A DNA stretch of 64,000 nucleotides, from contig NZ_CP021912.1 in the NCBI RefSeq assembly GCF_003264115.1, forward strand, positions 744,001 through 808,000, given 5' to 3'. A program made the translations under genes and the position numbers. The notes below the pieces were generated by a model. It did not search any database, was not told the origin of the DNA, and was given only the letters and a program-made list of their open reading frames with translations. This stretch comes from Erythrobacter sp. KY5. GTDB lineage: Bacteria > Pseudomonadota > Alphaproteobacteria > Sphingomonadales > Sphingomonadaceae. Below, piece by piece: positions 1 through 64,000 of the stretch (positions within the stretch are counted from its first letter, which is position 1; each line of letters starts with the position of its first letter).

Positions 1-435
1 GCTGGAGAAGGTAATGCGCGCGCCGCTTTCCTTGGCGATATCGTGCAGTTCCTCGATCTTGTCGGCCATCCATGCCGGCTCTCCGCACAAGTCGGCATAA
101 TCGGTCCCGACGCGGGCGCAGGCGGCGACCAGTTCATCGCCATAGAGTTGGTACGGGCCTACGGTGGTGAGCACGACCTTGGTGCGCTTCGCCATCGCTT
201 CCATCGCCTCGCGGCTGTCGGCATCGGCCACGACCAGCGGCGTATCGTCGGGCGCGCCGATCAGCGTGCGCACGTCTTCGAGCTTCGCCTGATTGCGACC
301 CGCCATCGCCCATTTGGGTGCGTTATCGCGGTTGCCGTAATGCGTGGTCAGATACTCCGCGACCAGGCGGCCGGTGTAACCGGTTGCGCCATAGACGATG
401 ATGTCGAATTCGCGGGTCTCTTTGCTGTCAGCCAT
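1..435 (-). CDS. Saccharopine dehydrogenase-like NADP-binding oxidoreductase (partial)
   Basis: The gene runs leftward off the window, so only the first 145 codons are visible. The start is the ATG at 433-435, preceded by a GGAGAG ribosome binding site. The N-terminus reads DIIVYGATGYTGRLVAEYL, a Rossmann nucleotide-binding motif (GATGYTG), followed by TVGPYQLYGDELVAAC and YADLCGEPAWM. These are typical of the saccharopine dehydrogenase / trans-acting enoyl reductase family, soluble NAD(P)-dependent enzymes of amino acid or lipid metabolism. The substrate cannot be told from this part. It diverges from the reductase gene at 938 across a 500-base gap. The family call is firm; the reaction is open. 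Confidence 0.85.
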   Translation of the reverse strand, partial: MADSKETREFDIIVYGATGYTGRLVAEYLTTHYGNRDNAPKWAMAGRNQAKLEDVRTLIGAPDDTPLVVADADSREAMEAMAKRTKVVLTTVGPYQLYGDELVAACARVGTDYADLCGEPAWMADKIEELHDIAKESGARITFSS

Positions 436-461
436 ATTCACTCTCCTTTGGTCCCCCAATT

Positions 462-480
462 GCCCCCCATGTGGGGGTGC
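462..480. repeat. Inverted repeat upstream of the oxidoreductase gene
   Basis: GCCCCCCATGTGGGGGTGC has arms GCxCCCC / GGGGxGC around a five-base centre. It lies 27 bases upstream of the start of the leftward oxidoreductase gene. It could be an operator or a 5' leader hairpin; nothing else supports either use. Confidence 0.35.
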
Positions 481-579
481 GGGAAGGCTGAGTCAAAGAC
501 CATTTCGAGCAGGATGCCGAGCGCGTCCGGCGGGTGAGAAGTGGACCGGATGTTACACGGTCCAGAGGCAAAAACGGCC

Positions 580-700
580 AATGTGTCACCGTGGGTGCAA
601 AAAGTGTCACTCTAGGCCTCAAAGTGTCACCCTTTGCGCCGAAAGCGTCACTGTAGCGCCGGGCAAAGTGTGACCCTTCAGGGCGGCAAGTGTCACCTTT
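580..700. repeat. Six-copy GTGTCAC direct-repeat array
   Basis: The heptamer GTGTCAC, often inside AAAGTGTCACC, begins at 583, 604, 624, 645 (GCGTCAC), 668 (GTGTGAC) and 691. The intervals are 21, 20, 21, 23 and 23 bases, so all copies lie on roughly the same face of the helix. The copies share flanking A-runs on the left and CC or CCTTT on the right. The array sits in the 436-937 gap between two divergent genes. The spacing fits cooperative binding by one protein, as in iterons or multi-site operators. No matching initiator or regulator gene lies next to it. The rest of the gap (705-937) shows nothing clear. Confidence 0.7.
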
Positions 701-937
701 ATAATGCGGCGCTCGATGGCAAGGGCACGCTGCAAAGGCAGCGATAGGCGACGAGGCGGGGGCGTGTTGCATCGCCGAACTTGAAGCAGAAAAGCGCTGA
801 GTAGGAAAATCCTGCGCCCGCTCGCTCGGGCATCGTGGAACGCGCGAGGCTGGAAGAGAGTTGGAAGAGGTGAAACCACCAGCGTCCGCAGGCGTTGATC
901 ACATTCCACCCCAGCCCATGAGGAGCCTACCCCGCCC

Positions 938-1606
938 ATGTCCCACACCCTCTCCCTGCAAGCCATCCGCCCGCTCACCCACAATGTGCAGGAACTGACC
1001 TTTGATCGGCCCGATGGCTATGAATTCACGCCGGGACAGGCGACCGATTTCGCATTAGACCGCGATGGCTGGCGCGAGGAAAAGCGCCCCTTCACCTTCA
1101 CCTCGCTCCCCGATGCCGAGCATCTGCAATTCACGATCAAGTCCTACCCCTCGCATGACGGCGTGACCGAGCAGATCGGGATGATGAAGGCAGGCGACGG
1201 CGTCATCATCGAAGACCCGTGGGGCGCGATCGAGGACAAGGGGCCGGGCACGATCATTGCGGGCGGAGCGGGGCTGACCCCGATGCTCTCGATCCTGCGC
1301 GCGCGTCAGGCGAGCCATGGCGATCTCGATGGCTATCGCCTGATCTTCTCCAACTCACGCGAGAAGGACATCATCCTTCGCGAGGAACTGGAGCGCATGC
1401 CCGGCCTCGCGCTCGACCTGCTGCTGAGCGAAGAGGACACGCAAGGCACCCATCATGGCCAGATCGATGCCGACTATCTCGACGGTGCAGGGCTCGATTT
1501 CAGCGAAACCTTCTACCTGTGCGGCCCGCCGCCGATGGAAGAAGACGTATCGACGCTTTTGGCGGCGCGAGGCGTGAGCGAAGATCGACTGGTGCGCGAG
1601 CACTAG
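938..1606 (+). CDS. Flavodoxin/ferredoxin reductase-like FAD and NAD(P) oxidoreductase
   Basis: A 222-residue soluble flavoprotein of the ferredoxin-NADP reductase superfamily. The FAD-binding barrel carries RPFTFTS at about residue 49. The nucleotide-binding half carries AGGAGLTPM at about 110 and YLCGPPPM at about 193, the usual GGxGxTP and CGPP motifs. It has no fused 2Fe-2S or globin domain, so it must pass electrons between NAD(P)H and a separate carrier. No carrier gene is adjacent. The start is an ATG following AGGAG. The family call is secure; the partner is unknown. Confidence 0.85.
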   Translation: MSHTLSLQAIRPLTHNVQELTFDRPDGYEFTPGQATDFALDRDGWREEKRPFTFTSLPDAEHLQFTIKSYPSHDGVTEQIGMMKAGDGVIIEDPWGAIEDKGPGTIIAGGAGLTPMLSILRARQASHGDLDGYRLIFSNSREKDIILREELERMPGLALDLLLSEEDTQGTHHGQIDADYLDGAGLDFSETFYLCGPPPMEEDVSTLLAARGVSEDRLVREH

Positions 1607-1689
1607 GGGTGTCTGGAATGAGTGGGAAGGGGGCGGTCGGCTCTTGGCGGACGAGGCCTACATGCTGCCTTTCGAACACACCGATGGCG

Positions 1690-2784
1690 TCACTCGACGG
1701 GTCGTTTACCATCAACCCGGGGAGCTGTGCGTGGTAGCTGCGCTCGGGCAATTAGTGGCAGGACCTGAAGCATACCGCCCCGGATTTGCTGCCACATAGC
1801 CGCCAAGATGATGGCCACGATGCCTGTGATCGTCAGCGAAATCGCAAACAGATCAAGACCAAGTAAAGAGAATAAAGTGAATTTCAGGAACAGAGTTCCG
1901 ATAAGTGCCATACTCACGCGATCAAACAGAACTGCGTATATGAAGTAGGATAGAAATGCCATCATGGCTACACAGCTCGCCGCAGGCGAAGTCATCGTGA
2001 TTTGCTTGAGCGAAGTCGCAATTGGCGGCCCTGGATGCGCAAAAGACTCGTAAAGGAGAAAGAACTGCCCGGCGATTGTTATGCCGCCTATGACGTGAAG
2101 CCAGAATGCGACATCAGACCTCGAGGTTTCGCGGTAGACATCGCTCATGTCGTGCCAGCACGCCAGCGCCAGAGAGATGACAGCGAAACCTGTAGGCCAC
2201 ATAACGAAGTTCCACGTCGAAGGCGTCCCGACGATGATAATGGCTATCTCGCCGCCCAGAACAAGGATCGCTGCCATCATTACGGCGAATGCCAGCGGGA
2301 GGCGATAAGCTAACCAGAAGGCGGCTGCAGTGATGGCGGCAGCGCCGAACATGATAGCCGAATGCTCCGCTTCGAATGGCGCGCCCTCAGCTACTCCGGT
2401 GTCGATCGAGGTAATCAATCCGAGCGACATGTCTGCTATACCGAAAACAGAGCCCGCCAGAAGCACCATGAGCGGAATGCCTTCGCCGCGAGCATGGAAG
2501 TGCGCGGACACCGCGAAAGCGAGCGCTGCAACGATCAGACCCGCGAACGAGCCCACGAACATTCTGGCAATGATCATGAGGCCTGCCAGGACGACGAGAA
2601 TGGCGAAAGCGGCAAACATCGACTTTGCTGAATATGAAATTGGCCTGTCGGTCGCGCGATCCCGGCTCGGCGAATGATCGGACAGATCGTTCAGGCTCGC
2701 TCGAATGCGCGTTGCGGCGGCATCGGATATCCCGCTGGCCCCTAAAGCTGCTTCCAGATTTCGCCTGTCATATAATCGCGACAC
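1690..2784 (-). CDS. Unrecognised polytopic membrane protein
   Basis: A 364-residue protein starting at a GTG (2782-2784) with an AGGAG site eight bases upstream. The first 50 residues are soluble and charged. From about residue 56 onward there are about ten hydrophobic segments that look like membrane helices, and it ends with a short basic tail. I do not recognise the family; the overall shape resembles DUF-type inner-membrane proteins with a short cytoplasmic N-terminal helix bundle. The base composition looks more AT-rich than the flanking genes, with rarer codons such as ATA and AGA, which may indicate transfer. It is not obviously in an operon. It is accepted as a gene because of its long, consistent hydrophobic pattern. 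Confidence 0.75.
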   Translation of the reverse strand: MSRLYDRRNLEAALGASGISDAAATRIRASLNDLSDHSPSRDRATDRPISYSAKSMFAAFAILVVLAGLMIIARMFVGSFAGLIVAALAFAVSAHFHARGEGIPLMVLLAGSVFGIADMSLGLITSIDTGVAEGAPFEAEHSAIMFGAAAITAAAFWLAYRLPLAFAVMMAAILVLGGEIAIIIVGTPSTWNFVMWPTGFAVISLALACWHDMSDVYRETSRSDVAFWLHVIGGITIAGQFFLLYESFAHPGPPIATSLKQITMTSPAASCVAMMAFLSYFIYAVLFDRVSMALIGTLFLKFTLFSLLGLDLFAISLTITGIVAIILAAMWQQIRGGMLQVLPLIARAQLPRTAPRVDGKRPVE

Positions 2785-3101
2785 CGGCTGCTCCTAGTGC
2801 GGAAAGGGTGCCTTATGTCATTCGAGCCTATACATTTCCCTAATTCGTAAAGTCGTGCCGCGAGCGTTGCTAGGCACTCACGGGAGGTAGGCCGTGTACG
2901 CCACACGAGGTGTCAGCTTTTCATCCCCTTTATCTCGCGAAGCGGCGCAGATTATCGGAACTAAAATCTCTGCTCGCTGCGTCGGACATTTGGGCGCCAA
3001 GCCGACAACACACGGTTTCTCGTGAACGACCGCTTTTGGCGACAGCTTGAAGTCGCCGCTACAACCGATACTAGGGTCGTAAGCAGTCATGGAGGCTGCT
3101 T
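2785..3101. other. Gene-poor gap, no supported feature
   Basis: A relatively AT-rich gap between the membrane protein and dcd, both read leftward. A 70-codon open frame from the ATG at 3088-3090 to 2878 on the minus strand has no ribosome binding site and resembles nothing I know. I see no RNA gene, repeat or clear terminator. Confidence 0.5.
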
Positions 3102-3656
3102 CTATAACCGAGGCAGCGTCACGCCCTTCTGGCCCATATATTTGCCTGCCCGGTCGGCATAGGTGACTTCGGGGCGTTCGTTGCCCTTGAGGAACAGGAA
3201 CTGGCACGCGCCTTCATTGGCGTAGATCTTGGCCGGTAGCGGTGTGGTGTTCGAAAATTCGAGCGTCACGTGACCCTCCCAACCCGGCTCCAGCGGGGTG
3301 ACGTTCACGATGATCCCGCAGCGCGCATAGGTGCTCTTGCCGAGGCAGATGACGAGCACGTCTTCGGGGATGCGGAAATATTCGACCGTGCGGGCGAGCG
3401 CGAAGGAGTTGGGCGGAATGACGCACACGTCCTGATTACGGTCGACGAAGGAGTTCGAGGCGAAGTCCTTGGGGTCGACCACCGCGCTGTCGACATTGGT
3501 GAAGATCTTGAATTCGGGCGCGACGCGCGCGTCGTAGCCGAAGCTCGACAGCCCGTAGGAAATGCACCCTTCGCGCCGCTGCGCCTCGACGAACGGCTCG
3601 ATCATGCCGTGCTGCTGCGCCTGCTCGCGAATCCACTTGTCGGAAAGAATTGCCAT
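3102..3656 (-). CDS. dcd: dCTP deaminase
   Basis: A 184-residue cytosolic enzyme that deaminates dCTP to dUTP, feeding dTMP synthesis through dUTPase. It is full length for the proteobacterial trimeric Dcd. It begins [13 protein letters not shown] and holds [21 protein letters not shown], and [19 protein letters not shown], which contains the catalytic glutamate near residue 138. This last run is the most conserved of the family. It is a single gene; the next leftward gene upstream (curlin-repeat protein) is 130 bases away, so an operon is doubtful. The identification is secure. Confidence 0.97.
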
Positions 3657-3786
3657 GGCCTCAAGTGATTCCCGATTGCTCGGCGCGCGGCAAGCGCGGG
3701 CGCGGTTTTATCCGGCGGAGTCTTGCGCTCGCATCGCCGGGCCGACCCTGCGCGCAGGTCCGGCAGAGGCCACGACGCTCCTTTGA

Positions 3787-4836
3787 TCAGGGCGGCGGGG
3801 CAACGCCCTGCACGACGGTGGCGACGTTCGACGTGCCGATCTGACCGACGCTTGAGAAACTGCCAAGCGTGTCAAACTGGCTGACATCGGCGCTGTTCAG
3901 CGTGCCGCCCTGGAAGATCTGGCTCGAATTGCCCGCGCCAAGCTGGGTGAGCAGCGCTTCGTTATCCGAGCCGCCGCCATTGGTGCTGTTCTGGTCGATC
4001 AGGCTTTCGTTCGAAGTGCCTTCCTGCAAAACGAACGCCTCGTTGAGCGACTGTTCCTGAACGATTGTGCTGCGATTGCTCGTCCCGTCCTGCCTCACGT
4101 CGGCGAAGTTGTCTTCAGCAACGCTCACACGGTTCTGGTCGATGTCGCTGAAATTGGCTGTGCCGATCTGCACCACGGTGGCGTCGTTCAGGTCTTCGTC
4201 CTGAAGGATAAAGCTCTCGTTGTCGGTGCCGTCCTGCGTCACGTCAGCGATCTGGAAGTCGCCGCTGCCCAAGATATTCTGCTGAATGGTGCTTTCGTTG
4301 CCGGTGCCGTCCTGGTCGACGAATGCCTGATTATCGTCGCTGGTGCCAGAATTGCCCTGGACGACATTGCTGACATTCGACGTGCCGAACTGGTCGACTT
4401 CGATCAGGTTGCGGAAACCGAACGAACTGCCGTTTTCGGCCTGTGACACGGTGCTGCGGTTGGTGGCGCCTTCCTGAATGACGTCGACCACATTTGGGCC
4501 GTCCCCACCTTGACCGACATCGGAATCGTTGCCGGTGCCGATTTGTTCGACAAATATTTCTGCACGTCCCGCAATGATGCTTTTGTCACCATTCTGGTCG
4601 ACATTCGAGATGTTGCCGCTGCCGTCCTGATCGACTTCGGTATCGTTCTGGGTCGAGCCAGCGGCCTGCGTCACCGTAGATTCGTTCCCGTCGCTGCCGA
4701 GTTGATTGACAAGGACCGTGCTGTCCGATCCGTTTTGCGTCACCAAACTGGTGTCGCCGGTCGCTTGCGCAAATCCGGGCGTTGCGGCAGCCAAAGCGAT
4801 AATGGCCGCACTTGTCGTGAAGGTTGTCTTGATCAT
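3787..4836 (-). CDS. Exported curlin-repeat (CsgA-like) amyloid protein
   Basis: A 349-residue secreted protein. The start chosen is the ATG at 4834-4836: it follows a GGGGGG site and gives a clean Sec signal, MIKTTFTTSAAIIALAAATP, ending at GFAQA. The mature part is built almost wholly of repeats of the type QxGxxN followed by a Ser/Thr and valine step and another Gln, for example VDQDGSGNISNVDQNG, QIGTANFSDIDQ and QEGTSNESLIDQ. About 13 QxGxxN units are present. This is the curlin repeat that stacks into a beta-solenoid amyloid in curli subunits CsgA/CsgB. The protein is strongly acidic and has almost no lysine or aromatic residues. No csgB, csgE, csgF or csgG gene is near, so the export route is unknown. 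Confidence 0.85.
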   Translation of the reverse strand: MIKTTFTTSAAIIALAAATPGFAQATGDTSLVTQNGSDSTVLVNQLGSDGNESTVTQAAGSTQNDTEVDQDGSGNISNVDQNGDKSIIAGRAEIFVEQIGTGNDSDVGQGGDGPNVVDVIQEGATNRSTVSQAENGSSFGFRNLIEVDQFGTSNVSNVVQGNSGTSDDNQAFVDQDGTGNESTIQQNILGSGDFQIADVTQDGTDNESFILQDEDLNDATVVQIGTANFSDIDQNRVSVAEDNFADVRQDGTSNRSTIVQEQSLNEAFVLQEGTSNESLIDQNSTNGGGSDNEALLTQLGAGNSSQIFQGGTLNSADVSQFDTLGSFSSVGQIGTSNVATVVQGVAPPP

Positions 4837-5022
4837 TGTAAGCCCCCCCAGGCTTGGATCGACGCGCTGAAACCGCGCCGCGTGCACCGATCGGGGAATG
4901 CGACTCCCCAATACCTGACGAAGGAGCCTACCTGCTCGGCAGCTAAGTGACAACACTTGGTAGGTTTTTGTTAAGCATGTCCCGGATCAGGGCGCTTTGC
5001 GGGCACTCACCCAGGCGGCGGA

Positions 5023-5562
5023 TCAGATCGGCTCCGCACCCAGTTGCGGGTTGAGCGCGGTGATGTGGTTCAGCCACCTTTTCGGACGGCGCAGCATGTC
5101 TTCAGGATACTCGACCCTCAATCCCAGCACCCGCGCCATCTCTCCGACGAAATGGATGCAGTTGCGTTCACTCAAGCTGTAGCGCTTGCCCGGCTCCATA
5201 GACCAGCGGCGCACTTCGCGGATGATGGCGTAATATTGCTCATCCGTCAGCGTGATCGAAAAATGGCGGTTGGTGCGGCTGATGTACTTTTCCGGCTCGG
5301 CCTCGACCAGATGCTCTACCCAGTCGCGCGTCGCCGCTGCCGTGACCGATCTCGCGGTAAAGCCGTAATTCTCGTTCACGGCCTCGCCCGTTGCATCCAC
5401 CGTTCCGTCAAGCACGATGAAGGTGTGCGGGTAGCGGCCAAACAGGACCGATCCGTTGAACGAATGGAAGTGGATCTGGACCTCGGCCAGCGCCGCACCG
5501 CTCCACGCGAAGGCGAGAAGCGCGAACAGATGGGTGAAGGCGCGGGCAAGGCGTCTGGTCAT
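5023..5562 (-). CDS. Exported protein with possible permuted papain-like fold
   Basis: A 179-residue protein with a signal peptide (hydrophobic core about residues 11-25, cleavage near ALAEV). The mature part has YPHTFIVLDG (His46), INRHFSITLT-like text around His100 and SERNCIHFVGEMARVLGL (Asn134, Cys135). A histidine well before an NC motif is the order seen in circularly permuted NlpC/P60 (YiiX/LRAT-like) enzymes, so a periplasmic hydrolase is possible, but this is only a motif-level guess. It lies 42 bases upstream of the end of putA and reads the same way. It is conserved-looking but I cannot name it. Confidence 0.7.
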   Translation of the reverse strand: MTRRLARAFTHLFALLAFAWSGAALAEVQIHFHSFNGSVLFGRYPHTFIVLDGTVDATGEAVNENYGFTARSVTAAATRDWVEHLVEAEPEKYISRTNRHFSITLTDEQYYAIIREVRRWSMEPGKRYSLSERNCIHFVGEMARVLGLRVEYPEDMLRRPKRWLNHITALNPQLGAEPI

Positions 5563-5604
5563 CGGTGTGACTATGCCGCCTTGGCCCGCGATCTCAAGTC
5601 CAAA

Positions 5605-8600
5605 TCAGAGGCTTGCAAGCAGGCTTGCATTGCCGCCTGCCGCTGTCGTGTCGATGCAGGTCACGCGCTCTGTCGCGAAACGTGCGAGATAGTGCGGCCC
5701 GCCCGCCTTGGGACCGGTGCCCGACAGCCCCTCGCCGCCGAACGGCTGGCTTTCGACGATCGCGCCGATCTGGTTGCGGTTGATGTACATGTTGCCGACC
5801 CGCGCCCGCTGCTGAACGAAGCGGTGCGTTGCCGCGATGCGCGAGTGCAGGCCGAGGGTGAGGCCATAGCCGGTGGCGTTGATATCCTCGATCACCTGCC
5901 CGAGCTCCTCTGCCTTGTAGCGCGCAATGTGAAGGACGGGCCCGAAATTCTCGCGCCTGAGGTCGAGGATCGAATCGAGCTCGATGATCGTGGGCGCAAC
6001 GAAACACCCCTTTGCCGTGCTGGCGTCCAAGTCCAACCGCCAGACGATGCGATCGTTCTGCTGGCGACGCGCGACGTGGCGTTCGAGCGCTGCCTGCGCA
6101 TCGGGGTCGATCACGGGGCCTACGTCCGTAGCGAGCAGCGCGGGGTCGCCGACATGCAGCGCTTCGAACCCGCCGCGTATCATGGCGATCATCTCGTCCG
6201 CGACATCTTCCTGCACATAGAGCATGCGCAGCGCCGAGCAGCGCTGGCCTGCGCTCTGGAAGGCGCTTGCAAGCACATCGCGCACCACCTGTTCGGGCAG
6301 CGCGCTGGAATCGACGATCATCGCGTTCTGGCCGCCGGTCTCGGCGATCAGCGTGGCGATTGGCCCGTCACGCCCGGCGAGCGTGCGGTTGATCGTCTGC
6401 GCGGTTTCGGTCGATCCGGTGAAGGCAACCCCCGCAACGCGCGGATCGCTGGTGATCATCTGGCCAACATCGCCTGCGCCCGGAAGCATCTGCAGCGCCT
6501 CAGGCGGAATGCCCGCCTCGTGACACAACTTGACCGCGAGCGCGGCGATGAGCGGGGTTTGTTCAGCAGGCTTGGTGATCACCGAGTTGCCTGCCGCGAG
6601 CGCCGCCGAAGCCATGCCGGTGAAGATCGCGAGCGGGAAGTTCCACGGGGAAATCGTCACGAACACGCCGCGCCCGTGCATGCGAAGCGTGTTCTCCTCG
6701 CCCGTGGGTCCGGGAAGCTGAATGGGGTCGCCAAACTGGCGGCGCGCTTCGCTGGCGTAATAGCGCAGGAAGTCGACCGCCTCGCGCACTTCGGCAATCC
6801 CGTCGAGCAGGGTCTTGCCCGCTTCGCGCTGGCACAGTGAGAGAAATTCGTCGGTGTGCGCTTCGAACAGGTCGGCGGCTTCTTCGAGCAGAAGCGCGCG
6901 TTTGTGTCCGCCCAGCGCGTCCCAGCCCGGCTGGATCGCGGCGGCTCTGGTGAAGGCGGCCTCCACCTCCTCAGCCGTCGCATCGCGGCGCGTGCCGACT
7001 TCGGCGGTGAGATCGTGCGGCATGGTGATCGGCGCGATTTCGCCCGATTCCTGCGCCGGGAAGGTTGGCTCTGCATGCCACTGAAGCTCGGCAAGCTTGG
7101 CGAGCCGCTCCTGCAATGGCCCCAGCACCAGCGGATCGCTGAGGTCGAGCCCGGCGCTGTTCACGCGCTCTCCCAAAATGTCGCGTGGCAGCGGGATCGC
7201 AGGGTTGCGGCGCGGTTCCATCGCGGCAAGTTCCGCCACCGGATCGCCGACAAGATCCTCTGCGGCAAATTCTGCATCGCCCATGCGGTTGACGAAACTG
7301 GTATTCGCCCCGTTTTCGAGCAGGCGGCGAACGAGATAGGCGAGCAGTTCCTTGTGCCCACCGACCGGCGCGTAGATGCGCACAGGCGTGGGCGTGTTGC
7401 CCTCAAGCTTGCGCAGCGTTTCGTACACTTCCTCGCCCATGCCGTGGAGGCGCTGAAACTCGAAAGGGCGGCCTTGTGAGAGCTCCTTCACTACCGCCAC
7501 CGAATAGGCGTTGTGGGTCGCAAAGGCCGGATAGATCACATCGTCATGCTCGAACATGCGCGCGGCGCAAGCGAGGTAGGAGACGTCGGTTGCGATCTTG
7601 CGGGTGAAGACGGGATAATCGTCGAACCCGCCCACTTGGCTAAGCTTAACCTCGGTGTCCCAATATGCGCCCTTGACCAGCCGCACGAACAGGCGGCGGC
7701 GATGGCGGCGGGCGAGCTTTGCTACCCAGTCGCACAGCGGAACGCCGCGCTTCTGATAGGCCTGGATTGCAAGGCCGAAGCCTTCCCATCGCGATCCGTC
7801 TTCGCGGGTGAAGATTTCATCGTCCGCCATCAGCGTCTCGATAATGTCGAGGCTGAGTTCGAGCCGCTCGGCTTCTTCAGCATCGATGGTGAAATGCATG
7901 TTCGCATCGCGCGCCTTGAGGGCCAGCGCCTTGACCATCGGGACGATATCCGCGCGCGCCTGATCGGCGTGAAGATAGGTGTATTTGGGATGGAGCGCCG
8001 ACAGCTTGACCGAGATACCCGGCGACGTGCCGACACTGCCCGACATCTCGCCCGACAGCCGATCGATCGCGCTTTCATAGGAGGCACGGTACCGCTCGGC
8101 ATCGGCAAAGGTCATTGCCGCTTCGCCCAGCATGTCGAAGGAGTGCGTGAGGCCTTTTGCACGTTCCGGCTTGGCCCGTTTCAGAGCCTCGCCAATATCG
8201 CGGCCATAGACGAACTGCCCGCCAAGGATGCGCATCGCCTGCAAGGTCGCCTTGCGGATCACAGGCTCACCCAGCCGATTCATCGTCTTTTTCAGCGTGC
8301 GCCCCATGCCTTTCTGATGCGCCTCAGGCCGTTCGAGCACTTCGCCCGTCAGCATCAGCGAAAAGGTCGCCGCATTGACGAAGGTTGATGAGCTTTCGCC
8401 CAGATGCTCGCCCCAGTCGATCTCGCCGATCTTGTCCTTGATCAGCGCATCGGCGGTCTCATCGTCCGGCACGCGCAGCAGCGCCTCGGCAAGGCACATC
8501 AGCGCGATGCCTTCTTCGGTGTCGAGCCCGTATTGCTGCAGGAACGCGTCGATGCCGCTCGCCTTGTGCGAACGCGCCCCTTCGATGAGGTCGATCGCGA

Positions 8601-8763
8601 GGTCCGCTGCCTTGTCGCTCACCTTCCTCGCAGGCGCAGCTTGCTCAAGCCGCTGGGCAACGCACGCTTCCTCTTCGGCGCGATAGGCGCGGCGCAATTC
8701 GCTGCGGTCGAGGAAGTGCTGGCTGGCGTCAGGCAATCTCGGCGTGGTCACGGGTCGTTTCAT
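5605..8763 (-). CDS. putA: Bifunctional proline dehydrogenase / pyrroline-5-carboxylate dehydrogenase
   Basis: A 1052-residue enzyme that oxidises proline to glutamate in two steps with channelling. The start is the ATG at 8761-8763 (MKRPVTTPRLPDASQHF); an in-frame extension to 8937 is not family-like. The FAD-binding proline dehydrogenase barrel covers about residues 80-460, with RLVKGAYWDTEVK typical of the flavin site. The aldehyde dehydrogenase half follows, with ETGGQNAMIVD (catalytic Glu) and SAGQRCSALR (catalytic Cys). It ends soon after the dehydrogenase, so it is the short PutA type. There is no N-terminal ribbon-helix-helix domain, so it should not repress its own gene. No PutP or PutR gene is adjacent. 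Confidence 0.96.
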   Translation of the reverse strand: MKRPVTTPRLPDASQHFLDRSELRRAYRAEEEACVAQRLEQAAPARKVSDKAADLAIDLIEGARSHKASGIDAFLQQYGLDTEEGIALMCLAEALLRVPDDETADALIKDKIGEIDWGEHLGESSSTFVNAATFSLMLTGEVLERPEAHQKGMGRTLKKTMNRLGEPVIRKATLQAMRILGGQFVYGRDIGEALKRAKPERAKGLTHSFDMLGEAAMTFADAERYRASYESAIDRLSGEMSGSVGTSPGISVKLSALHPKYTYLHADQARADIVPMVKALALKARDANMHFTIDAEEAERLELSLDIIETLMADDEIFTREDGSRWEGFGLAIQAYQKRGVPLCDWVAKLARRHRRRLFVRLVKGAYWDTEVKLSQVGGFDDYPVFTRKIATDVSYLACAARMFEHDDVIYPAFATHNAYSVAVVKELSQGRPFEFQRLHGMGEEVYETLRKLEGNTPTPVRIYAPVGGHKELLAYLVRRLLENGANTSFVNRMGDAEFAAEDLVGDPVAELAAMEPRRNPAIPLPRDILGERVNSAGLDLSDPLVLGPLQERLAKLAELQWHAEPTFPAQESGEIAPITMPHDLTAEVGTRRDATAEEVEAAFTRAAAIQPGWDALGGHKRALLLEEAADLFEAHTDEFLSLCQREAGKTLLDGIAEVREAVDFLRYYASEARRQFGDPIQLPGPTGEENTLRMHGRGVFVTISPWNFPLAIFTGMASAALAAGNSVITKPAEQTPLIAALAVKLCHEAGIPPEALQMLPGAGDVGQMITSDPRVAGVAFTGSTETAQTINRTLAGRDGPIATLIAETGGQNAMIVDSSALPEQVVRDVLASAFQSAGQRCSALRMLYVQEDVADEMIAMIRGGFEALHVGDPALLATDVGPVIDPDAQAALERHVARRQQNDRIVWRLDLDASTAKGCFVAPTIIELDSILDLRRENFGPVLHIARYKAEELGQVIEDINATGYGLTLGLHSRIAATHRFVQQRARVGNMYINRNQIGAIVESQPFGGEGLSGTGPKAGGPHYLARFATERVTCIDTTAAGGNASLLASL

Positions 8764-8957
8764 TCCTTTACGTAGGGGATTCGGTGGGGATTCGGTGTCG
8801 AAGCGCGATGTGGACCCGCAGGCCTTCGCAATCAAGCGAAGTGAGTATCGCGCGCCACAATGTGCGGTCAGCGGTCCGTTTGGGAAGGGTGCGCTTGATC
8901 GCTTGGGGCGCTGTGTTATCCGTGGCCCTATCCGCAATTTGAGAGGAGGTTTTCGCC

Positions 8958-9251
8958 ATGGCGCTGTACTGTTTTTACTGCCGCGACGGCGAAGACAACG
9001 CCAAGCTGCGCGAGATGCACAAGGCCGCCCAGCGCGAATGGATGGCCGAGCATGACGAGAACTACCTCACCGCCGGCCCCTTGCTGAACGCAAACGGCGA
9101 TTTCGTCGGCTCGCTGCTGATCATCGAAGCCGAGGACGAGGCAGAAGCACGCGCAACGATCAACGACGACCCCTACGTGACCGGAGGCGTATGGCAGTCG
9201 ATCCGCGTGGACCGGTTCGAGCCGGTGAAGGGGCGTTGGAAGAAGGGGTGA
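8958..9251 (+). CDS. YciI-like protein
   Basis: A 97-residue single-domain protein of the YciI/YCII family (alpha-beta ferredoxin-like dimers), starting at an ATG after the strong site GAGAGGAGG. The usual family marks are visible: ALYCFYCRDG at the start, REWMAEHDENYLTAGPLL with the conserved His-Asp pair near residue 33, and DDPYVTGGVWQSIRVDRFEPVKG at the end. Family members are putative small enzymes or binding proteins of unsettled function. It diverges from putA across 194 bases, in which I see no clear promoter pair. Confidence 0.88.
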   Translation: MALYCFYCRDGEDNAKLREMHKAAQREWMAEHDENYLTAGPLLNANGDFVGSLLIIEAEDEAEARATINDDPYVTGGVWQSIRVDRFEPVKGRWKKG

Positions 9252-9266
9252 GGGGAGCGAGCGCGC

Positions 9267-9794
9267 TTATCCTGCCTCGCCCAATTCGAGGAAATGGTAG
9301 GTACGTTCAGACACGGATTTTTTGTCCAGCGCACTTTCCAGACGCTCTATCGCAGCAATCGCATTTCCTGCCTCGGCATTGAGATCCGCAGCCGCCAGGT
9401 CGAGAGCGGCAAACAGTGGCGCAAGCTCTTGCGCGAGAGCCTTGCCCTTCTCGGTCAGAGTCAGGTTGGACCGTCTGCCGTCCTCCTTGTCAGCGGTTGA
9501 AGTGACGAGCTGAGCAGCTTCGAGCGACTTGCGCGTTACGCTCACAGAGACGTGCGAGATGCCGAGATGGTCCGCAATCTGTGTAACGCTCAAGCTGTCC
9601 CCGCCGCGCAGGCAGTTGAACACCGGGAACCAGCGCTGTTCGAATTCTACGCCCATCTTTTCGTAGATCGACTTCGCATCGCGATCGATCCTGTCACTGA
9701 GCCGCCGCAGACGGCCACCAAGGGCAAACGCGCCGTAAGTCTCAAGGCCATTTGCGCCCACGGCCTTCGCTCCGAGCCTCTGTTCCCTTGACAT
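9267..9794 (-). CDS. MarR family transcriptional regulator
   Basis: A 175-residue regulator from the ATG at 9792-9794; a TTG at 9804-9806 would add four residues. The winged helix is at about residues 60-125, with SVTQIADHLGISHVSVSVTRKSLEAAQLV as recognition helix region and DKEDGRRSNLTLTEKGK as the wing, the signature of the MarR family. The N-terminal segment is long for the family. It diverges from the serine hydrolase gene with only 83 bases between starts, so it probably controls that gene and itself. There is no good Shine-Dalgarno at either start, so the message may be leaderless. A direct repeat overlaps its start region. Confidence 0.88.
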   Translation of the reverse strand: MSREQRLGAKAVGANGLETYGAFALGGRLRRLSDRIDRDAKSIYEKMGVEFEQRWFPVFNCLRGGDSLSVTQIADHLGISHVSVSVTRKSLEAAQLVTSTADKEDGRRSNLTLTEKGKALAQELAPLFAALDLAAADLNAEAGNAIAAIERLESALDKKSVSERTYHFLELGEAG

Positions 9795-9832
9795 ATCCGT
9801 AACCAACTACCTATTTATCCGTAACCAGCTAC
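9795..9832. promoter_or_regulatory. Tandem direct repeat, candidate MarR operator
   Basis: ATCCGTAACCAACTAC (9795-9810) and ATCCGTAACCAGCTAC (9817-9832) are identical but for one base and lie 22 bases apart, two helical turns. They fill the space immediately before the marR start and lead towards the divergent hydrolase gene, the expected place for an autoregulatory operator. The sites are not palindromic, which is unusual for MarR proteins. Confidence 0.55.
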
Positions 9833-9877
9833 AGAGTCGTTCGATTGGCGAGAAATATCAAGAGGGAGCCTGCGGTC

Positions 9878-11344
9878 ATGCCGCTTTTGAGAACAAGTCG
9901 ACGCGGGGCGCTCGCTTTCGGAGCAGGATCGGCTGCGACCTTCGCGCTGGCGGGCTGCACCGGCATGCGCACTCCCGGTATGCGCAGCCAGGGCGAACGA
10001 CTGGCTCATCATTCTCGACGGCTTGTTCAGACGCATGACCTTAGCGGCAGTGTGCTGCTTGCCCGCGGCGAGGACGTCGAGTTTTCGGAAAGCTTCGGAT
10101 TGGCGAACAGGAGCAGCGGCCAGCGCAACACGATCGAGACGAAGTTCAACCTCGCCTCCATACCGAAAATGTTCACAGCCACTTGCATCCTGCAACTGGT
10201 CGAGGCTGGAGCGATCTCGCTTGATGATACTGTAGGCATGCACCTGCCCCACTATCCCGGTCGCGATGCGGCTGAACGGGCAACGATCGCCCATTTGCTG
10301 ATGCACAGGTCTGGCATCGGCAATTACTGGCAGGCACTGGCAGAGCTTGACGGTCCGCATCCTGAAAGTCATCGCGACTATCTGCCGCTGTTCGCAAACA
10401 TTCCTCTCGAGCATGAACCTGGCAGTGCATTCTCCTACTCGAACGGCGGCTATGTCGTACTCGGGCTGATCATCGAAGCTGTTACAGGCAAGAGCTATTA
10501 CGAGCATGTCCAGCGTGCGGTCTTCGACACCGCAGCAATGACGCGAACGGGCAACTGGCGGCAGAGCGAGCCTATCCCTGACCGCGCCAGACCGTATATG
10601 CGATCCGAGGAAAAGCCGGGCCAGTGGGAGGATTGCAGCGCCCGGCTGGAGCCGCGGGGCAGCGCTGGGGGCGGGGCCTATTCAACCGTCGGCGATTTGC
10701 ACCGCTTTGCCCTTGCTCTTACGCGCAATCGCTTGCTGAGCCCCGAAATGACCAAGGCGTTCCTGCAAGGCCGCTTGGACACGCCTGTTGGCAAATACGG
10801 TTACGGGATAATCGAGCAGGATCTCAATGGGACCCGTCTTCTGGGGCACTCGGGTGGCCATTATGGGGTCGCGTGTGAGCTGATGATTTTTCCCGACCTC
10901 GACACCACATGCGTGGTGCTTACGAATGGCGACGTAGACGGTTACTGGGATACCGAAGCATTCGTCCATGAACTGATCGCGGGTCCTACCAAGGAGACCC
11001 GCAATTACCGTTTCACGCAGGATCTGATCGATCTCGCCGCTAACAAAGGTCCCGAAGCCGGGGCTGCCTTTGCACAGGCGCAGAACGATGGCCGCACGGC
11101 GCGCGAGGGTGTGATCGACCTTGCCGGGTTCAAACACATTCATCGCTCTCAGGGTTCGGTCGGGATCAACCTGCTGCAACTCAATCGGATGGTCCATCCC
11201 GGCTCGGACTACGCGGTCTACCGGCTTGCGGAGGGCTTGCGCGTTACCGGACAAAGCGCGTCTGCGCTGGAGATGTATCGCGATTATCTGGAGCGGGTGC
11301 CCGGTGATACTGACGCCCTTGCCCGGATTGAGGAGCTTTCCTGA
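9878..11344 (+). CDS. Serine hydrolase, class C beta-lactamase family lipoprotein
   Basis: A 488-residue enzyme of the beta-lactamase/esterase family. The ATG at 9878 follows AGAGGGAG and gives a twin-arginine-like signal, TSRRGALAFG, ending in a lipobox LAGC (Cys27), so it should be an exported lipoprotein; an upstream TTG at 9845 is less likely. The SxxK motif is SIPK (about 94-97), the YxN motif is YSN in FSYSNGGYVV, and the third box is GHSGGHYG. The C-terminal 120 residues are an extra domain that looks like short helical repeats. The substrate may be a peptide, ester or cell-wall fragment; true beta-lactamase activity is not implied. It is divergent from marR. Confidence 0.88.
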   Translation: MPLLRTSRRGALAFGAGSAATFALAGCTGMRTPGMRSQGERLAHHSRRLVQTHDLSGSVLLARGEDVEFSESFGLANRSSGQRNTIETKFNLASIPKMFTATCILQLVEAGAISLDDTVGMHLPHYPGRDAAERATIAHLLMHRSGIGNYWQALAELDGPHPESHRDYLPLFANIPLEHEPGSAFSYSNGGYVVLGLIIEAVTGKSYYEHVQRAVFDTAAMTRTGNWRQSEPIPDRARPYMRSEEKPGQWEDCSARLEPRGSAGGGAYSTVGDLHRFALALTRNRLLSPEMTKAFLQGRLDTPVGKYGYGIIEQDLNGTRLLGHSGGHYGVACELMIFPDLDTTCVVLTNGDVDGYWDTEAFVHELIAGPTKETRNYRFTQDLIDLAANKGPEAGAAFAQAQNDGRTAREGVIDLAGFKHIHRSQGSVGINLLQLNRMVHPGSDYAVYRLAEGLRVTGQSASALEMYRDYLERVPGDTDALARIEELS

Positions 11345-11399
11345 GGCGAGCGGACGGATGGCTTATGGCAGAAGGCGCGCTATCGCTGGCCCTAAAGAG

Positions 11400-12269
11400 T
11401 TATCCCAACACCCGCCCCGCAACCGCATCGAGTTTCGCGACGACCGCCGGGTCGTGTTCTTCCGGCGCCGTAATCACCGCATCATCCAGCGCGGTGTCGA
11501 TCGGCGAGGCTTTGCGGGTCTTGGGCAGGTTCTCGATGAACTTGGCGACCATTTCGCGGGCCAGCTGGCTGTTTTCCTGCATCTGCGCGATGACCTGCGC
11601 GACGTTCACCTCTTCCTCGCCATCGCGCCAGCAATCGTAGTCGGTTGCCATGCCGACGAGCGTGTAGGGCAGCTCCGCCTCGCGCGCGAGTTTCGCCTCG
11701 GGCATGCCGGTCATGCCGATCACGTCGGCGCCCCATGCGCGGTACATGTGGCTTTCGGCGCGGGTGGAGAATTGCGGGCCTTCCATCGCAAGATAGGTCG
11801 CGCCTGTTGCGACCTTGCCCTTGCAATCGGTGATCGCCTTTGCCGCCATCTTCGATAGGCGCGGGCAGACCGGGTCGGCCATCGAGACATGGGTGACGAA
11901 GCCGCTGGTGAAGAAGGTCGAGGCGCGCTGCTTGGTGTTGTCGATGAACTGTTCGACCACGGCAAAGCGGCCCGGCTCGATCTCTTCGCGCAAGCTACCG
12001 ACCGCAGAAATCGCGAGAATATCGGTGCAGCCCGCACGCTTCAAAGCGTCGATATTGGCGCGCGCGTTCAGTTCGCTCGGCGAGATCGGGTGGCCCCTGC
12101 CATGGCGCGGCAGGAAGCGGACTTTCACACCGCCAATCGTCCCGCACAGGATCTCATCGGACGGATCGCCCCATGGCGTGTCGATCAGCAGCCACTGCTT
12201 ATCCTCGACGTCAGCGATATCGTAGAGGCCTGAGCCCCCGATAATCCCGATGCACCATTCCTTGGCCAT
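11400..12269 (-). CDS. mtnP: S-methyl-5'-thioadenosine phosphorylase
   Basis: A 289-residue cytosolic purine phosphorylase that splits methylthioadenosine, the by-product of polyamine synthesis, into adenine and methylthioribose-1-phosphate. Diagnostic stretches are IGIIGGSGLYD at the start (phosphate loop), PRHGRGHPISPSELNARANI, ISAVGSLREEI, MEGPQFSTRAESHMYR and IGMTGMPEAKLARE. The length is that of the trimeric class II enzymes. It is a single gene, convergent with the serine hydrolase (55 bases between the stops) and 60 bases downstream of the glutathione transferase gene. Confidence 0.95.
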   Translation of the reverse strand: MAKEWCIGIIGGSGLYDIADVEDKQWLLIDTPWGDPSDEILCGTIGGVKVRFLPRHGRGHPISPSELNARANIDALKRAGCTDILAISAVGSLREEIEPGRFAVVEQFIDNTKQRASTFFTSGFVTHVSMADPVCPRLSKMAAKAITDCKGKVATGATYLAMEGPQFSTRAESHMYRAWGADVIGMTGMPEAKLAREAELPYTLVGMATDYDCWRDGEEEVNVAQVIAQMQENSQLAREMVAKFIENLPKTRKASPIDTALDDAVITAPEEHDPAVVAKLDAVAGRVLG

Positions 12270-12329
12270 AAAAGTAAGCGTGTTCCCTTGCGCGACCGTT
12301 CTCTTGAGGTCGTCCTATCGCGCGATGCC

Positions 12330-13034
12330 TTAGGTCAGGTTTACGCGCTCGGGCAAGGCCTTGCGGATAAAGCCGTCGGCCATCGTGAACGGCCCGGCGA
12401 TGGAGGGACGCGCGGCCATGCGTTCAAGATAGGCGGCCAGATCGGGCCATGTATCGAGTGGCGTTTGCGCGACGAGGCTGATTTGCATGAAAGTGCAGGC
12501 AACGGAAATGTCGGCGATGGAAAAGGTGTCGCCGACGATGAACTCGTTCTCGCCCAGCTGGCCGCTGAGATAGTCGAGGATCGACGGCAGCTTGTTGGCC
12601 CATGCGTCTTTCGCTGTGTCCATGTCCGGCTCGCTCCCGCCCATCAGCGTAAAGAAGATCGGGCGGAAAATGCCAAGCCCTCCCGCAGGGGCGAGCACGG
12701 TGTCGGCATATTCCTCCATCGCAAGCGCGCGGCCATAGGCGAAGTCGTCTGCCGGATAGATGGACGGTTCGGGATGCTTGCGCTCGATATAAGCGCAGAT
12801 CGCGGACGAATCGGCAATCGTTCCGCCGGGCCCCTCTGCCGCGATGGAGCGGTCTCGCAGCACCGGAATGCGGCGCATCGGCGAAATGTCGAGAAACCAG
12901 TCGGGCATCTTCATGATGTTGACCTGCTCGACATCGAAACCGGCGCTCTTTTCAATCGCGGTCGCCATCGCCTTTCTGACAAAGGGCGACACCGGACTGC
13001 CGTAGAACAGGAAATCGGGGGGCGTATCGGTCAT
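12330..13034 (-). CDS. Glutathione S-transferase family protein
   Basis: A 234-residue protein starting at the ATG 13032-13034. The N-terminal thioredoxin-like half (about 1-90) contains LFYGSPVSPFVRKAMATAIE and SPMRRIPVLRD, with the cis-proline, then DSSAICAYIERKHPEPSIYP. The helical C-terminal half holds EFIVGDTFSIADISVACTF, the N-capping box typical of the family. Substrate and class cannot be read from sequence. It diverges from the aldehyde dehydrogenase at 13203, which may point to aldehyde or electrophile detoxification. The frame stays open far upstream but that part lies antisense to other genes. Confidence 0.9.
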   Translation of the reverse strand: MTDTPPDFLFYGSPVSPFVRKAMATAIEKSAGFDVEQVNIMKMPDWFLDISPMRRIPVLRDRSIAAEGPGGTIADSSAICAYIERKHPEPSIYPADDFAYGRALAMEEYADTVLAPAGGLGIFRPIFFTLMGGSEPDMDTAKDAWANKLPSILDYLSGQLGENEFIVGDTFSIADISVACTFMQISLVAQTPLDTWPDLAAYLERMAARPSIAGPFTMADGFIRKALPERVNLT

Positions 13035-13202
13035 GGCGTGTCTCTCTCGTTCGATTACTCCTGTCTCGTGCAATAGGCCTCGGCGTGCAGCTTGCAAGGT
13101 GATGCGGTTTGCCCGGTTGCATTTCGAGATTGATTTTTGCGGCAATGCGTCCACCTTCAGGGGCAAGAGAGAATCCCCGCTATCGCGCATTGGAGAGAGA
13201 TT

Positions 13203-14630
13203 ATGGTCACCCAGTACAGAAACCTTATCAACGGCAAGATGATCGAGACCGGCGAATGGCTCGACGTGATCAATCCGGCGAACGAGGAAGTGATCGGGCA
13301 GGTCCCGGCTTGCGGCTCGGAGCAGCTCGACAGCGCGGTTATCGGAGCGCGTGAGGCGTTCAAGAGCTGGAAGAAGGCAAGCTTTGAAGAGCGTCAGGCC
13401 GCGTGTCAGGCGATTGCCGCGACGATCAAGGAAAACGCCGACGAACTGTTCCGCCTGCTGACCAGCGAACAGGGCAAGCCGCATGCGCAGGCAACGCAGG
13501 AAATCTATGGCGCGGCGGGTCTGGCGAATGCTCAGTCCACGTTGCAGCTTGAAGAGGAGATCATTCAGGACGACGACACGCGCCTCCACCGCCATCGCCG
13601 CGTGCCGGTGGGCGTGGTCGGCGGGATCGTGCCGTGGAACTTCCCGATCATGATGGCGATCCAGAAGATCGTGCCCGCGCTGATGGCGGGCTGCACGATC
13701 ATCCTGAAACCATCGCCCTTCACCCCGCTCACCACGCTTCGCATCGCAGAGCTGATCGCGGACAAGGTGCCTGCCGGGACGGTCAACATCATCACCGGGC
13801 CGGACGAGCTCGGCCCGATGATCACGCAGCATCCCGGCATCGACAAGATCACCTTCACCGGCTCGACCGCGACGGGCAAGAAGATCATGGAAGGCGCTTC
13901 TGCCGACTTGAAGCGCATCACGCTGGAGCTTGGCGGAAACGATGCCTCGATCGTGCTGCCCGATGCCGATCCCAAGAAGGTCGCCGAGCAGCTGTTCTGG
14001 TCGAGCTTTTCCAATGCTGGCCAAGTCTGCGTCGCGGCGAAACGCATCTATATCCACGAGGATATCTATGACGAGCTTAGCCAGGCCATTGCCGACTATG
14101 CGAAGAACGTCGTGGTTGGCGACGGAGCGGAGCAGGGCACGGGCGTCGGCCCGATCCAGAACAAGAAACAGTATGAGCGCGTGCTGGAGCTGATCCAGGA
14201 CGCCAAGGACAATGGCTACAAGTTCCTGACCGGAGGCGACAAGGATCCCAGCGGCAGCGGCTATTACGTGCCGATCACGATCCTCGACAATCCGCCCGAG
14301 GATGCGCGCATCGTCGCCGAGGAACAGTTCGGCCCGGTCATGCCGTTGATGAAATTCTCCGACACCGACGAGGTCATCGCGCGCGCCAATGCGTCCGACT
14401 ATGGCCTTGCGGGCGCAGTGTGGACCGGCGATCCGGAAAAGGGCGTCGAAATTGCCGAGCAGCTTGAGACCGGCACGGTGTGGATCAACGAATTCATGCA
14501 CCTGTCGCCCTTTGCCCCGTTTGGCGGGCACAAGCAGTCGGGTTTCGGCGCGGAATACGGCAAGGAAGGTTTGAAGGAATTCACCTATCCGCAGGTGATC
14601 AGCGTGAAGAAGGACAACGTTGTCGCGTAA
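13203..14630 (+). CDS. NAD(P)-dependent aldehyde dehydrogenase (ALDH superfamily)
   Basis: A 475-residue enzyme oxidising an aldehyde to an acid. The start is the ATG at 13203 after GGAGAGA. It has the full set of family motifs: VVGGIVPWNFPIMM, ILKPSPFTPL, FTGSTATGKKI, LELGGNDASIV with the general base Glu, and NAGQVCVAAKRIYI with the catalytic Cys, then EEQFGPVMPL and FGGHKQSGFGAEYG. It resembles the succinate-semialdehyde/benzaldehyde group rather than the CoA-acylating ones. The phosphotransferase gene begins six bases downstream, so the two are likely co-transcribed. Confidence 0.92.
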   Translation: MVTQYRNLINGKMIETGEWLDVINPANEEVIGQVPACGSEQLDSAVIGAREAFKSWKKASFEERQAACQAIAATIKENADELFRLLTSEQGKPHAQATQEIYGAAGLANAQSTLQLEEEIIQDDDTRLHRHRRVPVGVVGGIVPWNFPIMMAIQKIVPALMAGCTIILKPSPFTPLTTLRIAELIADKVPAGTVNIITGPDELGPMITQHPGIDKITFTGSTATGKKIMEGASADLKRITLELGGNDASIVLPDADPKKVAEQLFWSSFSNAGQVCVAAKRIYIHEDIYDELSQAIADYAKNVVVGDGAEQGTGVGPIQNKKQYERVLELIQDAKDNGYKFLTGGDKDPSGSGYYVPITILDNPPEDARIVAEEQFGPVMPLMKFSDTDEVIARANASDYGLAGAVWTGDPEKGVEIAEQLETGTVWINEFMHLSPFAPFGGHKQSGFGAEYGKEGLKEFTYPQVISVKKDNVVA

Positions 14631-14636
14631 TTCCCG

Positions 14637-15983
14637 ATGGGTGATGCGACACCTGACCAACTGATCGAAGGGCTGGCGCGCATTTGTGAGCGCGTCGGCC
14701 TTTCGCCGCCTACAGGGCTCACCCGATTGACCGGCGGGGCGACCATGGAAAGCTGGCGGTTTTCGTGCGGTGAGGATGATTTCGTCCTGCGCCGCGCGCC
14801 TTCGCTTGCGTTCATGGAGGACCGCCCGTTCGGCCACGATGTCGAAGCGGCGGTGATCGAAGCGGCGCGAGCCGCAGGCGTAACCGCTCCGCAAGTGGTG
14901 GCGGTGCTTGAGCCGCAGGACGGGATCGGTTCGGGCTTCGTGATGCGCGCGCTGCCGGGCACCCCGAACCCCAAGGAGATCCTGCTTTTCGACGAGGCGG
15001 ACGCGCTGCTCAAACAGGCGGCGCGCGATCTTGCCCGCATTCATTCGCTGGGACGCGGCGACGTGCCCGATGCTGTTCCGGTGATGGACTATCGCCAAGC
15101 CATCGCGGACCTGCGCGCCCAGTTCGAGGAAGCGGGCGGCGACCGCCCGATCATCGCGCTGGGCCTCAAGTGGATGGCAGACAATTGCCCCGATGAATGC
15201 GAGCCTGTCCTCAATCACGGCGATTATCGCATGGGCAATCTGCTCGCCCAGCCCGGCAGGCTCACAGGCGTGCTCGACTGGGAGCTTGCGCATTTCGGCG
15301 ACCGGCACGAGGATCTGGCGTTCGGCTGTATGGCGGTGTGGCGCTTTGCCCGGTACGACCGGCCCGCACTGGGGCTCGGAAGCCTTGAAGACTATTTCGC
15401 GGCCTACGAGGCCGAAGCGGGTGTAAGCGTCGACCGCGACCGCTTCCGCTACTGGCTGATCCACCGCACCGTGTGGTGGGCGCTGGGATGCCTGCGCATG
15501 GCGAAGTTCTGGCGCGATGGGTCCGACCGGATGCTCGAACGCGTGGTAATCTCACGCCGGACGAGCGAGCAGGAACTCGACCTCTTGATGCTGCTGGAGG
15601 AGGATGCGCCGGAAGAAGAGCGGCCGCGCACAGTCGCGCTGCCCGAACCTCCGGAACAGGTTGGCGAGGCGACCGATGGCGAATTGGCCATCGCCATCTA
15701 CGACTGGCTCGGGACGGTGAAAGACCGCTTCACCGGCCACGACAAATTTCAATATGCCGTCGCCCGCAATGCGCTGGGCATGATCTCGCGCTACAACGCC
15801 GCAGCAATCCCGGCTTTCGAGAACGCGCCGCTCGCCCGCCGGATCATCGAGGGTGAGGCGAGCTTGCAGGACCAAGGCCTGCTTGGCGAATTGCGCGAAG
15901 CAATCCTCGCGACGATCATGCAGGACGTGCCGAAATATCCCGCGCTCGCGGTTGCGCGAAAGATGTGGACCGGAGAGAAATAG
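14637..15983 (+). CDS. Phosphotransferase (aminoglycoside phosphotransferase-like, ACAD10/11 type)
   Basis: A 448-residue kinase-like protein. About residues 30-290 form the choline/aminoglycoside phosphotransferase fold, with VLNHGDYRMGNLL (Brenner HGDxxxxN, catalytic Asp and metal ligand Asn) and GVLDWELAHFGD (metal Asp). A helical C-terminal part of about 120 residues follows. Its stop codon is immediately followed by the ATG of an acyl-CoA dehydrogenase. In bacteria and in the eukaryotic ACAD10/11 fusions, this pairing is linked to oxidation of hydroxylated fatty acids by phosphorylation and elimination. That function is an inference from the context. Confidence 0.85.
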   Translation: MGDATPDQLIEGLARICERVGLSPPTGLTRLTGGATMESWRFSCGEDDFVLRRAPSLAFMEDRPFGHDVEAAVIEAARAAGVTAPQVVAVLEPQDGIGSGFVMRALPGTPNPKEILLFDEADALLKQAARDLARIHSLGRGDVPDAVPVMDYRQAIADLRAQFEEAGGDRPIIALGLKWMADNCPDECEPVLNHGDYRMGNLLAQPGRLTGVLDWELAHFGDRHEDLAFGCMAVWRFARYDRPALGLGSLEDYFAAYEAEAGVSVDRDRFRYWLIHRTVWWALGCLRMAKFWRDGSDRMLERVVISRRTSEQELDLLMLLEEDAPEEERPRTVALPEPPEQVGEATDGELAIAIYDWLGTVKDRFTGHDKFQYAVARNALGMISRYNAAAIPAFENAPLARRIIEGEASLQDQGLLGELREAILATIMQDVPKYPALAVARKMWTGEK

Positions 15984-17282
15984 ATGGACTTCGCAATTCC
16001 CGCCGACCTGCAGGACTACTTGCAAGAACTCGACGCTTTCATCGAGGCCGAGATCAAGCCGCTCGAGCAGGCCGAAGACAACATCCGCTTCTTCGACCAC
16101 CGCCGCGAATGGGCGCGCACCGATTGGGACAAAGGCGGCCTCCCGCGCGAGGAGTGGGAGGAATTGCTGAAAGAGGCCACTCGCCGCGCCGATGCCGCCG
16201 GGCACTGGCGCTTCTCGGCACCCAAGAAATATGGCGGCAAGGATGGCTCGAATCTCTGGATGGCGGTGATCCGCGAGCATTTCGCGCGGCAAGGCCTCGG
16301 CCTCCACAACGACCTCCAAAACGAGCACTCGATCGTCGGCAACTTCCCCTTCGTCGCCATGTTCGATCAATGGGGAACCGAGGAGCAGAAGGCAGAGTTC
16401 ATCGCCGGCGGCTTCGAGCGGGCCAATGGAAAGGGGCGCCGCGTCGCCTTCGGCCTCACCGAACCCGATCACGGCTCTGATGCCACTCACATGGAAACGC
16501 GTGCTGTTCGCGAGACCCGCGACGGCGTCGACGGATGGCTCATCAATGGCGAGAAGATGTGGATCACCGGCATGCATGTCGCGACGCATTGCGCGATGTT
16601 CTGCCGCACTAGCGGGGACGCGGGCGATGCGAGCGGGATCACTTGCCTGCTGGTCCCCAACCCTACCGAGGGACTGGAAATCGAGGAGTGGATGTGGACA
16701 TTCAACATGCCCACCGACCACCCGCGCCTTTCGGTCAAGGACGTCTGGGTTCCGGAGTCAGCGATGCTCGGCGTCGAGGGACGCGGGCTCGCGCTGGCGC
16801 AGAGCTTTGTTCACCAGAACCGCATCCGGCAGGCGGCTTCCTCCTGCGGCGCGGCCATGTTCTGCATCGACGAAAGCGTGAAATATGCTCGCCAGCGCAA
16901 ACCCTTCGGCGAAGCATTATCCAAGAACCAGGCGATCCAGTTCCCGCTGGTCGAACTCGCGACACAGGCCGAAATGCTGCGCCTCCTCATCTTCAAGACC
17001 GCATGGGAGATGGACAATATGCCGCACGAGGAGATCGAGCGGACAATCTCCGACAAGGTCTCGATGTGCAATTACTGGGCAAACCGGCTGGTCTGCGAAG
17101 CCGCCGACCGGGCGATGCAGGTGCACGGCGGCATCGGCTATTCGCGGCACAAGCCCTTCGAACACATCTACCGCCACCACCGCCGCTATCGCATCACCGA
17201 AGGCAGCGAGGAGATACAGATGCGAAAAGTGGCGGCGTATCTGTTCGGCTATCTGGGGCCGAAGAAGGGCCAATTCGACTAA
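15984..17282 (+). CDS. Acyl-CoA dehydrogenase family protein
   Basis: A 432-residue flavoprotein that removes two hydrogens from an acyl-CoA. The frame abuts the preceding phosphotransferase gene directly (TAG then ATG). Visible family features are GLTEPDHGSDATHMETRA, GEKMWITGMHVATHC, the FAD/dimer stretch RQRKPFGEALSKNQAIQF, and the C-terminal MQVHGGIGYSRHKPFEHIYR and ITEGSEEIQ. It has a longer N-terminus than short-chain enzymes, as in the ACAD10/11 group. The two genes together suggest breakdown of an unusual (perhaps 4-hydroxy) fatty acid. Confidence 0.93.
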   Translation: MDFAIPADLQDYLQELDAFIEAEIKPLEQAEDNIRFFDHRREWARTDWDKGGLPREEWEELLKEATRRADAAGHWRFSAPKKYGGKDGSNLWMAVIREHFARQGLGLHNDLQNEHSIVGNFPFVAMFDQWGTEEQKAEFIAGGFERANGKGRRVAFGLTEPDHGSDATHMETRAVRETRDGVDGWLINGEKMWITGMHVATHCAMFCRTSGDAGDASGITCLLVPNPTEGLEIEEWMWTFNMPTDHPRLSVKDVWVPESAMLGVEGRGLALAQSFVHQNRIRQAASSCGAAMFCIDESVKYARQRKPFGEALSKNQAIQFPLVELATQAEMLRLLIFKTAWEMDNMPHEEIERTISDKVSMCNYWANRLVCEAADRAMQVHGGIGYSRHKPFEHIYRHHRRYRITEGSEEIQMRKVAAYLFGYLGPKKGQFD

Positions 17283-17294
17283 CGACTTGGGTCT

Positions 17295-17307
17295 GGGGCC
17301 AAGCCCC
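17295..17307 (+). terminator. Weak hairpin after the acyl-CoA dehydrogenase gene
   Basis: GGGGC-CAA-GCCCC forms a short stem 12 bases after the stop. It is followed by a T-poor run (ATATTCTTTC), so it is at best a weak terminator between this gene and the amidohydrolase at 17362. Confidence 0.3.
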
Positions 17308-17361
17308 TAGCAATATTCTTTCGCGCCGCTAGTCTCCCGTTCCAAGACAGGGAGACCATTC

Positions 17362-20300
17362 ATGCACCGCTTCACCGCCACTTTGCTTGCAGGCTCGATG
17401 CTTGCTTTTCCGTCCATTGCGCTGGCTGACGATCACGAGGAGGAAGGCTGGGACGTGACCGCGCCGCGCGGGGCGACGATTGAGCAGGTGCGTATCCAGA
17501 CCGACGAGGGCACGTGGATGGATGTCGACGTCTCGCCCGATGGCGGCACGATCGCGTTCAACCTTCTGGGCGACATCTACACCATGCCGATCACCGGCGG
17601 CACGCCGCGCCGGATCGCCGAGGGGCTCGCGTGGGAAGTGCAGCCGCGTTTCTCGCCCGATGGGACCAAGATCGCCTTCACCTCGGACCGGGGCGGGGGT
17701 GACAATATCTGGGTCATGAATGTCGATGGCTCGGACAAGCGGCAGGTGACGAAGGAAAGCTTTCGCCTCCTGAACCAGCCATACTGGTCGCCCGATGGCC
17801 GCTTCATCATTGCCAAGAAGCACTTCACCACTTCGCGCAGCGCGGGCACGGGCGAAATCTGGATGTACCACGTCTCGGGCGGCGGCGGCGTCGCGATTGT
17901 CGAGCGCGCCAATGAGGACCTGCAAAAGGAACTGGGCGAACCCGTCTTCTCTCCCGATGGCGAGGCGATCTACTACACCCGCAACACCACGCCGGGGAAC
18001 CAGTTCATCTACGCGCAGGATTCGCAGACCGGCATCTTCGCGATTGAGCGCCATGATCTTGAAACGGGCGAAGTGACCACTGCGGTCGATGGCTATGGCG
18101 GCGCGGTTCGCCCGACCCCTTCGCCCGACGGGACAGAGATGGCCTTCGTTCGCCGCGACAAGGATACAAGCCAGCTGTGGGTCAAGGATCTCGCCACCGG
18201 GGCAGAGCGGATGGTCTACGACGCGCTCGATCTCGACCTTCAGGAAACCTGGGCGGTTTACGGGGTCTATCCGAACATGGACTGGACCCCTGACGGGCGC
18301 AGCATTGTCTTTTGGGCGGGCGGCAAGCTCAACCGGATCGACAGCGACGGGTCGAATTTTGCCGAGATACCCTTCTCCATCGACGACACACGCGGCATCG
18401 CCGATGCCCCGCACCCGGCAATCGAAGTGTCGCCCGACCGCTTCACCACCACCATGCCGCGCTTTGGGCAATTGTCGCCCGATGGCACGCAGGTCGTGTT
18501 CGAAAGCCTCGGACGGCTCTACACCAAGTCCGCGCGGGGCCGCGACGCGCCGCGTCCGCTGACAGGCGCGGCTGAGGGCACAATCGAAGCCTTCCCCGCA
18601 TTCAGCCGCGATGGATCGCGCATCGCCTATGTCGAGTGGACCGACGAGGGGCTGGGCCGCATCATCACCGCAGATGCGAACGGACAGAACCCACGCGTCA
18701 TCACCAGCGAGCCGGGCCATTACGGCGACCTCACCTGGTCCCCCGACGGTCGCCACATCGCTTTCGAAAAGCGCGGCGGCGGCTTCCTGACCTCGCCCGC
18801 CTTTTCCGAGACGACCGGCATCTACATGATCGCGTCAAACGGAGGCGAGCCGATGCGGGTGAGCCGTTCGGGTTCGAACCCGCAATTCGGCAGTGACCCT
18901 GAGCGCATCTACATGACCACGGGCAGCGGCGATGGGCTCCAGCTTATTTCCGCCGACCTCGATGGCGAAGATCAGCGCACGATCATCAAGGGCGCGCTGC
19001 CGAGCGATTTTCGTGTCTCTCCCGATGGTCGCACAGTCGCCTTCCGCCAGAATTACGAGGTTTTCGCGATGCCGCTGATCCCCGGCGGCCGGGCGATCAG
19101 CGTCGATGAAACGAGCGGCCCGCTGCCGATCACCAAGGTTTCGGAGGGCGGGGCCGATTATATCGGCTTTGCCAATGGCGGAGAGACCCTGTTCTGGTCC
19201 ATCGGGCCTGAGCTTATGCGCGCAAGCGTTTCCGACTTCTTCGCCAACGCTCCCAAGGGAGAGGGTGACGAGGACGAGGGGTACTCACCGCCCGAAACCG
19301 GCATCTCGATGGCGCTCACCGTCGCCGCCGACAAGCCGACCGGCACCGTCGCTATCACCGGCGCGCGTATCCTCACCATGGCCGACGGGCTCGATGCGAT
19401 CGATGCGGGCGCAATCGAGAACGGCACGATTGTCATCACCGGCGACCGGATCACCGCCATCGGCACGGCTGACGAGGTCACGGTTCCGGCTGGCGCGACC
19501 ATGGTCGATGCAAGCGGGCAGGTCATCATGCCCGGCCTCGTCGATGCGCACGCGCACGGGCCATACGGGACGGGCGATTTCATTCCGCAGCAGAACTGGA
19601 CTTTGGTGCAGGACCTCGCGCTTGGCGTGACCACGATCCACAACCCGTCCAGCGATGCCTCGACCGTCTTCGCCGCTGCCGAACGCCAGCGCGCGGGCAC
19701 TATGCTGGGGCCGCGCATCTATTCGACCGGCGAGATCATCTACGGCGCGAAGGCTCCCGGCTTCTTCGCCCGCATTGACGACTATGACGATGCGCTGGCG
19801 CATGTCCGGCGGATCAAGGCGCAGGGCGGGATTTCGGTCAAGAACTACAACCAGCCGCGCCGCGAACAGCGCCAGATGGTTGCGCGCGCCGCTGCCGAGG
19901 AAAACGTGCTGGTCGTGGCCGAGGGCGGTTCGCTGTTCGGGATGGACATGAACCTCATCGCCGATGGCAATTCGACCATCGAGCACAACATTCCCGGCGA
20001 TGTCCTGTACGAAGACGTGCTGCAATTCTTCGGGGCGTCGAACTCGAACTACACGCCGACGCTCAACGTGACTTATGGCGGGCTGGCTGGCGATCCGTAC
20101 TGGCGGCAGGCGACCAATGTGTGGGAGAACCCGTTGATGGCTCACACCCCGCCCAAGGTGCTGCTGGCGCAGACCGGGCGGCGCACGACGGCTCCGGAAT
20201 GGGCCTTCGTCGACGACAACGCCGCGAGAGAGGCACGCAAGATCGCTCAACGCGGGGTCGAGGTGTCGATTGGCGCTCATGGCCAACAGGCCGGGATCGG

Positions 20301-20652
20301 CGCGCATTGGGAAATCTGGAGCTTTGCGCGCGGCGGCATGACCCCGGTCGAGGCGCTGCGCGCCGCCACCATCGCGCCTGCCCGTTCACTCGGCATGGCG
20401 GGTGACATCGGCAGCCTTGAGGAAGGCAAGCTCGCCGACCTCGTGATCCTGAGCGAAGACCCGAGCCAGAATATCCGCAATTCGGACAAGATCGTGCGCG
20501 TGATGCTCGGCGGGCGGCTCTACGATGCAGCGACCATGCGCGAAGTCGAGACAGGCGATGGCGGACGGCGCGACTATTGGTGGGAAGCGGGCGGGGCGGG
20601 CGGCTCCGATGGCGCAACCCACGCCGCCACCGCGCATGAGGATGCGGGTTAG
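17362..20652 (+). CDS. Exported beta-propeller amidohydrolase
   Basis: A 1096-residue periplasmic protein with a Sec signal (MHRFTATLLAGSMLAFPSIA, then LADD). The first 640 residues are a TolB-like propeller with many SPDGT/SPDGR blades. The last 430 residues are an amidohydrolase, with the metal-binding GLVDAHAHGPYG, a conserved lysine segment ISVKNYNQPRREQ, IEHNIPGD, SIGAHGQQ and LEEGKLADLVILSEDPSQN. The family includes dipeptidases and imidazolonepropionase-like hydrolases; the substrate is not known. It ends GGSDGATHAATAHEDAG. Its stop overlaps the stop of fliA by four bases on the other strand. Confidence 0.9.
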   Translation: MHRFTATLLAGSMLAFPSIALADDHEEEGWDVTAPRGATIEQVRIQTDEGTWMDVDVSPDGGTIAFNLLGDIYTMPITGGTPRRIAEGLAWEVQPRFSPDGTKIAFTSDRGGGDNIWVMNVDGSDKRQVTKESFRLLNQPYWSPDGRFIIAKKHFTTSRSAGTGEIWMYHVSGGGGVAIVERANEDLQKELGEPVFSPDGEAIYYTRNTTPGNQFIYAQDSQTGIFAIERHDLETGEVTTAVDGYGGAVRPTPSPDGTEMAFVRRDKDTSQLWVKDLATGAERMVYDALDLDLQETWAVYGVYPNMDWTPDGRSIVFWAGGKLNRIDSDGSNFAEIPFSIDDTRGIADAPHPAIEVSPDRFTTTMPRFGQLSPDGTQVVFESLGRLYTKSARGRDAPRPLTGAAEGTIEAFPAFSRDGSRIAYVEWTDEGLGRIITADANGQNPRVITSEPGHYGDLTWSPDGRHIAFEKRGGGFLTSPAFSETTGIYMIASNGGEPMRVSRSGSNPQFGSDPERIYMTTGSGDGLQLISADLDGEDQRTIIKGALPSDFRVSPDGRTVAFRQNYEVFAMPLIPGGRAISVDETSGPLPITKVSEGGADYIGFANGGETLFWSIGPELMRASVSDFFANAPKGEGDEDEGYSPPETGISMALTVAADKPTGTVAITGARILTMADGLDAIDAGAIENGTIVITGDRITAIGTADEVTVPAGATMVDASGQVIMPGLVDAHAHGPYGTGDFIPQQNWTLVQDLALGVTTIHNPSSDASTVFAAAERQRAGTMLGPRIYSTGEIIYGAKAPGFFARIDDYDDALAHVRRIKAQGGISVKNYNQPRREQRQMVARAAAEENVLVVAEGGSLFGMDMNLIADGNSTIEHNIPGDVLYEDVLQFFGASNSNYTPTLNVTYGGLAGDPYWRQATNVWENPLMAHTPPKVLLAQTGRRTTAPEWAFVDDNAAREARKIAQRGVEVSIGAHGQQAGIGAHWEIWSFARGGMTPVEALRAATIAPARSLGMAGDIGSLEEGKLADLVILSEDPSQNIRNSDKIVRVMLGGRLYDAATMREVETGDGGRRDYWWEAGGAGGSDGATHAATAHEDAG

Positions 20653-21377
20653 GCATCCGCCTCCATCAGCGCGCGCAAATCCTTCAGGGCCTTTGCGCGC
20701 AGCTGGTGGACGCGCGGCACGCTGACTTCGAGCACGGCAGCAATCTCGGTGAGGTTCAGCTCCTCGACAAAGAACAGCTGGAGCACCAGCTTCAGCCGGT
20801 CGGGCAACTGCACCATCGCCGCGATCAGGCGCTCGCGATCCTCCTGACCGGCGAGCACCTGAAACGGGTCCGGATCATCGCTGGCAAAGGCGGTGCTGGT
20901 CTCGTCGTACTCGTCGCTGATCGAGGTGACCGTCACGTTCGACGCCTCGATCTCGAACAGTTCGGCATCGCCAATGCCCAGCGCCTCGCAAATCTGAGCG
21001 CGGCTGGGTTCCTCGCCGGTTTGAGCGCGCAAATTGGAAACCACTTCGCCCAGCCGCGCGCGTTTCTTTCGCGCGGTGCGGGTGTCGTTCATCAGCTTGC
21101 GGATCTGGTCGAACATCGCGCCGCGCACGCGGATCTTGGCATAGGCGGCAAAGCCATCCTCGCCCGGCCCCTCGTGTCGCTGCGCGCATTCGGTGAGGGC
21201 GACGACGCCTGCCTGCATGAGGTCTTCGATCTCAAGCCCTTCGCGGCCCGATCCGTAGATATGCCAGGCCGCGCGGCGCACCAGCGGCAGGAACCGGCGC
21301 ACGCGATCCTCGACCTGCGCGCGCGAGCTGACGCTGTATGCGTGCGCGCCTCCAAAAGCGGTGTGATCGTGCTTCAC
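20649..21377 (-). CDS. fliA: Flagellar sigma-28 factor FliA
   Basis: A 242-residue alternative sigma factor that directs RNA polymerase to late flagellar genes such as flagellin. The GTG start overlaps the flhA stop (GTGA), so translation is coupled. Region 2 spans about 25-95 (RRFLPLVRRAAWHIYG, LEIEDLMQAG, YAKIRVRGAMFDQIRK), region 3 about 100-150, and region 4 ends with LNLTEIAAVLEVSVPRVHQLRAKALKDLR, a helix-turn-helix for the -35 box. This matches the FliA/WhiG class. It should be held inactive by the FlgM encoded at 24992-25291. Confidence 0.95.
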   Translation of the reverse strand: MKHDHTAFGGAHAYSVSSRAQVEDRVRRFLPLVRRAAWHIYGSGREGLEIEDLMQAGVVALTECAQRHEGPGEDGFAAYAKIRVRGAMFDQIRKLMNDTRTARKKRARLGEVVSNLRAQTGEEPSRAQICEALGIGDAELFEIEASNVTVTSISDEYDETSTAFASDDPDPFQVLAGQEDRERLIAAMVQLPDRLKLVLQLFFVEELNLTEIAAVLEVSVPRVHQLRAKALKDLRALMEADA

Positions 21378-23530
21378 GCTGCCATCTCCTGCGGCGGCGG
21401 GCCTTGCTCAGAATCCGGGGCGGGCAGGCCTTCAGGGGCGGCTTGCGCACCGACGGTGGCGATCACCTCGACCGGCTGCGTCGCGGGCAGTTCGTTGATC
21501 GAGAGCACCTGACATTGGCGCGCGCGCTGGCGCAGCAGGCTGGCAAGCGAGCGGCGGGCCGGGGGCTGAACGATCAGGGCGACAGGGCCGCCCACATCCT
21601 TGATGGCGGCGCTCACGCGTTCGACGATCATCGCCCCGCAATCGGGTTCGATCAGCGGCTGTCCGCTGGCCGGATCGACCATGCCTCCAAGGATCGCGCT
21701 TTCGAGCGCCGCGTCGAGTGTGAGCACTTTGAGCCGCGCTCCGGGCTCGCATATCCGCGCGACGAGGCGAGCGCCCAGATCCACGCGAACCGCATCGATC
21801 AGCGCATCGAAATCCTGCGTCGTCTGCAATGCAAGCGCGAGGCTCGTGAAGAGCGGTTGCGGATGAGCGAGCCCGATCCCGTCAGCGATCAGCGCGCGCA
21901 AGATGCGGGTGAGTGCAGCGAGCGAAAGCGGGTCGGGGTGTACGGCTTCGATAAGGGCGGGTGCGCGGGCCTTGAGGTCGTCGATCATGGCGCGCACCTC
22001 TTCAGGGCCGAGCAACTGGTTCGCGCGCGATGACAATTCCTGATTGGTGTGCGTGGCGATGACCGTGCCCGGATCGACGGTCAGGAACCCTTCCGCGATG
22101 GCATGGTCGCGCGCGCCGGGATCGATCCAGAGCGCGGGGCAATCGAAGCTGGGATCGCGGGTCGCCTCGCCTGTGACCGCGTGGCCTTCGCGCACGTCGC
22201 CGGTGTCGATGGCGAGCAGTTTCTGGGGCCTGACAGCGCCGCTCGCCACCACCAGCCCGCCAAGCGTCACGCGATATTCGTTCGCTCCCGCTTCCAGCGA
22301 ATCCCTGATGCGAAATTGCGGCAGGACAAAACCGAGATCGCGGCTCATCTGTTTGCGGATGCCGGTAATGCGGGTGAGGAGCGGCGCGCCCCCTCCAGGC
22401 CCACTGGCGCTTTCATCGACAAGGTGGACGAGGCCATAGCCAAGCTCGATCGTGACGAGCGTCTGGTCGGAGACCTCGGTTATGTCGATCCGGTCGGCGG
22501 GTGCGCTCTCCTCGGGCGCTGTTTCAACGACCGGCTGCCGGGCGCGCTTGCGCAAGGTCCACCAGATCGCGCCCGCGATGGCGGCGGCGGGGATGAAGAT
22601 CATCTGCGGCATCGCCGGGACCATGCCAATCGCTGCAAGGATCGCAGCGACGGGCAGCCATCCGCGCGGATCGGCGAACTGGCCGCCAATCTGGCCTGCA
22701 AGGTCGCGCGTGTCGGCAACGCGGGTAACGATGGCGGCGGCGGCGATGGAAAGGAGCAATGCGGGCACCTGCGCGACCAGCGCATCGCCGACCGCCAGCG
22801 TGATGTAGAGCTCGCCCGCTTCGGCTGCTGAAAGGCCGTGGCTGATCATGCCCAGCGCGAAGCCTGCGATGATGTTCACCCCCAGGATCAGCAAGGCGGC
22901 AATCGCATCGCCCTTCACGAATTTCGATGCGCCATCCATTGAGCCATAGAAATCCGCCTCGACCGTGACTTCGCGCCGCCTTGCGCGTGCTTCGTCGGCG
23001 GAGATGAGCCCGGCGGCGATGTCAGCGTCGATGGCCATCTGCTTGCCCGGCAGCGCGTCGAGCACGAAGCGTGCCGAGACTTCCGATACGCGCCCGGCTC
23101 CCTTGGTAATGACGATCATGTTGATGATGAGGAGGATGCAGAAAACGAACAGGCCGACCGCGAAATTGCCCGCGACCAGAAACTGACCGAAACTCTCGAT
23201 GATCTCTCCCGCCGCGTTTCCGCCTTCGTGGCCATTGACCAGCACGATCCGGGTCGATGCGACGTTCAATGCGAGGCGCAGCAGGGTCGCAAACAGAAGC
23301 ACACTGGGAAAGGACGAGAAATCGAGCGGCGCGCGTGCATTGAGCGCGACCATCAACACCGCGACCGCAATCGCGATGTTGAGCACGAAAAACATGTCGA
23401 GCAGCAGCGGCGGGATCGGCAGCACCATCAGCACGAACAGCGCGAATATGCCAACCGGCAATGCCATGGCGGCTGGTGCAGACTGAAGCCGCTCGATCAG
23501 CGATGCCTGCCGCGAAGTCGCCGCGCTCAC
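21374..23530 (-). CDS. flhA: Flagellar export gate protein FlhA
   Basis: A 718-residue inner-membrane component of the flagellar type III export gate. It is slightly longer than E. coli FlhA. About eight membrane helices lie in the first 330 residues, with the most conserved cytoplasmic loop in VSARFVLDALPGKQMAIDAD and AGLISADEARARRREVTVEADFYGSMDGASKFVKGD. The C-terminal 360 residues are the cytoplasmic platform that receives chaperone-substrate pairs. The GTG start overlaps the stop of the transglycosylase gene upstream. The unit sltF-like/flhA/fliA reads from the sigma-54 promoter at 24629-24645. Confidence 0.97.
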   Translation of the reverse strand: MSAATSRQASLIERLQSAPAAMALPVGIFALFVLMVLPIPPLLLDMFFVLNIAIAVAVLMVALNARAPLDFSSFPSVLLFATLLRLALNVASTRIVLVNGHEGGNAAGEIIESFGQFLVAGNFAVGLFVFCILLIINMIVITKGAGRVSEVSARFVLDALPGKQMAIDADIAAGLISADEARARRREVTVEADFYGSMDGASKFVKGDAIAALLILGVNIIAGFALGMISHGLSAAEAGELYITLAVGDALVAQVPALLLSIAAAAIVTRVADTRDLAGQIGGQFADPRGWLPVAAILAAIGMVPAMPQMIFIPAAAIAGAIWWTLRKRARQPVVETAPEESAPADRIDITEVSDQTLVTIELGYGLVHLVDESASGPGGGAPLLTRITGIRKQMSRDLGFVLPQFRIRDSLEAGANEYRVTLGGLVVASGAVRPQKLLAIDTGDVREGHAVTGEATRDPSFDCPALWIDPGARDHAIAEGFLTVDPGTVIATHTNQELSSRANQLLGPEEVRAMIDDLKARAPALIEAVHPDPLSLAALTRILRALIADGIGLAHPQPLFTSLALALQTTQDFDALIDAVRVDLGARLVARICEPGARLKVLTLDAALESAILGGMVDPASGQPLIEPDCGAMIVERVSAAIKDVGGPVALIVQPPARRSLASLLRQRARQCQVLSINELPATQPVEVIATVGAQAAPEGLPAPDSEQGPPPQEMAA

Positions 23531-24564
23531 AGGCCGAGCGCTTTCAGCTGGTCATAGGCCCGGCGAACCTGTTTGGCATGAGCCTCGCTCCCCAGGTTCG
23601 GCGCGCTGTCCAGGCTTGAGAGCATGTCGGAGATCGGAGCGCGCGAGCTGGGCGCAGCGAGCGACAGGGTTGCCGATGCGCTGATCGTCGGGCGGTTTCG
23701 CCCCGTCAGCACCGGCGGAGTGCGAGGTTCGAAAACGGCCTCGTCTGCAATCATGTAGGGCGGGCGGACGGCATCGGCCGCAGCAAGCGAGGCTGGGGTG
23801 TAGCTCGGCGGCATGCCCGGCGGCACATCAGCGCGGGCGCGCTCAAGCTTGGCGCTGAGGTAGTCCATCACGCCTGCAAGGCTGCGCGGTGCGCCGTTTC
23901 TCTCATAGAAAACCGGCTGATTTGCAGCAGCGGGACGCCGGAACAGGGCAGCAGCGCTCTGGCCGGGATCCTGCGCCATTGCAGACAGGAACCGCCCGGC
24001 CCCACCCGCTCCGAGAAAATGGGCCAGATAAAGCTCGCCGTGATCGGGTTGCCGGCCAAGGATCGGGGCAAGATGCGCGCGATTATCTTCGGCCAGCCCG
24101 GCCGCCATGAGCGAGGCCACCTGCGGATCGTTGCGCATGTCGAGGATCGCCTCGCGCGCCTGCGGGTCTGCGACATAGGCCGTGCCGCCGGGCGCCGTGT
24201 CGATTTGTGCGGCGATATTGCCGAGGCCGAAGCGCGCGCCATGGCGCTGCATGGTGCCAAGCCAAGTGCTCTCGATAAACTGGTAAAGGCCGGTGGCGCT
24301 CGACGTTCGCGCGCGCGCCGTCGGGTTCATCGCCGATTCAACCTGCGCCTGCGCCACGAGAAAGTCGAAATCGACGCTGGTCGCCTGTGCCGCGTTCGCG
24401 ATGGCTTCTTCGACGCTGGGCCGAACGGGCACGCTGGCATCGAATGTGACCTGTGCGGCGATCTGCCGCGTCGCCCCTTGCCGGGGTTGCGCTGCATGGT
24501 GCACGCGCGCAGCCTGTTCGAAAGAGCTTCGGATCGCGGAACTGGGAATGGATTGCGGGTTCAC
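23527..24564 (-). CDS. Flagellum-associated lytic transglycosylase (SltF-like)
   Basis: A 345-residue protein with a GTG start. Residues about 60-190 form an SLT-type lytic transglycosylase domain: FLVAQAQVESAMNP holds the catalytic Glu and SSATGLYQFIESTWLG the substrate-binding turn. A Pro/Ala-rich C-terminal region of about 150 residues follows. Lytic transglycosylases cut peptidoglycan strands, here presumably so that the rod can cross the wall, because the gene leads flhA-fliA and the window's FlgJ lacks an enzyme domain. In Rhodobacter a separate SltF does this job. There is no Sec signal peptide, so it may leave through the flagellar export system. Confidence 0.88.
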   Translation of the reverse strand: MNPQSIPSSAIRSSFEQAARVHHAAQPRQGATRQIAAQVTFDASVPVRPSVEEAIANAAQATSVDFDFLVAQAQVESAMNPTARARTSSATGLYQFIESTWLGTMQRHGARFGLGNIAAQIDTAPGGTAYVADPQAREAILDMRNDPQVASLMAAGLAEDNRAHLAPILGRQPDHGELYLAHFLGAGGAGRFLSAMAQDPGQSAAALFRRPAAANQPVFYERNGAPRSLAGVMDYLSAKLERARADVPPGMPPSYTPASLAAADAVRPPYMIADEAVFEPRTPPVLTGRNRPTISASATLSLAAPSSRAPISDMLSSLDSAPNLGSEAHAKQVRRAYDQLKALGL

Positions 24565-24628
24565 AGGTGGCCTCGCTTGCTGCTTCTCTCAGGCTCCGGA
24601 CTGTTCGCGGAGCTCTTGAGGAAGGTTC

Positions 24629-24645
24629 AGCAAGCCTCGTGCCAA
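24629..24645 (-). promoter_or_regulatory. Sigma-54 promoter of the sltF-like/flhA/fliA unit
   Basis: Read leftward, TTGGCACGAGGCTTGCT has GG and GC exactly ten bases apart. It matches the consensus TTGGCACG-N4-TTGCW at every fixed base. It lies in the 107-base gap before the transglycosylase start, 65 bases upstream of it. A perfect copy of the putative enhancer palindrome lies about 270 bases upstream. Confidence 0.85.
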
Positions 24646-24671
24646 ACACGGTTAACGCGCGGGCGAAGCTC

Positions 24672-24995
24672 TCAGGCGATCGTGGCGCCGCGCACCCGGT
24701 AAGCGGGACGCGCCGCGCCGAGCGCCTCAAGCCGGGTGGTGATGTTGGCAGCCAGCAGGTTGCGCACCCGGCGGTTTACCTCGTTCAGCGACCTTGCGGC
24801 TTCTGCCAGATCGCGCACTTGCGGGTCGAGCGCCTCGGGCCCGAAGGGTGCAATCGCATCGCACAGCTTTTCCTTGTCGCGAGCGACCTCGGTCAGCGCA
24901 TCGGCATCAAGTCCGGCAAGCGCTTGCCGCTCGGCTTCGAGGACGGCAATCATCTGCCGCAGATTGCCGGTGAGGCTGCTTGCCGGCTCGCTCAA
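24672..24995 (-). CDS. flgN: Flagellar chaperone FlgN
   Basis: A 107-residue all-helical cytosolic protein, read from a TTG whose last bases overlap the flgM stop (TTGA). FlgN proteins bind the C-termini of FlgK and FlgL and deliver them to the export gate. The sequence is a run of amphipathic helices (NLRQMIAVLEAERQALAGLDADAL, then VRDLAEAARSLNEVNRRVRNLLAANI), with the conserved NRRNxxLL-like segment typical of the family. The position directly after flgM confirms the call. The coding region contains the palindrome at 24914-24929. Confidence 0.82.
   Translation of the reverse strand: MSEPASSLTGNLRQMIAVLEAERQALAGLDADALTEVARDKEKLCDAIAPFGPEALDPQVRDLAEAARSLNEVNRRVRNLLAANITTRLEALGAARPAYRVRGATIA
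24914..24929. promoter_or_regulatory. Palindrome CGGCAAGCGCTTGCCG, candidate enhancer site
   Basis: A perfect 16-base palindrome inside flgN, identical to the one upstream of flgB (28348-28363). It lies about 270 bases upstream of the sigma-54 promoter at 24629-24645. Further TTGCCG half-sites follow at 24964 and 24979. A binding site for the sigma-54 activator encoded at 42803 is the simplest explanation. Confidence 0.55.
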
Positions 24996-25291
24996 CGTTC
25001 GATCCCGAAACTGAGCTGTGCTGCGATTATCGCATCGGCAATTTCCGTTGGCACGAGCGGGTAGCGCCCGTCCTTGAGCGCTTCGCGAATTTGCGAGACG
25101 CGATCATCGTCGACCGGTGCGCTTGCGGTGTCGAGCGATCCGCTGACCTCGATGGAGACGCCTTGCGCAGCGGGCTTTGCGCCCGTCTGATCGCTCTCGC
25201 TGGTCGGTGGTCGGCGTGCGGCCATGTCGGTGTCGGACAGAGCGCGCGGCGCTGTCACGGACTGCAATTTGCTCAGTTCGAAAGAGGGCAT
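24992..25291 (-). CDS. flgM: Anti-sigma-28 factor FlgM
   Basis: A 99-residue protein that binds FliA until the hook is finished and is then exported through it. The N-terminal half is polar and probably unfolded. The C-terminal third (DDDRVSQIREALKDGRYPLVPTEIADAIIAAQ) is the FliA-binding helical segment typical of FlgM, with the RVxxIRxAIxxGxY pattern. It sits between flgA and flgN as in many proteobacteria. A possible sigma-28 promoter lies in the 77-base gap before it. Confidence 0.9.
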   Translation of the reverse strand: MPSFELSKLQSVTAPRALSDTDMAARRPPTSESDQTGAKPAAQGVSIEVSGSLDTASAPVDDDRVSQIREALKDGRYPLVPTEIADAIIAAQLSFGIER

Positions 25292-25308
25292 GGTGCTTCT
25301 CCGGGTGG

Positions 25309-25336
25309 TATTCTCGTGGTTCAGAACGGCTGGACA
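25309..25336 (-). promoter_or_regulatory. Possible sigma-28 promoter before flgM
   Basis: Read leftward, the flgA-flgM gap has CTTAAAGG, a 14-base spacer from TAAA, then GCCGTTCT. Compared with the enteric FliA consensus TAAA-N15-GCCGATAA, the -35 part is exact, five of eight -10 bases match and the spacing is one short. This would place flgM under its own target, as in enterics. The match is weak and the coordinates are approximate. Confidence 0.3.
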
Positions 25337-25368
25337 GCGTCGCCTTTAAGTCCCCGCATCGCGATTAT

Positions 25369-25917
25369 TCACGGGGCAGGGATAATCGCGAGGCCGGGCC
25401 GCTCGATCCGGGCGCGGACTGGCTGCGCATCGCGCGCAGTGCGCACGGCAATCCATTCGCCCGGCCTCCCGCTCTCCAGCGCCTCGCCGGCCTGCTGTAC
25501 GGTGAAACCTCGTCCACGCACCGCAATCGTAAGCGGGTCGCCGCGTGCGACCACGGGTGCGATTTCTTCGGCCATCGCGGGGGTGTGGGCGGCGATGAAA
25601 ATGCGCCATGGCTGTGGCCCCGCGCAGCTTACCGCAAGGCTCGTTCTGGCCCTGCCGTGCCAGCTTACGCCGAGGGGAGCGGCGCATGCTGCCAGTTTCA
25701 GCCGCCGGTCAGCGGGCATCCGCGCGCTGCCCTCCTGACCGATGGAAATGCCGGTAAATTCGACCACGGCGCGGTCTATCGCCGCCGGATCGGTGTGGAC
25801 TGCACCAGCGCCGGATTGCGCGCTGGCTGGCGCGGTGGCGGCCAGGACACCGGCAAATGCGCCAGCGATCATGATGTGTGTCCCGCGATGCCTGCATGTT
25901 GAGGGAATGAGCTTCAT
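25369..25917 (-). CDS. flgA: Flagellar P-ring assembly chaperone FlgA
   Basis: A 182-residue periplasmic chaperone that helps FlgI assemble into the P ring. The start is the ATG at 25915-25917 after AAAGGCG; it gives a signal peptide ending at PASAQS (residue about 33). The C-terminal SAF-like domain is seen in RIFIAAHTPAMAEEIAPVVARGDPLTIAVRGRGF and GEALESGRPGEWIAVRTARDAQPVRARI, the pattern conserved in FlgA. It heads a flgA-flgM-flgN unit behind the sigma-54 promoter at 25970-25986. Confidence 0.92.
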   Translation of the reverse strand: MKLIPSTCRHRGTHIMIAGAFAGVLAATAPASAQSGAGAVHTDPAAIDRAVVEFTGISIGQEGSARMPADRRLKLAACAAPLGVSWHGRARTSLAVSCAGPQPWRIFIAAHTPAMAEEIAPVVARGDPLTIAVRGRGFTVQQAGEALESGRPGEWIAVRTARDAQPVRARIERPGLAIIPAP

Positions 25918-25969
25918 TGTTCGCCTTTCGACTGGCCATAAGAGGTGAGCTTCGTGTGCGGTGATACGA

Positions 25970-25986
25970 AGCAAACGCCATGCCAA
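25970..25986 (-). promoter_or_regulatory. Sigma-54 promoter of flgA-flgM-flgN
   Basis: Read leftward, TTGGCATGGCGTTTGCT has GG-N10-GC spacing, with the -24 (TTGGCA) and -12 (TTTGC) elements near consensus. It lies 53 bases upstream of the flgA start. No good copy of the enhancer palindrome is seen within 150 bases. Confidence 0.82.
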
Positions 25987-26089
25987 TCTGTGCGCTAAGG
26001 GACATTGCGATGCGCACCAGAAGCCGGATTTAACTTCGCAGCCATAGTCAGTTCGCCATTGCCTGCCATGCCGAGGACACGACGCCGCG

Positions 26090-27148
26090 ATGCCCACAAA
26101 ACCGCTTCTCAAGCCGCTCGACAATCCACCGATGAGCCGAGCGCGCGAGGCGCGCCGCGAGCTGCTCGAACGCATTTCCGATTTCATCATGAAGCATGAT
26201 CTGAACGTGACCGGCGCCAATCTGGCCGCAATCGGGACCGCGCTTTCGGGCACGAATGTCGCTCTTGGCGAGGCGCTTGCCCAGCGAGAGATCGCGCGCG
26301 AACCGATAGACCAGCGCTGGCTCGATACGGTGATGCGCCTTGATCCGGAGACGGGCAAGCGCATGAATGAACTCGAACAGCTGATGGACAAGATGGAATA
26401 TGCGCTGATGCGGTTCGCGCAAACGGCCAAGTCTGCGCAGGACGAAACCTGCGAACATCGCGGCGCATTGGGAGCGCAGATCGAACGGATGAAAACGACC
26501 GGCGATCCAAATGCGGGCAATCGCGACGTGAGCCGGGTGATCGATCTGTCGCGCGCGGTGCTCGACCGGCTGAGCGAGGCGGAGAGCGCCATGGAACGCA
26601 GCCAGGCCGAAACCGACAAACTGCGCTCCAGTCTGGCCGAAGCCCGGATCGAAGCCGATGTCGATCACCTCACCCGGCTTCCCAATCGCCGCTCGTTCGA
26701 GCGCCAGCTTATCGCAGCCTCGCAAAAGGTGGATCAGGATGGCGCGAAGCTTTGCGTGGCGTTTTGCGATGTCGACAATTTCAAGATGGTCAATGATCGC
26801 CATGGCCACGATGCGGGCGACCGCGTGCTTGTCGCTATTGCCGGGACGTTGAACGATCATGCCTGCAACGACTGCTTTGTCGCGCGTCATGGAGGCGAGG
26901 AATTCGTGCTGCTGCTTCACGATGTCGATCTTGAAGGGGCTTGGCGCAAGCTCGACGCGGTCCGGCGGGCTCAGGGGCTCAAGCGCATGGTCAATCGCGA
27001 GACCGGCAAATCCTTCGGCAAGATCACGTTTTCCGGCGGTATCGCGCAGGTGCAAGGGGCACACGATGCCCGCGATGCGCTCGCTCGCGCCGATGCGGCG
27101 CTGTATCAGGCCAAACGCGAAGGTCGCGATCGTATCTGCACGGGCTAG
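26090..27148 (+). CDS. GGDEF diguanylate cyclase
   Basis: A 352-residue cytosolic enzyme that makes cyclic di-GMP. The N-terminal 180 residues are helical and end in a coiled-coil-like stretch; no known sensor domain is seen. The cyclase domain starts at DVDHLTRLPNRRSFE (about 190), has CDVDNFKMVNDRHGHDAGD and the active-site RHGGEEF (GGEEF at 268-272). The inhibitory RxxD site that would lie at 259-262 reads CNDC, so product inhibition is probably lost. It is divergent from flgA, and its stop shares CTAG with the stop of the ExbD-like gene. The location suggests control of motility by c-di-GMP. Confidence 0.93.
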   Translation: MPTKPLLKPLDNPPMSRAREARRELLERISDFIMKHDLNVTGANLAAIGTALSGTNVALGEALAQREIAREPIDQRWLDTVMRLDPETGKRMNELEQLMDKMEYALMRFAQTAKSAQDETCEHRGALGAQIERMKTTGDPNAGNRDVSRVIDLSRAVLDRLSEAESAMERSQAETDKLRSSLAEARIEADVDHLTRLPNRRSFERQLIAASQKVDQDGAKLCVAFCDVDNFKMVNDRHGHDAGDRVLVAIAGTLNDHACNDCFVARHGGEEFVLLLHDVDLEGAWRKLDAVRRAQGLKRMVNRETGKSFGKITFSGGIAQVQGAHDARDALARADAALYQAKREGRDRICTG

Positions 27149-27567
27149 GGCTTGTTCGACAGGATCGGCGCATCGTAGGCAAGGCTTGCGTGAAGGTCGC
27201 TCTCCTGACCGCGGGCGATCACGACGCGCACGGCATAACCCGCCTCTTCCGCCTGATTGGCCAGCCTGCGCGCAGCCTCCCACGCCGCTTCCCTGCCCTC
27301 GCGTCCATATTGAGCATAGACCGTGACGGTGGAACGCGTGTCGAAGGGTTGGTCAGACAACCATTCGCGCAAGGTCGGCCCGGCAGCCGACGGCCTGAAA
27401 AGCGCTTGCGATGGGGCGAATTGCGGCTCTTGAGATGACGAGAGTTCCCCGTCGACTGCCGGCTTGGCGTCCTCGTCGTTAGCCAATCCCGACAAGGTCA
27501 CGAGAAACAGAATCAGCGCGAGATCCGCCAGCACAAGCTGCCAGCTCTGAGGCGCGGCGGGGCTCAT
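27145..27567 (-). CDS. ExbD/MotB-like single-pass membrane protein
   Basis: A 140-residue protein starting at the ATG 27565-27567, which overlaps the preceding stop (ATGA). One N-terminal membrane helix, LVLADLALILFLVTLSGLA, has an aspartate near its start like the proton-binding Asp of ExbD/TolR/MotB. The remaining 110 residues would be periplasmic and are short and acidic, without a recognisable OmpA-like peptidoglycan-binding domain. With the ExbB-like gene it would form a proton-driven stator-like pair. It is not the main flagellar stator, which is encoded at 36490-38314. Confidence 0.65.
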   Translation of the reverse strand: MSPAAPQSWQLVLADLALILFLVTLSGLANDEDAKPAVDGELSSSQEPQFAPSQALFRPSAAGPTLREWLSDQPFDTRSTVTVYAQYGREGREAAWEAARRLANQAEEAGYAVRVVIARGQESDLHASLAYDAPILSNKP

Positions 27568-28229
27568 GCGGCGTCTCTCAATCGCGATGCCTTGCGCGTT
27601 CGATGCGGGCCGGTCTCCTTCAGGAACCACGCCATCATGGCTGCGCGCGCGCGCTCTTCAGCTTCGCCGCGCCGTTCGATTGCCCGCGCCAGGGGGAAGT
27701 ACAAAAGGTGCGCGCTAAGCACGCCATAGAGCGTGGAAAGCACCGCGCTGGCGAGCGAGCTCATGATCGTTTCGGCTGCCTGGGTCGCTGTGCCGGGCAT
27801 GAGCTGCGTGATGGCAAACAAGGTGCCGACAAGGCCGAAAACCGGTGCCAGCTCGCCTGCAACCTCGAACAGCTTGGCCCCGCGTGCCCTGTCGGCCACG
27901 CGCTTTTCACGCGCCTCCTGCTCCGCCTCGTGAAGTTTTTCGACATTGCCCGTTGCAAGAAAGCGCTCGACCCACCCGGCCGTGTCAGGGTCGCAAGGCA
28001 GATCGGTTTCGCTGCAAAGAGCCCCGTTTTGCCTGATGCTCAGGGCACATCGTGCGAGCGCTGCGCGGTTGGCCCCTGCATCGAAACCGCGATGCCATAG
28101 CCGCAAGAGGGCGCGCGCGCCGCTTGCAATCCCGCTTCGACCGCTGCGTGCGGCTGCGGCGGCCCATGTTCCCGCGATGACGATGGTGATCGCTGACACG
28201 TCGATCAGGGGCGCAAGGGCGCTCATCAT
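27564..28229 (-). CDS. MotA/TolQ/ExbB-like proton channel protein
   Basis: A 221-residue inner-membrane protein. The ATG at 28227-28229 follows GGGAG and gives an N-terminal membrane helix (LIDVSAITIVIAGTWAAAAA). After a cytoplasmic loop come two more helices, LFEVAGELAPVFGLVGTLFAITQLM and IMSSLASAVLSTLYGVLSAHLLYFPLARAIERR. The second pair is the typical TolQ/ExbB/MotA channel region (GLxGTLxG.., then S-T-L-YG). It diverges from flgB, with the intergenic region holding the flgB promoter. The role could be a second flagellar stator, an ExbBD-like energiser, or something local to this locus. Confidence 0.75.
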   Translation of the reverse strand: MMSALAPLIDVSAITIVIAGTWAAAAARSGRSGIASGARALLRLWHRGFDAGANRAALARCALSIRQNGALCSETDLPCDPDTAGWVERFLATGNVEKLHEAEQEAREKRVADRARGAKLFEVAGELAPVFGLVGTLFAITQLMPGTATQAAETIMSSLASAVLSTLYGVLSAHLLYFPLARAIERRGEAEERARAAMMAWFLKETGPHRTRKASRLRDAA

Positions 28230-28325
28230 TCCTATTGTCTCCCGCGTGATCGACCGGTTTGGGCTCGACGCGAAGAACGGCTTCGAACGCGCGGGATTAA
28301 GGTGATGAGCGTGCTGACCAATGAA

Positions 28326-28373
28326 GGGCACCGCCTTGCCGTCGCCCCGGCAAGCGCTTGCCGCCGTTTGCCG
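28326..28373. promoter_or_regulatory. Enhancer-like cluster upstream of flgB with a perfect 16-bp palindrome
   Basis: CGGCAAGCGCTTGCCG fills 28348-28363. A degenerate copy ending CTTGCCG lies at 28326-28341 and a right half TTTGCCG at 28367-28373. The group lies 45-90 bases upstream of the -24 element. The arrangement is what is expected of binding sites for a sigma-54 activator. Confidence 0.6.
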
Positions 28374-28416
28374 GTCCGCCTGACCCATGCGCCCCGTCCT
28401 GCGGTTTTTCAGGCAC

Positions 28417-28433
28417 TTGGCATGCATCGTGCA
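28417..28433 (+). promoter_or_regulatory. Sigma-54 promoter of the flgB operon
   Basis: TTGGCATGCATCGTGCA has GG and GC ten bases apart and a good -24 element; the -12 (GTGCA) differs by one base from TTGCA. It lies 77 bases before the flgB start and should drive flgBCDEF and probably more. Confidence 0.8.
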
Positions 28434-28509
28434 GAGTGAGCGACCAGACAGGCGACAAGCCGGGCGAAAACCCGGTTCTCACCGTTCAGCAGGATGCGAA
28501 GGCGCGATC

Positions 28510-28863
28510 ATGTCAGAGACGATTTTCGGAATTCACGGTGCCGCGCTCGAACTGCGCTCGCAGCGCATGGGTGTGATCGCATCGAACATCGCCAATGCGG
28601 GAACACCCGGTTTCAAGGCGCGCGACATGGATTTCAACGCGGCGCTCGATGCGCGGTTGGAGACGCGGCGCGGCGAGCCTGCAGCCTTTGGCGAACCCGA
28701 TCTGCTTTATCGCCGATCTGCCATGCCAACGCTGGACGGGAACACCGTCGAACTTTCTCGCGAGCAGGTCGCCTTTGCTGAGAATGCGCTGGCTTACTCA
28801 GCCACGCTCAGTTTCGTGCAGGGCAAGGTCAACACGATCACCCGCGCGCTGAAGGGAGAATGA
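28510..28863 (+). CDS. flgB: Flagellar proximal rod protein FlgB
   Basis: A 117-residue rod subunit, exported by the flagellar apparatus. The ATG at 28510 starts MSETIFGIHGAALELRSQRM; an upstream in-frame start is unlikely because it covers the promoter. The N-terminal axial motif ASNIANAGTPGFKARDMDF and the C-terminal ALAYSATLSFVQGKVNTITRALKG are typical. It is first in the rod-hook operon, and flgC begins three bases after its stop. Confidence 0.95.
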   Translation: MSETIFGIHGAALELRSQRMGVIASNIANAGTPGFKARDMDFNAALDARLETRRGEPAAFGEPDLLYRRSAMPTLDGNTVELSREQVAFAENALAYSATLSFVQGKVNTITRALKGE

Positions 28864-28866
28864 TCC

Positions 28867-29271
28867 GTGTCTGACCGCACCACCCTGTTTGCGATGACCG
28901 AACGAGCGATGTCCGCACAGCTGGTGCGCATGAATGTCGCAACCTCGAACCTCGCCAATGCCGGTTCCGTCGCTTCGTCCGAAGCGCAAGCCTACCGCCC
29001 GATGCGCGCTGTCTTTCGCGCCGAACTCGACCGCGCGAGCGGGCTTTCGAGCGTCAGGGCAGACGGCATCACCCAGTCGAACGAAGCGCCGCGCAAGCGC
29101 TACGACCCCTCGCATCCGCTGGCCGATGACACCGGTCATATCTTCGAAGCGCCTGTCGATGAGAGCGCCGAGATGGTCGAGATCATGGAAAGCGCGCGCC
29201 AGTACCAGAACATGGTGCAGGCGCTGCAGACCGCGAAACAGCTGATGCTGGAAACGCTCAGGAGCAATTGA
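28867..29271 (+). CDS. flgC: Flagellar proximal rod protein FlgC
   Basis: A 134-residue rod subunit starting at GTG. It has the axial-protein N-terminal motif (MNVATSNLANAGSVASSEAQAYR, the FlgC-like N-N pair) and ends with ESARQYQNMVQALQTAKQLMLETLRSN, the amphipathic C-terminal helix of the family. The length is normal. It is followed after one base by flgD. Confidence 0.95.
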   Translation: MSDRTTLFAMTERAMSAQLVRMNVATSNLANAGSVASSEAQAYRPMRAVFRAELDRASGLSSVRADGITQSNEAPRKRYDPSHPLADDTGHIFEAPVDESAEMVEIMESARQYQNMVQALQTAKQLMLETLRSN

Positions 29272-29272
29272 A

Positions 29273-29620
29273 ATGAACGCCATTACGTCTTCGTCGAACC
29301 CTGACCTCAGGGCCAATCTCGAACGGATCAACGCGCCCTCGACCATTCGGCGCGAAAGCGCGGCTGCTGCGCTCGATTCAGAAGATTTCCTGCGCCTGAT
29401 GACCGCGCAGCTTGCCAATCAGGACCCTTTGGAGCCGCAATCGAACGAGCAGATGCTCGCCCAGCTTGCGCAATTCTCCAACCTTGAGAATGGCACGGCC
29501 TCGCGCTCTGTGCTCGACGAGATTTCAGCCAAGCTCGACGCGCTGATCGAAGCGCAGGAACGCGCCGCCGCCGCTTCTGCTGCTCAGGCCGCCGCCTTCG
29601 CCAGCCAGACCGCCACCTGA
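29273..29620 (+). CDS. flgD: Hook-capping protein FlgD (short form)
   Basis: A 115-residue protein that forms the scaffold at the tip of the growing hook. The conserved core is EDFLRLMTAQLANQDPLEPQSNEQMLAQLAQFSNLEN. It ends soon after this, with an Ala/Gln-rich tail, so the usual C-terminal Ig-like and Tudor-like domains (about 100 more residues) are missing. The frame stays intact up to the stop, so this is a short version and not an obvious frameshift. Confidence 0.92.
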   Translation: MNAITSSSNPDLRANLERINAPSTIRRESAAAALDSEDFLRLMTAQLANQDPLEPQSNEQMLAQLAQFSNLENGTASRSVLDEISAKLDALIEAQERAAAASAAQAAAFASQTAT

Positions 29621-29648
29621 TCCCCCGGACCATCCAAGGAACTCACTC

Positions 29649-30488
29649 ATGTCATTTTTCACCTCGCTAAGCGGCATGCGAAACGCAGAGACCGACCTGC
29701 GCGTCATCTCGAACAATATCGCCAACGCCGAAACCGCAGGCTTCAAAAAGTCGAGCGCGCAATTCTCCGATCTGGTCGCAAGGGGAGGCAGCACCGATCC
29801 GCGCACCACTCCGGGCATCGGGGCGACCGTGTCGCGCATCTCGCAGGATTTCGGTCTTGGCCAGTTGGAGCAGACGGGGCGCGCGCTGGATATCGCGATC
29901 AATGGCGGGGGCTTCATCACGTCCGCCAATGCCATTTCGGGAGACATCAACTTCACCCGCAACGGCAATCTCGAAATCGTCGCGACTGGCACATTGCAGG
30001 ACGCCTTTGGCGACCGCATCCAGGGCTTCCCGGTCGATGGCAACGGTGCGCCGACATCCACCGTGCCGGGCGACATCACCATTCCGACCTCGCGAACGGA
30101 CACCGATCCGGTCACGGGCGCCACGCAGAGTTTTCAGCTCACCAGCGTGGGTTTCGATGCGCGCGGGGTTCTGACCGCCACTTATTCCGATGGCTTCAGC
30201 GAACCTGTCGCCATGCTTTCGCTCGCAACTTTCCCTGCAAATGGCGGTCTTCGATCCATCGGCCAGACCAAGTGGGAGGCGACCGCACAATCGGGCGATC
30301 CCGAGTTCGGCCAGCCCGGCGTAGGGAATTTCGGCGCCATCGCAACCGGCACGCTCGAACGCTCTAACGTCGATCTGGCTGAGGAAATGGTCTCGCTCTT
30401 GACGGCACAGCGCAATTTCCAGGCGAACGCGCGCGCGATCGACACCGCGACCGCGATCACCCAGACCGTGCTCAACCTTCAGCGGTAA
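29649..30488 (+). CDS. flgE: Flagellar hook protein FlgE (short form)
   Basis: A 279-residue hook subunit, much shorter than the enteric one (about 400). The N-terminal axial motif is SNNIANAETAGFKKSSAQFSDL and the C-terminal one is LAEEMVSLLTAQRNFQANARAIDTA. The length loss is in the middle (outer) domains. It is in frame with normal spacing between flgD and flgF. Comparison with the neighbours (FlgF and FlgG are full length) shows that only the outer part is reduced. Confidence 0.93.
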   Translation: MSFFTSLSGMRNAETDLRVISNNIANAETAGFKKSSAQFSDLVARGGSTDPRTTPGIGATVSRISQDFGLGQLEQTGRALDIAINGGGFITSANAISGDINFTRNGNLEIVATGTLQDAFGDRIQGFPVDGNGAPTSTVPGDITIPTSRTDTDPVTGATQSFQLTSVGFDARGVLTATYSDGFSEPVAMLSLATFPANGGLRSIGQTKWEATAQSGDPEFGQPGVGNFGAIATGTLERSNVDLAEEMVSLLTAQRNFQANARAIDTATAITQTVLNLQR

Positions 30489-30498
30489 GGCGTAGACG

Positions 30499-31242
30499 AT
30501 GGACCGCCTGATCTACACCGCGCTCACCGGCATGGATGCGAGCATGAACCGCCAGCGCATGGTGGCCAACAATCTTGCCAACGCATCGACGCCGGGTTTT
30601 CGCAAGGAAGTGTTCACCGTGACGCCCTCGACGCTGCGAGACGGCTCGGTCGAGGCGCGTTCGCTGGCAAGGGGCGCAGTGCGATCGGCGGACATGGCGC
30701 CTGCCAAGGTCAATCCGACCGGCCAGCCGCTCGACATCGCGGTCGAAGGCGAGGCGCTGATCGCGTTTCAGGCACCGGGCGGCGGCGAGCTGTATTCGCG
30801 GCGCGGCGATTTGCGCGTGACGCCGACTGGCCTGCTCGAAAATGGAGAGGGCTTGCCGGTCCTTGGCGAAGGCGGCGCGCCGATCACCGTGCCCGCAGGC
30901 TTTCGCGTGTCCGTGTCGCCCGATGGCACCGTCCTCGCATCCGACCCCGCTGCGCCCGGTGAAGACGCCGCCGTGCTCGACCGGATCAAGCTCGTCTCAC
31001 CGCAAGGCAGCGCTTTGGCCAAGGGCATCGACAGCTTCCTGAGAGTGCCGGGCGGGGGCGTCCTTCCTGCAGACCCGACCGCGCGCGTGATCCCCGGCGC
31101 GCTCGAAGGGTCGAATGTCCAGACCGCCGCGACCCTGATCGAGATGATCGACGCCCAGCGCGCCTTCGAACAGCGCGCGAAGATCATTCAGACCGCCGGC
31201 GAACTCGACGAAGCGAGCAGTCGCTTGCTCGGCATGGGCTGA
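30499..31242 (+). CDS. flgF: Flagellar proximal rod protein FlgF
   Basis: A 247-residue rod subunit. It begins MDRLIYTALTGMDASMNRQRMVANNLANASTPGFRKE, the classic FlgF start, and ends SNVQTAATLIEMIDAQRAFEQRAKIIQTAGELDEASSRLL. The length and domain order are normal. It lies in the flgE-flgF-flgG series. Confidence 0.96.
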   Translation: MDRLIYTALTGMDASMNRQRMVANNLANASTPGFRKEVFTVTPSTLRDGSVEARSLARGAVRSADMAPAKVNPTGQPLDIAVEGEALIAFQAPGGGELYSRRGDLRVTPTGLLENGEGLPVLGEGGAPITVPAGFRVSVSPDGTVLASDPAAPGEDAAVLDRIKLVSPQGSALAKGIDSFLRVPGGGVLPADPTARVIPGALEGSNVQTAATLIEMIDAQRAFEQRAKIIQTAGELDEASSRLLGMG

Positions 31243-31285
31243 CCGGTCGCCACGACCTGACCTCGTTTAAAGGAGCACTCCGATT

Positions 31286-32077
31286 ATGCCCACTTCCGCC
31301 CTTCACGTCGCCCGCACCGGGCTTGAAGCTCAGGATGCGCGCATGCGCGTCATCGCCAACAACCTCGCCAATATCGGCACGACGGGTTTCAAGCGCGACC
31401 GGGCCGAATTTGCCACGCTCGCTTATCAGGAAATGCGGGTTGCCGGGCAGCAGTCCACGCAGCAGACCGCTTTTGCGACCGGGCTGAACCTTGGCACCGG
31501 GGTGCAGGTTACGGGCACAAGCCGGATCGAGGCGCAAGGGACGCTCAACCAGACGGGCAATTCGCTCGACCTCGCGCTTGATGGTCCCGGCTTCTTTCAG
31601 GTCGAGCTGCCCGGTGGCGGCGAGATCGCCTACACCCGCGCGGGCAATTTCACGCTGTCGCCAGAGGGCCAGCTGGTTACCAGCCAAGGCTATTCGCTGA
31701 CCCCGCCGATTCAGGTGCCGCAAGGCGCGCAGAACGTCACCATTGCACCCGATGGAACGGTAAGCGCTGTGCAACCCGGGCAGGCCGCGCCGATCCAGAT
31801 CGGGCAGCTTCAGGTCGCAAGCTTCGTCAACCCCGCAGGCCTTCGCGCCATCGGCGACAACTTCCTCGTCGAAACCGCGGCCAGCGGTCCGGTCGATGCG
31901 GGGCTTGCCGGTCAATTCGGGCGCGGAAATATCCGCCAAGGGATGCTGGAAACCTCAAACGTCAATGTGGTCGAGGAACTGGTCGAGATGATCGAGGCGC
32001 AGCGCGCTTACGAGATCAATTCGAAGATGGTGAGCTCGGTCGACGAGATGCTGCGCAACGCGAACCAGACGCTGTGA
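31286..32077 (+). CDS. flgG: Flagellar distal rod protein FlgG
   Basis: A 263-residue subunit of the distal rod inside the L and P rings. It begins MPTSALHVARTGLEAQDARMRVIANNLANIGTTGFKRDRAEF and ends SNVNVVEELVEMIEAQRAYEINSKMVSSVDEMLRNANQTL, both near-invariant in FlgG. The start ATG follows AAAGGAG. It is the best conserved rod gene here. Confidence 0.97.
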   Translation: MPTSALHVARTGLEAQDARMRVIANNLANIGTTGFKRDRAEFATLAYQEMRVAGQQSTQQTAFATGLNLGTGVQVTGTSRIEAQGTLNQTGNSLDLALDGPGFFQVELPGGGEIAYTRAGNFTLSPEGQLVTSQGYSLTPPIQVPQGAQNVTIAPDGTVSAVQPGQAAPIQIGQLQVASFVNPAGLRAIGDNFLVETAASGPVDAGLAGQFGRGNIRQGMLETSNVNVVEELVEMIEAQRAYEINSKMVSSVDEMLRNANQTL

Positions 32078-32085
32078 GGCAGGCG

Positions 32086-32769
32086 ATGAAACAGATCATT
32101 CGCCTCGCCACGCTCACGCTTGCCGCCTTTTCGCTTTCAGCCTGCCTTGCCAATGGCGCCAAGCGCGAGTTCGGTTTTGCCGCCCCTCCGCCGCCCCCGG
32201 TCATGGTGCCGGTCGCCGGGGCAGAGCTTGCGAACAAGGGTTCGATCTATCAGGCGAGCCAGGGTTATTCGCCGCTCGTCACCGGAACCCGCGCGCGCGG
32301 CCTTGGCGATATGGTCACGATCCTGCTGGTCGAGAGCACAGCCACCTCGAAAAGCATTACGGGCCAAACCGACCGCTCCGGCGAGCTCGCTCTCATCCCG
32401 CCAGGCGCAGGACCGCTCGGCTTTCTCAACCCCGATGCCCTTAATGCTTCGGGATCGGGGTCGTTCAATGGTTCTGGGAACGCCGCGCAGCAGAGCCAGC
32501 TGACCGGCACCGTCGCGGTTACGATCGCCGCGATCTACCCCAACGGAACGGCTGAAGTGGTTGGAGAAAAGCAGATGGCGCTGAGCCAGGGCGATGAGTG
32601 GGTCCAGTTCGCAGGCCGGATCCGGCTGGTGGATATCGACGTCGACAACACACTGCCGTCCTCGCGCGTGGCCAATGCGCGGATCATCTACACCGGACAA
32701 GGCGCGGTCCAACGGGCGAGCCGTCCGGGCTGGCTGTCACGCTTTTTCGGCGCGATTTCACCGTTTTAA
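32086..32769 (+). CDS. flgH: Flagellar L-ring lipoprotein FlgH
   Basis: A 227-residue outer-membrane L-ring subunit. The ATG at 32086 (after GAGGCAGG) is preferred over an earlier GTG because it gives a lipoprotein signal, MKQIIRLATLTLAAFSLSAC, with the lipobox LSAC. The mature protein has the family signatures LGDMVTILLVESTATSKS and VEVVGEKQMALSQGDEWVQFAGRI-like text, ending WLSRFFGAISPF. Confidence 0.95.
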   Translation: MKQIIRLATLTLAAFSLSACLANGAKREFGFAAPPPPPVMVPVAGAELANKGSIYQASQGYSPLVTGTRARGLGDMVTILLVESTATSKSITGQTDRSGELALIPPGAGPLGFLNPDALNASGSGSFNGSGNAAQQSQLTGTVAVTIAAIYPNGTAEVVGEKQMALSQGDEWVQFAGRIRLVDIDVDNTLPSSRVANARIIYTGQGAVQRASRPGWLSRFFGAISPF

Positions 32770-32781
32770 AGGGCCAGCGTT

Positions 32782-33891
32782 ATGACGAAACACCTCACCA
32801 AACTGATGCTGGCGGTCCTTGCTGTCTTTGCCACCGCCGTGCCGCAGACCGCTCATGCAGAGCGTATTCGCGACCTCGGCCAGTTCGAAGGCCTGCGCGC
32901 CAACCAGCTTACCGGATACGGCGTCGTCGTCGGGCTTCAGGGCACGGGCGATGACAACCTTGCTTATGTCACGGAGGCCATGCGCGGCGTATCGGGCAGG
33001 TTGGGGCTGCAATTGCCGCCGGGCGTTAGCCCGAACCTGCGCAACGCCGCCGCAGTGATCGTGACTGCGGAACTCCCCGCCTTTGCAAAGCCAGGTCAAA
33101 GGATCGACATAACCGTCTCGACATTGGGACAGGCGCGATCCTTGCGCGGAGGGGCTTTGGTGCTCGCGCCGTTATATGGAGCCGACGGGCAGATTTACGC
33201 GATGGCGCAGGGCAATGTCGCCGTGGGAGGGCTGGGCGTTTCCGGGCGCGATGGCTCTCAGGTTTCGGTCAATGTCACGACCGTCGGGCGGATAGCCGAT
33301 GGCGCCACGGTTGAGCGCACGGTAGCCACCGGTTTCGAGCGCGAAGGCACCTTGCGTTTCAACCTTCACCAGGCCGATTTCCTGACGGCAGCGCGCGTGC
33401 GCGATGCCATCAATGTCGCTTATCCGGGCATGGCGCGCATCGCCGACGGAGTGAGCATCGAACTCGCTCTGCCCTTCGGCAACGATGAACGCGCGGCTGC
33501 ACTTGCCACAATCGAGATGCTGCCTGTCACACCCGCTCCGGTCGCCGCGCGGGTTATTGTCAACTCGCGCACCGGGACGGTGGTCATCAACCAGTCCGTC
33601 CGCCTCGCGCCCGCTGCGATCAGTCACGGCAAGCTCGTCATCCGCATCGACGAGGCACCGCGCGTCGTCCAGCCCGAACCGTTTGGCCTTGGCGACACCG
33701 AAATCGAGGAATCCTCCGAAATCACGGTCGAACAGCAATCCGACCGTATCGCACTGATGCCGGGCGCGGCCTCGCTCAGCGAGATCGTCGATGCGCTCAA
33801 TCTGCTCGGCGTCGGGGCGGCGGATCTTGTGGTGATCCTTGAGAGCCTCAAACAGGCGGGCGCACTTCAGGCAGAGATGGTGGTGCTGTGA
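32782..33891 (+). CDS. flgI: Flagellar P-ring protein FlgI
   Basis: A 369-residue periplasmic ring protein with a Sec signal ending at AHAERI. It has RIRDLGQFEGLRANQLTGYGVVVGLQGTGDD, the most conserved run of FlgI, and a long beta-rich body; it ends LNLLGVGAADLVVILESLKQAGALQAEMVVL, the typical C-terminus. The length is normal. The last codons overlap the start of flgJ (GTGA). Its chaperone FlgA is encoded at 25369. Confidence 0.97.
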   Translation: MTKHLTKLMLAVLAVFATAVPQTAHAERIRDLGQFEGLRANQLTGYGVVVGLQGTGDDNLAYVTEAMRGVSGRLGLQLPPGVSPNLRNAAAVIVTAELPAFAKPGQRIDITVSTLGQARSLRGGALVLAPLYGADGQIYAMAQGNVAVGGLGVSGRDGSQVSVNVTTVGRIADGATVERTVATGFEREGTLRFNLHQADFLTAARVRDAINVAYPGMARIADGVSIELALPFGNDERAAALATIEMLPVTPAPVAARVIVNSRTGTVVINQSVRLAPAAISHGKLVIRIDEAPRVVQPEPFGLGDTEIEESSEITVEQQSDRIALMPGAASLSEIVDALNLLGVGAADLVVILESLKQAGALQAEMVVL

Positions 33892-34187
33892 TCGGCGCTG
33901 CGCACATCTCGCCGATCCCCGGCCCCGAGAAACTCGATCCCGAGCGCCTTGCCCTGCGCGAAGCAGCCGAAGGGTTCGAGGCGATCATGGTGCGCAAGAT
34001 GCTCGAGGCCGCGCGTGCCTCCAGCTTCACCGAGGACACCCCCCTGACCGGGGGCGGGCGCAAACAGTTCGAGACGATGCGCGACGAACACTTCGCCGAT
34101 ATCGCCGCCCGGACCGGCACCCTCGGATTTGCCCGGAGCATCGAAGAGCAGCTTGCTCAATACCTTGATGTGAAGGGTGAAGTCTGA
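33888..34187 (+). CDS. flgJ: Rod-binding protein FlgJ, N-terminal domain only
   Basis: A 99-residue protein starting at GTG. It contains only the rod-binding domain: LREAAEGFEAIMVRKMLEAARAS, LTGGGRKQFETMRDEHFADIAARTG and SIEEQLAQYL. Enteric FlgJ has a muramidase domain after this; here it is absent, as in other alphaproteobacteria, and the separate transglycosylase at 23527 presumably replaces it. The stop overlaps the flgK start by one base. Confidence 0.93.
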   Translation: MIGAAHISPIPGPEKLDPERLALREAAEGFEAIMVRKMLEAARASSFTEDTPLTGGGRKQFETMRDEHFADIAARTGTLGFARSIEEQLAQYLDVKGEV

Positions 34188-35548
34188 TGCCTACGAACCT
34201 CATCTCTATCGGTCGCAGCGGCGCCGCTGCTGCAAAAGCCAGCATCGAAGTGACCGCGCAGAACATCGCGAACGCATCGAACCCCGATTATGTGCGCCGC
34301 AGCTTGCAATTGAGCGAGTTCGTCGGAGCGGCCAGGATAGACTTTCAGTCGTCAAGCTCGCTTGCAGGCGTTCGCATTGGCGGGATTGATCGGCCCAACA
34401 GCGAGCTTATCCAGCGGCGGGCGCGCGACAGCGCATCCGACCTTCAACGGGCCGAAGCCGAGCTTTCGGGGCTTCGCGATGCGGAAACAGCGCTTGAACA
34501 ATCGGGCCTGTTTCGCGGACTGGTTGATTACGAGGCAGCGCTGCGAGTGCTCGAAGGTGACCCGACCGATCTGGCATTGCGCACAGGAGCGCTCGAAAGC
34601 GCGCGTCAGCTTGCGCAGACCTTTCAACTGGCGGATTTCTCGCTCGGCAATGCGCGTCAATTGGTCGAAGATGACGTCAATGTCGGCGTTGACGCGATCA
34701 ACGGCGCGGCGCGCGAGCTGGCACGGATCAATGTCGAACTGGCCAATGTTCGCAGCGGTACGGCTGCACAGGCTTCTCTGTTGGATGCCCGCGATGCAGC
34801 CTTGCGCGATATCTCTTCCGAGTTTGGTACAATCACCCGGTTCGACGAGTTCGGAGCAGCCGAGGTCCGGCTTGTCGGGACGCCATTGCCTGCGGGTGAA
34901 AGCGGCCTCCTTCTCGTCGAGGGCGACAAGTTCAGCGAGCTTACTGCCCAGATCGACCCGCAGGGCTCGGCAAGCTTCAGTTTCGGCGGCGCTGCGTTTG
35001 CTCCGCTCAGTGGCGCGATGGCCGGGCGCGCATCGGCTCTGACCGACCTTGCGGGCCGTCAATCCGTTCTCGACGCGATTGCAAGCCAGACCATTACGCA
35101 GGCCAACAATGCGCAAGCGTCCGGAGCCGCGCTCGACGGGTCGGACGGACAACCGCTCTTCACCGGGTCTGACGCTGGCACGATTGCGCTTGCGCTGATG
35201 CGAGGCGAGGATCTTGCGCTCGCACCGGCTGGCTCACCTCCGGGAAGCCGGAACACCGCCAACCTGTCGAACATGCTCGCAGTATTCGGTGCCGATGATG
35301 GTCCGATTGCCTCGACCGACCGGCTGCTTCTGGCGCTTTCAAGCAAGATTTCCGGCATCGAAACCACGCGCGAAGGGCTGGCCATCATCAACTCTTCCGC
35401 TCAGGCAGACCTGTTGACCGAAACCGGCGTGGACCTCGACGCAGAGGCGGCAAGCCTCATCCGCCTCCAGCAGGCGTTCGAAGCCAACAGCCGCATCATC
35501 CAGGTCGCTGGCGAGCTTTTCGACACGATCCTGGGGCTCAGCCGATGA
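34187..35548 (+). CDS. flgK: Hook-filament junction protein FlgK
   Basis: A 453-residue junction protein, somewhat shorter than enteric FlgK (about 550). The N-terminal axial segment is AKASIEVTAQNIANASNPDYVRRS and the C-terminal one AASLIRLQQAFEANSRIIQVAGELFDTILGLSR. The central part is reduced. It is coupled to flgL by ATGA. FlgN is the expected chaperone. Confidence 0.94.
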   Translation: MPTNLISIGRSGAAAAKASIEVTAQNIANASNPDYVRRSLQLSEFVGAARIDFQSSSSLAGVRIGGIDRPNSELIQRRARDSASDLQRAEAELSGLRDAETALEQSGLFRGLVDYEAALRVLEGDPTDLALRTGALESARQLAQTFQLADFSLGNARQLVEDDVNVGVDAINGAARELARINVELANVRSGTAAQASLLDARDAALRDISSEFGTITRFDEFGAAEVRLVGTPLPAGESGLLLVEGDKFSELTAQIDPQGSASFSFGGAAFAPLSGAMAGRASALTDLAGRQSVLDAIASQTITQANNAQASGAALDGSDGQPLFTGSDAGTIALALMRGEDLALAPAGSPPGSRNTANLSNMLAVFGADDGPIASTDRLLLALSSKISGIETTREGLAIINSSAQADLLTETGVDLDAEAASLIRLQQAFEANSRIIQVAGELFDTILGLSR

Positions 35549-36462
35549 GCTTTGTAAGCAATTCAACCGGCGCGTTCTTCGAACGCTCGCTAACCCAGAT
35601 GGGGACGCTGCGCGAGCGTGTGGAGCGCCTCCAGACCCAGATTGCGACAGGCGTGCGGATCGAGCGCGGTTCCGACGATCCGGTTGCCGCATCACGGCTG
35701 CGCGCTTTGGCCCGGCTTGAAACACGCGGCGCGACCGAGGCAGAGAATGCTGCGCGTCTGGAGCAAGACCTTGCCGAGGCGGGCAACCAGATCGAAGGCG
35801 TGCTCTCCGTCCTCCAGCGTGCCCGCGAACTGGCCGTCCTGGCCGCGAACGATCCGACCGGCGAGACCGGGCGTGAAGCCATTGCCGAAGAGCTCGATCA
35901 GATGACACAAGAGCTGTTCGCTCGTTCCAACGCGCTTTCGCTTACCGGTGCACCGCTGTTTGCCGGGACCGCCGGTGCGTCAGCATTCGTGCGCGATGCA
36001 AACGGCGATGTCACATACAATGGCAACAGCGAGGTGGGCACGATCCCCGTCGCGCCGCGGACCGAAATCGAGCGTGGCGTCACGGGCGCTCAAGTCTTCG
36101 AGTTTGAAGTGAATGGCGCGCCCAGCAACAGCTTCGCCGTCCTCACCAATCTCGCCATCGCTCTTCGCGCGAGTGGCGGCGATCCCGCACAGGCAGCCCG
36201 AGATGCCCTTGCCGGTATCGATGCCGCAATCGACACGGCCAATCGAAGCCAGACCGTCATCGGCACGCGCGCAGGCTGGGTCGAGGCGGTCCAGCAGGAT
36301 CAGCAGACCCGCGCCATCGACGTTGCCGAAAAACGCTCGCAGATCGCCGACACCGATGTGGCCGATACGATTGTGCGCCTGCAACAGGCTCTGACCGCGC
36401 TCGAAGCCAGCCAGGCGAGCTTTACGCGCGTCTCTTCGCTTACCCTGTTCAACGCGCTCTGA
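35545..36462 (+). CDS. flgL: Hook-filament junction protein FlgL
   Basis: A 305-residue flagellin-like junction protein. The N-terminal helix region (SLTQMGTLRERVERLQTQIATGVRIERGSDDPVAASRL) and the C-terminal region (QIADTDVADTIVRLQQALTALEASQASFTRVSSLTLFNAL) fit FlgL. The length is normal for the family. It ends the flg series 27 bases before motA. Confidence 0.93.
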   Translation: MSFVSNSTGAFFERSLTQMGTLRERVERLQTQIATGVRIERGSDDPVAASRLRALARLETRGATEAENAARLEQDLAEAGNQIEGVLSVLQRARELAVLAANDPTGETGREAIAEELDQMTQELFARSNALSLTGAPLFAGTAGASAFVRDANGDVTYNGNSEVGTIPVAPRTEIERGVTGAQVFEFEVNGAPSNSFAVLTNLAIALRASGGDPAQAARDALAGIDAAIDTANRSQTVIGTRAGWVEAVQQDQQTRAIDVAEKRSQIADTDVADTIVRLQQALTALEASQASFTRVSSLTLFNAL

Positions 36463-36489
36463 CGTTAGCCAGGACGAGGAAGGCCCGCC

Positions 36490-37353
36490 ATGTTCGCCGC
36501 AATCGGTATCATCGTTCTGATCGTCATGGTCTTTGGCGGCTTCACGCTGGCTGGCGGTGCGTTGGGCCCTATCCTGGTCGCGCTGCCGCTTGAGATGATG
36601 ATGATCGGCGGGGCGGCAACAGGGGCTGTGCTGATCGGCAATTCATTGCACGAGATCAAGCTGCTTGGCGCGGGAGTCGTGCGGGTCTTCAAGGGTCCCA
36701 AATTCACGAACGAGGACCACATCGACGCGATCGCGCTTGCCAGCAAGCTGATGAAAGTGCTGCGCGCCGATGGGGCGGTCGCGCTTGAAAGCCATGTGAC
36801 CGATCCTGCCAATTCGGCGATTTTCAGCGAATATCCGCGCCTCCAAAACGATCCGGTCGTGGTCGACATGATCTGCGACCCGCTTACGCTGATGGTCGTG
36901 TCGTCCGGGGCGCTCGATACGCATGCGATCGAAGAGGTGATCGACAATGCGATCAAGACCCAGCTCCACGAAATGGAAGAGCCGGTACACACCATTCAAT
37001 CGCTCGCAGATGCGTTTCCCGCCCTCGGGATCGTGGCTGCCGTGCTTGGCGTCATCAAGACCATGGGCTCGATCGATCAGCCGCCCGAAATCCTTGGCAA
37101 GATGATCGGATCGGCGCTGGTGGGCACGTTTCTGGGCGTGCTTCTGGCTTACGGATTTGCCGGTCCCATGGCGAGCCGCCTCAAGCAGGTGAACACGCAC
37201 GATCAGCAGATCTTTCACTCGATCAAGCAGGTGATCGTCTCAAGCCTGCACGGATACCCGCAACCACTCGTGCTGGAAGCCGCGCGTTCCGGCCTGCCGC
37301 CTGCACACCGGCCCAAGCTGACCGAACTGCTTGACACGATGAGAGGGCGATAG
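36490..37353 (+). CDS. motA: Flagellar stator protein MotA
   Basis: A 287-residue inner-membrane stator subunit that with MotB carries protons to turn the motor. Four membrane helices are seen (about 2-24, 30-50, 168-190, 200-222). The cytoplasmic loop has the family's charged residues in KFTNEDHIDAIALASKLMKVLRADG and the conserved AFPALGIVAAVLGVIKTMGSIDQPPEILG. The length is typical. motB starts two bases after its stop. Confidence 0.97.
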   Translation: MFAAIGIIVLIVMVFGGFTLAGGALGPILVALPLEMMMIGGAATGAVLIGNSLHEIKLLGAGVVRVFKGPKFTNEDHIDAIALASKLMKVLRADGAVALESHVTDPANSAIFSEYPRLQNDPVVVDMICDPLTLMVVSSGALDTHAIEEVIDNAIKTQLHEMEEPVHTIQSLADAFPALGIVAAVLGVIKTMGSIDQPPEILGKMIGSALVGTFLGVLLAYGFAGPMASRLKQVNTHDQQIFHSIKQVIVSSLHGYPQPLVLEAARSGLPPAHRPKLTELLDTMRGR

Positions 37354-37354
37354 G

Positions 37355-38314
37355 GTGGCGGACGCTCAAACGACTGTCGCGCCTCCACCGATCATCGTCA
37401 GGAAGGTGACGATAGAAGCGGGCGATGGCCATCATGGCGGCGCATGGAAGGTCGCTTATGCGGATTTTGTGACCGCGATGATGGCGTTCTTCCTGCTGCT
37501 CTGGTTGCTTGGCGCGACCGAGGAAAACCAGCGCAGGGGGATCGCGGATTATTTCGCACCCACCCTTGTCAAAACCAAGCAGCAAAGCGCCGGGGCAGAC
37601 GGGATGCTGGGCGGAAGCTCGCTCACCGACGTGGACAATTACCCCAACGCACAAGGCCAGACCGGTACGCTCTCGATCACGGTGCCGCGCGGCGCGCGAG
37701 GGGGCCCGATGGAAGGCGGCGGCGATGGCGATATAGACACCGAACGCCTCGACAAATTGCGCGATCAGATCGACGAGGCCCTCGCAAAACGCCGGCCAAT
37801 TTCTCATCTGGCGCGCCAGGTGACCGTGATGCGCGCACCGGACGGCATACGCATCGACCTGGTCGATGATGCCGACTTTTCGATGTTCGCCCTTGGCACC
37901 ACGATCCTGACCCAAGATGCGCGCGGATTGCTCGAAGTGATCGGCGATGTGCTGGTATCGCAGCGCGCTCCCCTGATCCTGCGCGGCCATACGGATTCGC
38001 TACCATGGCGAGACGGTATCGAAGCCAACAACTGGTCGCTTTCCGCTGGCCGCGCCGAAGCCACGCGGCAGGCTCTGATCGCAAGCGGGCTTGAGGCAAC
38101 GCGGTTCGCACGGATCGAAGGGGTCGCCGATACCGAGCCGCTGATAGCCGACGACCCCGCTGACCCACGCAACCGGCGTATCTCGCTGCTTTTGCTGGAA
38201 GAACGGCGAGGCATGGGGAGGCGGCGTGCGCCCCCGGTGAAAGCGGCGCAACCCGCCTCTCCTGCGCAATCCTCCGTAAGGGTTAGCGCCGAGCGGACCA
38301 CTCCGCGCTCGTAA
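37355..38314 (+). CDS. motB: Flagellar stator protein MotB
   Basis: A 319-residue stator subunit starting at GTG. The single membrane helix KVAYADFVTAMMAFFLLLWLLG contains the proton-carrying Asp. The C-terminal OmpA-like peptidoglycan-binding domain shows LRGHTDSLPW and SLSAGRAEATRQALIASGLEATRFARIEGVADTEPL. The plug and linker region lies between. It is a normal MotB. The HAD-like gene follows 52 bases later. Confidence 0.97.
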   Translation: MADAQTTVAPPPIIVRKVTIEAGDGHHGGAWKVAYADFVTAMMAFFLLLWLLGATEENQRRGIADYFAPTLVKTKQQSAGADGMLGGSSLTDVDNYPNAQGQTGTLSITVPRGARGGPMEGGGDGDIDTERLDKLRDQIDEALAKRRPISHLARQVTVMRAPDGIRIDLVDDADFSMFALGTTILTQDARGLLEVIGDVLVSQRAPLILRGHTDSLPWRDGIEANNWSLSAGRAEATRQALIASGLEATRFARIEGVADTEPLIADDPADPRNRRISLLLLEERRGMGRRRAPPVKAAQPASPAQSSVRVSAERTTPRS

Positions 38315-38366
38315 ACCATGTTTGCCTAGCGTGCCTTCCCGACACTCAAAGGGAGCGCGCGATACC

Positions 38367-40802
38367 ATGAACCAAACCATCCTGCCGCACGAATTGCCGG
38401 GCGCACTCGACCGCGCAGCTGAGGGTATCAAAGTGCTCTCGCTCGATTGTTTCGACACTTTGTTGTGGCGCGATTGTCATGCTCCGAGCGACGTGTTCGC
38501 CGGTCTGGAAGCGGTGAGCGTAGGTCAGCGGGTTCGCGCCGAGACACAGGCGCGCAAACTGAAGGCTGCCCAGCGCAAGGGCAACGAAGTCACGCTTGCA
38601 GAAATCTACGCGCAGGCGATGCCGGGTGCGCCTGCGGAAAAGCGCGATGCGGCAATAACGCAAGAGCTTACTGTCGAAGCGCAAACCTGCTTCGCCTTTG
38701 CGCCCACGGTCGAACTTATGCGCGAGGCCAGGGCGCGAGGCATTACCATCATCATCGTCTCTGACACCTATCTTGATGCCAGACAGCTCCTGAAACTGAT
38801 CGAGGATGCGGCGGGCAAGGAGGTTGCAGGTCTGATCGATCGCGTGTTTGCATCCAGCGAGGCAGGCCTTTCCAAATCGCAGGGTCTTCTCGCAAAAGCG
38901 ATCAAGGCGATGAAAGTGCGTGCAGGCGACGTGCTTCATATCGGGGACAATTTTCGAGCCGATTTCGAAAGTGCCCGGGCGCTCGGCATTCCGGCCCTGC
39001 ACCTTGCACAATTCAGCGAGCCGGCAAGAAGCCGGATGCGGCTCGAACGGGCAAGCGGTCAGATGATCGGTGACACACAGAATGCGGTGTCCGGATTGAT
39101 GCCGCATCGCGCCTTGCTCGCCGCTGAGGAACCGCAGGTGAGCGACAAGGCCGAAGCGCTGGGGCTGAGCGTTCTCGGGCCTGTTTTTCACGCTTTCGAC
39201 CAATGGCTGAGACAAGAGGCGGATGCTCTCGCTGCAAAGAGCGGGGGGCGCGTGCACTGGCTTTTCATGCTGAGGGACGGACATTTGCCGCAACTCGTCC
39301 ACGCGGCGGGCGGTGAAGCTGCCAGCACGGCGCGCGTCGAGATCAGCCGTTTCACAGCCATTGCCGCCGATCTGACCACGCGCGAGGCTTATGACCGGCA
39401 ATGGATGCTTGAGGCAACGCTTAATCCGCCAACCCTTGCGCGCCAGATGCTGCTCGATGAAAGCGAGATTGCCAGTATTGTCGGCGACCCCAAGAGCGAC
39501 AGGGCGAAGAAGCAGGCCAGCCAGCGTCTGCATGAAGAGCTGCGCAAGGGGCAGCGTCACAAGCTCACCCGAAAACGCTCGCGTGAACGGGCCGAGCGAC
39601 TGATTGCTCATATACGCCAGTCCGTCGATCCCGGGCCGGGCGATGTGCTGATGCTGGTCGATCTCGGATATAACGGATCCGCTCAGGACCGGATCGACGC
39701 CTTGTTAGCGAACGAGTTCGATTGCCAGGTCGCAGGGCGGTACCTGCTGCTTCGCGAAATGGCTGCGAGCGGGCTCGACAAGAAGGGGCTGATCGATGCG
39801 CGCCACTTCGATCCGCAATTGCTCGAGGCACTTTGCGCCAACGTCGCGGTGCTTGAACAGCTGGCGACCTGCGCGATCGGATCGGCGATTGACTACACGG
39901 CGCAAGGCGAACCGATCCGGACGCAGAATTCGCTCAAGGGTGCGCAAAGCGCGGTGCGTGAGCGCGTGCAGAACGGCGCGGTGCGATATGCCCGCGCGGC
40001 TGCCCGCCCGCCCGTCATCCGTAGCCAGAGCCCCAATTGCGAACGCTCCCTGCGCGAAGCGGCGTCAGCAACGCTCATGCGCTTCATGTTCCTGCCGGAA
40101 GCGCAGGAACTCGAAGTCATCAAAAGCTTCGAACATGACGTTAATCTCGGCAGTGAACGCATGGTCGCCCTGTTCGATCAGGCGCATGCGAAACGGGGCA
40201 TGAGGCGCCGCGGTCTGTTCTACATGAAGGGGTCTGAGCGGATGTTCCTGCCAGCCGAGCTTGAAGCCGACGACATCCATACGCGCCTCTCGCTTCTCGT
40301 GCATAAACGCTTTGGACTTGGCCTTTCATACACCGATGGCGGCGCGCATTCGATCGGGCTTCCGGCTATTGTGATGAGCGATCACGACGGGGTGCGCACC
40401 CATGTCGATGCGCAAAGGACGCATGAAGGGTTTTTGGCAGCGAGAGTTCCGGTGCCGAAAGGGTCAAAAGCCGTTGCGCTTGTCGTGGGGTCCGTTTTCG
40501 AGTGGTTCGAGCTCGCGGAGATTTCGATCAGCCCCATTGCCAGCCTCAAGGGCGAAACGCACGGGAACAAGGGCGGCAGGCGCGTCACGGCGCATTACGA
40601 CGGATCGCACGAACACGCGCCGGGTCTGATCGAATGCACCGATCCGGGTGCAACGCTGGTGGCTTTTGTGCCCCCGCAGATCGATGAAAGCACTGCGCAC
40701 ATGATCGAGTTTGTCCTGCGCCCCCTTCGCATGCGTTCGTTACCGGCCGAGGCGTCGCAACCGAACGAGACCCCGACCGCTATCAAGGATGCCGCAGCAT
40801 GA
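38367..40802 (+). CDS. Large HAD-superfamily protein, candidate flagellar/surface modification factor
   Basis: An 811-residue cytosolic protein. The ATG at 38367 follows GGGAGCG. Residues 20-250 are a HAD phosphatase-like domain: LSLDCFDTLLWR (nucleophile Asp27), IIIVSDTYLD (motif II), a lysine in EAGLSKSQG and LHIGDNFRADFESA (motif IV). A second region begins VHWLFMLRDGHLPQLV and contains GDVLMLVDLGYNGSAQDRID, as in the COG5610 type of large HAD proteins found in surface-polysaccharide loci. The C-terminal 230 residues are a beta-rich stretch I do not recognise. It is translationally coupled (ATGA) to the methyltransferase gene and lies between motB and fliC, so a role in modifying flagellin or the cell surface is inferred. 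Confidence 0.75.
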   Translation: MNQTILPHELPGALDRAAEGIKVLSLDCFDTLLWRDCHAPSDVFAGLEAVSVGQRVRAETQARKLKAAQRKGNEVTLAEIYAQAMPGAPAEKRDAAITQELTVEAQTCFAFAPTVELMREARARGITIIIVSDTYLDARQLLKLIEDAAGKEVAGLIDRVFASSEAGLSKSQGLLAKAIKAMKVRAGDVLHIGDNFRADFESARALGIPALHLAQFSEPARSRMRLERASGQMIGDTQNAVSGLMPHRALLAAEEPQVSDKAEALGLSVLGPVFHAFDQWLRQEADALAAKSGGRVHWLFMLRDGHLPQLVHAAGGEAASTARVEISRFTAIAADLTTREAYDRQWMLEATLNPPTLARQMLLDESEIASIVGDPKSDRAKKQASQRLHEELRKGQRHKLTRKRSRERAERLIAHIRQSVDPGPGDVLMLVDLGYNGSAQDRIDALLANEFDCQVAGRYLLLREMAASGLDKKGLIDARHFDPQLLEALCANVAVLEQLATCAIGSAIDYTAQGEPIRTQNSLKGAQSAVRERVQNGAVRYARAAARPPVIRSQSPNCERSLREAASATLMRFMFLPEAQELEVIKSFEHDVNLGSERMVALFDQAHAKRGMRRRGLFYMKGSERMFLPAELEADDIHTRLSLLVHKRFGLGLSYTDGGAHSIGLPAIVMSDHDGVRTHVDAQRTHEGFLAARVPVPKGSKAVALVVGSVFEWFELAEISISPIASLKGETHGNKGGRRVTAHYDGSHEHAPGLIECTDPGATLVAFVPPQIDESTAHMIEFVLRPLRMRSLPAEASQPNETPTAIKDAAA

Positions 40803-41611
40803 GTGAATTGCTCATCCATTCCATGTCCGAATTTTCGAGTGTGATCCTCCCATGCCTTGATCACGCGAAGGTGCGCGAGGTTGTCGAAATTGGCAGCGAA
40901 TTTGGCGGCATGTCCAAGGTGCTCGCCGGCTGGACCGGCGAACGCGGTGGATCGCTGACTTGTATCGACCCGGAACCAGCCGATGGTTTTGCCGAATGGG
41001 CCGACGAACACCAGCATGTTCACCATGTCGCAAAGCCCAGTCTCGACGCGCTTGGCAGTTGCGATGCAGCCGATGCGTGGTTCGTCGACGGCGATCACAA
41101 TTATTACACGGTCATCCATGAATTGCAGGCCATCGACCGCATTCAACGCGAGGCAGACAGACCGCTGCTCGCTTTCATGCATGACGTATCATGGCCATGC
41201 GCAAGGCGTGACTTCTACTATGCTCCTGACCGCGTGCCCCCTGGCTGGCGCCATCCGCACAGCTATGATCACGGCGTACGCCTCGATGCGGATGAAGTGC
41301 TCGCCGGACGCGGGATGCGGGGGATGGGATCGTTTGCGGTCGCTCTTGAAATCGGGGGTCCGCGCAATGGTGTTCTCACCGCTGTCGAGGATTTCCTGCG
41401 CGAGGCCGACACCGAAGATCGTCCGCTTTTTTACGTCCATGTCCCGGCCGTCTTCGGGCTGGGTATAATATTCGATGCATCGGCTCACTGGTCGAACGAG
41501 ATTGCCGAATTTCTGCTACCCTATCATGCGAACCCGCTGATTGCCCGGCTTGAAGAAAACCGGCTGCGCAATTGGCTCGAAGTGATCGACTGGCAGGACA
41601 GGTGCAGCTGA
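40799..41611 (+). CDS. Class I SAM-dependent methyltransferase-like protein
   Basis: A 270-residue protein with a start that overlaps the preceding stop. The N-terminal part has VREVVEIGSEFGGMSKVLAGW (SAM-binding motif I), GSLTCIDPEPADGF (acidic motif II) and DAWFVDGDHNYYTVIHEL, the pattern of the Methyltransf_24/cephalosporin-hydroxylase-like group that acts on small sugars or polyketides. The later half has FMHDVSWPCARRDFYYAP. Together with the HAD protein it may add or tailor a sugar on flagellin. No direct evidence fixes the substrate. Confidence 0.75.
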   Translation: MSELLIHSMSEFSSVILPCLDHAKVREVVEIGSEFGGMSKVLAGWTGERGGSLTCIDPEPADGFAEWADEHQHVHHVAKPSLDALGSCDAADAWFVDGDHNYYTVIHELQAIDRIQREADRPLLAFMHDVSWPCARRDFYYAPDRVPPGWRHPHSYDHGVRLDADEVLAGRGMRGMGSFAVALEIGGPRNGVLTAVEDFLREADTEDRPLFYVHVPAVFGLGIIFDASAHWSNEIAEFLLPYHANPLIARLEENRLRNWLEVIDWQDRCS

Positions 41612-41650
41612 TCGACAGGGTCAGGCGCTGCGCTCTCTGATTTGTTCACG

Positions 41651-41680
41651 AAGAAACCCGGAGCCTTTCGACCCCGGGTC
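41651..41680 (-). terminator. Terminator of fliC
   Basis: Read leftward, ACCCGGGG - TCGAAAGG - CTCCGGGT forms an eight-base stem with one G-U pair, followed by TTCTTC. It lies 42-71 bases downstream of the fliC stop, in the convergent gap between the methyltransferase and fliC. A second hairpin, CTCCTC-CTT-GAGGAG (41689-41703), lies closer to the fliC stop. The first is the likely terminator, perhaps in both directions. Confidence 0.65.
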
Positions 41681-41721
41681 CCTTGGCACTCCTCCTTGAG
41701 GAGCGTCTTGGCTCGTTAGAC

Positions 41722-42540
41722 CTATCGCAGAAGCGAGAGGACATTCTGCTGCGACTGGTTCGCCTGAGCGAGCATGGCGGTCGACGCCTGTCCCAGGATC
41801 TGCGCCTTGGCGAGCGCGGTCGTTTCTGACGAGTAATCCGCATCCTGAATTCGCGAGCGCGCATCGGTCAGGTTGGTCGCTGTGGTGGTCAGATTGTTGA
41901 TCGCCGATTCCAGCCGGTTCTGGCCTGCACCCAGTGAAGAACGCGACGTGTTCACGGCGGACAAGAGTCCGTCGACGTTGGTGATCGTGGTGGCAGCATT
42001 GGTCGTGTCGCTGACATTGAGCCCGGCCGCTGAGATATTGGTGCCATCGATTGCGGTGCTGGTGAGCGTTACGTTGCGCCCTGCGTCGATCTGGATGTCG
42101 ACCGTCACATCGGTGCCGCTGGTCGTGCTGAACAAGGTCACGCCGTTGAATTCGGTGTTCGAGAGAATGTCGGTTATCTGGCTGCGCAGTTCATTCACTT
42201 CCTGGTTCATGAAGCCGCGGGCGTCTGCATCGTATGTTCCGCTCGACGACTGGACCGCCAGTTCACGAACGCGCTGGAGCATGTTCGTCACTTCGTCGAG
42301 TGCGCCTTCGGCCGTTTGTGCCAGCGCGATACCGTCATTGGCATTACGAACGCCCTGATTAAGCGCGCGAATGTCGCTGGTGAAACCGGTGGCGATCGAA
42401 AGGCCCGCCGCATCGTCAGCAGCGCCATTGATGCGGCGACCGGTCGAGAGGCGCTCCATCGAACTGCTCAGCATGTCATTGGCACGCGTGCTCGCATTTT
42501 GTGCCTTTAGCGCAGAGATATTGGTGTTGATTACGGACAT
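41722..42540 (-). CDS. fliC: Flagellin FliC
   Basis: A 272-residue filament protein, one of the short alphaproteobacterial type. It starts [38 protein letters not shown] and ends [16 protein letters not shown], both highly conserved assembly regions; the variable outer domain is only about 70 residues and rich in Thr, Ser and Asn. There are only two lysines in the protein, both in conserved ends, so lysine methylation (FliB type) is unlikely to matter; O-linked sugars on Ser/Thr are more plausible. It is monocistronic and divergent from the activator gene. I see no -24/-12 promoter upstream; FliA control is expected. Confidence 0.97.
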
Positions 42541-42761
42541 TGGTCAAACTCCCATAGGGTCAGAGAAAATAGTCACCGCTCGAGCGACACTGCGCCGCCG
42601 TTGCTGAGAGGTAGAGCGACCATCGGGGCGGGAGTTTAAGGGGGCCGTTCACAGATCGGGGTTCCCGCCCGTCCGAAAGGGAGCCCAGCCGCGCGCGTTC
42701 ATAGGACAAGCCCTAAGGGCGGCTACGCAGGCTTAAATTTTCTCTATCTTGGACGTGAGGG

Positions 42762-42790
42762 CGGCAAATCGTTTCCACCAGAACTTGCCG
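42762..42790. promoter_or_regulatory. Degenerate enhancer-like sites before the activator gene
   Basis: CGGCAAATCGTTTCCA (42762-42777) and CCACCAGAACTTGCCG (42775-42790) each match 11 of 16 bases of the palindrome CGGCAAGCGCTTGCCG, one through its left arm and the other through its right. They lie directly before the start of the sigma-54 activator gene, so autoregulation is possible. Confidence 0.35.
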
Positions 42791-42802
42791 AAGGTGGAAT
42801 AC

Positions 42803-44131
42803 ATGACAGGCCTGAATACGACCGTGGTATCCCCGTTCCCGGTTGAATCGAACGTTTCGCGGCCCGCAAGCTTCGCTCGGACGCAGGCATCGCATGCGGC
42901 TTTGCTCGATTCAACAATGCCGCTTCTGTCCCAAGCATGGCAAAAAGATCGTGTGTCGATTGGCCCAAGCGACCAGTTTGCCGCGTCGAAGGCGCCGAGG
43001 CCGGCGGGCGCGGTGGCGGTCGATCTGGTCCACGCGCCCGTGGCGGCGCTCTGCCGAAATCAGGCAGGGCGCGTCACGCTTGCCTACAACCCTGCCCATA
43101 GTGCAGCGGCTCAGCCAGCGCTTCTCGCAAGTGCAGCGCCTCCCGGCCTGCCGATTGCCGGCGACACCGAAAGCCTTGCCCTCCTGACACTGGCCGAGCG
43201 CATCGCGAAAAGCGCCATTCCCGTCCTGCTGGAAGGGCCGACCGGAACCGGCAAGGAAGTGATGGCGCGCTTCGTCCACACGCTTAGCGATCGTTGCTCA
43301 GGCCCTTTTGTTGCGGTCAATTGCGCAGCCATGCCCGAAGCGATGCTGGAAGGATTATTGTTCGGTCATCGCAAGGGCGCATTCACCGGGGCGGGTGAGG
43401 CCCGCGAAGGGCTATTCCGGGCGGCGGATGGAGGTTCGCTTCTGCTCGACGAAATCGGCGAATTGCCGCTTGCTCTGCAGGCAAAATTGCTGCGCACTTT
43501 GCAGGAAGGCGAGGTGCTGCCGCTTGGCGCGACAAAGCCTGTGAAGGTCGACGTGCGGATTATCGCAGCAACCAATCGCACGCTTGTTGACGAAGTGGCG
43601 AGGGGCCGGTTTCGCGAAGACTTGCTTTACCGGCTCAATGTCTTCCCCCTCACCATTCCCGCCTTGCGCGACAGGCGCGGCGATATCGCTCCGCTGGCGT
43701 TCGGAATGTTGCTTCGCCATGCCTGTAAGCCGGGCGGCCCGACCTGGATATCAGGTCAGGCGATGGCATTGCTTGAGGCGCATCCCTGGGCCGGCAATGT
43801 GCGAGAACTGGAAAACGTCATTCGCCGCGCGATCCTGCTTGCGGGCAAGGAGCCGCGCATTGGCAGCGAGCATATCGTCTTCGACCAGGCCGCCCGCGGA
43901 GTTGAGAAACCGGTGCACGCCTGGCCCATGCCCGACATCTCGGGCGCGCCAAGTTCGCTGTCCGACGTCGCGTTTAAATCCGAAGCGCAGGCGATCCTGA
44001 ATGCGCTGCAAACCCATGGTGGGCACCGGGGCAAGACGGCGCGAAGCCTTGGAATATCGGAGCGCACCTTGCGCTACCGGCTGGCGTCGATGCGCGAATC
44101 CGGGCTGATCGTCGCTGGAGGTGAGGCATGA
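42803..44131 (+). CDS. Sigma-54-dependent flagellar activator (FleQ/FlbD type)
   Basis: A 442-residue enhancer-binding protein that would drive sigma-54 RNA polymerase at the early flagellar promoters. The ATG at 42803 follows AAGGTGG; a TTG at 42749 is less likely. The first 125 residues are low-complexity with no receiver domain. The AAA+ domain has LEGPTGTGKE (Walker A, 145-152), GAFTGA (192-197, sigma-54 contact), GGSLLLDEIGELPL (Walker B) and RFREDLLYRLNVFPL. A Fis-type HTH (HRGKTARSLGISERTLRYRLASM) ends the protein. The stop is coupled to fliE (ATGA). FleQ and FlbD differ in the N-terminus, and I cannot choose between them. Confidence 0.93.
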   Translation: MTGLNTTVVSPFPVESNVSRPASFARTQASHAALLDSTMPLLSQAWQKDRVSIGPSDQFAASKAPRPAGAVAVDLVHAPVAALCRNQAGRVTLAYNPAHSAAAQPALLASAAPPGLPIAGDTESLALLTLAERIAKSAIPVLLEGPTGTGKEVMARFVHTLSDRCSGPFVAVNCAAMPEAMLEGLLFGHRKGAFTGAGEAREGLFRAADGGSLLLDEIGELPLALQAKLLRTLQEGEVLPLGATKPVKVDVRIIAATNRTLVDEVARGRFREDLLYRLNVFPLTIPALRDRRGDIAPLAFGMLLRHACKPGGPTWISGQAMALLEAHPWAGNVRELENVIRRAILLAGKEPRIGSEHIVFDQAARGVEKPVHAWPMPDISGAPSSLSDVAFKSEAQAILNALQTHGGHRGKTARSLGISERTLRYRLASMRESGLIVAGGEA

Positions 44132-44493
44132 GCAGCGTCGGGGGCGCAGGCGGTCCGATGACGTCGATCAGCCAGATCATGGCGCTGCGCCAGGAGGTGC
44201 TGGCACGCAGCGAGGCGCTTCAGCAGGTCCGGGCGGTGAACGGACCTCAGCCCGCACAGGGCACCCAGCCAGCAAACAGCTTTGCCAGCGCGCTCAATGG
44301 CGCGCTGCAGGATGTGAGCGCGGTTCAGGCGAAATCGGGCGCGATGCAGGCTGCATACGAACGCGGCGAAGTGACCGACATCGCCAAGGTGATGCTCGCG
44401 CGACAGGAAGCTGGCGTTGCATTCGAAGCGACGCTTCAGGTGCGCAACAAGCTCTTGTCCGCTTATCAAGACATCATGCGGATGGGGAGCTAG
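44128..44493 (+). CDS. fliE: Flagellar MS-ring/rod adaptor FliE
   Basis: A 121-residue protein that joins the MS ring to the rod. The ATG overlaps the preceding stop. The conserved C-terminal part is YERGEVTDIAKVMLARQEAGVAFEATLQVRNKLLSAYQDIMRM, and NSFASALNGALQDVSAVQ precedes it. Its length is slightly above that of enteric FliE (104). It opens the fliE-to-fliS series. Confidence 0.95.
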   Translation: MSSVGGAGGPMTSISQIMALRQEVLARSEALQQVRAVNGPQPAQGTQPANSFASALNGALQDVSAVQAKSGAMQAAYERGEVTDIAKVMLARQEAGVAFEATLQVRNKLLSAYQDIMRMGS

Positions 44494-44498
44494 GGTAA

Positions 44499-46142
44499 GT
44501 GGCCGAGGCAAACCTTCCCGCTACTGGCGCAGGCGCGATCGCGCTGGATCGACCATCATTTGCTGCGACCGGCGACTGGCGCGAGCGAACACGCGCGTTC
44601 ATGGCACAGCCCGCATTCCAGCGCGCTCTGCCAGCGCTGGTCGGACTGGTCGCATTGGCCGGTGTTGCCGCGCTCTACCTTGCAATCGCGCAAGGCCCAC
44701 AGCGCATCCTCTATTCCGACCTTTCCGATGCGGAGCGTGCCAAGGTTACGCAGGCGCTTGAAACCGGCGGCATCACCTATGCAATTGACAATTCGACCGG
44801 TGCGATCACCGTGTCGGAAAGCGACGTCTACCGCGCGCGGATGCTGGTCGCGAGCGACACCGGCCTGGCTGCGCCCGAAGGTGCGAGCGCCATGCTCGAT
44901 GCGATCCCGCTGGGTTCGAGCCGCACGCTGGAGGGCGAAAGGCTGAGACTTGCCCGCGAGCGCGAACTGATGCTCACCATTCGCGAGATCGACGGGATCG
45001 AGAGCGTGCGGGTCCATCTCGCAACGCCAGAGCGATCGGCTTTCGTTCGCGAGAACAACCCGCCCAGCGCCAGCGTGATGCTGCGCCTTGTGAGCGGCCG
45101 GTCGCTTGCCCAGTCGCAGGTAGAGGCCATCGTCAATCTCGTTTCCGGTTCGGTGCCGGGGCTGTCACCCGACGATGTGCGCGTGATCGATCAGAACGGC
45201 CGCCTGCTATCCGCTGCGCGCGAAGATGCGTTGAGCGGCCTCGTGCTGCAACGTGAATTCGAGGCCAAGCTGCGTGAACAACTCGGCACCCTGCTTGCGC
45301 CGCTTCTTGGAGAGGGCAACTTTTCTAGTCAGGTCCAGGTCGAACTGGTGCAGGAAGAATCCACCTCTGCGCGCGAAAGCTATGATCGCGAAGGCGTCGT
45401 CCGCAGCGAAAGCGAACGCAGCGCGACCCGGATGGCTGCGGGCGCAGTGGGCGGCATTCCGGGCGTTCCGGCAAACACCCCGCCTCCCGACGCGCAGCTT
45501 GTCGATGGCCCTCCCGAAGCAACCGAAGCTGATGGCGAACAGGCCGCTGACCGGGACCGGGAGATATCGACGCAGCGCAATTACGAACTGGGACGAGAGG
45601 TCGCGGTCACGTCGATCCGGCCAGGGGGTCTGGTGAAGCTTTCCGTAGCGGTTGCAGTCAGCGATGCCGCGCTTGCTGCCGCTGCTCCGATGACGGCTCA
45701 GCAGCTCCAATCGCTTATCAGCGCCGCTGTGGGCGCGGACGAACAGCGCGGCGACAAGGTCGAGGTCGTCGTCAGCGCGTTCGAGAATACGGATATCGAG
45801 CCGCTCGCATTCTACGAGCAGAAATGGTTCGCCGACGTGCTGCGATATGTCACCGCGCTGATTGCGGTGCTCTTGGTTCTGCTGCTTGGTGTGCGACCGT
45901 TTATCAAGCGCATGCGCGAGCCGTCGCAAGTCACTCCCGCATCCAAAGGCGAGGGGCGCGAAGGCGGCGAGAGCGATGGTGTGCACCGGGAAATCGCAGG
46001 TGAGCCTTTAGCCAGTGCATTCCCTGAAAAGGTCGAACTCGCCCGCCAGCTCGCGGCCAGCCAGCCTGATCGGGCAGTCGAAGCCTTGCAGCGCATGCTC
46101 GACGTATCGACTGACGCCAAAGGCAAGGCGAGCGCATCATGA
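44499..46142 (+). CDS. fliF: Flagellar MS-ring protein FliF
   Basis: A 547-residue basal-body ring protein with a GTG start. The first membrane helix is at about residues 45-66 (ALPALVGLVALAGVAALYLAI) and the second at about 447-470 (YVTALIAVLLVLLLGVRPFI). Between them are the periplasmic ring-building domains, with ALETGGITYAIDNSTGAITVSESDVYRARMLVASDTG and SVRVHLATPERSAFVRENNPPSASVML. The C-terminal cytoplasmic tail binds FliG. It is coupled to fliG by ATGA. Confidence 0.96.
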   Translation: MAEANLPATGAGAIALDRPSFAATGDWRERTRAFMAQPAFQRALPALVGLVALAGVAALYLAIAQGPQRILYSDLSDAERAKVTQALETGGITYAIDNSTGAITVSESDVYRARMLVASDTGLAAPEGASAMLDAIPLGSSRTLEGERLRLARERELMLTIREIDGIESVRVHLATPERSAFVRENNPPSASVMLRLVSGRSLAQSQVEAIVNLVSGSVPGLSPDDVRVIDQNGRLLSAAREDALSGLVLQREFEAKLREQLGTLLAPLLGEGNFSSQVQVELVQEESTSARESYDREGVVRSESERSATRMAAGAVGGIPGVPANTPPPDAQLVDGPPEATEADGEQAADRDREISTQRNYELGREVAVTSIRPGGLVKLSVAVAVSDAALAAAAPMTAQQLQSLISAAVGADEQRGDKVEVVVSAFENTDIEPLAFYEQKWFADVLRYVTALIAVLLVLLLGVRPFIKRMREPSQVTPASKGEGREGGESDGVHREIAGEPLASAFPEKVELARQLAASQPDRAVEALQRMLDVSTDAKGKASAS

Positions 46143-47182
46143 GCGAGGCAGGCGACATGCTCGTAAAGGCTGCTGATCCTGCGTCGGCAGAGCCACTGAG
46201 CAGGATCGACCGGGTTGCCGTGTTTCTGATGCTGCTTAGCGATGACCTTGCTGTCGATTTGCTGGCAAGGCTTGGACCCGATGAACTTGAACGGATCGGC
46301 ACATCCATGTGCGCGCTTGGCGAAGTGGATGAGGGTGCGATGACCGAAGCGCTTGACGATTTCGTCCTTGAAAGCTCGCGCGAGGTGATCACCGGACAGG
46401 ATCGCTCGGTACAGGTGCGCTCGCTGTTCGAACGCTCGCTCGGCCCTACCAAGGCGGAGAGCATGATGCTGCGGATTGAGCCTGATGCCCGCCCGCGCAC
46501 GATCGAAATGGCGCGCTGGCTTGCACCTTCGGTCCTGCTCAAACTTGTCGAGGACGAGCACCCACAGGTCATCGCTGCCTTGCTGCTCTTGCTCGATCCC
46601 GATCCGGCAGCGCAGGTCCTGTCCGAGCTGCCCGGATACATCCAACCGACCGTGGTTGAGAGGGTGGCGTCGATGGGCAACGTGTCAGCCAAGGCGGTTG
46701 CCATGATCGACGCTCTCCTGTCGCAGCGTATCGGTGCAAGCTTTGGTGCGAGCGCGCTTAGCGTGGGCGGTCCGCGTGAAGCCGCTCAACTGATCAATCT
46801 TGCAGCCGGGGAAGTCCGGGGCACGGTGCTGCCCGCCATCGCACAGCGCAATGCGACCCTGGCCGAGAAGATCGAAGAGGAGCTGTTCACCTTCGAAATG
46901 CTGTTCGACCTCGAACCCAAGGATATGGGCGTGGTGCTTCGCGACGTGGACAGCGAAGTCCTGATCGATGCGCTCAAGGGCATCAGCGAGGAAGAGCGCG
47001 AATTCTTCTACCGAGCCATGTCTTCGCGTGCCGCGAACGGCATCAAAGACGAAATCGAGCTTCGCGGCCGCCTGACCCGCAGCGAAGTCGATGCGGCCCA
47101 GCGCAAGGTCGTCGAGCTCGCCCGCAAACTTGCGGACACCGGCGAAATCATCCTGGGAGGTGATGATGGCGAATTCGTCTGA
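46139..47182 (+). CDS. fliG: Flagellar motor switch protein FliG
   Basis: A 347-residue rotor protein that meets the stator and transmits torque. It carries LLARLGPDELERIG, the middle-domain EHPQVIAALLLLLDPDPAAQVLSELP (EHPQ motif), and the C-terminal LEPKDMGVVLRDVDSEVLIDALKG and SSRAANGIKDEIELRGRLTRSEVDAAQ. These fit all three FliG domains. The length is normal. The fliH start lies inside its last codons. Confidence 0.96.
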   Translation: MSEAGDMLVKAADPASAEPLSRIDRVAVFLMLLSDDLAVDLLARLGPDELERIGTSMCALGEVDEGAMTEALDDFVLESSREVITGQDRSVQVRSLFERSLGPTKAESMMLRIEPDARPRTIEMARWLAPSVLLKLVEDEHPQVIAALLLLLDPDPAAQVLSELPGYIQPTVVERVASMGNVSAKAVAMIDALLSQRIGASFGASALSVGGPREAAQLINLAAGEVRGTVLPAIAQRNATLAEKIEEELFTFEMLFDLEPKDMGVVLRDVDSEVLIDALKGISEEEREFFYRAMSSRAANGIKDEIELRGRLTRSEVDAAQRKVVELARKLADTGEIILGGDDGEFV

Positions 47183-47816
47183 CTGGATCGACGCGCTCGA
47201 ATGCGATGATACGCGGCCACAGGTCGGGGCGCAGGACTGGATCAGCGCTCTGACGGATTGTAGCGATTTCATCGAAGGACTGCCCTTCGCTAGTGTTTCC
47301 CCTCCTGCCACGCCGACCGTGCCGCCTCGCGAGGAGGAAGCGCTTCAGGCGACGGCGACACCTGATCCCATCGCCGAAGCCTTCGATGCGGGCAGGGCCG
47401 AAGGGCTCGCCGAGGCCGAGCGCCGATACAGCGAACGCGAGGATGCGAGGCGCGAATTGCGGCTTTCCTTTCGATCTTTCGACAGCGCAGCCACGGATGC
47501 TTTCGCAGCCCATCTTGCCCAGGCTGTCATGACGCTTTGCGAAGCGGCCATCTCCGATTTTCGCGCAGATCCCGAACGCCTGCTCGAACGCTGCAAGACA
47601 GCCGCGGCGCATTTCGGCGAAGCCGCGACCGAAGGCCGACTGCATCTCAATCCAGAGGACATGGACCTGCTTGGCAACGAGGCGCTTTGCGACTGGACGG
47701 TGATCGCAGACGAAAGCGTCGAGCGTTCCGGCCTGCGGTTCGAAGCTCACGATGGATCGATCAGCGACACGCCAGCCGATTGGCGGCGATCCATCGCAGC
47801 TGCGTTGAAAGGTTAG
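47166..47816 (+). CDS. fliH: Flagellar assembly protein FliH
   Basis: A 216-residue stator-like negative regulator of the FliI ATPase. The second of two tandem ATGs (47163 and 47166) is spaced best from GGGAGG, so 47166 is chosen. Sequence similarity is weak, as is common for FliH: an acidic N-terminus, a central helical region (FDAGRAEGLAEAERRYSEREDARRELRLSF, with the AxxxG-like pattern), and a C-terminal domain. The position between fliG and fliI supports the call more than the sequence. Confidence 0.8.
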   Translation: MANSSDWIDALECDDTRPQVGAQDWISALTDCSDFIEGLPFASVSPPATPTVPPREEEALQATATPDPIAEAFDAGRAEGLAEAERRYSEREDARRELRLSFRSFDSAATDAFAAHLAQAVMTLCEAAISDFRADPERLLERCKTAAAHFGEAATEGRLHLNPEDMDLLGNEALCDWTVIADESVERSGLRFEAHDGSISDTPADWRRSIAAALKG

Positions 47817-47823
47817 GCTTGCG

Positions 47824-49176
47824 ATGCTCGACCTCATGTCTCTGGAGCTGGAAAGATTTGGTCGTGCATCGGTAGAGCGCGGCCCATTCCGGTCGGGGAA
47901 AGTTGTCGCCTGTGACGGCGGTCTCATCGAAGTCTCAGGGCTCAGCGAGCCAATCGGCTCTCTTGGTGCAATAGCGAGCGATAGCGGCGAGGAGGCGTTG
48001 GCCGAGGTGATCGGATTTCGCCGCGGGCATTCGCTGATGATGCTTCTGGGCGATGCGCAATTGTTGCAACCGCGCGCAAGCGTTCGTGCGATCGGTTCTC
48101 CGGGCTGCGTTCGGGTCGGCGATGCGCTTCTGGGTCGGGCGGTGGATGGGCTTGGCCAGCCGATTGACGGAGGGCCTCCGGTCCAGGTCAGCGAAACCTG
48201 GCCGCTGCTGGGCAAACGCGAAGGCGCGCTTGCACGAAGCGGGGTGACTGAAAGCTTCGATTGCGGAGTGCGCGCCGTGAATGCGCTGGCGACGATGGGC
48301 GTGGGTCAACGCATGGGGATCATTGCCGGTTCCGGTGTCGGCAAATCAGTCCTGATCGACACGGTTGCTGCAAATGCCGAGGCCGATGTAGCGGTCATCG
48401 CGCTTATCGGCGAAAGGGCGCGCGAGGTCTCCGACTTCGTTGCGCGGCATATGTCGGGCACGGCGCGTGGCCGCATTGTGGTGGTCGCCGTTCCCGCCGA
48501 TCACGCGCCGAACCTGCGCCTGCGCGCGGCTCAATATGCCAGCGCCATCGCAGAATACTTTCGTGAGAAGGGCCGCAAGGTCATGCTCGTTCTCGACAGC
48601 CTTACGCGCGTTGCACATGCCGCGCGTGAGCTGGCGCTGGTGCTGGGCGAGCCGGGAGCGGCGCGCGGCTATCCGCCCAGCGCCCTTTCGACGATCACGC
48701 GGCTTGTTGAGCGGGCGGGGAACTGCGCGACTTCGGGCGGAGCTGTGACGGGCATTTATTCGGTCCTGGCCGATGGCGATGACACCTCTGATCCGGTCGT
48801 CGACACGGCGCGCGCGATCCTCGACGGGCACCTTGTCCTGTCGCGCGAACTGGCGCAGCGCGGTCATTATCCTGCGATCGATATTCCGGCGTCGTTGAGC
48901 CGGGTCATGCACGATGTGGCGCCAGCCAGCCAGGTTGAGGCGGCTCGCCGCTTGCGTGCCCTGATTGCTGCGCGCGAACAAAACCGCGATCTGGTGATGA
49001 TGGGTGCCTACCGCGCCGGCTCGGACCCTGAGCTTGATGCAGCGCTTGCTCATTCAAACGCAATCGATGCCTTTCTGCAGCAACCGCGCGACGCGTCTGT
49101 CCCCCTGGCACAAAGCCGGGCTCAACTGAGCGACCTGCTGGCCCAGATCGATGCACCCCTGATCGCCAATGCGTGA
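47824..49176 (+). CDS. fliI: Flagellum-specific ATPase FliI
   Basis: A 450-residue ATPase of the F1-beta family that powers protein export. Walker A is GIIAGSGVGKSVLID (about 158-172), the Walker B region is KVMLVLDSLTRVAHAARE, and the C-terminal segment has PSLSRVM-type text in IPASLSRVMHDVA. An N-terminal beta-barrel precedes. It is the usual length. It overlaps the start of fliJ. Confidence 0.96.
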   Translation: MLDLMSLELERFGRASVERGPFRSGKVVACDGGLIEVSGLSEPIGSLGAIASDSGEEALAEVIGFRRGHSLMMLLGDAQLLQPRASVRAIGSPGCVRVGDALLGRAVDGLGQPIDGGPPVQVSETWPLLGKREGALARSGVTESFDCGVRAVNALATMGVGQRMGIIAGSGVGKSVLIDTVAANAEADVAVIALIGERAREVSDFVARHMSGTARGRIVVVAVPADHAPNLRLRAAQYASAIAEYFREKGRKVMLVLDSLTRVAHAARELALVLGEPGAARGYPPSALSTITRLVERAGNCATSGGAVTGIYSVLADGDDTSDPVVDTARAILDGHLVLSRELAQRGHYPAIDIPASLSRVMHDVAPASQVEAARRLRALIAAREQNRDLVMMGAYRAGSDPELDAALAHSNAIDAFLQQPRDASVPLAQSRAQLSDLLAQIDAPLIANA

Positions 49177-49648
49177 GCGCTCGCGCCTTAAGCTTGCAGG
49201 TCGGCAAGCAATGCTTGCCAACATTGCCCGCAGAGAGGCGATGACCGGCTATGCCGAGGCCGTGCGGGAGGAAGGGCGCAGCCACGCACTGGCAACGCGC
49301 AGCCGCCGGTTGCTTGACGATTATTCGGAAAGGCCGGGCGGCGCTTGTGCAGACGACTTGCGTGACCTTTTTGCGTTCAAGCACTCGCTCGGGATGGTTG
49401 CATCTCAGGCCGAGGAAGCGCGGCGCGATGCGGCTGAACAGTTGAACTGGCACTCGCAGGTTCTCGCCGCAGCCGCAGCGCGGGCAGACGCGTCCGACGA
49501 CCGGCTCAGTGCCGCGAGGCTCGCCTTTTCTTCAGCGCTGGAGAGACGCGAAGAGGAAACGCCTCGGCGTGTGGCACGCAAGTTGCAGTCTGAGGAAAAC
49601 GAAGCCGTGCACCAGGCTGCGGCACCAGACACCGGGAATTGCGCGTGA
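49169..49648 (+). CDS. fliJ: Flagellar export protein FliJ
   Basis: A 159-residue coiled-coil protein that couples FliI to the export gate. The sequence is almost wholly helical and charged (REEGRSHALATRSRRLLDDY, AAEQLNWHSQVLAAAAARADASDDRLSAARLAFSSALERREEE). Identity to known FliJ is low, so the call rests on the order fliI-fliJ-fliK. Its start carries a near copy of the enhancer palindrome and its end carries the sigma-54 promoter of fliK. Confidence 0.75.
   Translation: MRERSRLKLAGRQAMLANIARREAMTGYAEAVREEGRSHALATRSRRLLDDYSERPGGACADDLRDLFAFKHSLGMVASQAEEARRDAAEQLNWHSQVLAAAAARADASDDRLSAARLAFSSALERREEETPRRVARKLQSEENEAVHQAAAPDTGNCA
49203..49219. promoter_or_regulatory. Near copy of the enhancer palindrome in fliJ
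   Basis: GGCAAGCAATGCTTGCC is a 17-base inverted repeat whose arms GGCAAGC/GCTTGCC match the flgB and flgN palindrome; only the centre differs. It lies about 355 bases upstream of the sigma-54 promoter for fliK. Confidence 0.5.
49570..49587 (+). promoter_or_regulatory. Sigma-54 promoter inside fliJ for fliK and downstream genes
   Basis: TGTGGCACGCAAGTTGCA contains TGGCACG-N4-TTGCA with the exact GG-N10-GC spacing; every fixed position fits. It lies inside the 3' end of fliJ, 57 bases before the fliK start, so it would start a new transcript for fliK-L-M-N-O-P-Q-R and onward. Confidence 0.82.
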
Positions 49649-51303
49649 TCGACCTCACCCTTCGTCAGCTTGCCGGAAGCGCAAGCTATTCAATCCAGCC
49701 GGAACCGTCCTTTTCTAGCGGTCTTCAAGCGGACCTGTCGGTGACACAGGGCTTTGGAGGATTGCTTGAGGGCGCACTTGCGCGTGAGCCGATCGTGGAT
49801 GGATCCGACAATCCGGTTGATTTGGCCATCTCCATCATTCCCACGCAGGAGCCGAAACCCGGCAATATGCTTCCGCCTGCCGGAAAAACGCTGCCTGATG
49901 AAAGTGATGAGGCCGCTGGCGCGGGAGTGCCGCGCGTTGAGACGGTGATGCAGCTGGCAAATACGGTCGAGCGATCGGACCTGGAGGTCGTCCCGCCCAT
50001 CTCACGCGATCCTGTGCGCGAAGTGACCAGCCGGGAGCAGATGCCGGACCGCATGCCTCCGGGCAGAGAGCTTGAGCCGCCGCATCATCGGGTCAATGGG
50101 CCGGTTGTATCGACCCGACCTCCGCAACTGGATGCAGGGCCGACAGCGATTCCGGAAACAAGGCAGGGCAGGATCGATCCAGATAGCCCTGCAATTGAAT
50201 CTCACGCTGGGCCGCACGTTCGAGACCATAGGCATGTCGAGCAGACGCCGCTCAGGAAGGAACAATTGCTTGAGCCAGCCAGGAAGGCCGAAACCAGCTC
50301 CCCGCAAGCTGACACTACGCAGATGGCCAAACCGAACCACGCGCCAATCCTGAGCCAACAGGGCGCACCTCTTGCCGAGCCGGTGTCCCTTCGACCCATC
50401 GCCCAAACGCAAGAACTCGCAGAGCAGGCACCTTCGAAGTCCGGCATCGCCGAGCAGGTGGCAACGACTAGCATACAGCAAGAACCAGCCCGTTCCGGCA
50501 AAGCAGCTCCCCCAATGCCTCTCAAATCAAGGATAACCGAGGCTGCGAGAACCGAACACCGGGACCGAAGCGCTCCGCCAACGGCAATTGTCAGCGCTGT
50601 TGCTGCAACACTCGATAACGCCAAAAGCCCGGATGATACCACCGCGAGCAGGCAGAACTTCGCGGCTTCTCTCGACGCGTCGGGGTCGCAGTCCCCTGCC
50701 TCGATCTCGCAAGGCACATCCACGCTCTCACAAGCGGTGACGCAGCCTCAGCTGCACACCCAGATACCATCCCCGACCCATGCGAACGCGCCGCAACCGC
50801 TCACCGACATTCGTCATGAAAGCCGTCCGGCAAATGCGCTCGAAAGCGTGATCGATCACCTCACCGAGGCCCGCGAAACCGGGCGCGTCGCGAAGTCCGA
50901 GGTCACTCTTCGCCATCAGGAGTTCGGAGCGATCAATATGCGCTTCGAGGTCAGCGGGTTCGATCTTCGCGCGACCCTTTCCGCGCGCGATCCCGCCTTC
51001 GTCGCCGCCGCACAAATCGCTCTGGTCGATCGTGCCATCGCCGCCACTGGCGAAAGCGCCGGCGCTCAGTCTCAGCGCGGGCAAGAGCAATCGCAGGGGC
51101 AGCATGGTCAGCAATCGCAAACTGGACAGCACGGATCTCAGGGAGAGCCCCGATACGGGTCATCCCTTGGGTCAGGGCAAGGGTCGCCTCAACCATATTC
51201 GTCGCAAACCAAGGGCGGCGATGAAGAGGGTGACCTGATACCTGCACCTGCCACGCACGAAAGTGCCGGCGGTGCAGCGCAGGCAAGTGATCTGTTCGCT
51301 TGA
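49645..51303 (+). CDS. fliK: Flagellar hook-length control protein FliK
   Basis: A 552-residue export-substrate switch and molecular ruler. The start chosen is the GTG at 49645, which overlaps the fliJ stop; a TTG lies two codons earlier. The first 400 residues are Pro/Gln/Ser-rich and variable, as in the ruler part of FliK. The C-terminal hook-length domain is SVIDHLTEARETGRVAKSEVTLRHQEFGAINMRFEVSGFDLRATLSARDP. The tail after residue 475 is unusually rich in Gln, Gly and Ser and contains many QG/GQ steps. It lies behind its own sigma-54 promoter. Confidence 0.88.
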   Translation: MIDLTLRQLAGSASYSIQPEPSFSSGLQADLSVTQGFGGLLEGALAREPIVDGSDNPVDLAISIIPTQEPKPGNMLPPAGKTLPDESDEAAGAGVPRVETVMQLANTVERSDLEVVPPISRDPVREVTSREQMPDRMPPGRELEPPHHRVNGPVVSTRPPQLDAGPTAIPETRQGRIDPDSPAIESHAGPHVRDHRHVEQTPLRKEQLLEPARKAETSSPQADTTQMAKPNHAPILSQQGAPLAEPVSLRPIAQTQELAEQAPSKSGIAEQVATTSIQQEPARSGKAAPPMPLKSRITEAARTEHRDRSAPPTAIVSAVAATLDNAKSPDDTTASRQNFAASLDASGSQSPASISQGTSTLSQAVTQPQLHTQIPSPTHANAPQPLTDIRHESRPANALESVIDHLTEARETGRVAKSEVTLRHQEFGAINMRFEVSGFDLRATLSARDPAFVAAAQIALVDRAIAATGESAGAQSQRGQEQSQGQHGQQSQTGQHGSQGEPRYGSSLGSGQGSPQPYSSQTKGGDEEGDLIPAPATHESAGGAAQASDLFA

Positions 51304-51337
51304 GTGAGGCGCAATGCGCAAAAGGAGCTGATCGAGC

Positions 51338-51916
51338 ATGGCAGGCGACAAGGATGAAGGCACCGGCAAGAAATCGCGCGGCGGGCTGGTGAAGGTCGCC
51401 CTTGGCGCGGTGTTCCTGCTCGTTGCAGGTGCTGGCGGTGCCTACGCTGCGGTGGCGTCGGGCGCTTTCGGTGACAGCGGGCCAAGCGGTCCCGATCTTC
51501 CCGAATTTGTTCTCAAAGGTGAAAGCGATCCCTACGCCCTGCCGACCAGCGGCAAGGATGACGAGGTAAGCATCGTCTACGGGGATGGCGGAAGCGAATA
51601 TCGCACCGCGTATTACAGTTTCGACGACAGCTTCACCGCCAACCTCGCCGATTCCCCGGCGCTTATCCAGGTTGAGCTGGCCGTATCCACCCGCCGGGAC
51701 GGGCGCGTTTTGCAATGGGTGCAGGCGCATGAACTGGCGATACGTTCCGCCATCCTCGGACAGCTGGCGGCGACTTCAGAAAGCGATATCTACTCTGTCG
51801 AAGGCAAGGAGGCGCTGGCCGTGCGTCTGGCACAAGCGGTCAATGCGGTGCTCGAAGAGACGGAAGGGTTTGGCGGCGTCGATGCGGTCCACTTCAAAGG
51901 GATCCTAGTCCAGTGA
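51338..51916 (+). CDS. fliL: Flagellar basal-body protein FliL
   Basis: A 192-residue inner-membrane protein surrounding the stators. A single N-terminal helix (GGLVKVALGAVFLLVAGAGGAYAAV) follows a short cytoplasmic tail rich in Lys and Asp. The periplasmic domain has YYSFDDSFTANLADSPALIQVELAVSTRRD, the family's best-conserved stretch. The ATG follows AAAGGAG. It is coupled to fliM. Confidence 0.93.
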   Translation: MAGDKDEGTGKKSRGGLVKVALGAVFLLVAGAGGAYAAVASGAFGDSGPSGPDLPEFVLKGESDPYALPTSGKDDEVSIVYGDGGSEYRTAYYSFDDSFTANLADSPALIQVELAVSTRRDGRVLQWVQAHELAIRSAILGQLAATSESDIYSVEGKEALAVRLAQAVNAVLEETEGFGGVDAVHFKGILVQ

Positions 51917-52914
51917 ATATGCAAGGCATCTCCGCTCAAGAGCTCGCGCAGGCGCGGCCCGTTGCATCGCATTGCGCTGAGCTGACGTGGCGTGGGCCGC
52001 GGCCCGAGGAGCGGACTCAGGCCATTTCCACATGGTGCCGCGACCTTGCGCAGGAACTGGCGCAGGAGCTTGCACCGCTCTTGTCAGGCGGGAAACTGCG
52101 CGTCAGCATCGCCGAGCCCGAGCAAGTCAGCGCGCAAGCCGTGTTCGATCAGATCGGACCTATCGCAGCCAATTGCCTGCTGCGCTGCGGCGAGGGCGAT
52201 CAGACGGTGCTGTTCTCGCTGGATTACGCAACTGCGATCGGGCTCACGGATTTTTCATTCGGCGGCGAGGGTTCCCTCCCCGACGAGATGCCGACGCAGC
52301 TGCCTCGATCAGCTGCGATGCTGGTCGAACAATTCGCCTCGACAGTTGCTCAGACAATCGTGATGACCAACGGATCCGCCGAACGCGCGCGGGGCGACGT
52401 GCTTGTCAGGAGCGAGAGCGTCACGCGGCTCAAGCCCTTCGGCGCGGACGCTGAAGTGGCTTTGTTCAAACTCTCCATTTCGCGAGGCGACGCATCGGAT
52501 TGGACAGCACTGTTTGCTGTCGCGAGCGATCGTGTCGACGGCCTGCTTCCGGGACTGGAAGCGGTTCGGATCCGCTCTCGCAAAGGCAGGGAGCCGAGAG
52601 ACTTCTCCCGCAGCGGATTTGCCGCGATGCCACTGACGCTTGAAGCCGTGGTGGGAGAGATCGACCTCAGTTTGGGGCGTCTCGACCAGCTCAAGCCCGG
52701 CGATGAAATTCCGCTTACCGTCTGCCGCGATCTGCCGCTGCGGATTGGTGAGACGGTCTTTGCGCGCGGGAAAGTGGGGCGGATCGACAGCAACCTTGCG
52801 CTTCGCGTTACCTCGCTCGGCGAGGCTTCGGCGCCGCGAGACAGGTGGGCCAGTCGCGGCTCCGTCGAATCATCACCGCCAGTTCAAGCGCAAGCGCAAG
52901 AGGCGCAATCATGA
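51913..52914 (+). CDS. fliM: Flagellar motor switch protein FliM
   Basis: A 333-residue C-ring protein. The GTG start overlaps the fliL stop; an ATG two codons later is the alternative. The middle CheC-like domain is recognised by LFSLDYATAIGLTDFSFGGEGSL and the C-terminal SpoA domain by LGRLDQLKPGDEIPLTVCRDLPLRIGETVFARGKVG. The usual N-terminal LSQxEIDALL peptide that binds CheY-P is missing; here the first residues are MNMQGISAQELAQARP. The identification relies on the C-terminal domain and the position. Confidence 0.88.
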   Translation: MNMQGISAQELAQARPVASHCAELTWRGPRPEERTQAISTWCRDLAQELAQELAPLLSGGKLRVSIAEPEQVSAQAVFDQIGPIAANCLLRCGEGDQTVLFSLDYATAIGLTDFSFGGEGSLPDEMPTQLPRSAAMLVEQFASTVAQTIVMTNGSAERARGDVLVRSESVTRLKPFGADAEVALFKLSISRGDASDWTALFAVASDRVDGLLPGLEAVRIRSRKGREPRDFSRSGFAAMPLTLEAVVGEIDLSLGRLDQLKPGDEIPLTVCRDLPLRIGETVFARGKVGRIDSNLALRVTSLGEASAPRDRWASRGSVESSPPVQAQAQEAQS

Positions 52915-53219
52915 ATGCTCTCAATCCTGCTCTCAGGCGCTTTGGCGATGTCACGGTGCGTCTGTCGGTCGAACTCGGCCGCACCGAAATGCCGCTCAAG
53001 GACGTGCTCGCAATCAGTGAAGGCAGCGTCGTGCCATTGAACCGGCTCACAGACGAATTGCTCGATGTTACCGCAAACGGCCGTGTGGTCGCGCGCGGCG
53101 AGGTGATTGCGCAGGATGGCCGTTTCGCTTTGCGGATTGTCGAATTGGCAGGCGAGCAGGCAGTTGACGAAGCGGTCCCGACGGGTCTCAGCGATATGCC
53201 GGTAGCACCTCCGGCATGA
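52911..53219 (+). CDS. fliN: Flagellar motor switch protein FliN
   Basis: A 102-residue C-ring protein, started at the ATG that overlaps the fliM stop. It is essentially a single SpoA domain: VTVRLSVELGRTEMPLKDVLAISEGSVVPLNRLTDELLDVTANGRVVARGEVIAQDGRFALRIVE. This is the typical short alphaproteobacterial form without the extra N-terminal arm. It is coupled to fliO. Confidence 0.94.
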   Translation: MNALNPALRRFGDVTVRLSVELGRTEMPLKDVLAISEGSVVPLNRLTDELLDVTANGRVVARGEVIAQDGRFALRIVELAGEQAVDEAVPTGLSDMPVAPPA

Positions 53220-53509
53220 TGACCGAATACATCCTTCGGCTTGCACTGCTCCTGCCGCTGCTCGCGCTCTTGATCTGGGGAAGCCTCAGGCTTGGCAAAT
53301 GCCTCCAATCGCGGCTGGTAAACAGCGTCGGCGCGCAAGGCAGGGCGGTGGAACTGGTTGAAACGAGCCTTCTGGCACCGGGGCTCAAACTCGCGGTCGT
53401 GCGCTTTCATGACCGCGAAATATTGCTGGGCTGCTCGCGCAACGGATTGGTTCAACTGGGCGAAACCGCCGCGCGCAGCCAGCCTGCGTCAGAAACCGGA
53501 CAGGAATAA
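53216..53509 (+). CDS. fliO: Flagellar biosynthetic protein FliO
   Basis: A 97-residue membrane protein that helps FliP fold. The N-terminal helix is ILRLALLLPLLALLIWGSL and the cytoplasmic part has VELVETSLLAPGLKLAVVRFHDREILLGCSRNGL, resembling the FliO/FliZ family. The start overlaps fliN (ATGA) and the stop overlaps fliP by one base (TAATG). Confidence 0.85.
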   Translation: MMTEYILRLALLLPLLALLIWGSLRLGKCLQSRLVNSVGAQGRAVELVETSLLAPGLKLAVVRFHDREILLGCSRNGLVQLGETAARSQPASETGQE

Positions 53510-54291
53510 TGGTCCGCGGCTTTCATCTTGGCGTCGTCGCTGGCCTTGCGGCGTTAACCATGTTGGCTCTCCCAGAAGCCGCGCTTGCCGCCCCTGGCGA
53601 ACCGACAGGCATCGGCGGCGCGATCGAGCGTGCCCTTGGTACGCAAGGCACCGGGGAGGGCACGCCGCTTAGCTTCTCGATCCAGCTTCTGCTGGTGATG
53701 AGCCTGCTCACCATTCTTCCCGCCATCGTGTTGATGATGACAAGCTTCCTGCGCATCCTCATCGTGCTTTCGATCCTGAGGCAGGCGCTGGGATTGCAAG
53801 GTTCCCCGCCGACGCAGGTGCTGGTGGGCCTGTCACTATTCCTCTCGCTTTTCGTCATGGCCCCGACGCTCGACACGGTGAGCGCGGTAGCGATCGAGCC
53901 GTATTCGGCGGGCACCATCGGAGCTGACGCCGCTATCGCCAGCGCAGGCGAGGCGTTTCACGCCTTCATGATGCGCCAGACGCGCGAGGCGAACCTTGTC
54001 ATGTTTGCCGATATTGCCGGTGTAGGCGCATTTGCCGATGCCGAGGGAGTGCCATTCTCGATCCTCTTGCCGGCATTTGTCACGAGCGAACTCGAAACAG
54101 CGTTCCAGATCGGCTTCATGCTGTTCCTGCCTTTTCTCGTGATCGACCTTGTTGTTGCGAGCGTGCTGATGAGCCTTGGCATGATGATGCTTTCGCCCAC
54201 GATTATCTCGCTTCCCTTCAAGCTCCTGCTGTTCGTTCTGGTCGATGGCTGGTCCCTGCTGATGGGCAGTCTCGCGATGAGTTTCGGGTAG
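53509..54291 (+). CDS. fliP: Flagellar export gate protein FliP
   Basis: A 260-residue export-gate protein with an N-terminal signal-like helix (residues 4-24, ending ALAAPGE). Conserved segments are IQLLLVMSLLTILPAIVLMMTSFLRILIVLSILRQALG, the motif PPTQVLVGLSLFLSLFVMAP, and ILLPAFVTSELETAFQIGFMLFLPFLVIDLVVASVLMSLGMMMLSP. These are near-invariant. The length is normal. Confidence 0.97.
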   Translation: MVRGFHLGVVAGLAALTMLALPEAALAAPGEPTGIGGAIERALGTQGTGEGTPLSFSIQLLLVMSLLTILPAIVLMMTSFLRILIVLSILRQALGLQGSPPTQVLVGLSLFLSLFVMAPTLDTVSAVAIEPYSAGTIGADAAIASAGEAFHAFMMRQTREANLVMFADIAGVGAFADAEGVPFSILLPAFVTSELETAFQIGFMLFLPFLVIDLVVASVLMSLGMMMLSPTIISLPFKLLLFVLVDGWSLLMGSLAMSFG

Positions 54292-54299
54292 GCCGCGCG

Positions 54300-54572
54300 A
54301 TGCAGGACGATGCGCAGCTGCTGGCTCTCGCCGACCAGACATTGTGGGTGACCGCGCTGATTGTCGGCCCGGTGCTGCTCTCTGCGCTCGCGGTGGGGCT
54401 GATCGTCGGCATTATCCAGGCTGCGACATCGGTCAACGAGCAGACGCTCACCTTCGTGCCAAAGCTCGCGATCACCGCTTTGGTCTTCGTTATTCTGGGG
54501 GGCACCATGATGGCGCTGCTTGGCGATTTCCTGCGCGAGATATTCGCCCAGATCGCCGCGATAGCATCGTGA
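54300..54572 (+). CDS. fliQ: Flagellar export gate protein FliQ
   Basis: A 90-residue protein with two membrane helices (VTALIVGPVLLSALAVGLIVGIIQAATSVNEQTLTFVPKLAITALVFVILGG). The text GLIVGIIQAATSVNEQTLTF is the FliQ signature. It assembles with FliP and FliR around the export channel. The length is normal. Confidence 0.96.
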   Translation: MQDDAQLLALADQTLWVTALIVGPVLLSALAVGLIVGIIQAATSVNEQTLTFVPKLAITALVFVILGGTMMALLGDFLREIFAQIAAIAS

Positions 54573-54581
54573 GCGGGCGCG

Positions 54582-55376
54582 ATGGACGTTCTTGATCTTG
54601 GTCTTGCTGGGCTCGAAGAGCAATTGTGGCAGGTGCTGTTCCTATCGATCCGCTGCGGTGCGGCGCTGCTGGCAGCTCCTATGGTCGGCGGAATGGTGGT
54701 CGCGCCGCAATTTCGCGCGCTGATAGCGATAGTGCTCGCGGTGTTTGTTGCGACGTGGATACCCCTGCCTTCGCTCCCCGCCATGATGAGCTTCGCCGCG
54801 ATACTTGCCGTGTTGCAGGAGGTCGCAATAGGTGCAGCGCTCGGCTTCGTCTTGCAGGTCGCTTTCGCGGTGCCGCTGATTGCCGCCGAGCAGATCTCGG
54901 GCACGATGGGCCTTGCCATTGCCACATCAATCGATCCGGCCAGCGGGGCGCAGTCAGGCGCCCTGGGTACATATTTCGGGCTTATACTGACGCTGCTGTT
55001 CTATGCGATTGGCGGGCATCTTTTGTGGTTTGAGCTGCTGATCGAAAGCTATCGCGTTCTTCCCGCAGGGTCCTTCTCTTTCTCAGAGACGGCCGCGCGC
55101 GATATCGTGATGTTTGCCGGATATGGCTTTGCGACCGCCGCCGCGATCGGGCTTCCCGTGGTGCTGGTCCTGCTCTGTGTGCAGGTGGTGACCGGCACGA
55201 TTTCGCGCTCGGCCCCGGCGCTCAACCTGTTTGCGCTCGGCCTGCCAGCGGGCGTTCTTGCCGGCATCGCCGCGCTCATTATCGTCATGCCGATTATCGT
55301 CGAGCAATTCACGGCGCTGCTTTCTGCAACGCTTGAGCAGGCAGAAGCGTTCACTGCCGTCGGGATCGCGCTGTGA
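54582..55376 (+). CDS. fliR: Flagellar export gate protein FliR
   Basis: A 264-residue export-gate protein with five or six membrane helices. Conserved parts include GAALGFVLQVAFAVPLIAAEQISGTMGLAIATSIDP and LALCVQVV-like text in LLCVQVVTGTISRSAPALNLFALGLPAGVLAG. It is coupled to flhB through GTGA. Confidence 0.96.
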   Translation: MDVLDLGLAGLEEQLWQVLFLSIRCGAALLAAPMVGGMVVAPQFRALIAIVLAVFVATWIPLPSLPAMMSFAAILAVLQEVAIGAALGFVLQVAFAVPLIAAEQISGTMGLAIATSIDPASGAQSGALGTYFGLILTLLFYAIGGHLLWFELLIESYRVLPAGSFSFSETAARDIVMFAGYGFATAAAIGLPVVLVLLCVQVVTGTISRSAPALNLFALGLPAGVLAGIAALIIVMPIIVEQFTALLSATLEQAEAFTAVGIAL

Positions 55377-56509
55377 GCGAGGAAACGAGCGGCGAGAAGC
55401 GATTTGACCCGACGCCCAAGCGCCGCAGCGACGCGGCGAAAAAGGGCGACGTGCTGCGCTCAAAGGAGGTCGCGACCTCCGCAGTGATGGCCGCAGGTAC
55501 GTTCATGATCCTTGTCATCGGTCCATGGCTGCTTGATGCGATGAAACAGGTGGCGCGCACGGCTTTCGGCTTCGATCCCGCGGGACTTGGGGATTTCGCC
55601 CCCGGGACCATGATCTCGCAAATTGCGCAGGATATCCTGCCACCCATTTTCGCGATCGGACTGATAGTGATCGCGGTCACAGTCGGCTCGCAAATGTTGC
55701 TGGGCGAAGGGCGATGGGTGCCTCAGAACATCAAGCCCAAGGGATCGCGCATCAATCCGCTATCGGGCCTGAAACGAATTTTCGGCATCCAGGGCCTGAT
55801 CGAACTGGGCAAGTCGATCCTCAAGCTCTTCCTGTTGGGCGCCATCGCGGCGTGGTGGGTCGCGGGAAGTCTCGACGGCCTTCTTGGCCTTGGGCGCGGA
55901 ACGCTGGATGCGCAATTGGCCTATGCCTGGGACGCGATGACAACGCTTGTGGCGATGCTGGTTGCCGGGCTGCTTGTGATCGCTGTCATCGATTATCCGC
56001 TTCAGAAGTTGCAGCGCGACAAGAGGCTGAAAATGAGCTTTCAGGACCTGAAGGAAGAGAACAAGCAGTCCGAAGGCTCGCCCGAGATGAAAATGGCGCG
56101 CCGCCAACGCCAGCGCGATCTGTCACGCGGAAGCGTTGGAAAAGCGATGAAGGAAGCGCAATTCGTCGTCGTGAACCCGGCGCATTTCGCGGTTGCGCTT
56201 ACCTATGATCCGGACCTCGCACCCGCTCCAGTGGTGCTTGCCAAGGGGCGAGGCGAAACCGCCATGGCAATGCGCGAGCTTGCCAGCGAGCTGGAGCTTC
56301 CTGTGCTGCATTACCCGCAGCTTGCCCGCGCCCTCTATTTCACCACGCGCGCAGACCAGATGGTGCGCGAGGAGCTTTATGTGGCGATTGCAGCGCTCGT
56401 GGCTTTCGTCATGTCGCTCAAGCGCGGAGAGCGACCGCGCAAGCCCACGCTCGACGTGCCCGCAGCCCTTCGCTTCGATGCAGACGGAAAGCCTGAAGCG
56501 ACCGCTTAA
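55373..56509 (+). CDS. flhB: Flagellar export switch protein FlhB
   Basis: A 378-residue export-gate protein. The start is a GTG overlapping fliR. The N-terminal basic part KRFDPTPKRRSDAAKKGDVLRSKEV is typical, followed by four membrane helices and a cytoplasmic domain with the autocleavage motif NPAHFAV (NPxH, Asn-Pro as cleavage site). The NPTH of enterics is NPAH here, which is common in alphaproteobacteria. The tail is of usual length. Confidence 0.96.
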   Translation: MSEETSGEKRFDPTPKRRSDAAKKGDVLRSKEVATSAVMAAGTFMILVIGPWLLDAMKQVARTAFGFDPAGLGDFAPGTMISQIAQDILPPIFAIGLIVIAVTVGSQMLLGEGRWVPQNIKPKGSRINPLSGLKRIFGIQGLIELGKSILKLFLLGAIAAWWVAGSLDGLLGLGRGTLDAQLAYAWDAMTTLVAMLVAGLLVIAVIDYPLQKLQRDKRLKMSFQDLKEENKQSEGSPEMKMARRQRQRDLSRGSVGKAMKEAQFVVVNPAHFAVALTYDPDLAPAPVVLAKGRGETAMAMRELASELELPVLHYPQLARALYFTTRADQMVREELYVAIAALVAFVMSLKRGERPRKPTLDVPAALRFDADGKPEATA

Positions 56510-56539
56510 GCCGGGCGCGGCGCGACCGTCCTTTGAGCT

Positions 56540-57973
56540 ATGGAAAATCCCGGCTCATCGATCATCTCAGCTTTTGGAGCAGGCAGCGGTGTAAATTTCA
56601 TCCAGCTCGCTGACCAGCTGTCCGACGCAACTTTTGCCTTTCAGCGCAGCAGTCTGGAGACCCGCAATCAGGGGCTCGAGGCGCGCATTTCCTCAGCCTC
56701 GCTGCTGCGAAACGCGCTGACCCAATTGTCGAGCGCGCTGGGCGACCGGGTTCGTAACGGAGAGCTTTCGCCGCGAGCCAATGTCGCAAACCCTGCGGTT
56801 GTTGACGTAACAACGACATCCGGCGTCGTACCGCGCGGCAGCTATTCGCTTGAGGTCAGCCAATTGGCCGACAGTCAGCTGCTCATTTCGCAGCCCTACG
56901 CATCCGGCGACGATCTCGTCGGAGAGGGGTCGCTGCGCATTCGGTTTGGAGAGATGGCAGGGGCGAGTTTTACCGAGGACACAGGGCAGGATGCGCTCGA
57001 TATCGCGGTCGATGCGACCGACACGGTCGAAACGCTTGCGGCCAAGATTTCGGCGGCAAGCGAGGGCTCGCTCCAGGCCTATGTCGCGCAGGGAACCGGC
57101 GGCGCCCAGCTGGTCATCAAGGGCAGTGACGGTGCCACAAACGGTTTCGTGATCGAGGCGACGAGCACCGCTCCCACACCCAGTGCCACGCCGGGCGATC
57201 TCACCTACCTCGCATGGCAGCCGACAACCGATGCGGGCCAATTGCGACAGAGCGCGGCTGATGCGCTCTACACTCTTGATACGGTCCAGTATGCCAGCAA
57301 CAGCAACACGGTGACAGGTTTGCCCGAAGGGCTGAGCTTCGATCTGAAGGGCACGAATGTGGGCGCGCCTACCACGATCAGTTTCAGCAACGACACCAGC
57401 GCCATCACCGATGTGATGAACGATTTTCTTGTCGCCTTGAACGACCTTGCGGCGCTTCTGGCAGAGGAGGCTACCCCGCTGGGAGGGGCGCTTGGCAATG
57501 ATCCGGCGGCGCGCGAATTGAGGCGCGATCTTGCGCGTCTCACCAGCGAGATTGTGATGCCCAGCGCAGGTCCGGGCGAGCCATCGACGCTCGCGGATCT
57601 TGGCCTCAAGACCACGCGCGAGGGGCGCTTCGAACTTGATACGGAGCGGCTTAATGAAACGCTCGCTGCCAGTCCGCAAGCGGCTGCTGCGATGTTCACC
57701 ACGGGCCCGTTCGGGCTTTTTGCCACGATCGACCGATTGACGCGCGATAACACGACACGAAGCGATCCCGGCTCGCTGTCGGGCTCTGTGCTGCGCTACG
57801 AGGCCCAGGTTGAGCGCAACTCCGAGAAGCTCGACCGCATCGCCGAACAGCAGGAAAACCTGCGTGAGCGCCTGACCCGCGATCTGGTCGCTGCGGAGCG
57901 TCGTATTTCCGCATCGCAATCGACCTTGAGCTTTCTTGAGCAACAGATCGAGGCCTGGAACGGGTCGAACTAA
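56540..57973 (+). CDS. fliD: Filament-capping protein FliD
   Basis: A 477-residue cap protein. The N-terminal coiled coil (FIQLADQLSDATFAFQRSSLETRNQGLEARISSASLLRNAL), the outer domains with VVPRGSYSLEVSQLADSQLLIS, and the C-terminal coiled coil (LSGSVLRYEAQVERNSEKLDRIAEQQENLRERLTRDLVAAERRIS) fit the family; the whole is close to normal length. fliS follows 16 bases later. Confidence 0.93.
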   Translation: MENPGSSIISAFGAGSGVNFIQLADQLSDATFAFQRSSLETRNQGLEARISSASLLRNALTQLSSALGDRVRNGELSPRANVANPAVVDVTTTSGVVPRGSYSLEVSQLADSQLLISQPYASGDDLVGEGSLRIRFGEMAGASFTEDTGQDALDIAVDATDTVETLAAKISAASEGSLQAYVAQGTGGAQLVIKGSDGATNGFVIEATSTAPTPSATPGDLTYLAWQPTTDAGQLRQSAADALYTLDTVQYASNSNTVTGLPEGLSFDLKGTNVGAPTTISFSNDTSAITDVMNDFLVALNDLAALLAEEATPLGGALGNDPAARELRRDLARLTSEIVMPSAGPGEPSTLADLGLKTTREGRFELDTERLNETLAASPQAAAAMFTTGPFGLFATIDRLTRDNTTRSDPGSLSGSVLRYEAQVERNSEKLDRIAEQQENLRERLTRDLVAAERRISASQSTLSFLEQQIEAWNGSN

Positions 57974-57989
57974 GGCGGATTGACGGGCT

Positions 57990-58364
57990 ATGCTGGCATT
58001 TTCGAAAAACGTGGCGAATGTCTATCGCCGGATCGACCTCGATGCCCGGATCGAGGCGTCTTCGGGCGGTGAACTGACTCTCATTTGCCTTGAAGAAGCG
58101 GTCGCAGCGCTGGGACAGGCGCTGCTCGCGCTCGAACGGGCTCCTGATGAAGTGCCGAACGATGCGCTTGCACGCGCGCATGGCATAGCGATCTGGCTTG
58201 TGCGCGGGGTTGCCCCTGACAATCCGATGCGGGGAGCCTTGGTGCAGTTTTATGGAGCTCTCGCCTCGACCCTGACGCGCAACCGGATCAGACCCTCTTT
58301 CGATGAACTCTCGCAGGTGAGAGCTGATTTTGCAGACCTTCTCGAAGCAGCGAGGGCAGGTTAG
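57990..58364 (+). CDS. fliS: Flagellin chaperone FliS
   Basis: A 124-residue helical chaperone that binds the C-terminus of flagellin. It starts MLAFSKNVANVYRRIDLDARIEASSGGELTLICLEEAVAALGQALLA, the FliS helix bundle. It ends the flagellar run. Its stop shares TTAG with the stop of the alpha/beta hydrolase on the other strand. Confidence 0.9.
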   Translation: MLAFSKNVANVYRRIDLDARIEASSGGELTLICLEEAVAALGQALLALERAPDEVPNDALARAHGIAIWLVRGVAPDNPMRGALVQFYGALASTLTRNRIRPSFDELSQVRADFADLLEAARAG

Positions 58365-59236
58365 GCGCTCTGCGCTTCGACGATGATCCTGACGGCGTCT
58401 TCCGGGTCTTCGAAGGGGTGAAAGTGGGTCATGTCGGGCCGGTAGAGGTCCGTTCCGTTCCGAATTGTCCCGGCAAGGCCCGGCCATGTCGGTGAGCCCT
58501 TGAAGTCGGCCAGACCTGTCTGCTTTGCGCGCACTATCGTCACCGGGATTTCAAGCGACTTCGCGGCCTCGAAAATGCCCGCGTTGCTTCTGCTTGAGCC
58601 GTAAACGCTCGCTTCCATCTCGGGCGTACAGGCAAGGACGAAGCCGCCGTCGGCGCGCTCGATCAGGCCGAAATTGCAATAATCCTCGAAGACCCGCGGT
58701 GCGAACAGGCTGTAGGGTTCGCGGGTGCGAAAGCGCTCCATCATCGCCTGCGGAGAGGCAAAGTCGCGCTTGCGGCGGATGGCGGGATGGGGCGCATCGC
58801 CAAGACTGCCTGCTGAACCCTGCGAGTAATACTCCGCTGGCAGGATGACCGGATCGAAAAGGACGAGGAGACTGAATGCCTCCGGACGATCGGCAGCCGC
58901 CTGCAACAGCACATGCGCGCCCATCGAATGCCCGACGCCAATCGCGCGGCGGATGCGCAACTGGTCGAGGAACGCGGTCACATCGTCTACGAATGTGCGC
59001 CAATGGCTGACCGGGCCACCTTCGCTGCGGCCATGCCCGCGAAGATCGAGCGCGATTACTCGTCTGTCGGCAAAGCGTTCCGCAATCGCGCCGTAGCAGC
59101 GGCCGTGAAAGCCGGTAGCGTGCGCGATGAGCACAGGCGGCTCCTGGTTGCCGGGCGCGCCGCGCCATTCATAATAGGTCAGCGCAATGTCATTGACCCG
59201 GACGCTGCGGGTCACCGGCTTGGCAGCTTCGGGCAT
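58361..59236 (-). CDS. Alpha/beta hydrolase
   Basis: A 291-residue cytosolic hydrolase starting at the ATG 59234-59236; an in-frame extension to 59314 lies inside nhaA. The family marks are PVLIAHATGFHGRCYGAIAE (oxyanion hole), DLRGHGRSEG, the nucleophile elbow GHSMGAHVLLQAA and the final TMHFHPFEDPED-like His (MTHFHPFED). The closest general groups are esterases and epoxide hydrolases. The gene follows nhaA in the same direction, seven bases after its stop, so the two may be co-transcribed. Confidence 0.9.
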   Translation of the reverse strand: MPEAAKPVTRSVRVNDIALTYYEWRGAPGNQEPPVLIAHATGFHGRCYGAIAERFADRRVIALDLRGHGRSEGGPVSHWRTFVDDVTAFLDQLRIRRAIGVGHSMGAHVLLQAAADRPEAFSLLVLFDPVILPAEYYSQGSAGSLGDAPHPAIRRKRDFASPQAMMERFRTREPYSLFAPRVFEDYCNFGLIERADGGFVLACTPEMEASVYGSSRSNAGIFEAAKSLEIPVTIVRAKQTGLADFKGSPTWPGLAGTIRNGTDLYRPDMTHFHPFEDPEDAVRIIVEAQSA

Positions 59237-59243
59237 GGTCGGG

Positions 59244-60440
59244 CTACTGTACCTCTTCGTCCTCGGGCGCAGGTTCATCAGGTAGCGCAGCCTTGAGCAT
59301 AAAGTACCCGGCAAGCGCTGCGATAAGCGAACCCGAGAGGACGCCCAGCTTCACCGCGTCAACCTGTGCCTGATCCTCGAATGCGAGATTGCCGATGAAA
59401 AGGCTCATGGTGAAGCCAATCGCGGCGAGGAGCGAAAGCCCATGGATCTTGCGCCAGCTCACGCCTTCGGGAAGTTTGGCGAAACCGGCCTTCACCGCGA
59501 CCCAGGCAAATCCGACGATGCCGATCTGCTTGCCGATCAAAAGGCCCAGCGCAATGCCGAGGGGCAGCGGTTGCAAAAGGTCGGCGGGCGACAATCCGAT
59601 CAGGGTTACGCCCGCATTGGCGAAACCGAAGATCGGGATGATGACGAATGCCACCCATTTGTGCAGCGCATGCTCCATGTTTTCGAGCAGTTGCGAGCCA
59701 TCGCGCGCCACCATTGGTACCATCATCGCGGCGGTCACCCCGGCAAGCGTCGCGTGGACCCCCGATTTGAGGACAAACACCCACATGACAACGGTAAGCA
59801 GGACGTAGGGAATGACCGATGCAATCCGCGCGCGGCCTAACGCGAACAACAGAGCCAGCATCACGCCGCCCCCGATCAGCATATCGGTCCTGATCTCGCC
59901 GGTATAGAACAGCGCAATAACCGTGATCGCACCGATATCGTCGATCACCGCAATAGCGAGAAGCAGCGCTTTCATCGCAACAGGCACACGCGGGCCGAGC
60001 AGCGACAGGATACCGAGCGCAAAAGCGATATCGGTTGCCGCAGGTATTGCCCAGCCGCCAATGCTTTCGGGCGAATTCCAGTTGAACGCGACGAAAATGG
60101 CGGCGGGGATTGCCATTCCGCCGATCGCGGCAGCCAGCGGTAGCGACGCCTTGTCCCATGAGGAAAGCTGACCGTTGATGATCTCCCGCTTCACTTCCAG
60201 ACCGATCAGGAAGAAGAAGATCGCCATCAACCCATCATTGATCCACAGGATCAGACCCTTGTTGATGGCAAAGTCGCCGAACGAGACATTGAGCTTGGTT
60301 TCGAGCGTGCCGAAATAGAGCGGAGCAAGCGGGCTGTTCGCGATCAGCAACGCCAAAGCCGCCGCCACGATCAGGACAATTCCACCGGCGCTTTCCTGCT
60401 TGAGAAAATCCTTGAGCGCTGTGCCAACTCTGCTGATCAT
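59244..60440 (-). CDS. nhaA: Na+/H+ antiporter NhaA
   Basis: A 398-residue inner-membrane antiporter that removes sodium in exchange for protons. It has about 11-12 membrane helices and the NhaA motifs WINDGLMAIFFFLIGLEVKRE, GGWAIPAATDIAFALGILSLLG (with the two adjacent acidic residues of the ion site in the DIA and, later, AIAVIDDIGAITVIALFY), and IFGFANAGVTL. The length is normal. The start ATG is at 60438-60440. In a marine-type bacterium it would also supply the sodium gradient balance. Confidence 0.97.
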   Translation of the reverse strand: MISRVGTALKDFLKQESAGGIVLIVAAALALLIANSPLAPLYFGTLETKLNVSFGDFAINKGLILWINDGLMAIFFFLIGLEVKREIINGQLSSWDKASLPLAAAIGGMAIPAAIFVAFNWNSPESIGGWAIPAATDIAFALGILSLLGPRVPVAMKALLLAIAVIDDIGAITVIALFYTGEIRTDMLIGGGVMLALLFALGRARIASVIPYVLLTVVMWVFVLKSGVHATLAGVTAAMMVPMVARDGSQLLENMEHALHKWVAFVIIPIFGFANAGVTLIGLSPADLLQPLPLGIALGLLIGKQIGIVGFAWVAVKAGFAKLPEGVSWRKIHGLSLLAAIGFTMSLFIGNLAFEDQAQVDAVKLGVLSGSLIAALAGYFMLKAALPDEPAPEDEEVQ

Positions 60441-60671
60441 GAATAGACTTCCCGTTCTTCCTGCGGTGATCCCTTGAATGCCAACGCGGGATGCGGCCTA
60501 GCGTTCCTGAGTGACCGTGCTGTGACTGCGCGAAGGCCGGGTTTCATTGACAATTGTGCCGGCTTGGTTGAACCCGGCGAGGGTTGACCCCATCCTTGAA
60601 CCCTCCCACCCAGTTTTTTGGAGTTCTTCTTGCGCGATCCCGCCGCACATCGCGAACCTCAGGCTCAGGAC

Positions 60672-61190
60672 ATGACTGAGGCGTCACCGCCTAGCACGTC
60701 CGAATTCCGAAAGCTGATGGGCCAGTTCGCAACCGGCGTGTGCATTGTCGCCGTTGAAACCGAGGGCGGAGGCGTCGCAGCGATGACGATCAACTCGCTG
60801 GTCTCGGTTTCGCTTGAACCCATGCTGGTTTGCTGGAGCCTTCATAACTCATCAAGCCAGTTCGAACTGTTCTCGCGCGCTGAACGCTTCACCATCAGCA
60901 TCCTCGCCGAAGACCAGGCGGAACTGGCGCTGCGCTATGCCGCACGCGGCGACACGCAACTTGATGCGGACGATTTTGAGCTAACCCGAGGCGGTCTTTC
61001 GTCGATCGTGGGATCGGTCGGTCATTTCGAGTGCCGACAATACTCCAGCCACCCTGCCGGGGACCACACGATGCTGCTCGGCGAAGTCACGGGCATGAGC
61101 CCGCTGCGCGGTCAGGACAGTGATGGAGAACGAGGCGCGTCACCGCTCGGCTTTTTCAAAGGTCGGTTTTTTAGTATCGGCAGCCAATGA
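60672..61190 (+). CDS. Flavin reductase family protein (HpaC/RutF-like)
   Basis: A 172-residue flavin-binding protein. The ATG at 60672 is chosen over a TTG at 60618, since family members begin near EFRKLMGQFATGVCIVAV. The conserved LGEVTGM and CWSLHNSSSQFELFSRAERFTISILAEDQAELA segments fit the short-chain flavin reductases that feed reduced FMN/FAD to two-component monooxygenases. No monooxygenase gene is adjacent. It is coupled by ATGA to the tetR gene, so the regulator probably acts on this unit. Confidence 0.88.
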   Translation: MTEASPPSTSEFRKLMGQFATGVCIVAVETEGGGVAAMTINSLVSVSLEPMLVCWSLHNSSSQFELFSRAERFTISILAEDQAELALRYAARGDTQLDADDFELTRGGLSSIVGSVGHFECRQYSSHPAGDHTMLLGEVTGMSPLRGQDSDGERGASPLGFFKGRFFSIGSQ

Positions 61191-61819
61191 GTGATGGAAT
61201 TCCCGCCGAATCGCAGGATGATACGCGAGAACAGCTGCTGGATGCGGCTCACGTTCAATTTGCCGAACGCGGCTTTTACGGAGCGAGCATCGCCCAGATC
61301 GCCGGGGAAGTTGGCCTGACAAAGCAGGCTCTGCTCTATCATTTCAAGCGCAAGGAGGAGCTTTATCGCGAGGTTCTCAAGCGCATCGCGGACAGCCTTT
61401 TCGAAGCGACAAGGGCTGAACAAAGACCAGACGCATCGCCCGCCCAGCGGTTCGAGGACGTCATCCTCGCCATTTATGAGCGAGCCGCCGCAAACCCGCT
61501 CGACACAAAATTGCTGATGCGCGAATTGCTCGAAGACCAGCGCAGCGAAGCGCCGGAAGGCGATTGGTTCTTCAAGAACTGGCTGGGCGAAATAATCACC
61601 CTTCTAGAAGCGGTCGAGGGGCAGGCCGACCTGCCGATGGCCGACAAGATCGCGCGCGTGTACCTTCTGATTTCGGCGATCCAGTTCTATGCCGGCTCTG
61701 ACGCCGTTCTAACCCGCTTTTATGGGAAGGAAGAATTTGACCGGATCGGCGAATTCTACCCTCTAGAGCTTCGCCGGCTAGTGAGACGCCTGCTCACCAA
61801 CGGGCACACGGCGAACTAG
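61187..61819 (+). CDS. TetR family transcriptional regulator
   Basis: A 210-residue regulator with an ATG overlapping the flavin reductase stop. The N-terminal DNA-binding domain is DTREQLLDAAHVQFAERGFYGASIAQIAGEVGLTKQALLYHFKRKEELYREVL, the classic TetR pattern. The C-terminal helical part is the inducer/dimer domain. The likely targets are its own operon and an unknown monooxygenase elsewhere. Confidence 0.92.
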   Translation: MSDGIPAESQDDTREQLLDAAHVQFAERGFYGASIAQIAGEVGLTKQALLYHFKRKEELYREVLKRIADSLFEATRAEQRPDASPAQRFEDVILAIYERAAANPLDTKLLMRELLEDQRSEAPEGDWFFKNWLGEIITLLEAVEGQADLPMADKIARVYLLISAIQFYAGSDAVLTRFYGKEEFDRIGEFYPLELRRLVRRLLTNGHTAN

Positions 61820-61873
61820 GCCAATTTCATTTGCTTGCCGCGCACGAGCGCAAGAGGTGCAGCGCGATCAGCT

Positions 61874-62710
61874 TCATTGGCCCAGGTGCTTCGCGTGCCA
61901 GTCGATGTGCTCGGCCATGAATGTCGAGACGAAGAAATAGGAATGGTCGTAGCCATCCTGCATCCGGATATTTGCCGGGACGCCGTGCGCGGTGCAGGCA
62001 TCAACAAGGCGCTGCGTCTGAAGCTGGTCTTCGAGGAAATTGTCGGCCGTACCTTGATCGACGAGGATGCGGTCGTGGCGCGCGCCGCTTTCGATCAAGG
62101 CAACCGCGTCATATTCGCGCCAGCTGTCGCGGTCCTCTCCCAGATAGCGGCCCAGCGCCTTCTCTCCCCATGGCACCTGCGATGGTGCGACAATCGGCGA
62201 GAACGCGCTGATTGAGCGGAAACGATCGGGGTTGCGCAGACCAATTGTAAGCGCGCCATGTCCGCCCATCGAATGTCCGGTGATAGACTGGCGACCCATA
62301 TCGACCGGGAAATGCTTCGAAATCAGCGCTGGAAGTTCGTCTTCGATATAGCTGCGCATCCGGTAATGCTTTGCCCACGGTTCCTGTGTCGCATCGACAT
62401 AGAAGCCTGCGCCTGTCCCGAAATCGTATTCGTCCCCGGCGTCCGGCACCTCTTCGCCGCGCGGGCTGGTGTCAGGAGCGACGAAGATAATGCCGTGCCT
62501 TGCGCACGCTTCGCGATATTCGCCCTTCTCCATGACGTTCGCATGAGTGCAGGTTAGGCCGGAAAGATAGGTCAGGACCGGAAGCCTTGCGCCCTCTTCG
62601 TGATCGGGCACGAAGACAGCGAAAGTCATGTCGGTTGACGTCGCCTCGCTTGCGTGGCGATAGACGCCTTGCGTGCCGCCATGGCTGAGCGTCTCGGACA
62701 CCGTCTCCAT
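61874..62710 (-). CDS. fghA: S-formylglutathione hydrolase
   Basis: A 278-residue serine esterase that splits S-formylglutathione to formate and glutathione, the second step of formaldehyde oxidation. The start ATG shares a base with the dehydrogenase stop (TGATG). It has TYLSGLTCTHANVMEKGEYR, APDTSPRGEEVPD, the nucleophile elbow GHSMGGHGALTIGLRN, DQGTADNFLEDQL and YDHSYFFVSTFM, giving the full Ser-Asp-His triad of the family. It is the normal length. Confidence 0.96.
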   Translation of the reverse strand: METVSETLSHGGTQGVYRHASEATSTDMTFAVFVPDHEEGARLPVLTYLSGLTCTHANVMEKGEYREACARHGIIFVAPDTSPRGEEVPDAGDEYDFGTGAGFYVDATQEPWAKHYRMRSYIEDELPALISKHFPVDMGRQSITGHSMGGHGALTIGLRNPDRFRSISAFSPIVAPSQVPWGEKALGRYLGEDRDSWREYDAVALIESGARHDRILVDQGTADNFLEDQLQTQRLVDACTAHGVPANIRMQDGYDHSYFFVSTFMAEHIDWHAKHLGQ

Positions 62711-63816
62711 CAATAGACCACCACCGAACGGATGCTTTCGCCCGAATGCATCAGGTCGAAGCCTTTGTTGATGTCTTCGAGCGTGAGCGTGTGAGTGATC
62801 ATCGGGTCGATGGCGATCTTGCCGTTCATGTACCAGTCGACGATCTTTGGAACGTCGGTGCGCCCCTTTGCTCCGCCAAATGCTGTCCCGCGCCAGTTGC
62901 GCCCGGTGACGAGCTGGAAGGGCCGCGTCGCGATTTCCTTGCCCGCTTCGGCAACACCGATAATGATCGAGGTGCCCCAGCCCTTGTGGCAGCATTCGAG
63001 CGCGTCGCGCATCACGTCGGTGTTGCCGGTGCAGTCGAACGAATAGTCCGCCCCGCCATCGAGAATCTCGACCAGATGCGCGACAACGTCGGAGGTATCC
63101 TTGGGGTTTACAAAGTCGGTCATGCCGAATTTCTCGCCCCATTCGCGCTTGGCCGGGTTGACATCGACGCCGACGATCCGGTCCGCGCCCGCCATCTTCG
63201 CGCCTTGAATGACGTTGAGCCCGATCCCGCCAAGCCCGAACACGACCACATTGTCGCCCGGCTCGACCTTGGCCGTGTTGACCACCGCGCCAACGCCCGT
63301 GGTCACTCCGCAGCCGACATAGCAGGAGGTTTCGAACGGGGCGTCGGTGCGGATCTTGGCGACTGCGATCTCTGGAAGCACGATGAAGTTCGAGAAGGTT
63401 GAACAGCCCATGTAGTGGTAGATCGTCTCGCCCTTGTAGCTCATCCGGCTCGTTCCATCGGGCATCAGGCCCTGACCCTGCGTCGCGCGGATCGCGCTGC
63501 ACAGGTTGGTCTTGCCCGACAGGCACATTTTGCACTGGCGGCATTCGGGCGTGTAAAGCGGGATGACGTGATCGTCGGGTGCAACGCTGGTTACGCCTGC
63601 GCCCACTTCGCGCACGATGCCTGCGCCCTCATGGCCAAGCACGCTGGGGAAGATCCCCTCGCTGTCGAGCCCGTCCAGCGTATAAGCGTCGGTGTGGCAG
63701 ATGCCGGTTGCCATGATCTCGACCAGCACTTCGCCGGCTTTGGGGCCTTCGAGGTCGAGCTCGACAATTTCGAGCGGTTTCTTCGCTTCGAAAGCAACAG
63801 CGGCGCGTGTCTTCAT
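62710..63816 (-). CDS. S-(hydroxymethyl)glutathione dehydrogenase (class III alcohol dehydrogenase)
   Basis: A 368-residue zinc enzyme that oxidises S-hydroxymethylglutathione with NAD, the first step of glutathione-dependent formaldehyde removal; it also reduces S-nitrosoglutathione in other organisms. The catalytic zinc site is [12 protein letters not shown] and [14 protein letters not shown], the structural zinc site is [15 protein letters not shown], and the nucleotide fold has [25 protein letters not shown]. Length and motifs fit class III (AdhC/FrmA). It is co-transcribed with the hydrolase gene. Confidence 0.97.
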
Positions 63817-63909
63817 CGGGCTCTCTCCATCAAGTGAGAGAGCGGCCTAGCACAGCAGCAAGGGCCCGCAAGAGCGGGTTTGACCATGCTGCATGTCTGT
63901 TTTGAAAAT

Positions 63910-63996
63910 TGGTGCGGTCGAGAAGACTCGAACTTCCACGGGCGTTAGCCCACAACGACCTCAACGTTGCGCGTCTACCAGTTCCGCCACGACCGC
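63910..63996 (-). tRNA. tRNA-Leu (GAG anticodon)
   Basis: Read leftward, this folds into an 87-base class II tRNA with encoded CCA. The acceptor stem is GCGGTCG/CGACCGC. The anticodon arm is CAACG-TT-GAG-GT-CGTTG, giving anticodon GAG for leucine codons CUC/CUU. A long variable arm (GGGC/GCCC type) and the T arm with TTCGAGT follow. The fold matches bacterial tRNA-Leu(GAG). Confidence 0.96.
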
Positions 63997-64000
63997 ACTC

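Follow-up and report, generated by a model that had tools for sequence, protein, structure and literature searches.

The palindromes of the flagellar cluster of Erythrobacter sp. KY5 are very probably enhancers (UAS) of the flagellar sigma-54 activator (bEBP) encoded at 42803, judging from sequence comparison across the 64,000-nucleotide window that we analysed (positions 744001-808000 of the 3.31-Mb single-contig genome) and its counterparts in related genomes. A sequence-only reading of the window had noticed a 16-bp palindrome upstream of flgB that recurs in flgN, and had predicted that this activator binds it; the palindromes are real, the observation is larger than first reported, and the proposed owner is likely also the right one, with strong indirect support from conservation across genera, from placement beside sigma-54 promoters and from the single spacing that is enriched. 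The exact 16-mer, CGGCAAGCGCTTGCCG, occurs at 28348-28363, upstream of flgB, and at 24914-24929, inside flgN, and an exact-match search of the 3.31-Mb genome found no third copy; an Rfam scan of 24500-28700 gave no match. The link between sites and protein rests on co-occurrence and position, and another conserved factor of equal distribution would fit as well.

To define the motif, we used the regions 5′ of flgB in 26 genomes with an activator ortholog; 39 dyads from these regions, with the query genome left out, yielded a symmetric 18-base PWM of the form CCGGCAA-N4-TTGCCGG. At least one GGCAA-N4-TTGCC dyad with no more than one mismatch is present upstream of flgB in 25 of the 26 activator-bearing genera, often as two dyads ~20 bp apart, and all but one of these 25 upstream regions also contain a clear -24/-12 promoter. 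The three best PWM matches of the 64 kb lie at 28347 (flgB, 23.1), 24913 (flgN, 23.1) and 24943 (flgN, 17.7), followed by 49859 (fliK, 12.3) and 42761 (activator leader, 9.3); three matches above 17.5 were reached in 0 of 60 first-order Markov resamples of the window (mean 0.1). The earlier list of sites is therefore borne out for flgB and for one flgN copy, but it had missed the second flgN site at 24943-24960, the fliK site and the activator-leader site.

The main N4 dyad, CCGGCAAGCGCTTGCCGC (28347-28364), is the putative flgB enhancer; it shares the top score of the window and is conserved before flgB at both family and genus level. Its degenerate partner, AGGGCACCGCCTTGCCGT (28325-28342), carries one mismatch and lies 22 bp from it, and a pair with this 22-bp spacing recurs upstream of flgB in many Erythrobacter relatives: all 29 usable closer relatives have a site there, which scores above 14 in 24 of them and usually belongs to such a pair. 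The sequence-only reading had described two degenerate copies of the palindrome; because of these pairs in the closer relatives, the first, GGCACCGCCTTGCC at 28327-28340, is accepted as real, with a conserved counterpart in most Erythrobacter relatives, while the other, after 28363, is a half-site only and was rejected. The -24/-12 promoter before flgB, which had been called good, exists as CTTGGCATGCATCGTGCAGA (28416-28435, + strand) and aligns with CTTGGCACGCATTCTGCAAC of the closest relative (NAP1), but it is weak in this genome, with a score of 8.6; an overlapping register, CAGGCAC..GC, scores -2.6. Downstream lies flgB itself (28510-28863, + strand; TIGR01396 FlgB over cut-off), predicted to be the first gene of the rod/hook operon. 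In one relative (G004, L084:5476-5537), an intact -24/-12 promoter, ACTGGCACGCGCTTTGCGGAA, is present upstream of flgB in three tandem copies 21 bp apart.

The spacer between the half-sites was examined by tallying GGCAR-Nx-YTGCC at every x from 0 to 10. Across 839 kb of flagellar sequence from genomes with the activator there are 90 N4 dyads, compared with 9-15 for the other spacings (9 for N3) and 2 for the reversed control, and N4 is the only spacing enriched there; a sigma-54 promoter lies within about 400 bp of 65 of 86 N4 dyads, versus 0-3 for each other spacing. At 44 fliX loci of other alphaproteobacteria, N3 accounts for 34 dyads, 31 of which fall within 350 bp upstream of fliX, while any other spacing reaches at most 8 and N4 reaches 3 (Fisher 2.6e-20 for the N4/N3 contrast between activator-bearing and FliX genomes). 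A separate set, 396 kb around flbD, holds 19 N3 dyads versus at most 6 of any other spacing (N4, 6), and a family member with both FliX and FlbD (G052) has two N3 and zero N4 dyads upstream of fliX. With N4 in activator genomes and N3 in FliX/FlbD genomes, the half-site is therefore common to both groups and the spacer, which differs by one base, tracks the activator; we infer that the N3 dyads are the sites of FlbD. Counts of N4 14-mers per genome, taken alone across the family, do not split activator-bearing from activator-less genomes; the location and spacing of the N4 dyads do separate them.

FliX (PF10768) is absent from the KY5 genome in a search that detected it in the positive control, Caulobacter vibrioides, and it is present in 6 of 59 family genomes and absent from 53. 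Two activator-bearing genomes, G006 and G022 (L281, L280), also carry FliX; in both, FliX and the activator are on separate contigs, and in G006 a further weak FlgB-like match is located near FliX, so that a second flagellar set of the FliX type seems to be present in each. On balance, we somewhat favor a history in which FlbD/FliX was replaced in sphingomonads by a receiver-less activator, with a uniform N3-to-N4 change at unchanged half-sites, so that spacing alone may separate both regulators (including in G006 and G022), and in which some enhancers of the new regulon became locked into flgN and fliK codons.

The activator (42803-44131, + strand), whose gene adjoins fliE, combines an AAA+ domain (Pfam Sigma54_activat, E 7.5e-64) with a Fis-type HTH (HTH_8, E 8.4e-11) and has no receiver domain: residues 1-120 match no Pfam family even at E values as high as 1, whereas FlbD controls from FliX-bearing genomes match Response_reg. 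The N-terminal 115 residues (42803-43150) are predicted to be folded, with helices, three strands and a long helix; a fold search for the identity of this domain was dominated by the AAA+ domain, to which the nearest solved structure is that of V. cholerae FlrC. The best named relative is from Erythrobacter sp. NAP1 (84% identity). The recognition helix, GISERTLRYRL, is invariant in this activator and reads GISIRTLRNKL in FlbD and GISPRTLRYKL in FlrC/FleR. In a midpoint-rooted tree with few outgroups, the activator forms a separate clade apart from FlbD with a support of 98. In Qipengyuania citrea (NZ_CP098495.1, L275-L276), the whole flagellar cluster with this activator resides on a 270-kb plasmid.

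Just before the activator gene lies a degenerate dyad, GCGGCAAATCGTTTCCAC (42761-42778); several relatives have GCGGCAAATCNTTTCCAC at the same place, and a site above 12 is found in 38 of 79 relatives. No sigma-54 promoter was found beside this leader dyad. Repression of early genes, fliF among them, has likewise been ascribed to FlbD and its ftr sites (PMC3930126), and by analogy the leader dyad is possibly an autoregulatory or autorepression site. A site of this kind is also what a repressor would use, and the genome carries six activator-like matches; one could thus assign all the dyads to a different regulator, either another bEBP or a global repressor acting on the flagellar cluster. We regard this assignment as unlikely, given that the sites are confined to the flagellar cluster and accompany sigma-54 promoters there, that N4 follows this activator as N3 follows FliX/FlbD, and that the activator gene is linked to fliE.

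Slightly less credible still is the proposal that the dyads are true ftr sites and the activator an FlbD ortholog, with the Caulobacter system unchanged. The sequence-only reading had pointed to a likeness with ftr sites, and this holds for the half-site, GGCAR/YTGCC in both; moreover, sites lie both upstream and downstream of promoters, and the best NCBIfam match of the activator by score is FlbD (NF050807, 311.9 bits). That score, however, is far below the cut-off of 750 and is confined to residues 118-438, and the likeness goes no further: the spacer is N4 in place of N3, neither FliX nor a receiver domain is present, and the activator falls outside the FlbD clade. Identity with the FlbD system is largely refuted by these differences.

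The second locus of the activator's predicted sites lies within a coding sequence. Two N4 dyads, at 24913-24930 and 24943-24960, are exactly 30 bp apart inside flgN (24672-24995, - strand; Pfam FlgN E 1.3e-6, at 29.4 bits just below the cut-off of 30.5), which adjoins flgM, and relatives keep the same 30-bp pair. The first encodes RQALA as CGG CAA GCG CTT GCC and the second encodes RQMIA; across genera, the two sites encode RQ(A/S)LA and RQ(M/L)(I/L/V)A with the codon pattern CGG CAR NNN NTT GCC. In 10 of 10 genera, both sites use CGG for Arg and GCC for Ala and have a T as third base of the codon preceding Ala, so that six constrained codon positions are invariant; the third-base T is kept even where the residue switches among Ile, Leu and Val. 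Codon choice is variable at the remaining Arg and Leu columns of FlgN, and CTT accounts for only 4-24% of Leu codons in these clusters. Under codon usage, invariance of this kind has a joint probability of ~1e-41, a value that assumes independent lineages and is therefore overstated; in one alignment, the degenerate columns of the sites are invariant in 5 of 5 cases versus 1 of 12 for the others (Fisher 0.001). Because the codons are invariant in all ten genera although CTT is rare, we read the pair as a dual-coding enhancer, that is, as conserved regulatory DNA inside the flgN coding sequence that would explain the synonymous codon choice. The residues concerned are themselves conserved in an FlgN helix, and the copies could in principle be by-products of a protein repeat, RQxxA, instead of DNA sites; this is very improbable in view of the synonymous positions (CGG in 10/10 twice, GCC in 10/10 twice, third-base T in 10/10), the column contrast just given, and the sigma-54 promoter that follows 280-340 bp on in relatives.

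In KY5, that promoter is TTTGGCACGAGGCTTGCTGA (24627-24646, - strand), which sits between flgN and the SLT-flhA-fliA genes and scores 22.6 on a matrix likewise built from relatives, the best of the window; it is one of six strict matches in the genome. The flgN dyads precede it by about 280 and 310 bp, and the same order of a 30-bp flgN pair and then a promoter before SLT is found in G014, G006, G009, G048, G041, G008 and G004. Flagellar loci of a second clade (G021, G031, G053) have a promoter before SLT/flhA, yet no adjacent site above 12. A further sigma-54 promoter, ATTGGCATGGCGTTTGCTTC (25968-25987, - strand; score 20.9), precedes a probable flgA, identified by its position beside flgM and by an annotated relative, and many relatives have a comparable promoter before the orthologous flgA position. 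No N4 dyad lies within 1 kb of the flgA promoter; the flgN pair, about 1.05 kb downstream, may serve it. A GGDEF gene (26090-27148) stands between the probable flgA and the motA/motB-like genes in this genome and in G041, and is not there in G014, G006 and G009.

At the end of fliJ, a strict sigma-54 promoter match, TGGCACGCAAGTTGCA (49570-49589, + strand), reads into fliK and is conserved in 57 of 65 relatives. The dyad associated with it, CCGGCAATATGCTTCCGC (49859-49876), is located within fliK about 290 bp downstream of the promoter; it is degenerate here, ranking fourth in the window, and has a possible partner 21 bp on (49880-49897; score 5.8). In 55 of the 65 named relatives, a dyad above 14 occurs in fliK 240-400 bp downstream of the promoter, often as two dyads 21 bp apart. 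The palindrome that the sequence-only reading had also counted in fliJ exists at 49203-49219, but its relevant dyad has a 7-bp spacer and is found in 0 of 65 relatives; it was dropped for its wrong spacing and lack of conservation, and chance accounts for it. Genome-wide, GGCAAGC-N0-3-GCTTGCC occurs four times, three of them within the window, against a window expectation of 0.01 and no occurrence of the reversed control. Exact N4 14-mers number nine, seven of them outside the flagellar cluster. Outside the cluster, a single match exceeds 17.5 on the N4 matrix, and it has no sigma-54 promoter; this best of the outside places, G000:C1:1450418 (22.4), falls within the reading frame of a methyltransferase and was discarded. 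That all the dyads are chance palindromes of a GC-rich genome, as nine 14-mers versus three for the reversed control might hint, has almost no probability, being refuted for flgB, flgN and fliK by cross-genus conservation, placement and spacer specificity.

We propose that a dimer of the activator's Fis-type HTH binds one CCGGCAA-N4-TTGCCGG dyad and that neighboring dyads, 18-30 bp apart, would aid assembly of the AAA+ ring. By looping, the bound ring would then contact sigma-54 RNA polymerase poised at three promoters: at that of flgB from the site 60 bp upstream, at that of SLT-flhA-fliA from the sites 280-310 bp upstream within flgN codons, and at that of fliK from the downstream site within fliK. 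The degenerate leader dyad, in its setting free of a sigma-54 promoter, probably lets the activator limit its own expression. Counting against the enhancer reading are the weak flgB promoter, the degenerate state of the fliK and leader sites in this genome, the flgA promoter with its lack of a nearby dyad, the second-clade SLT/flhA promoters that have no adjacent site above 12, and the seven exact N4 14-mers outside the cluster. If the proposal holds, the dyads would give a concrete candidate for the DNA code that the flagellar sigma-54 activator recognizes in a large, little-studied group (Erythrobacter, Novosphingobium and relatives), on whose activator our literature search found no paper. 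They may also represent a natural case of two related activator families that have half-sites in common and are set apart by one base pair of spacing, and of regulatory DNA kept inside protein-coding sequence across ten genera.

Several known systems resemble this one. The ftr/FlbD system of Caulobacter crescentus likewise has palindromes, located near middle-gene promoters, as the sites of a flagellar sigma-54 activator, and the half-site GGCAR/YTGCC, which lies here near flagellar sigma-54 promoters, is the same in FliX-bearing genomes. The N3 spacer of the FliX/FlbD genomes, which differs from N4 here, is taken from the loci counted in this work and not from a published ftr consensus, as the literature searched contained no text giving that consensus sequence; FlbD also has an N-terminal domain of receiver type and acts together with FliX, and both are absent here. 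The middle-gene activators FlrC/FleR of Vibrio and Pseudomonas share with the activator the closest AAA+ domain (FlrC), the sequence LGIS(P/E)RTLRY(K/R)LAxMR and a gene position beside fliE, but each contains a receiver domain and is paired with a kinase (PMC3930126). The midpoint-rooted tree, which includes only two gammaproteobacterial sequences, tentatively places the activator outside FlrC/FleR, and GGCAR/YTGCC dyads in one P. aeruginosa and one Aeromonas flagellar locus show no enriched spacing among these few sequences. In the Fla1 system of Rhodobacter sphaeroides, similarly, the fliEFGHIJ operon begins with another sigma-54 activator gene, fleT, the second of that system, and sigma-54 controls FlgM and FliA (PMC7277832); FleQ and FleT act as a hetero-oligomer (PMC7277832), whereas here a single activator carries its own HTH. 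The arrangement as a whole resembles that of a sigma-54 enhancer (UAS): repeated dyads at distances of 60 to 400 bp from -24/-12 promoters, in a cluster that also encodes a bEBP. Elements of this kind are known; what is new is the shift in spacing and the conserved, codon-embedded candidate enhancers.
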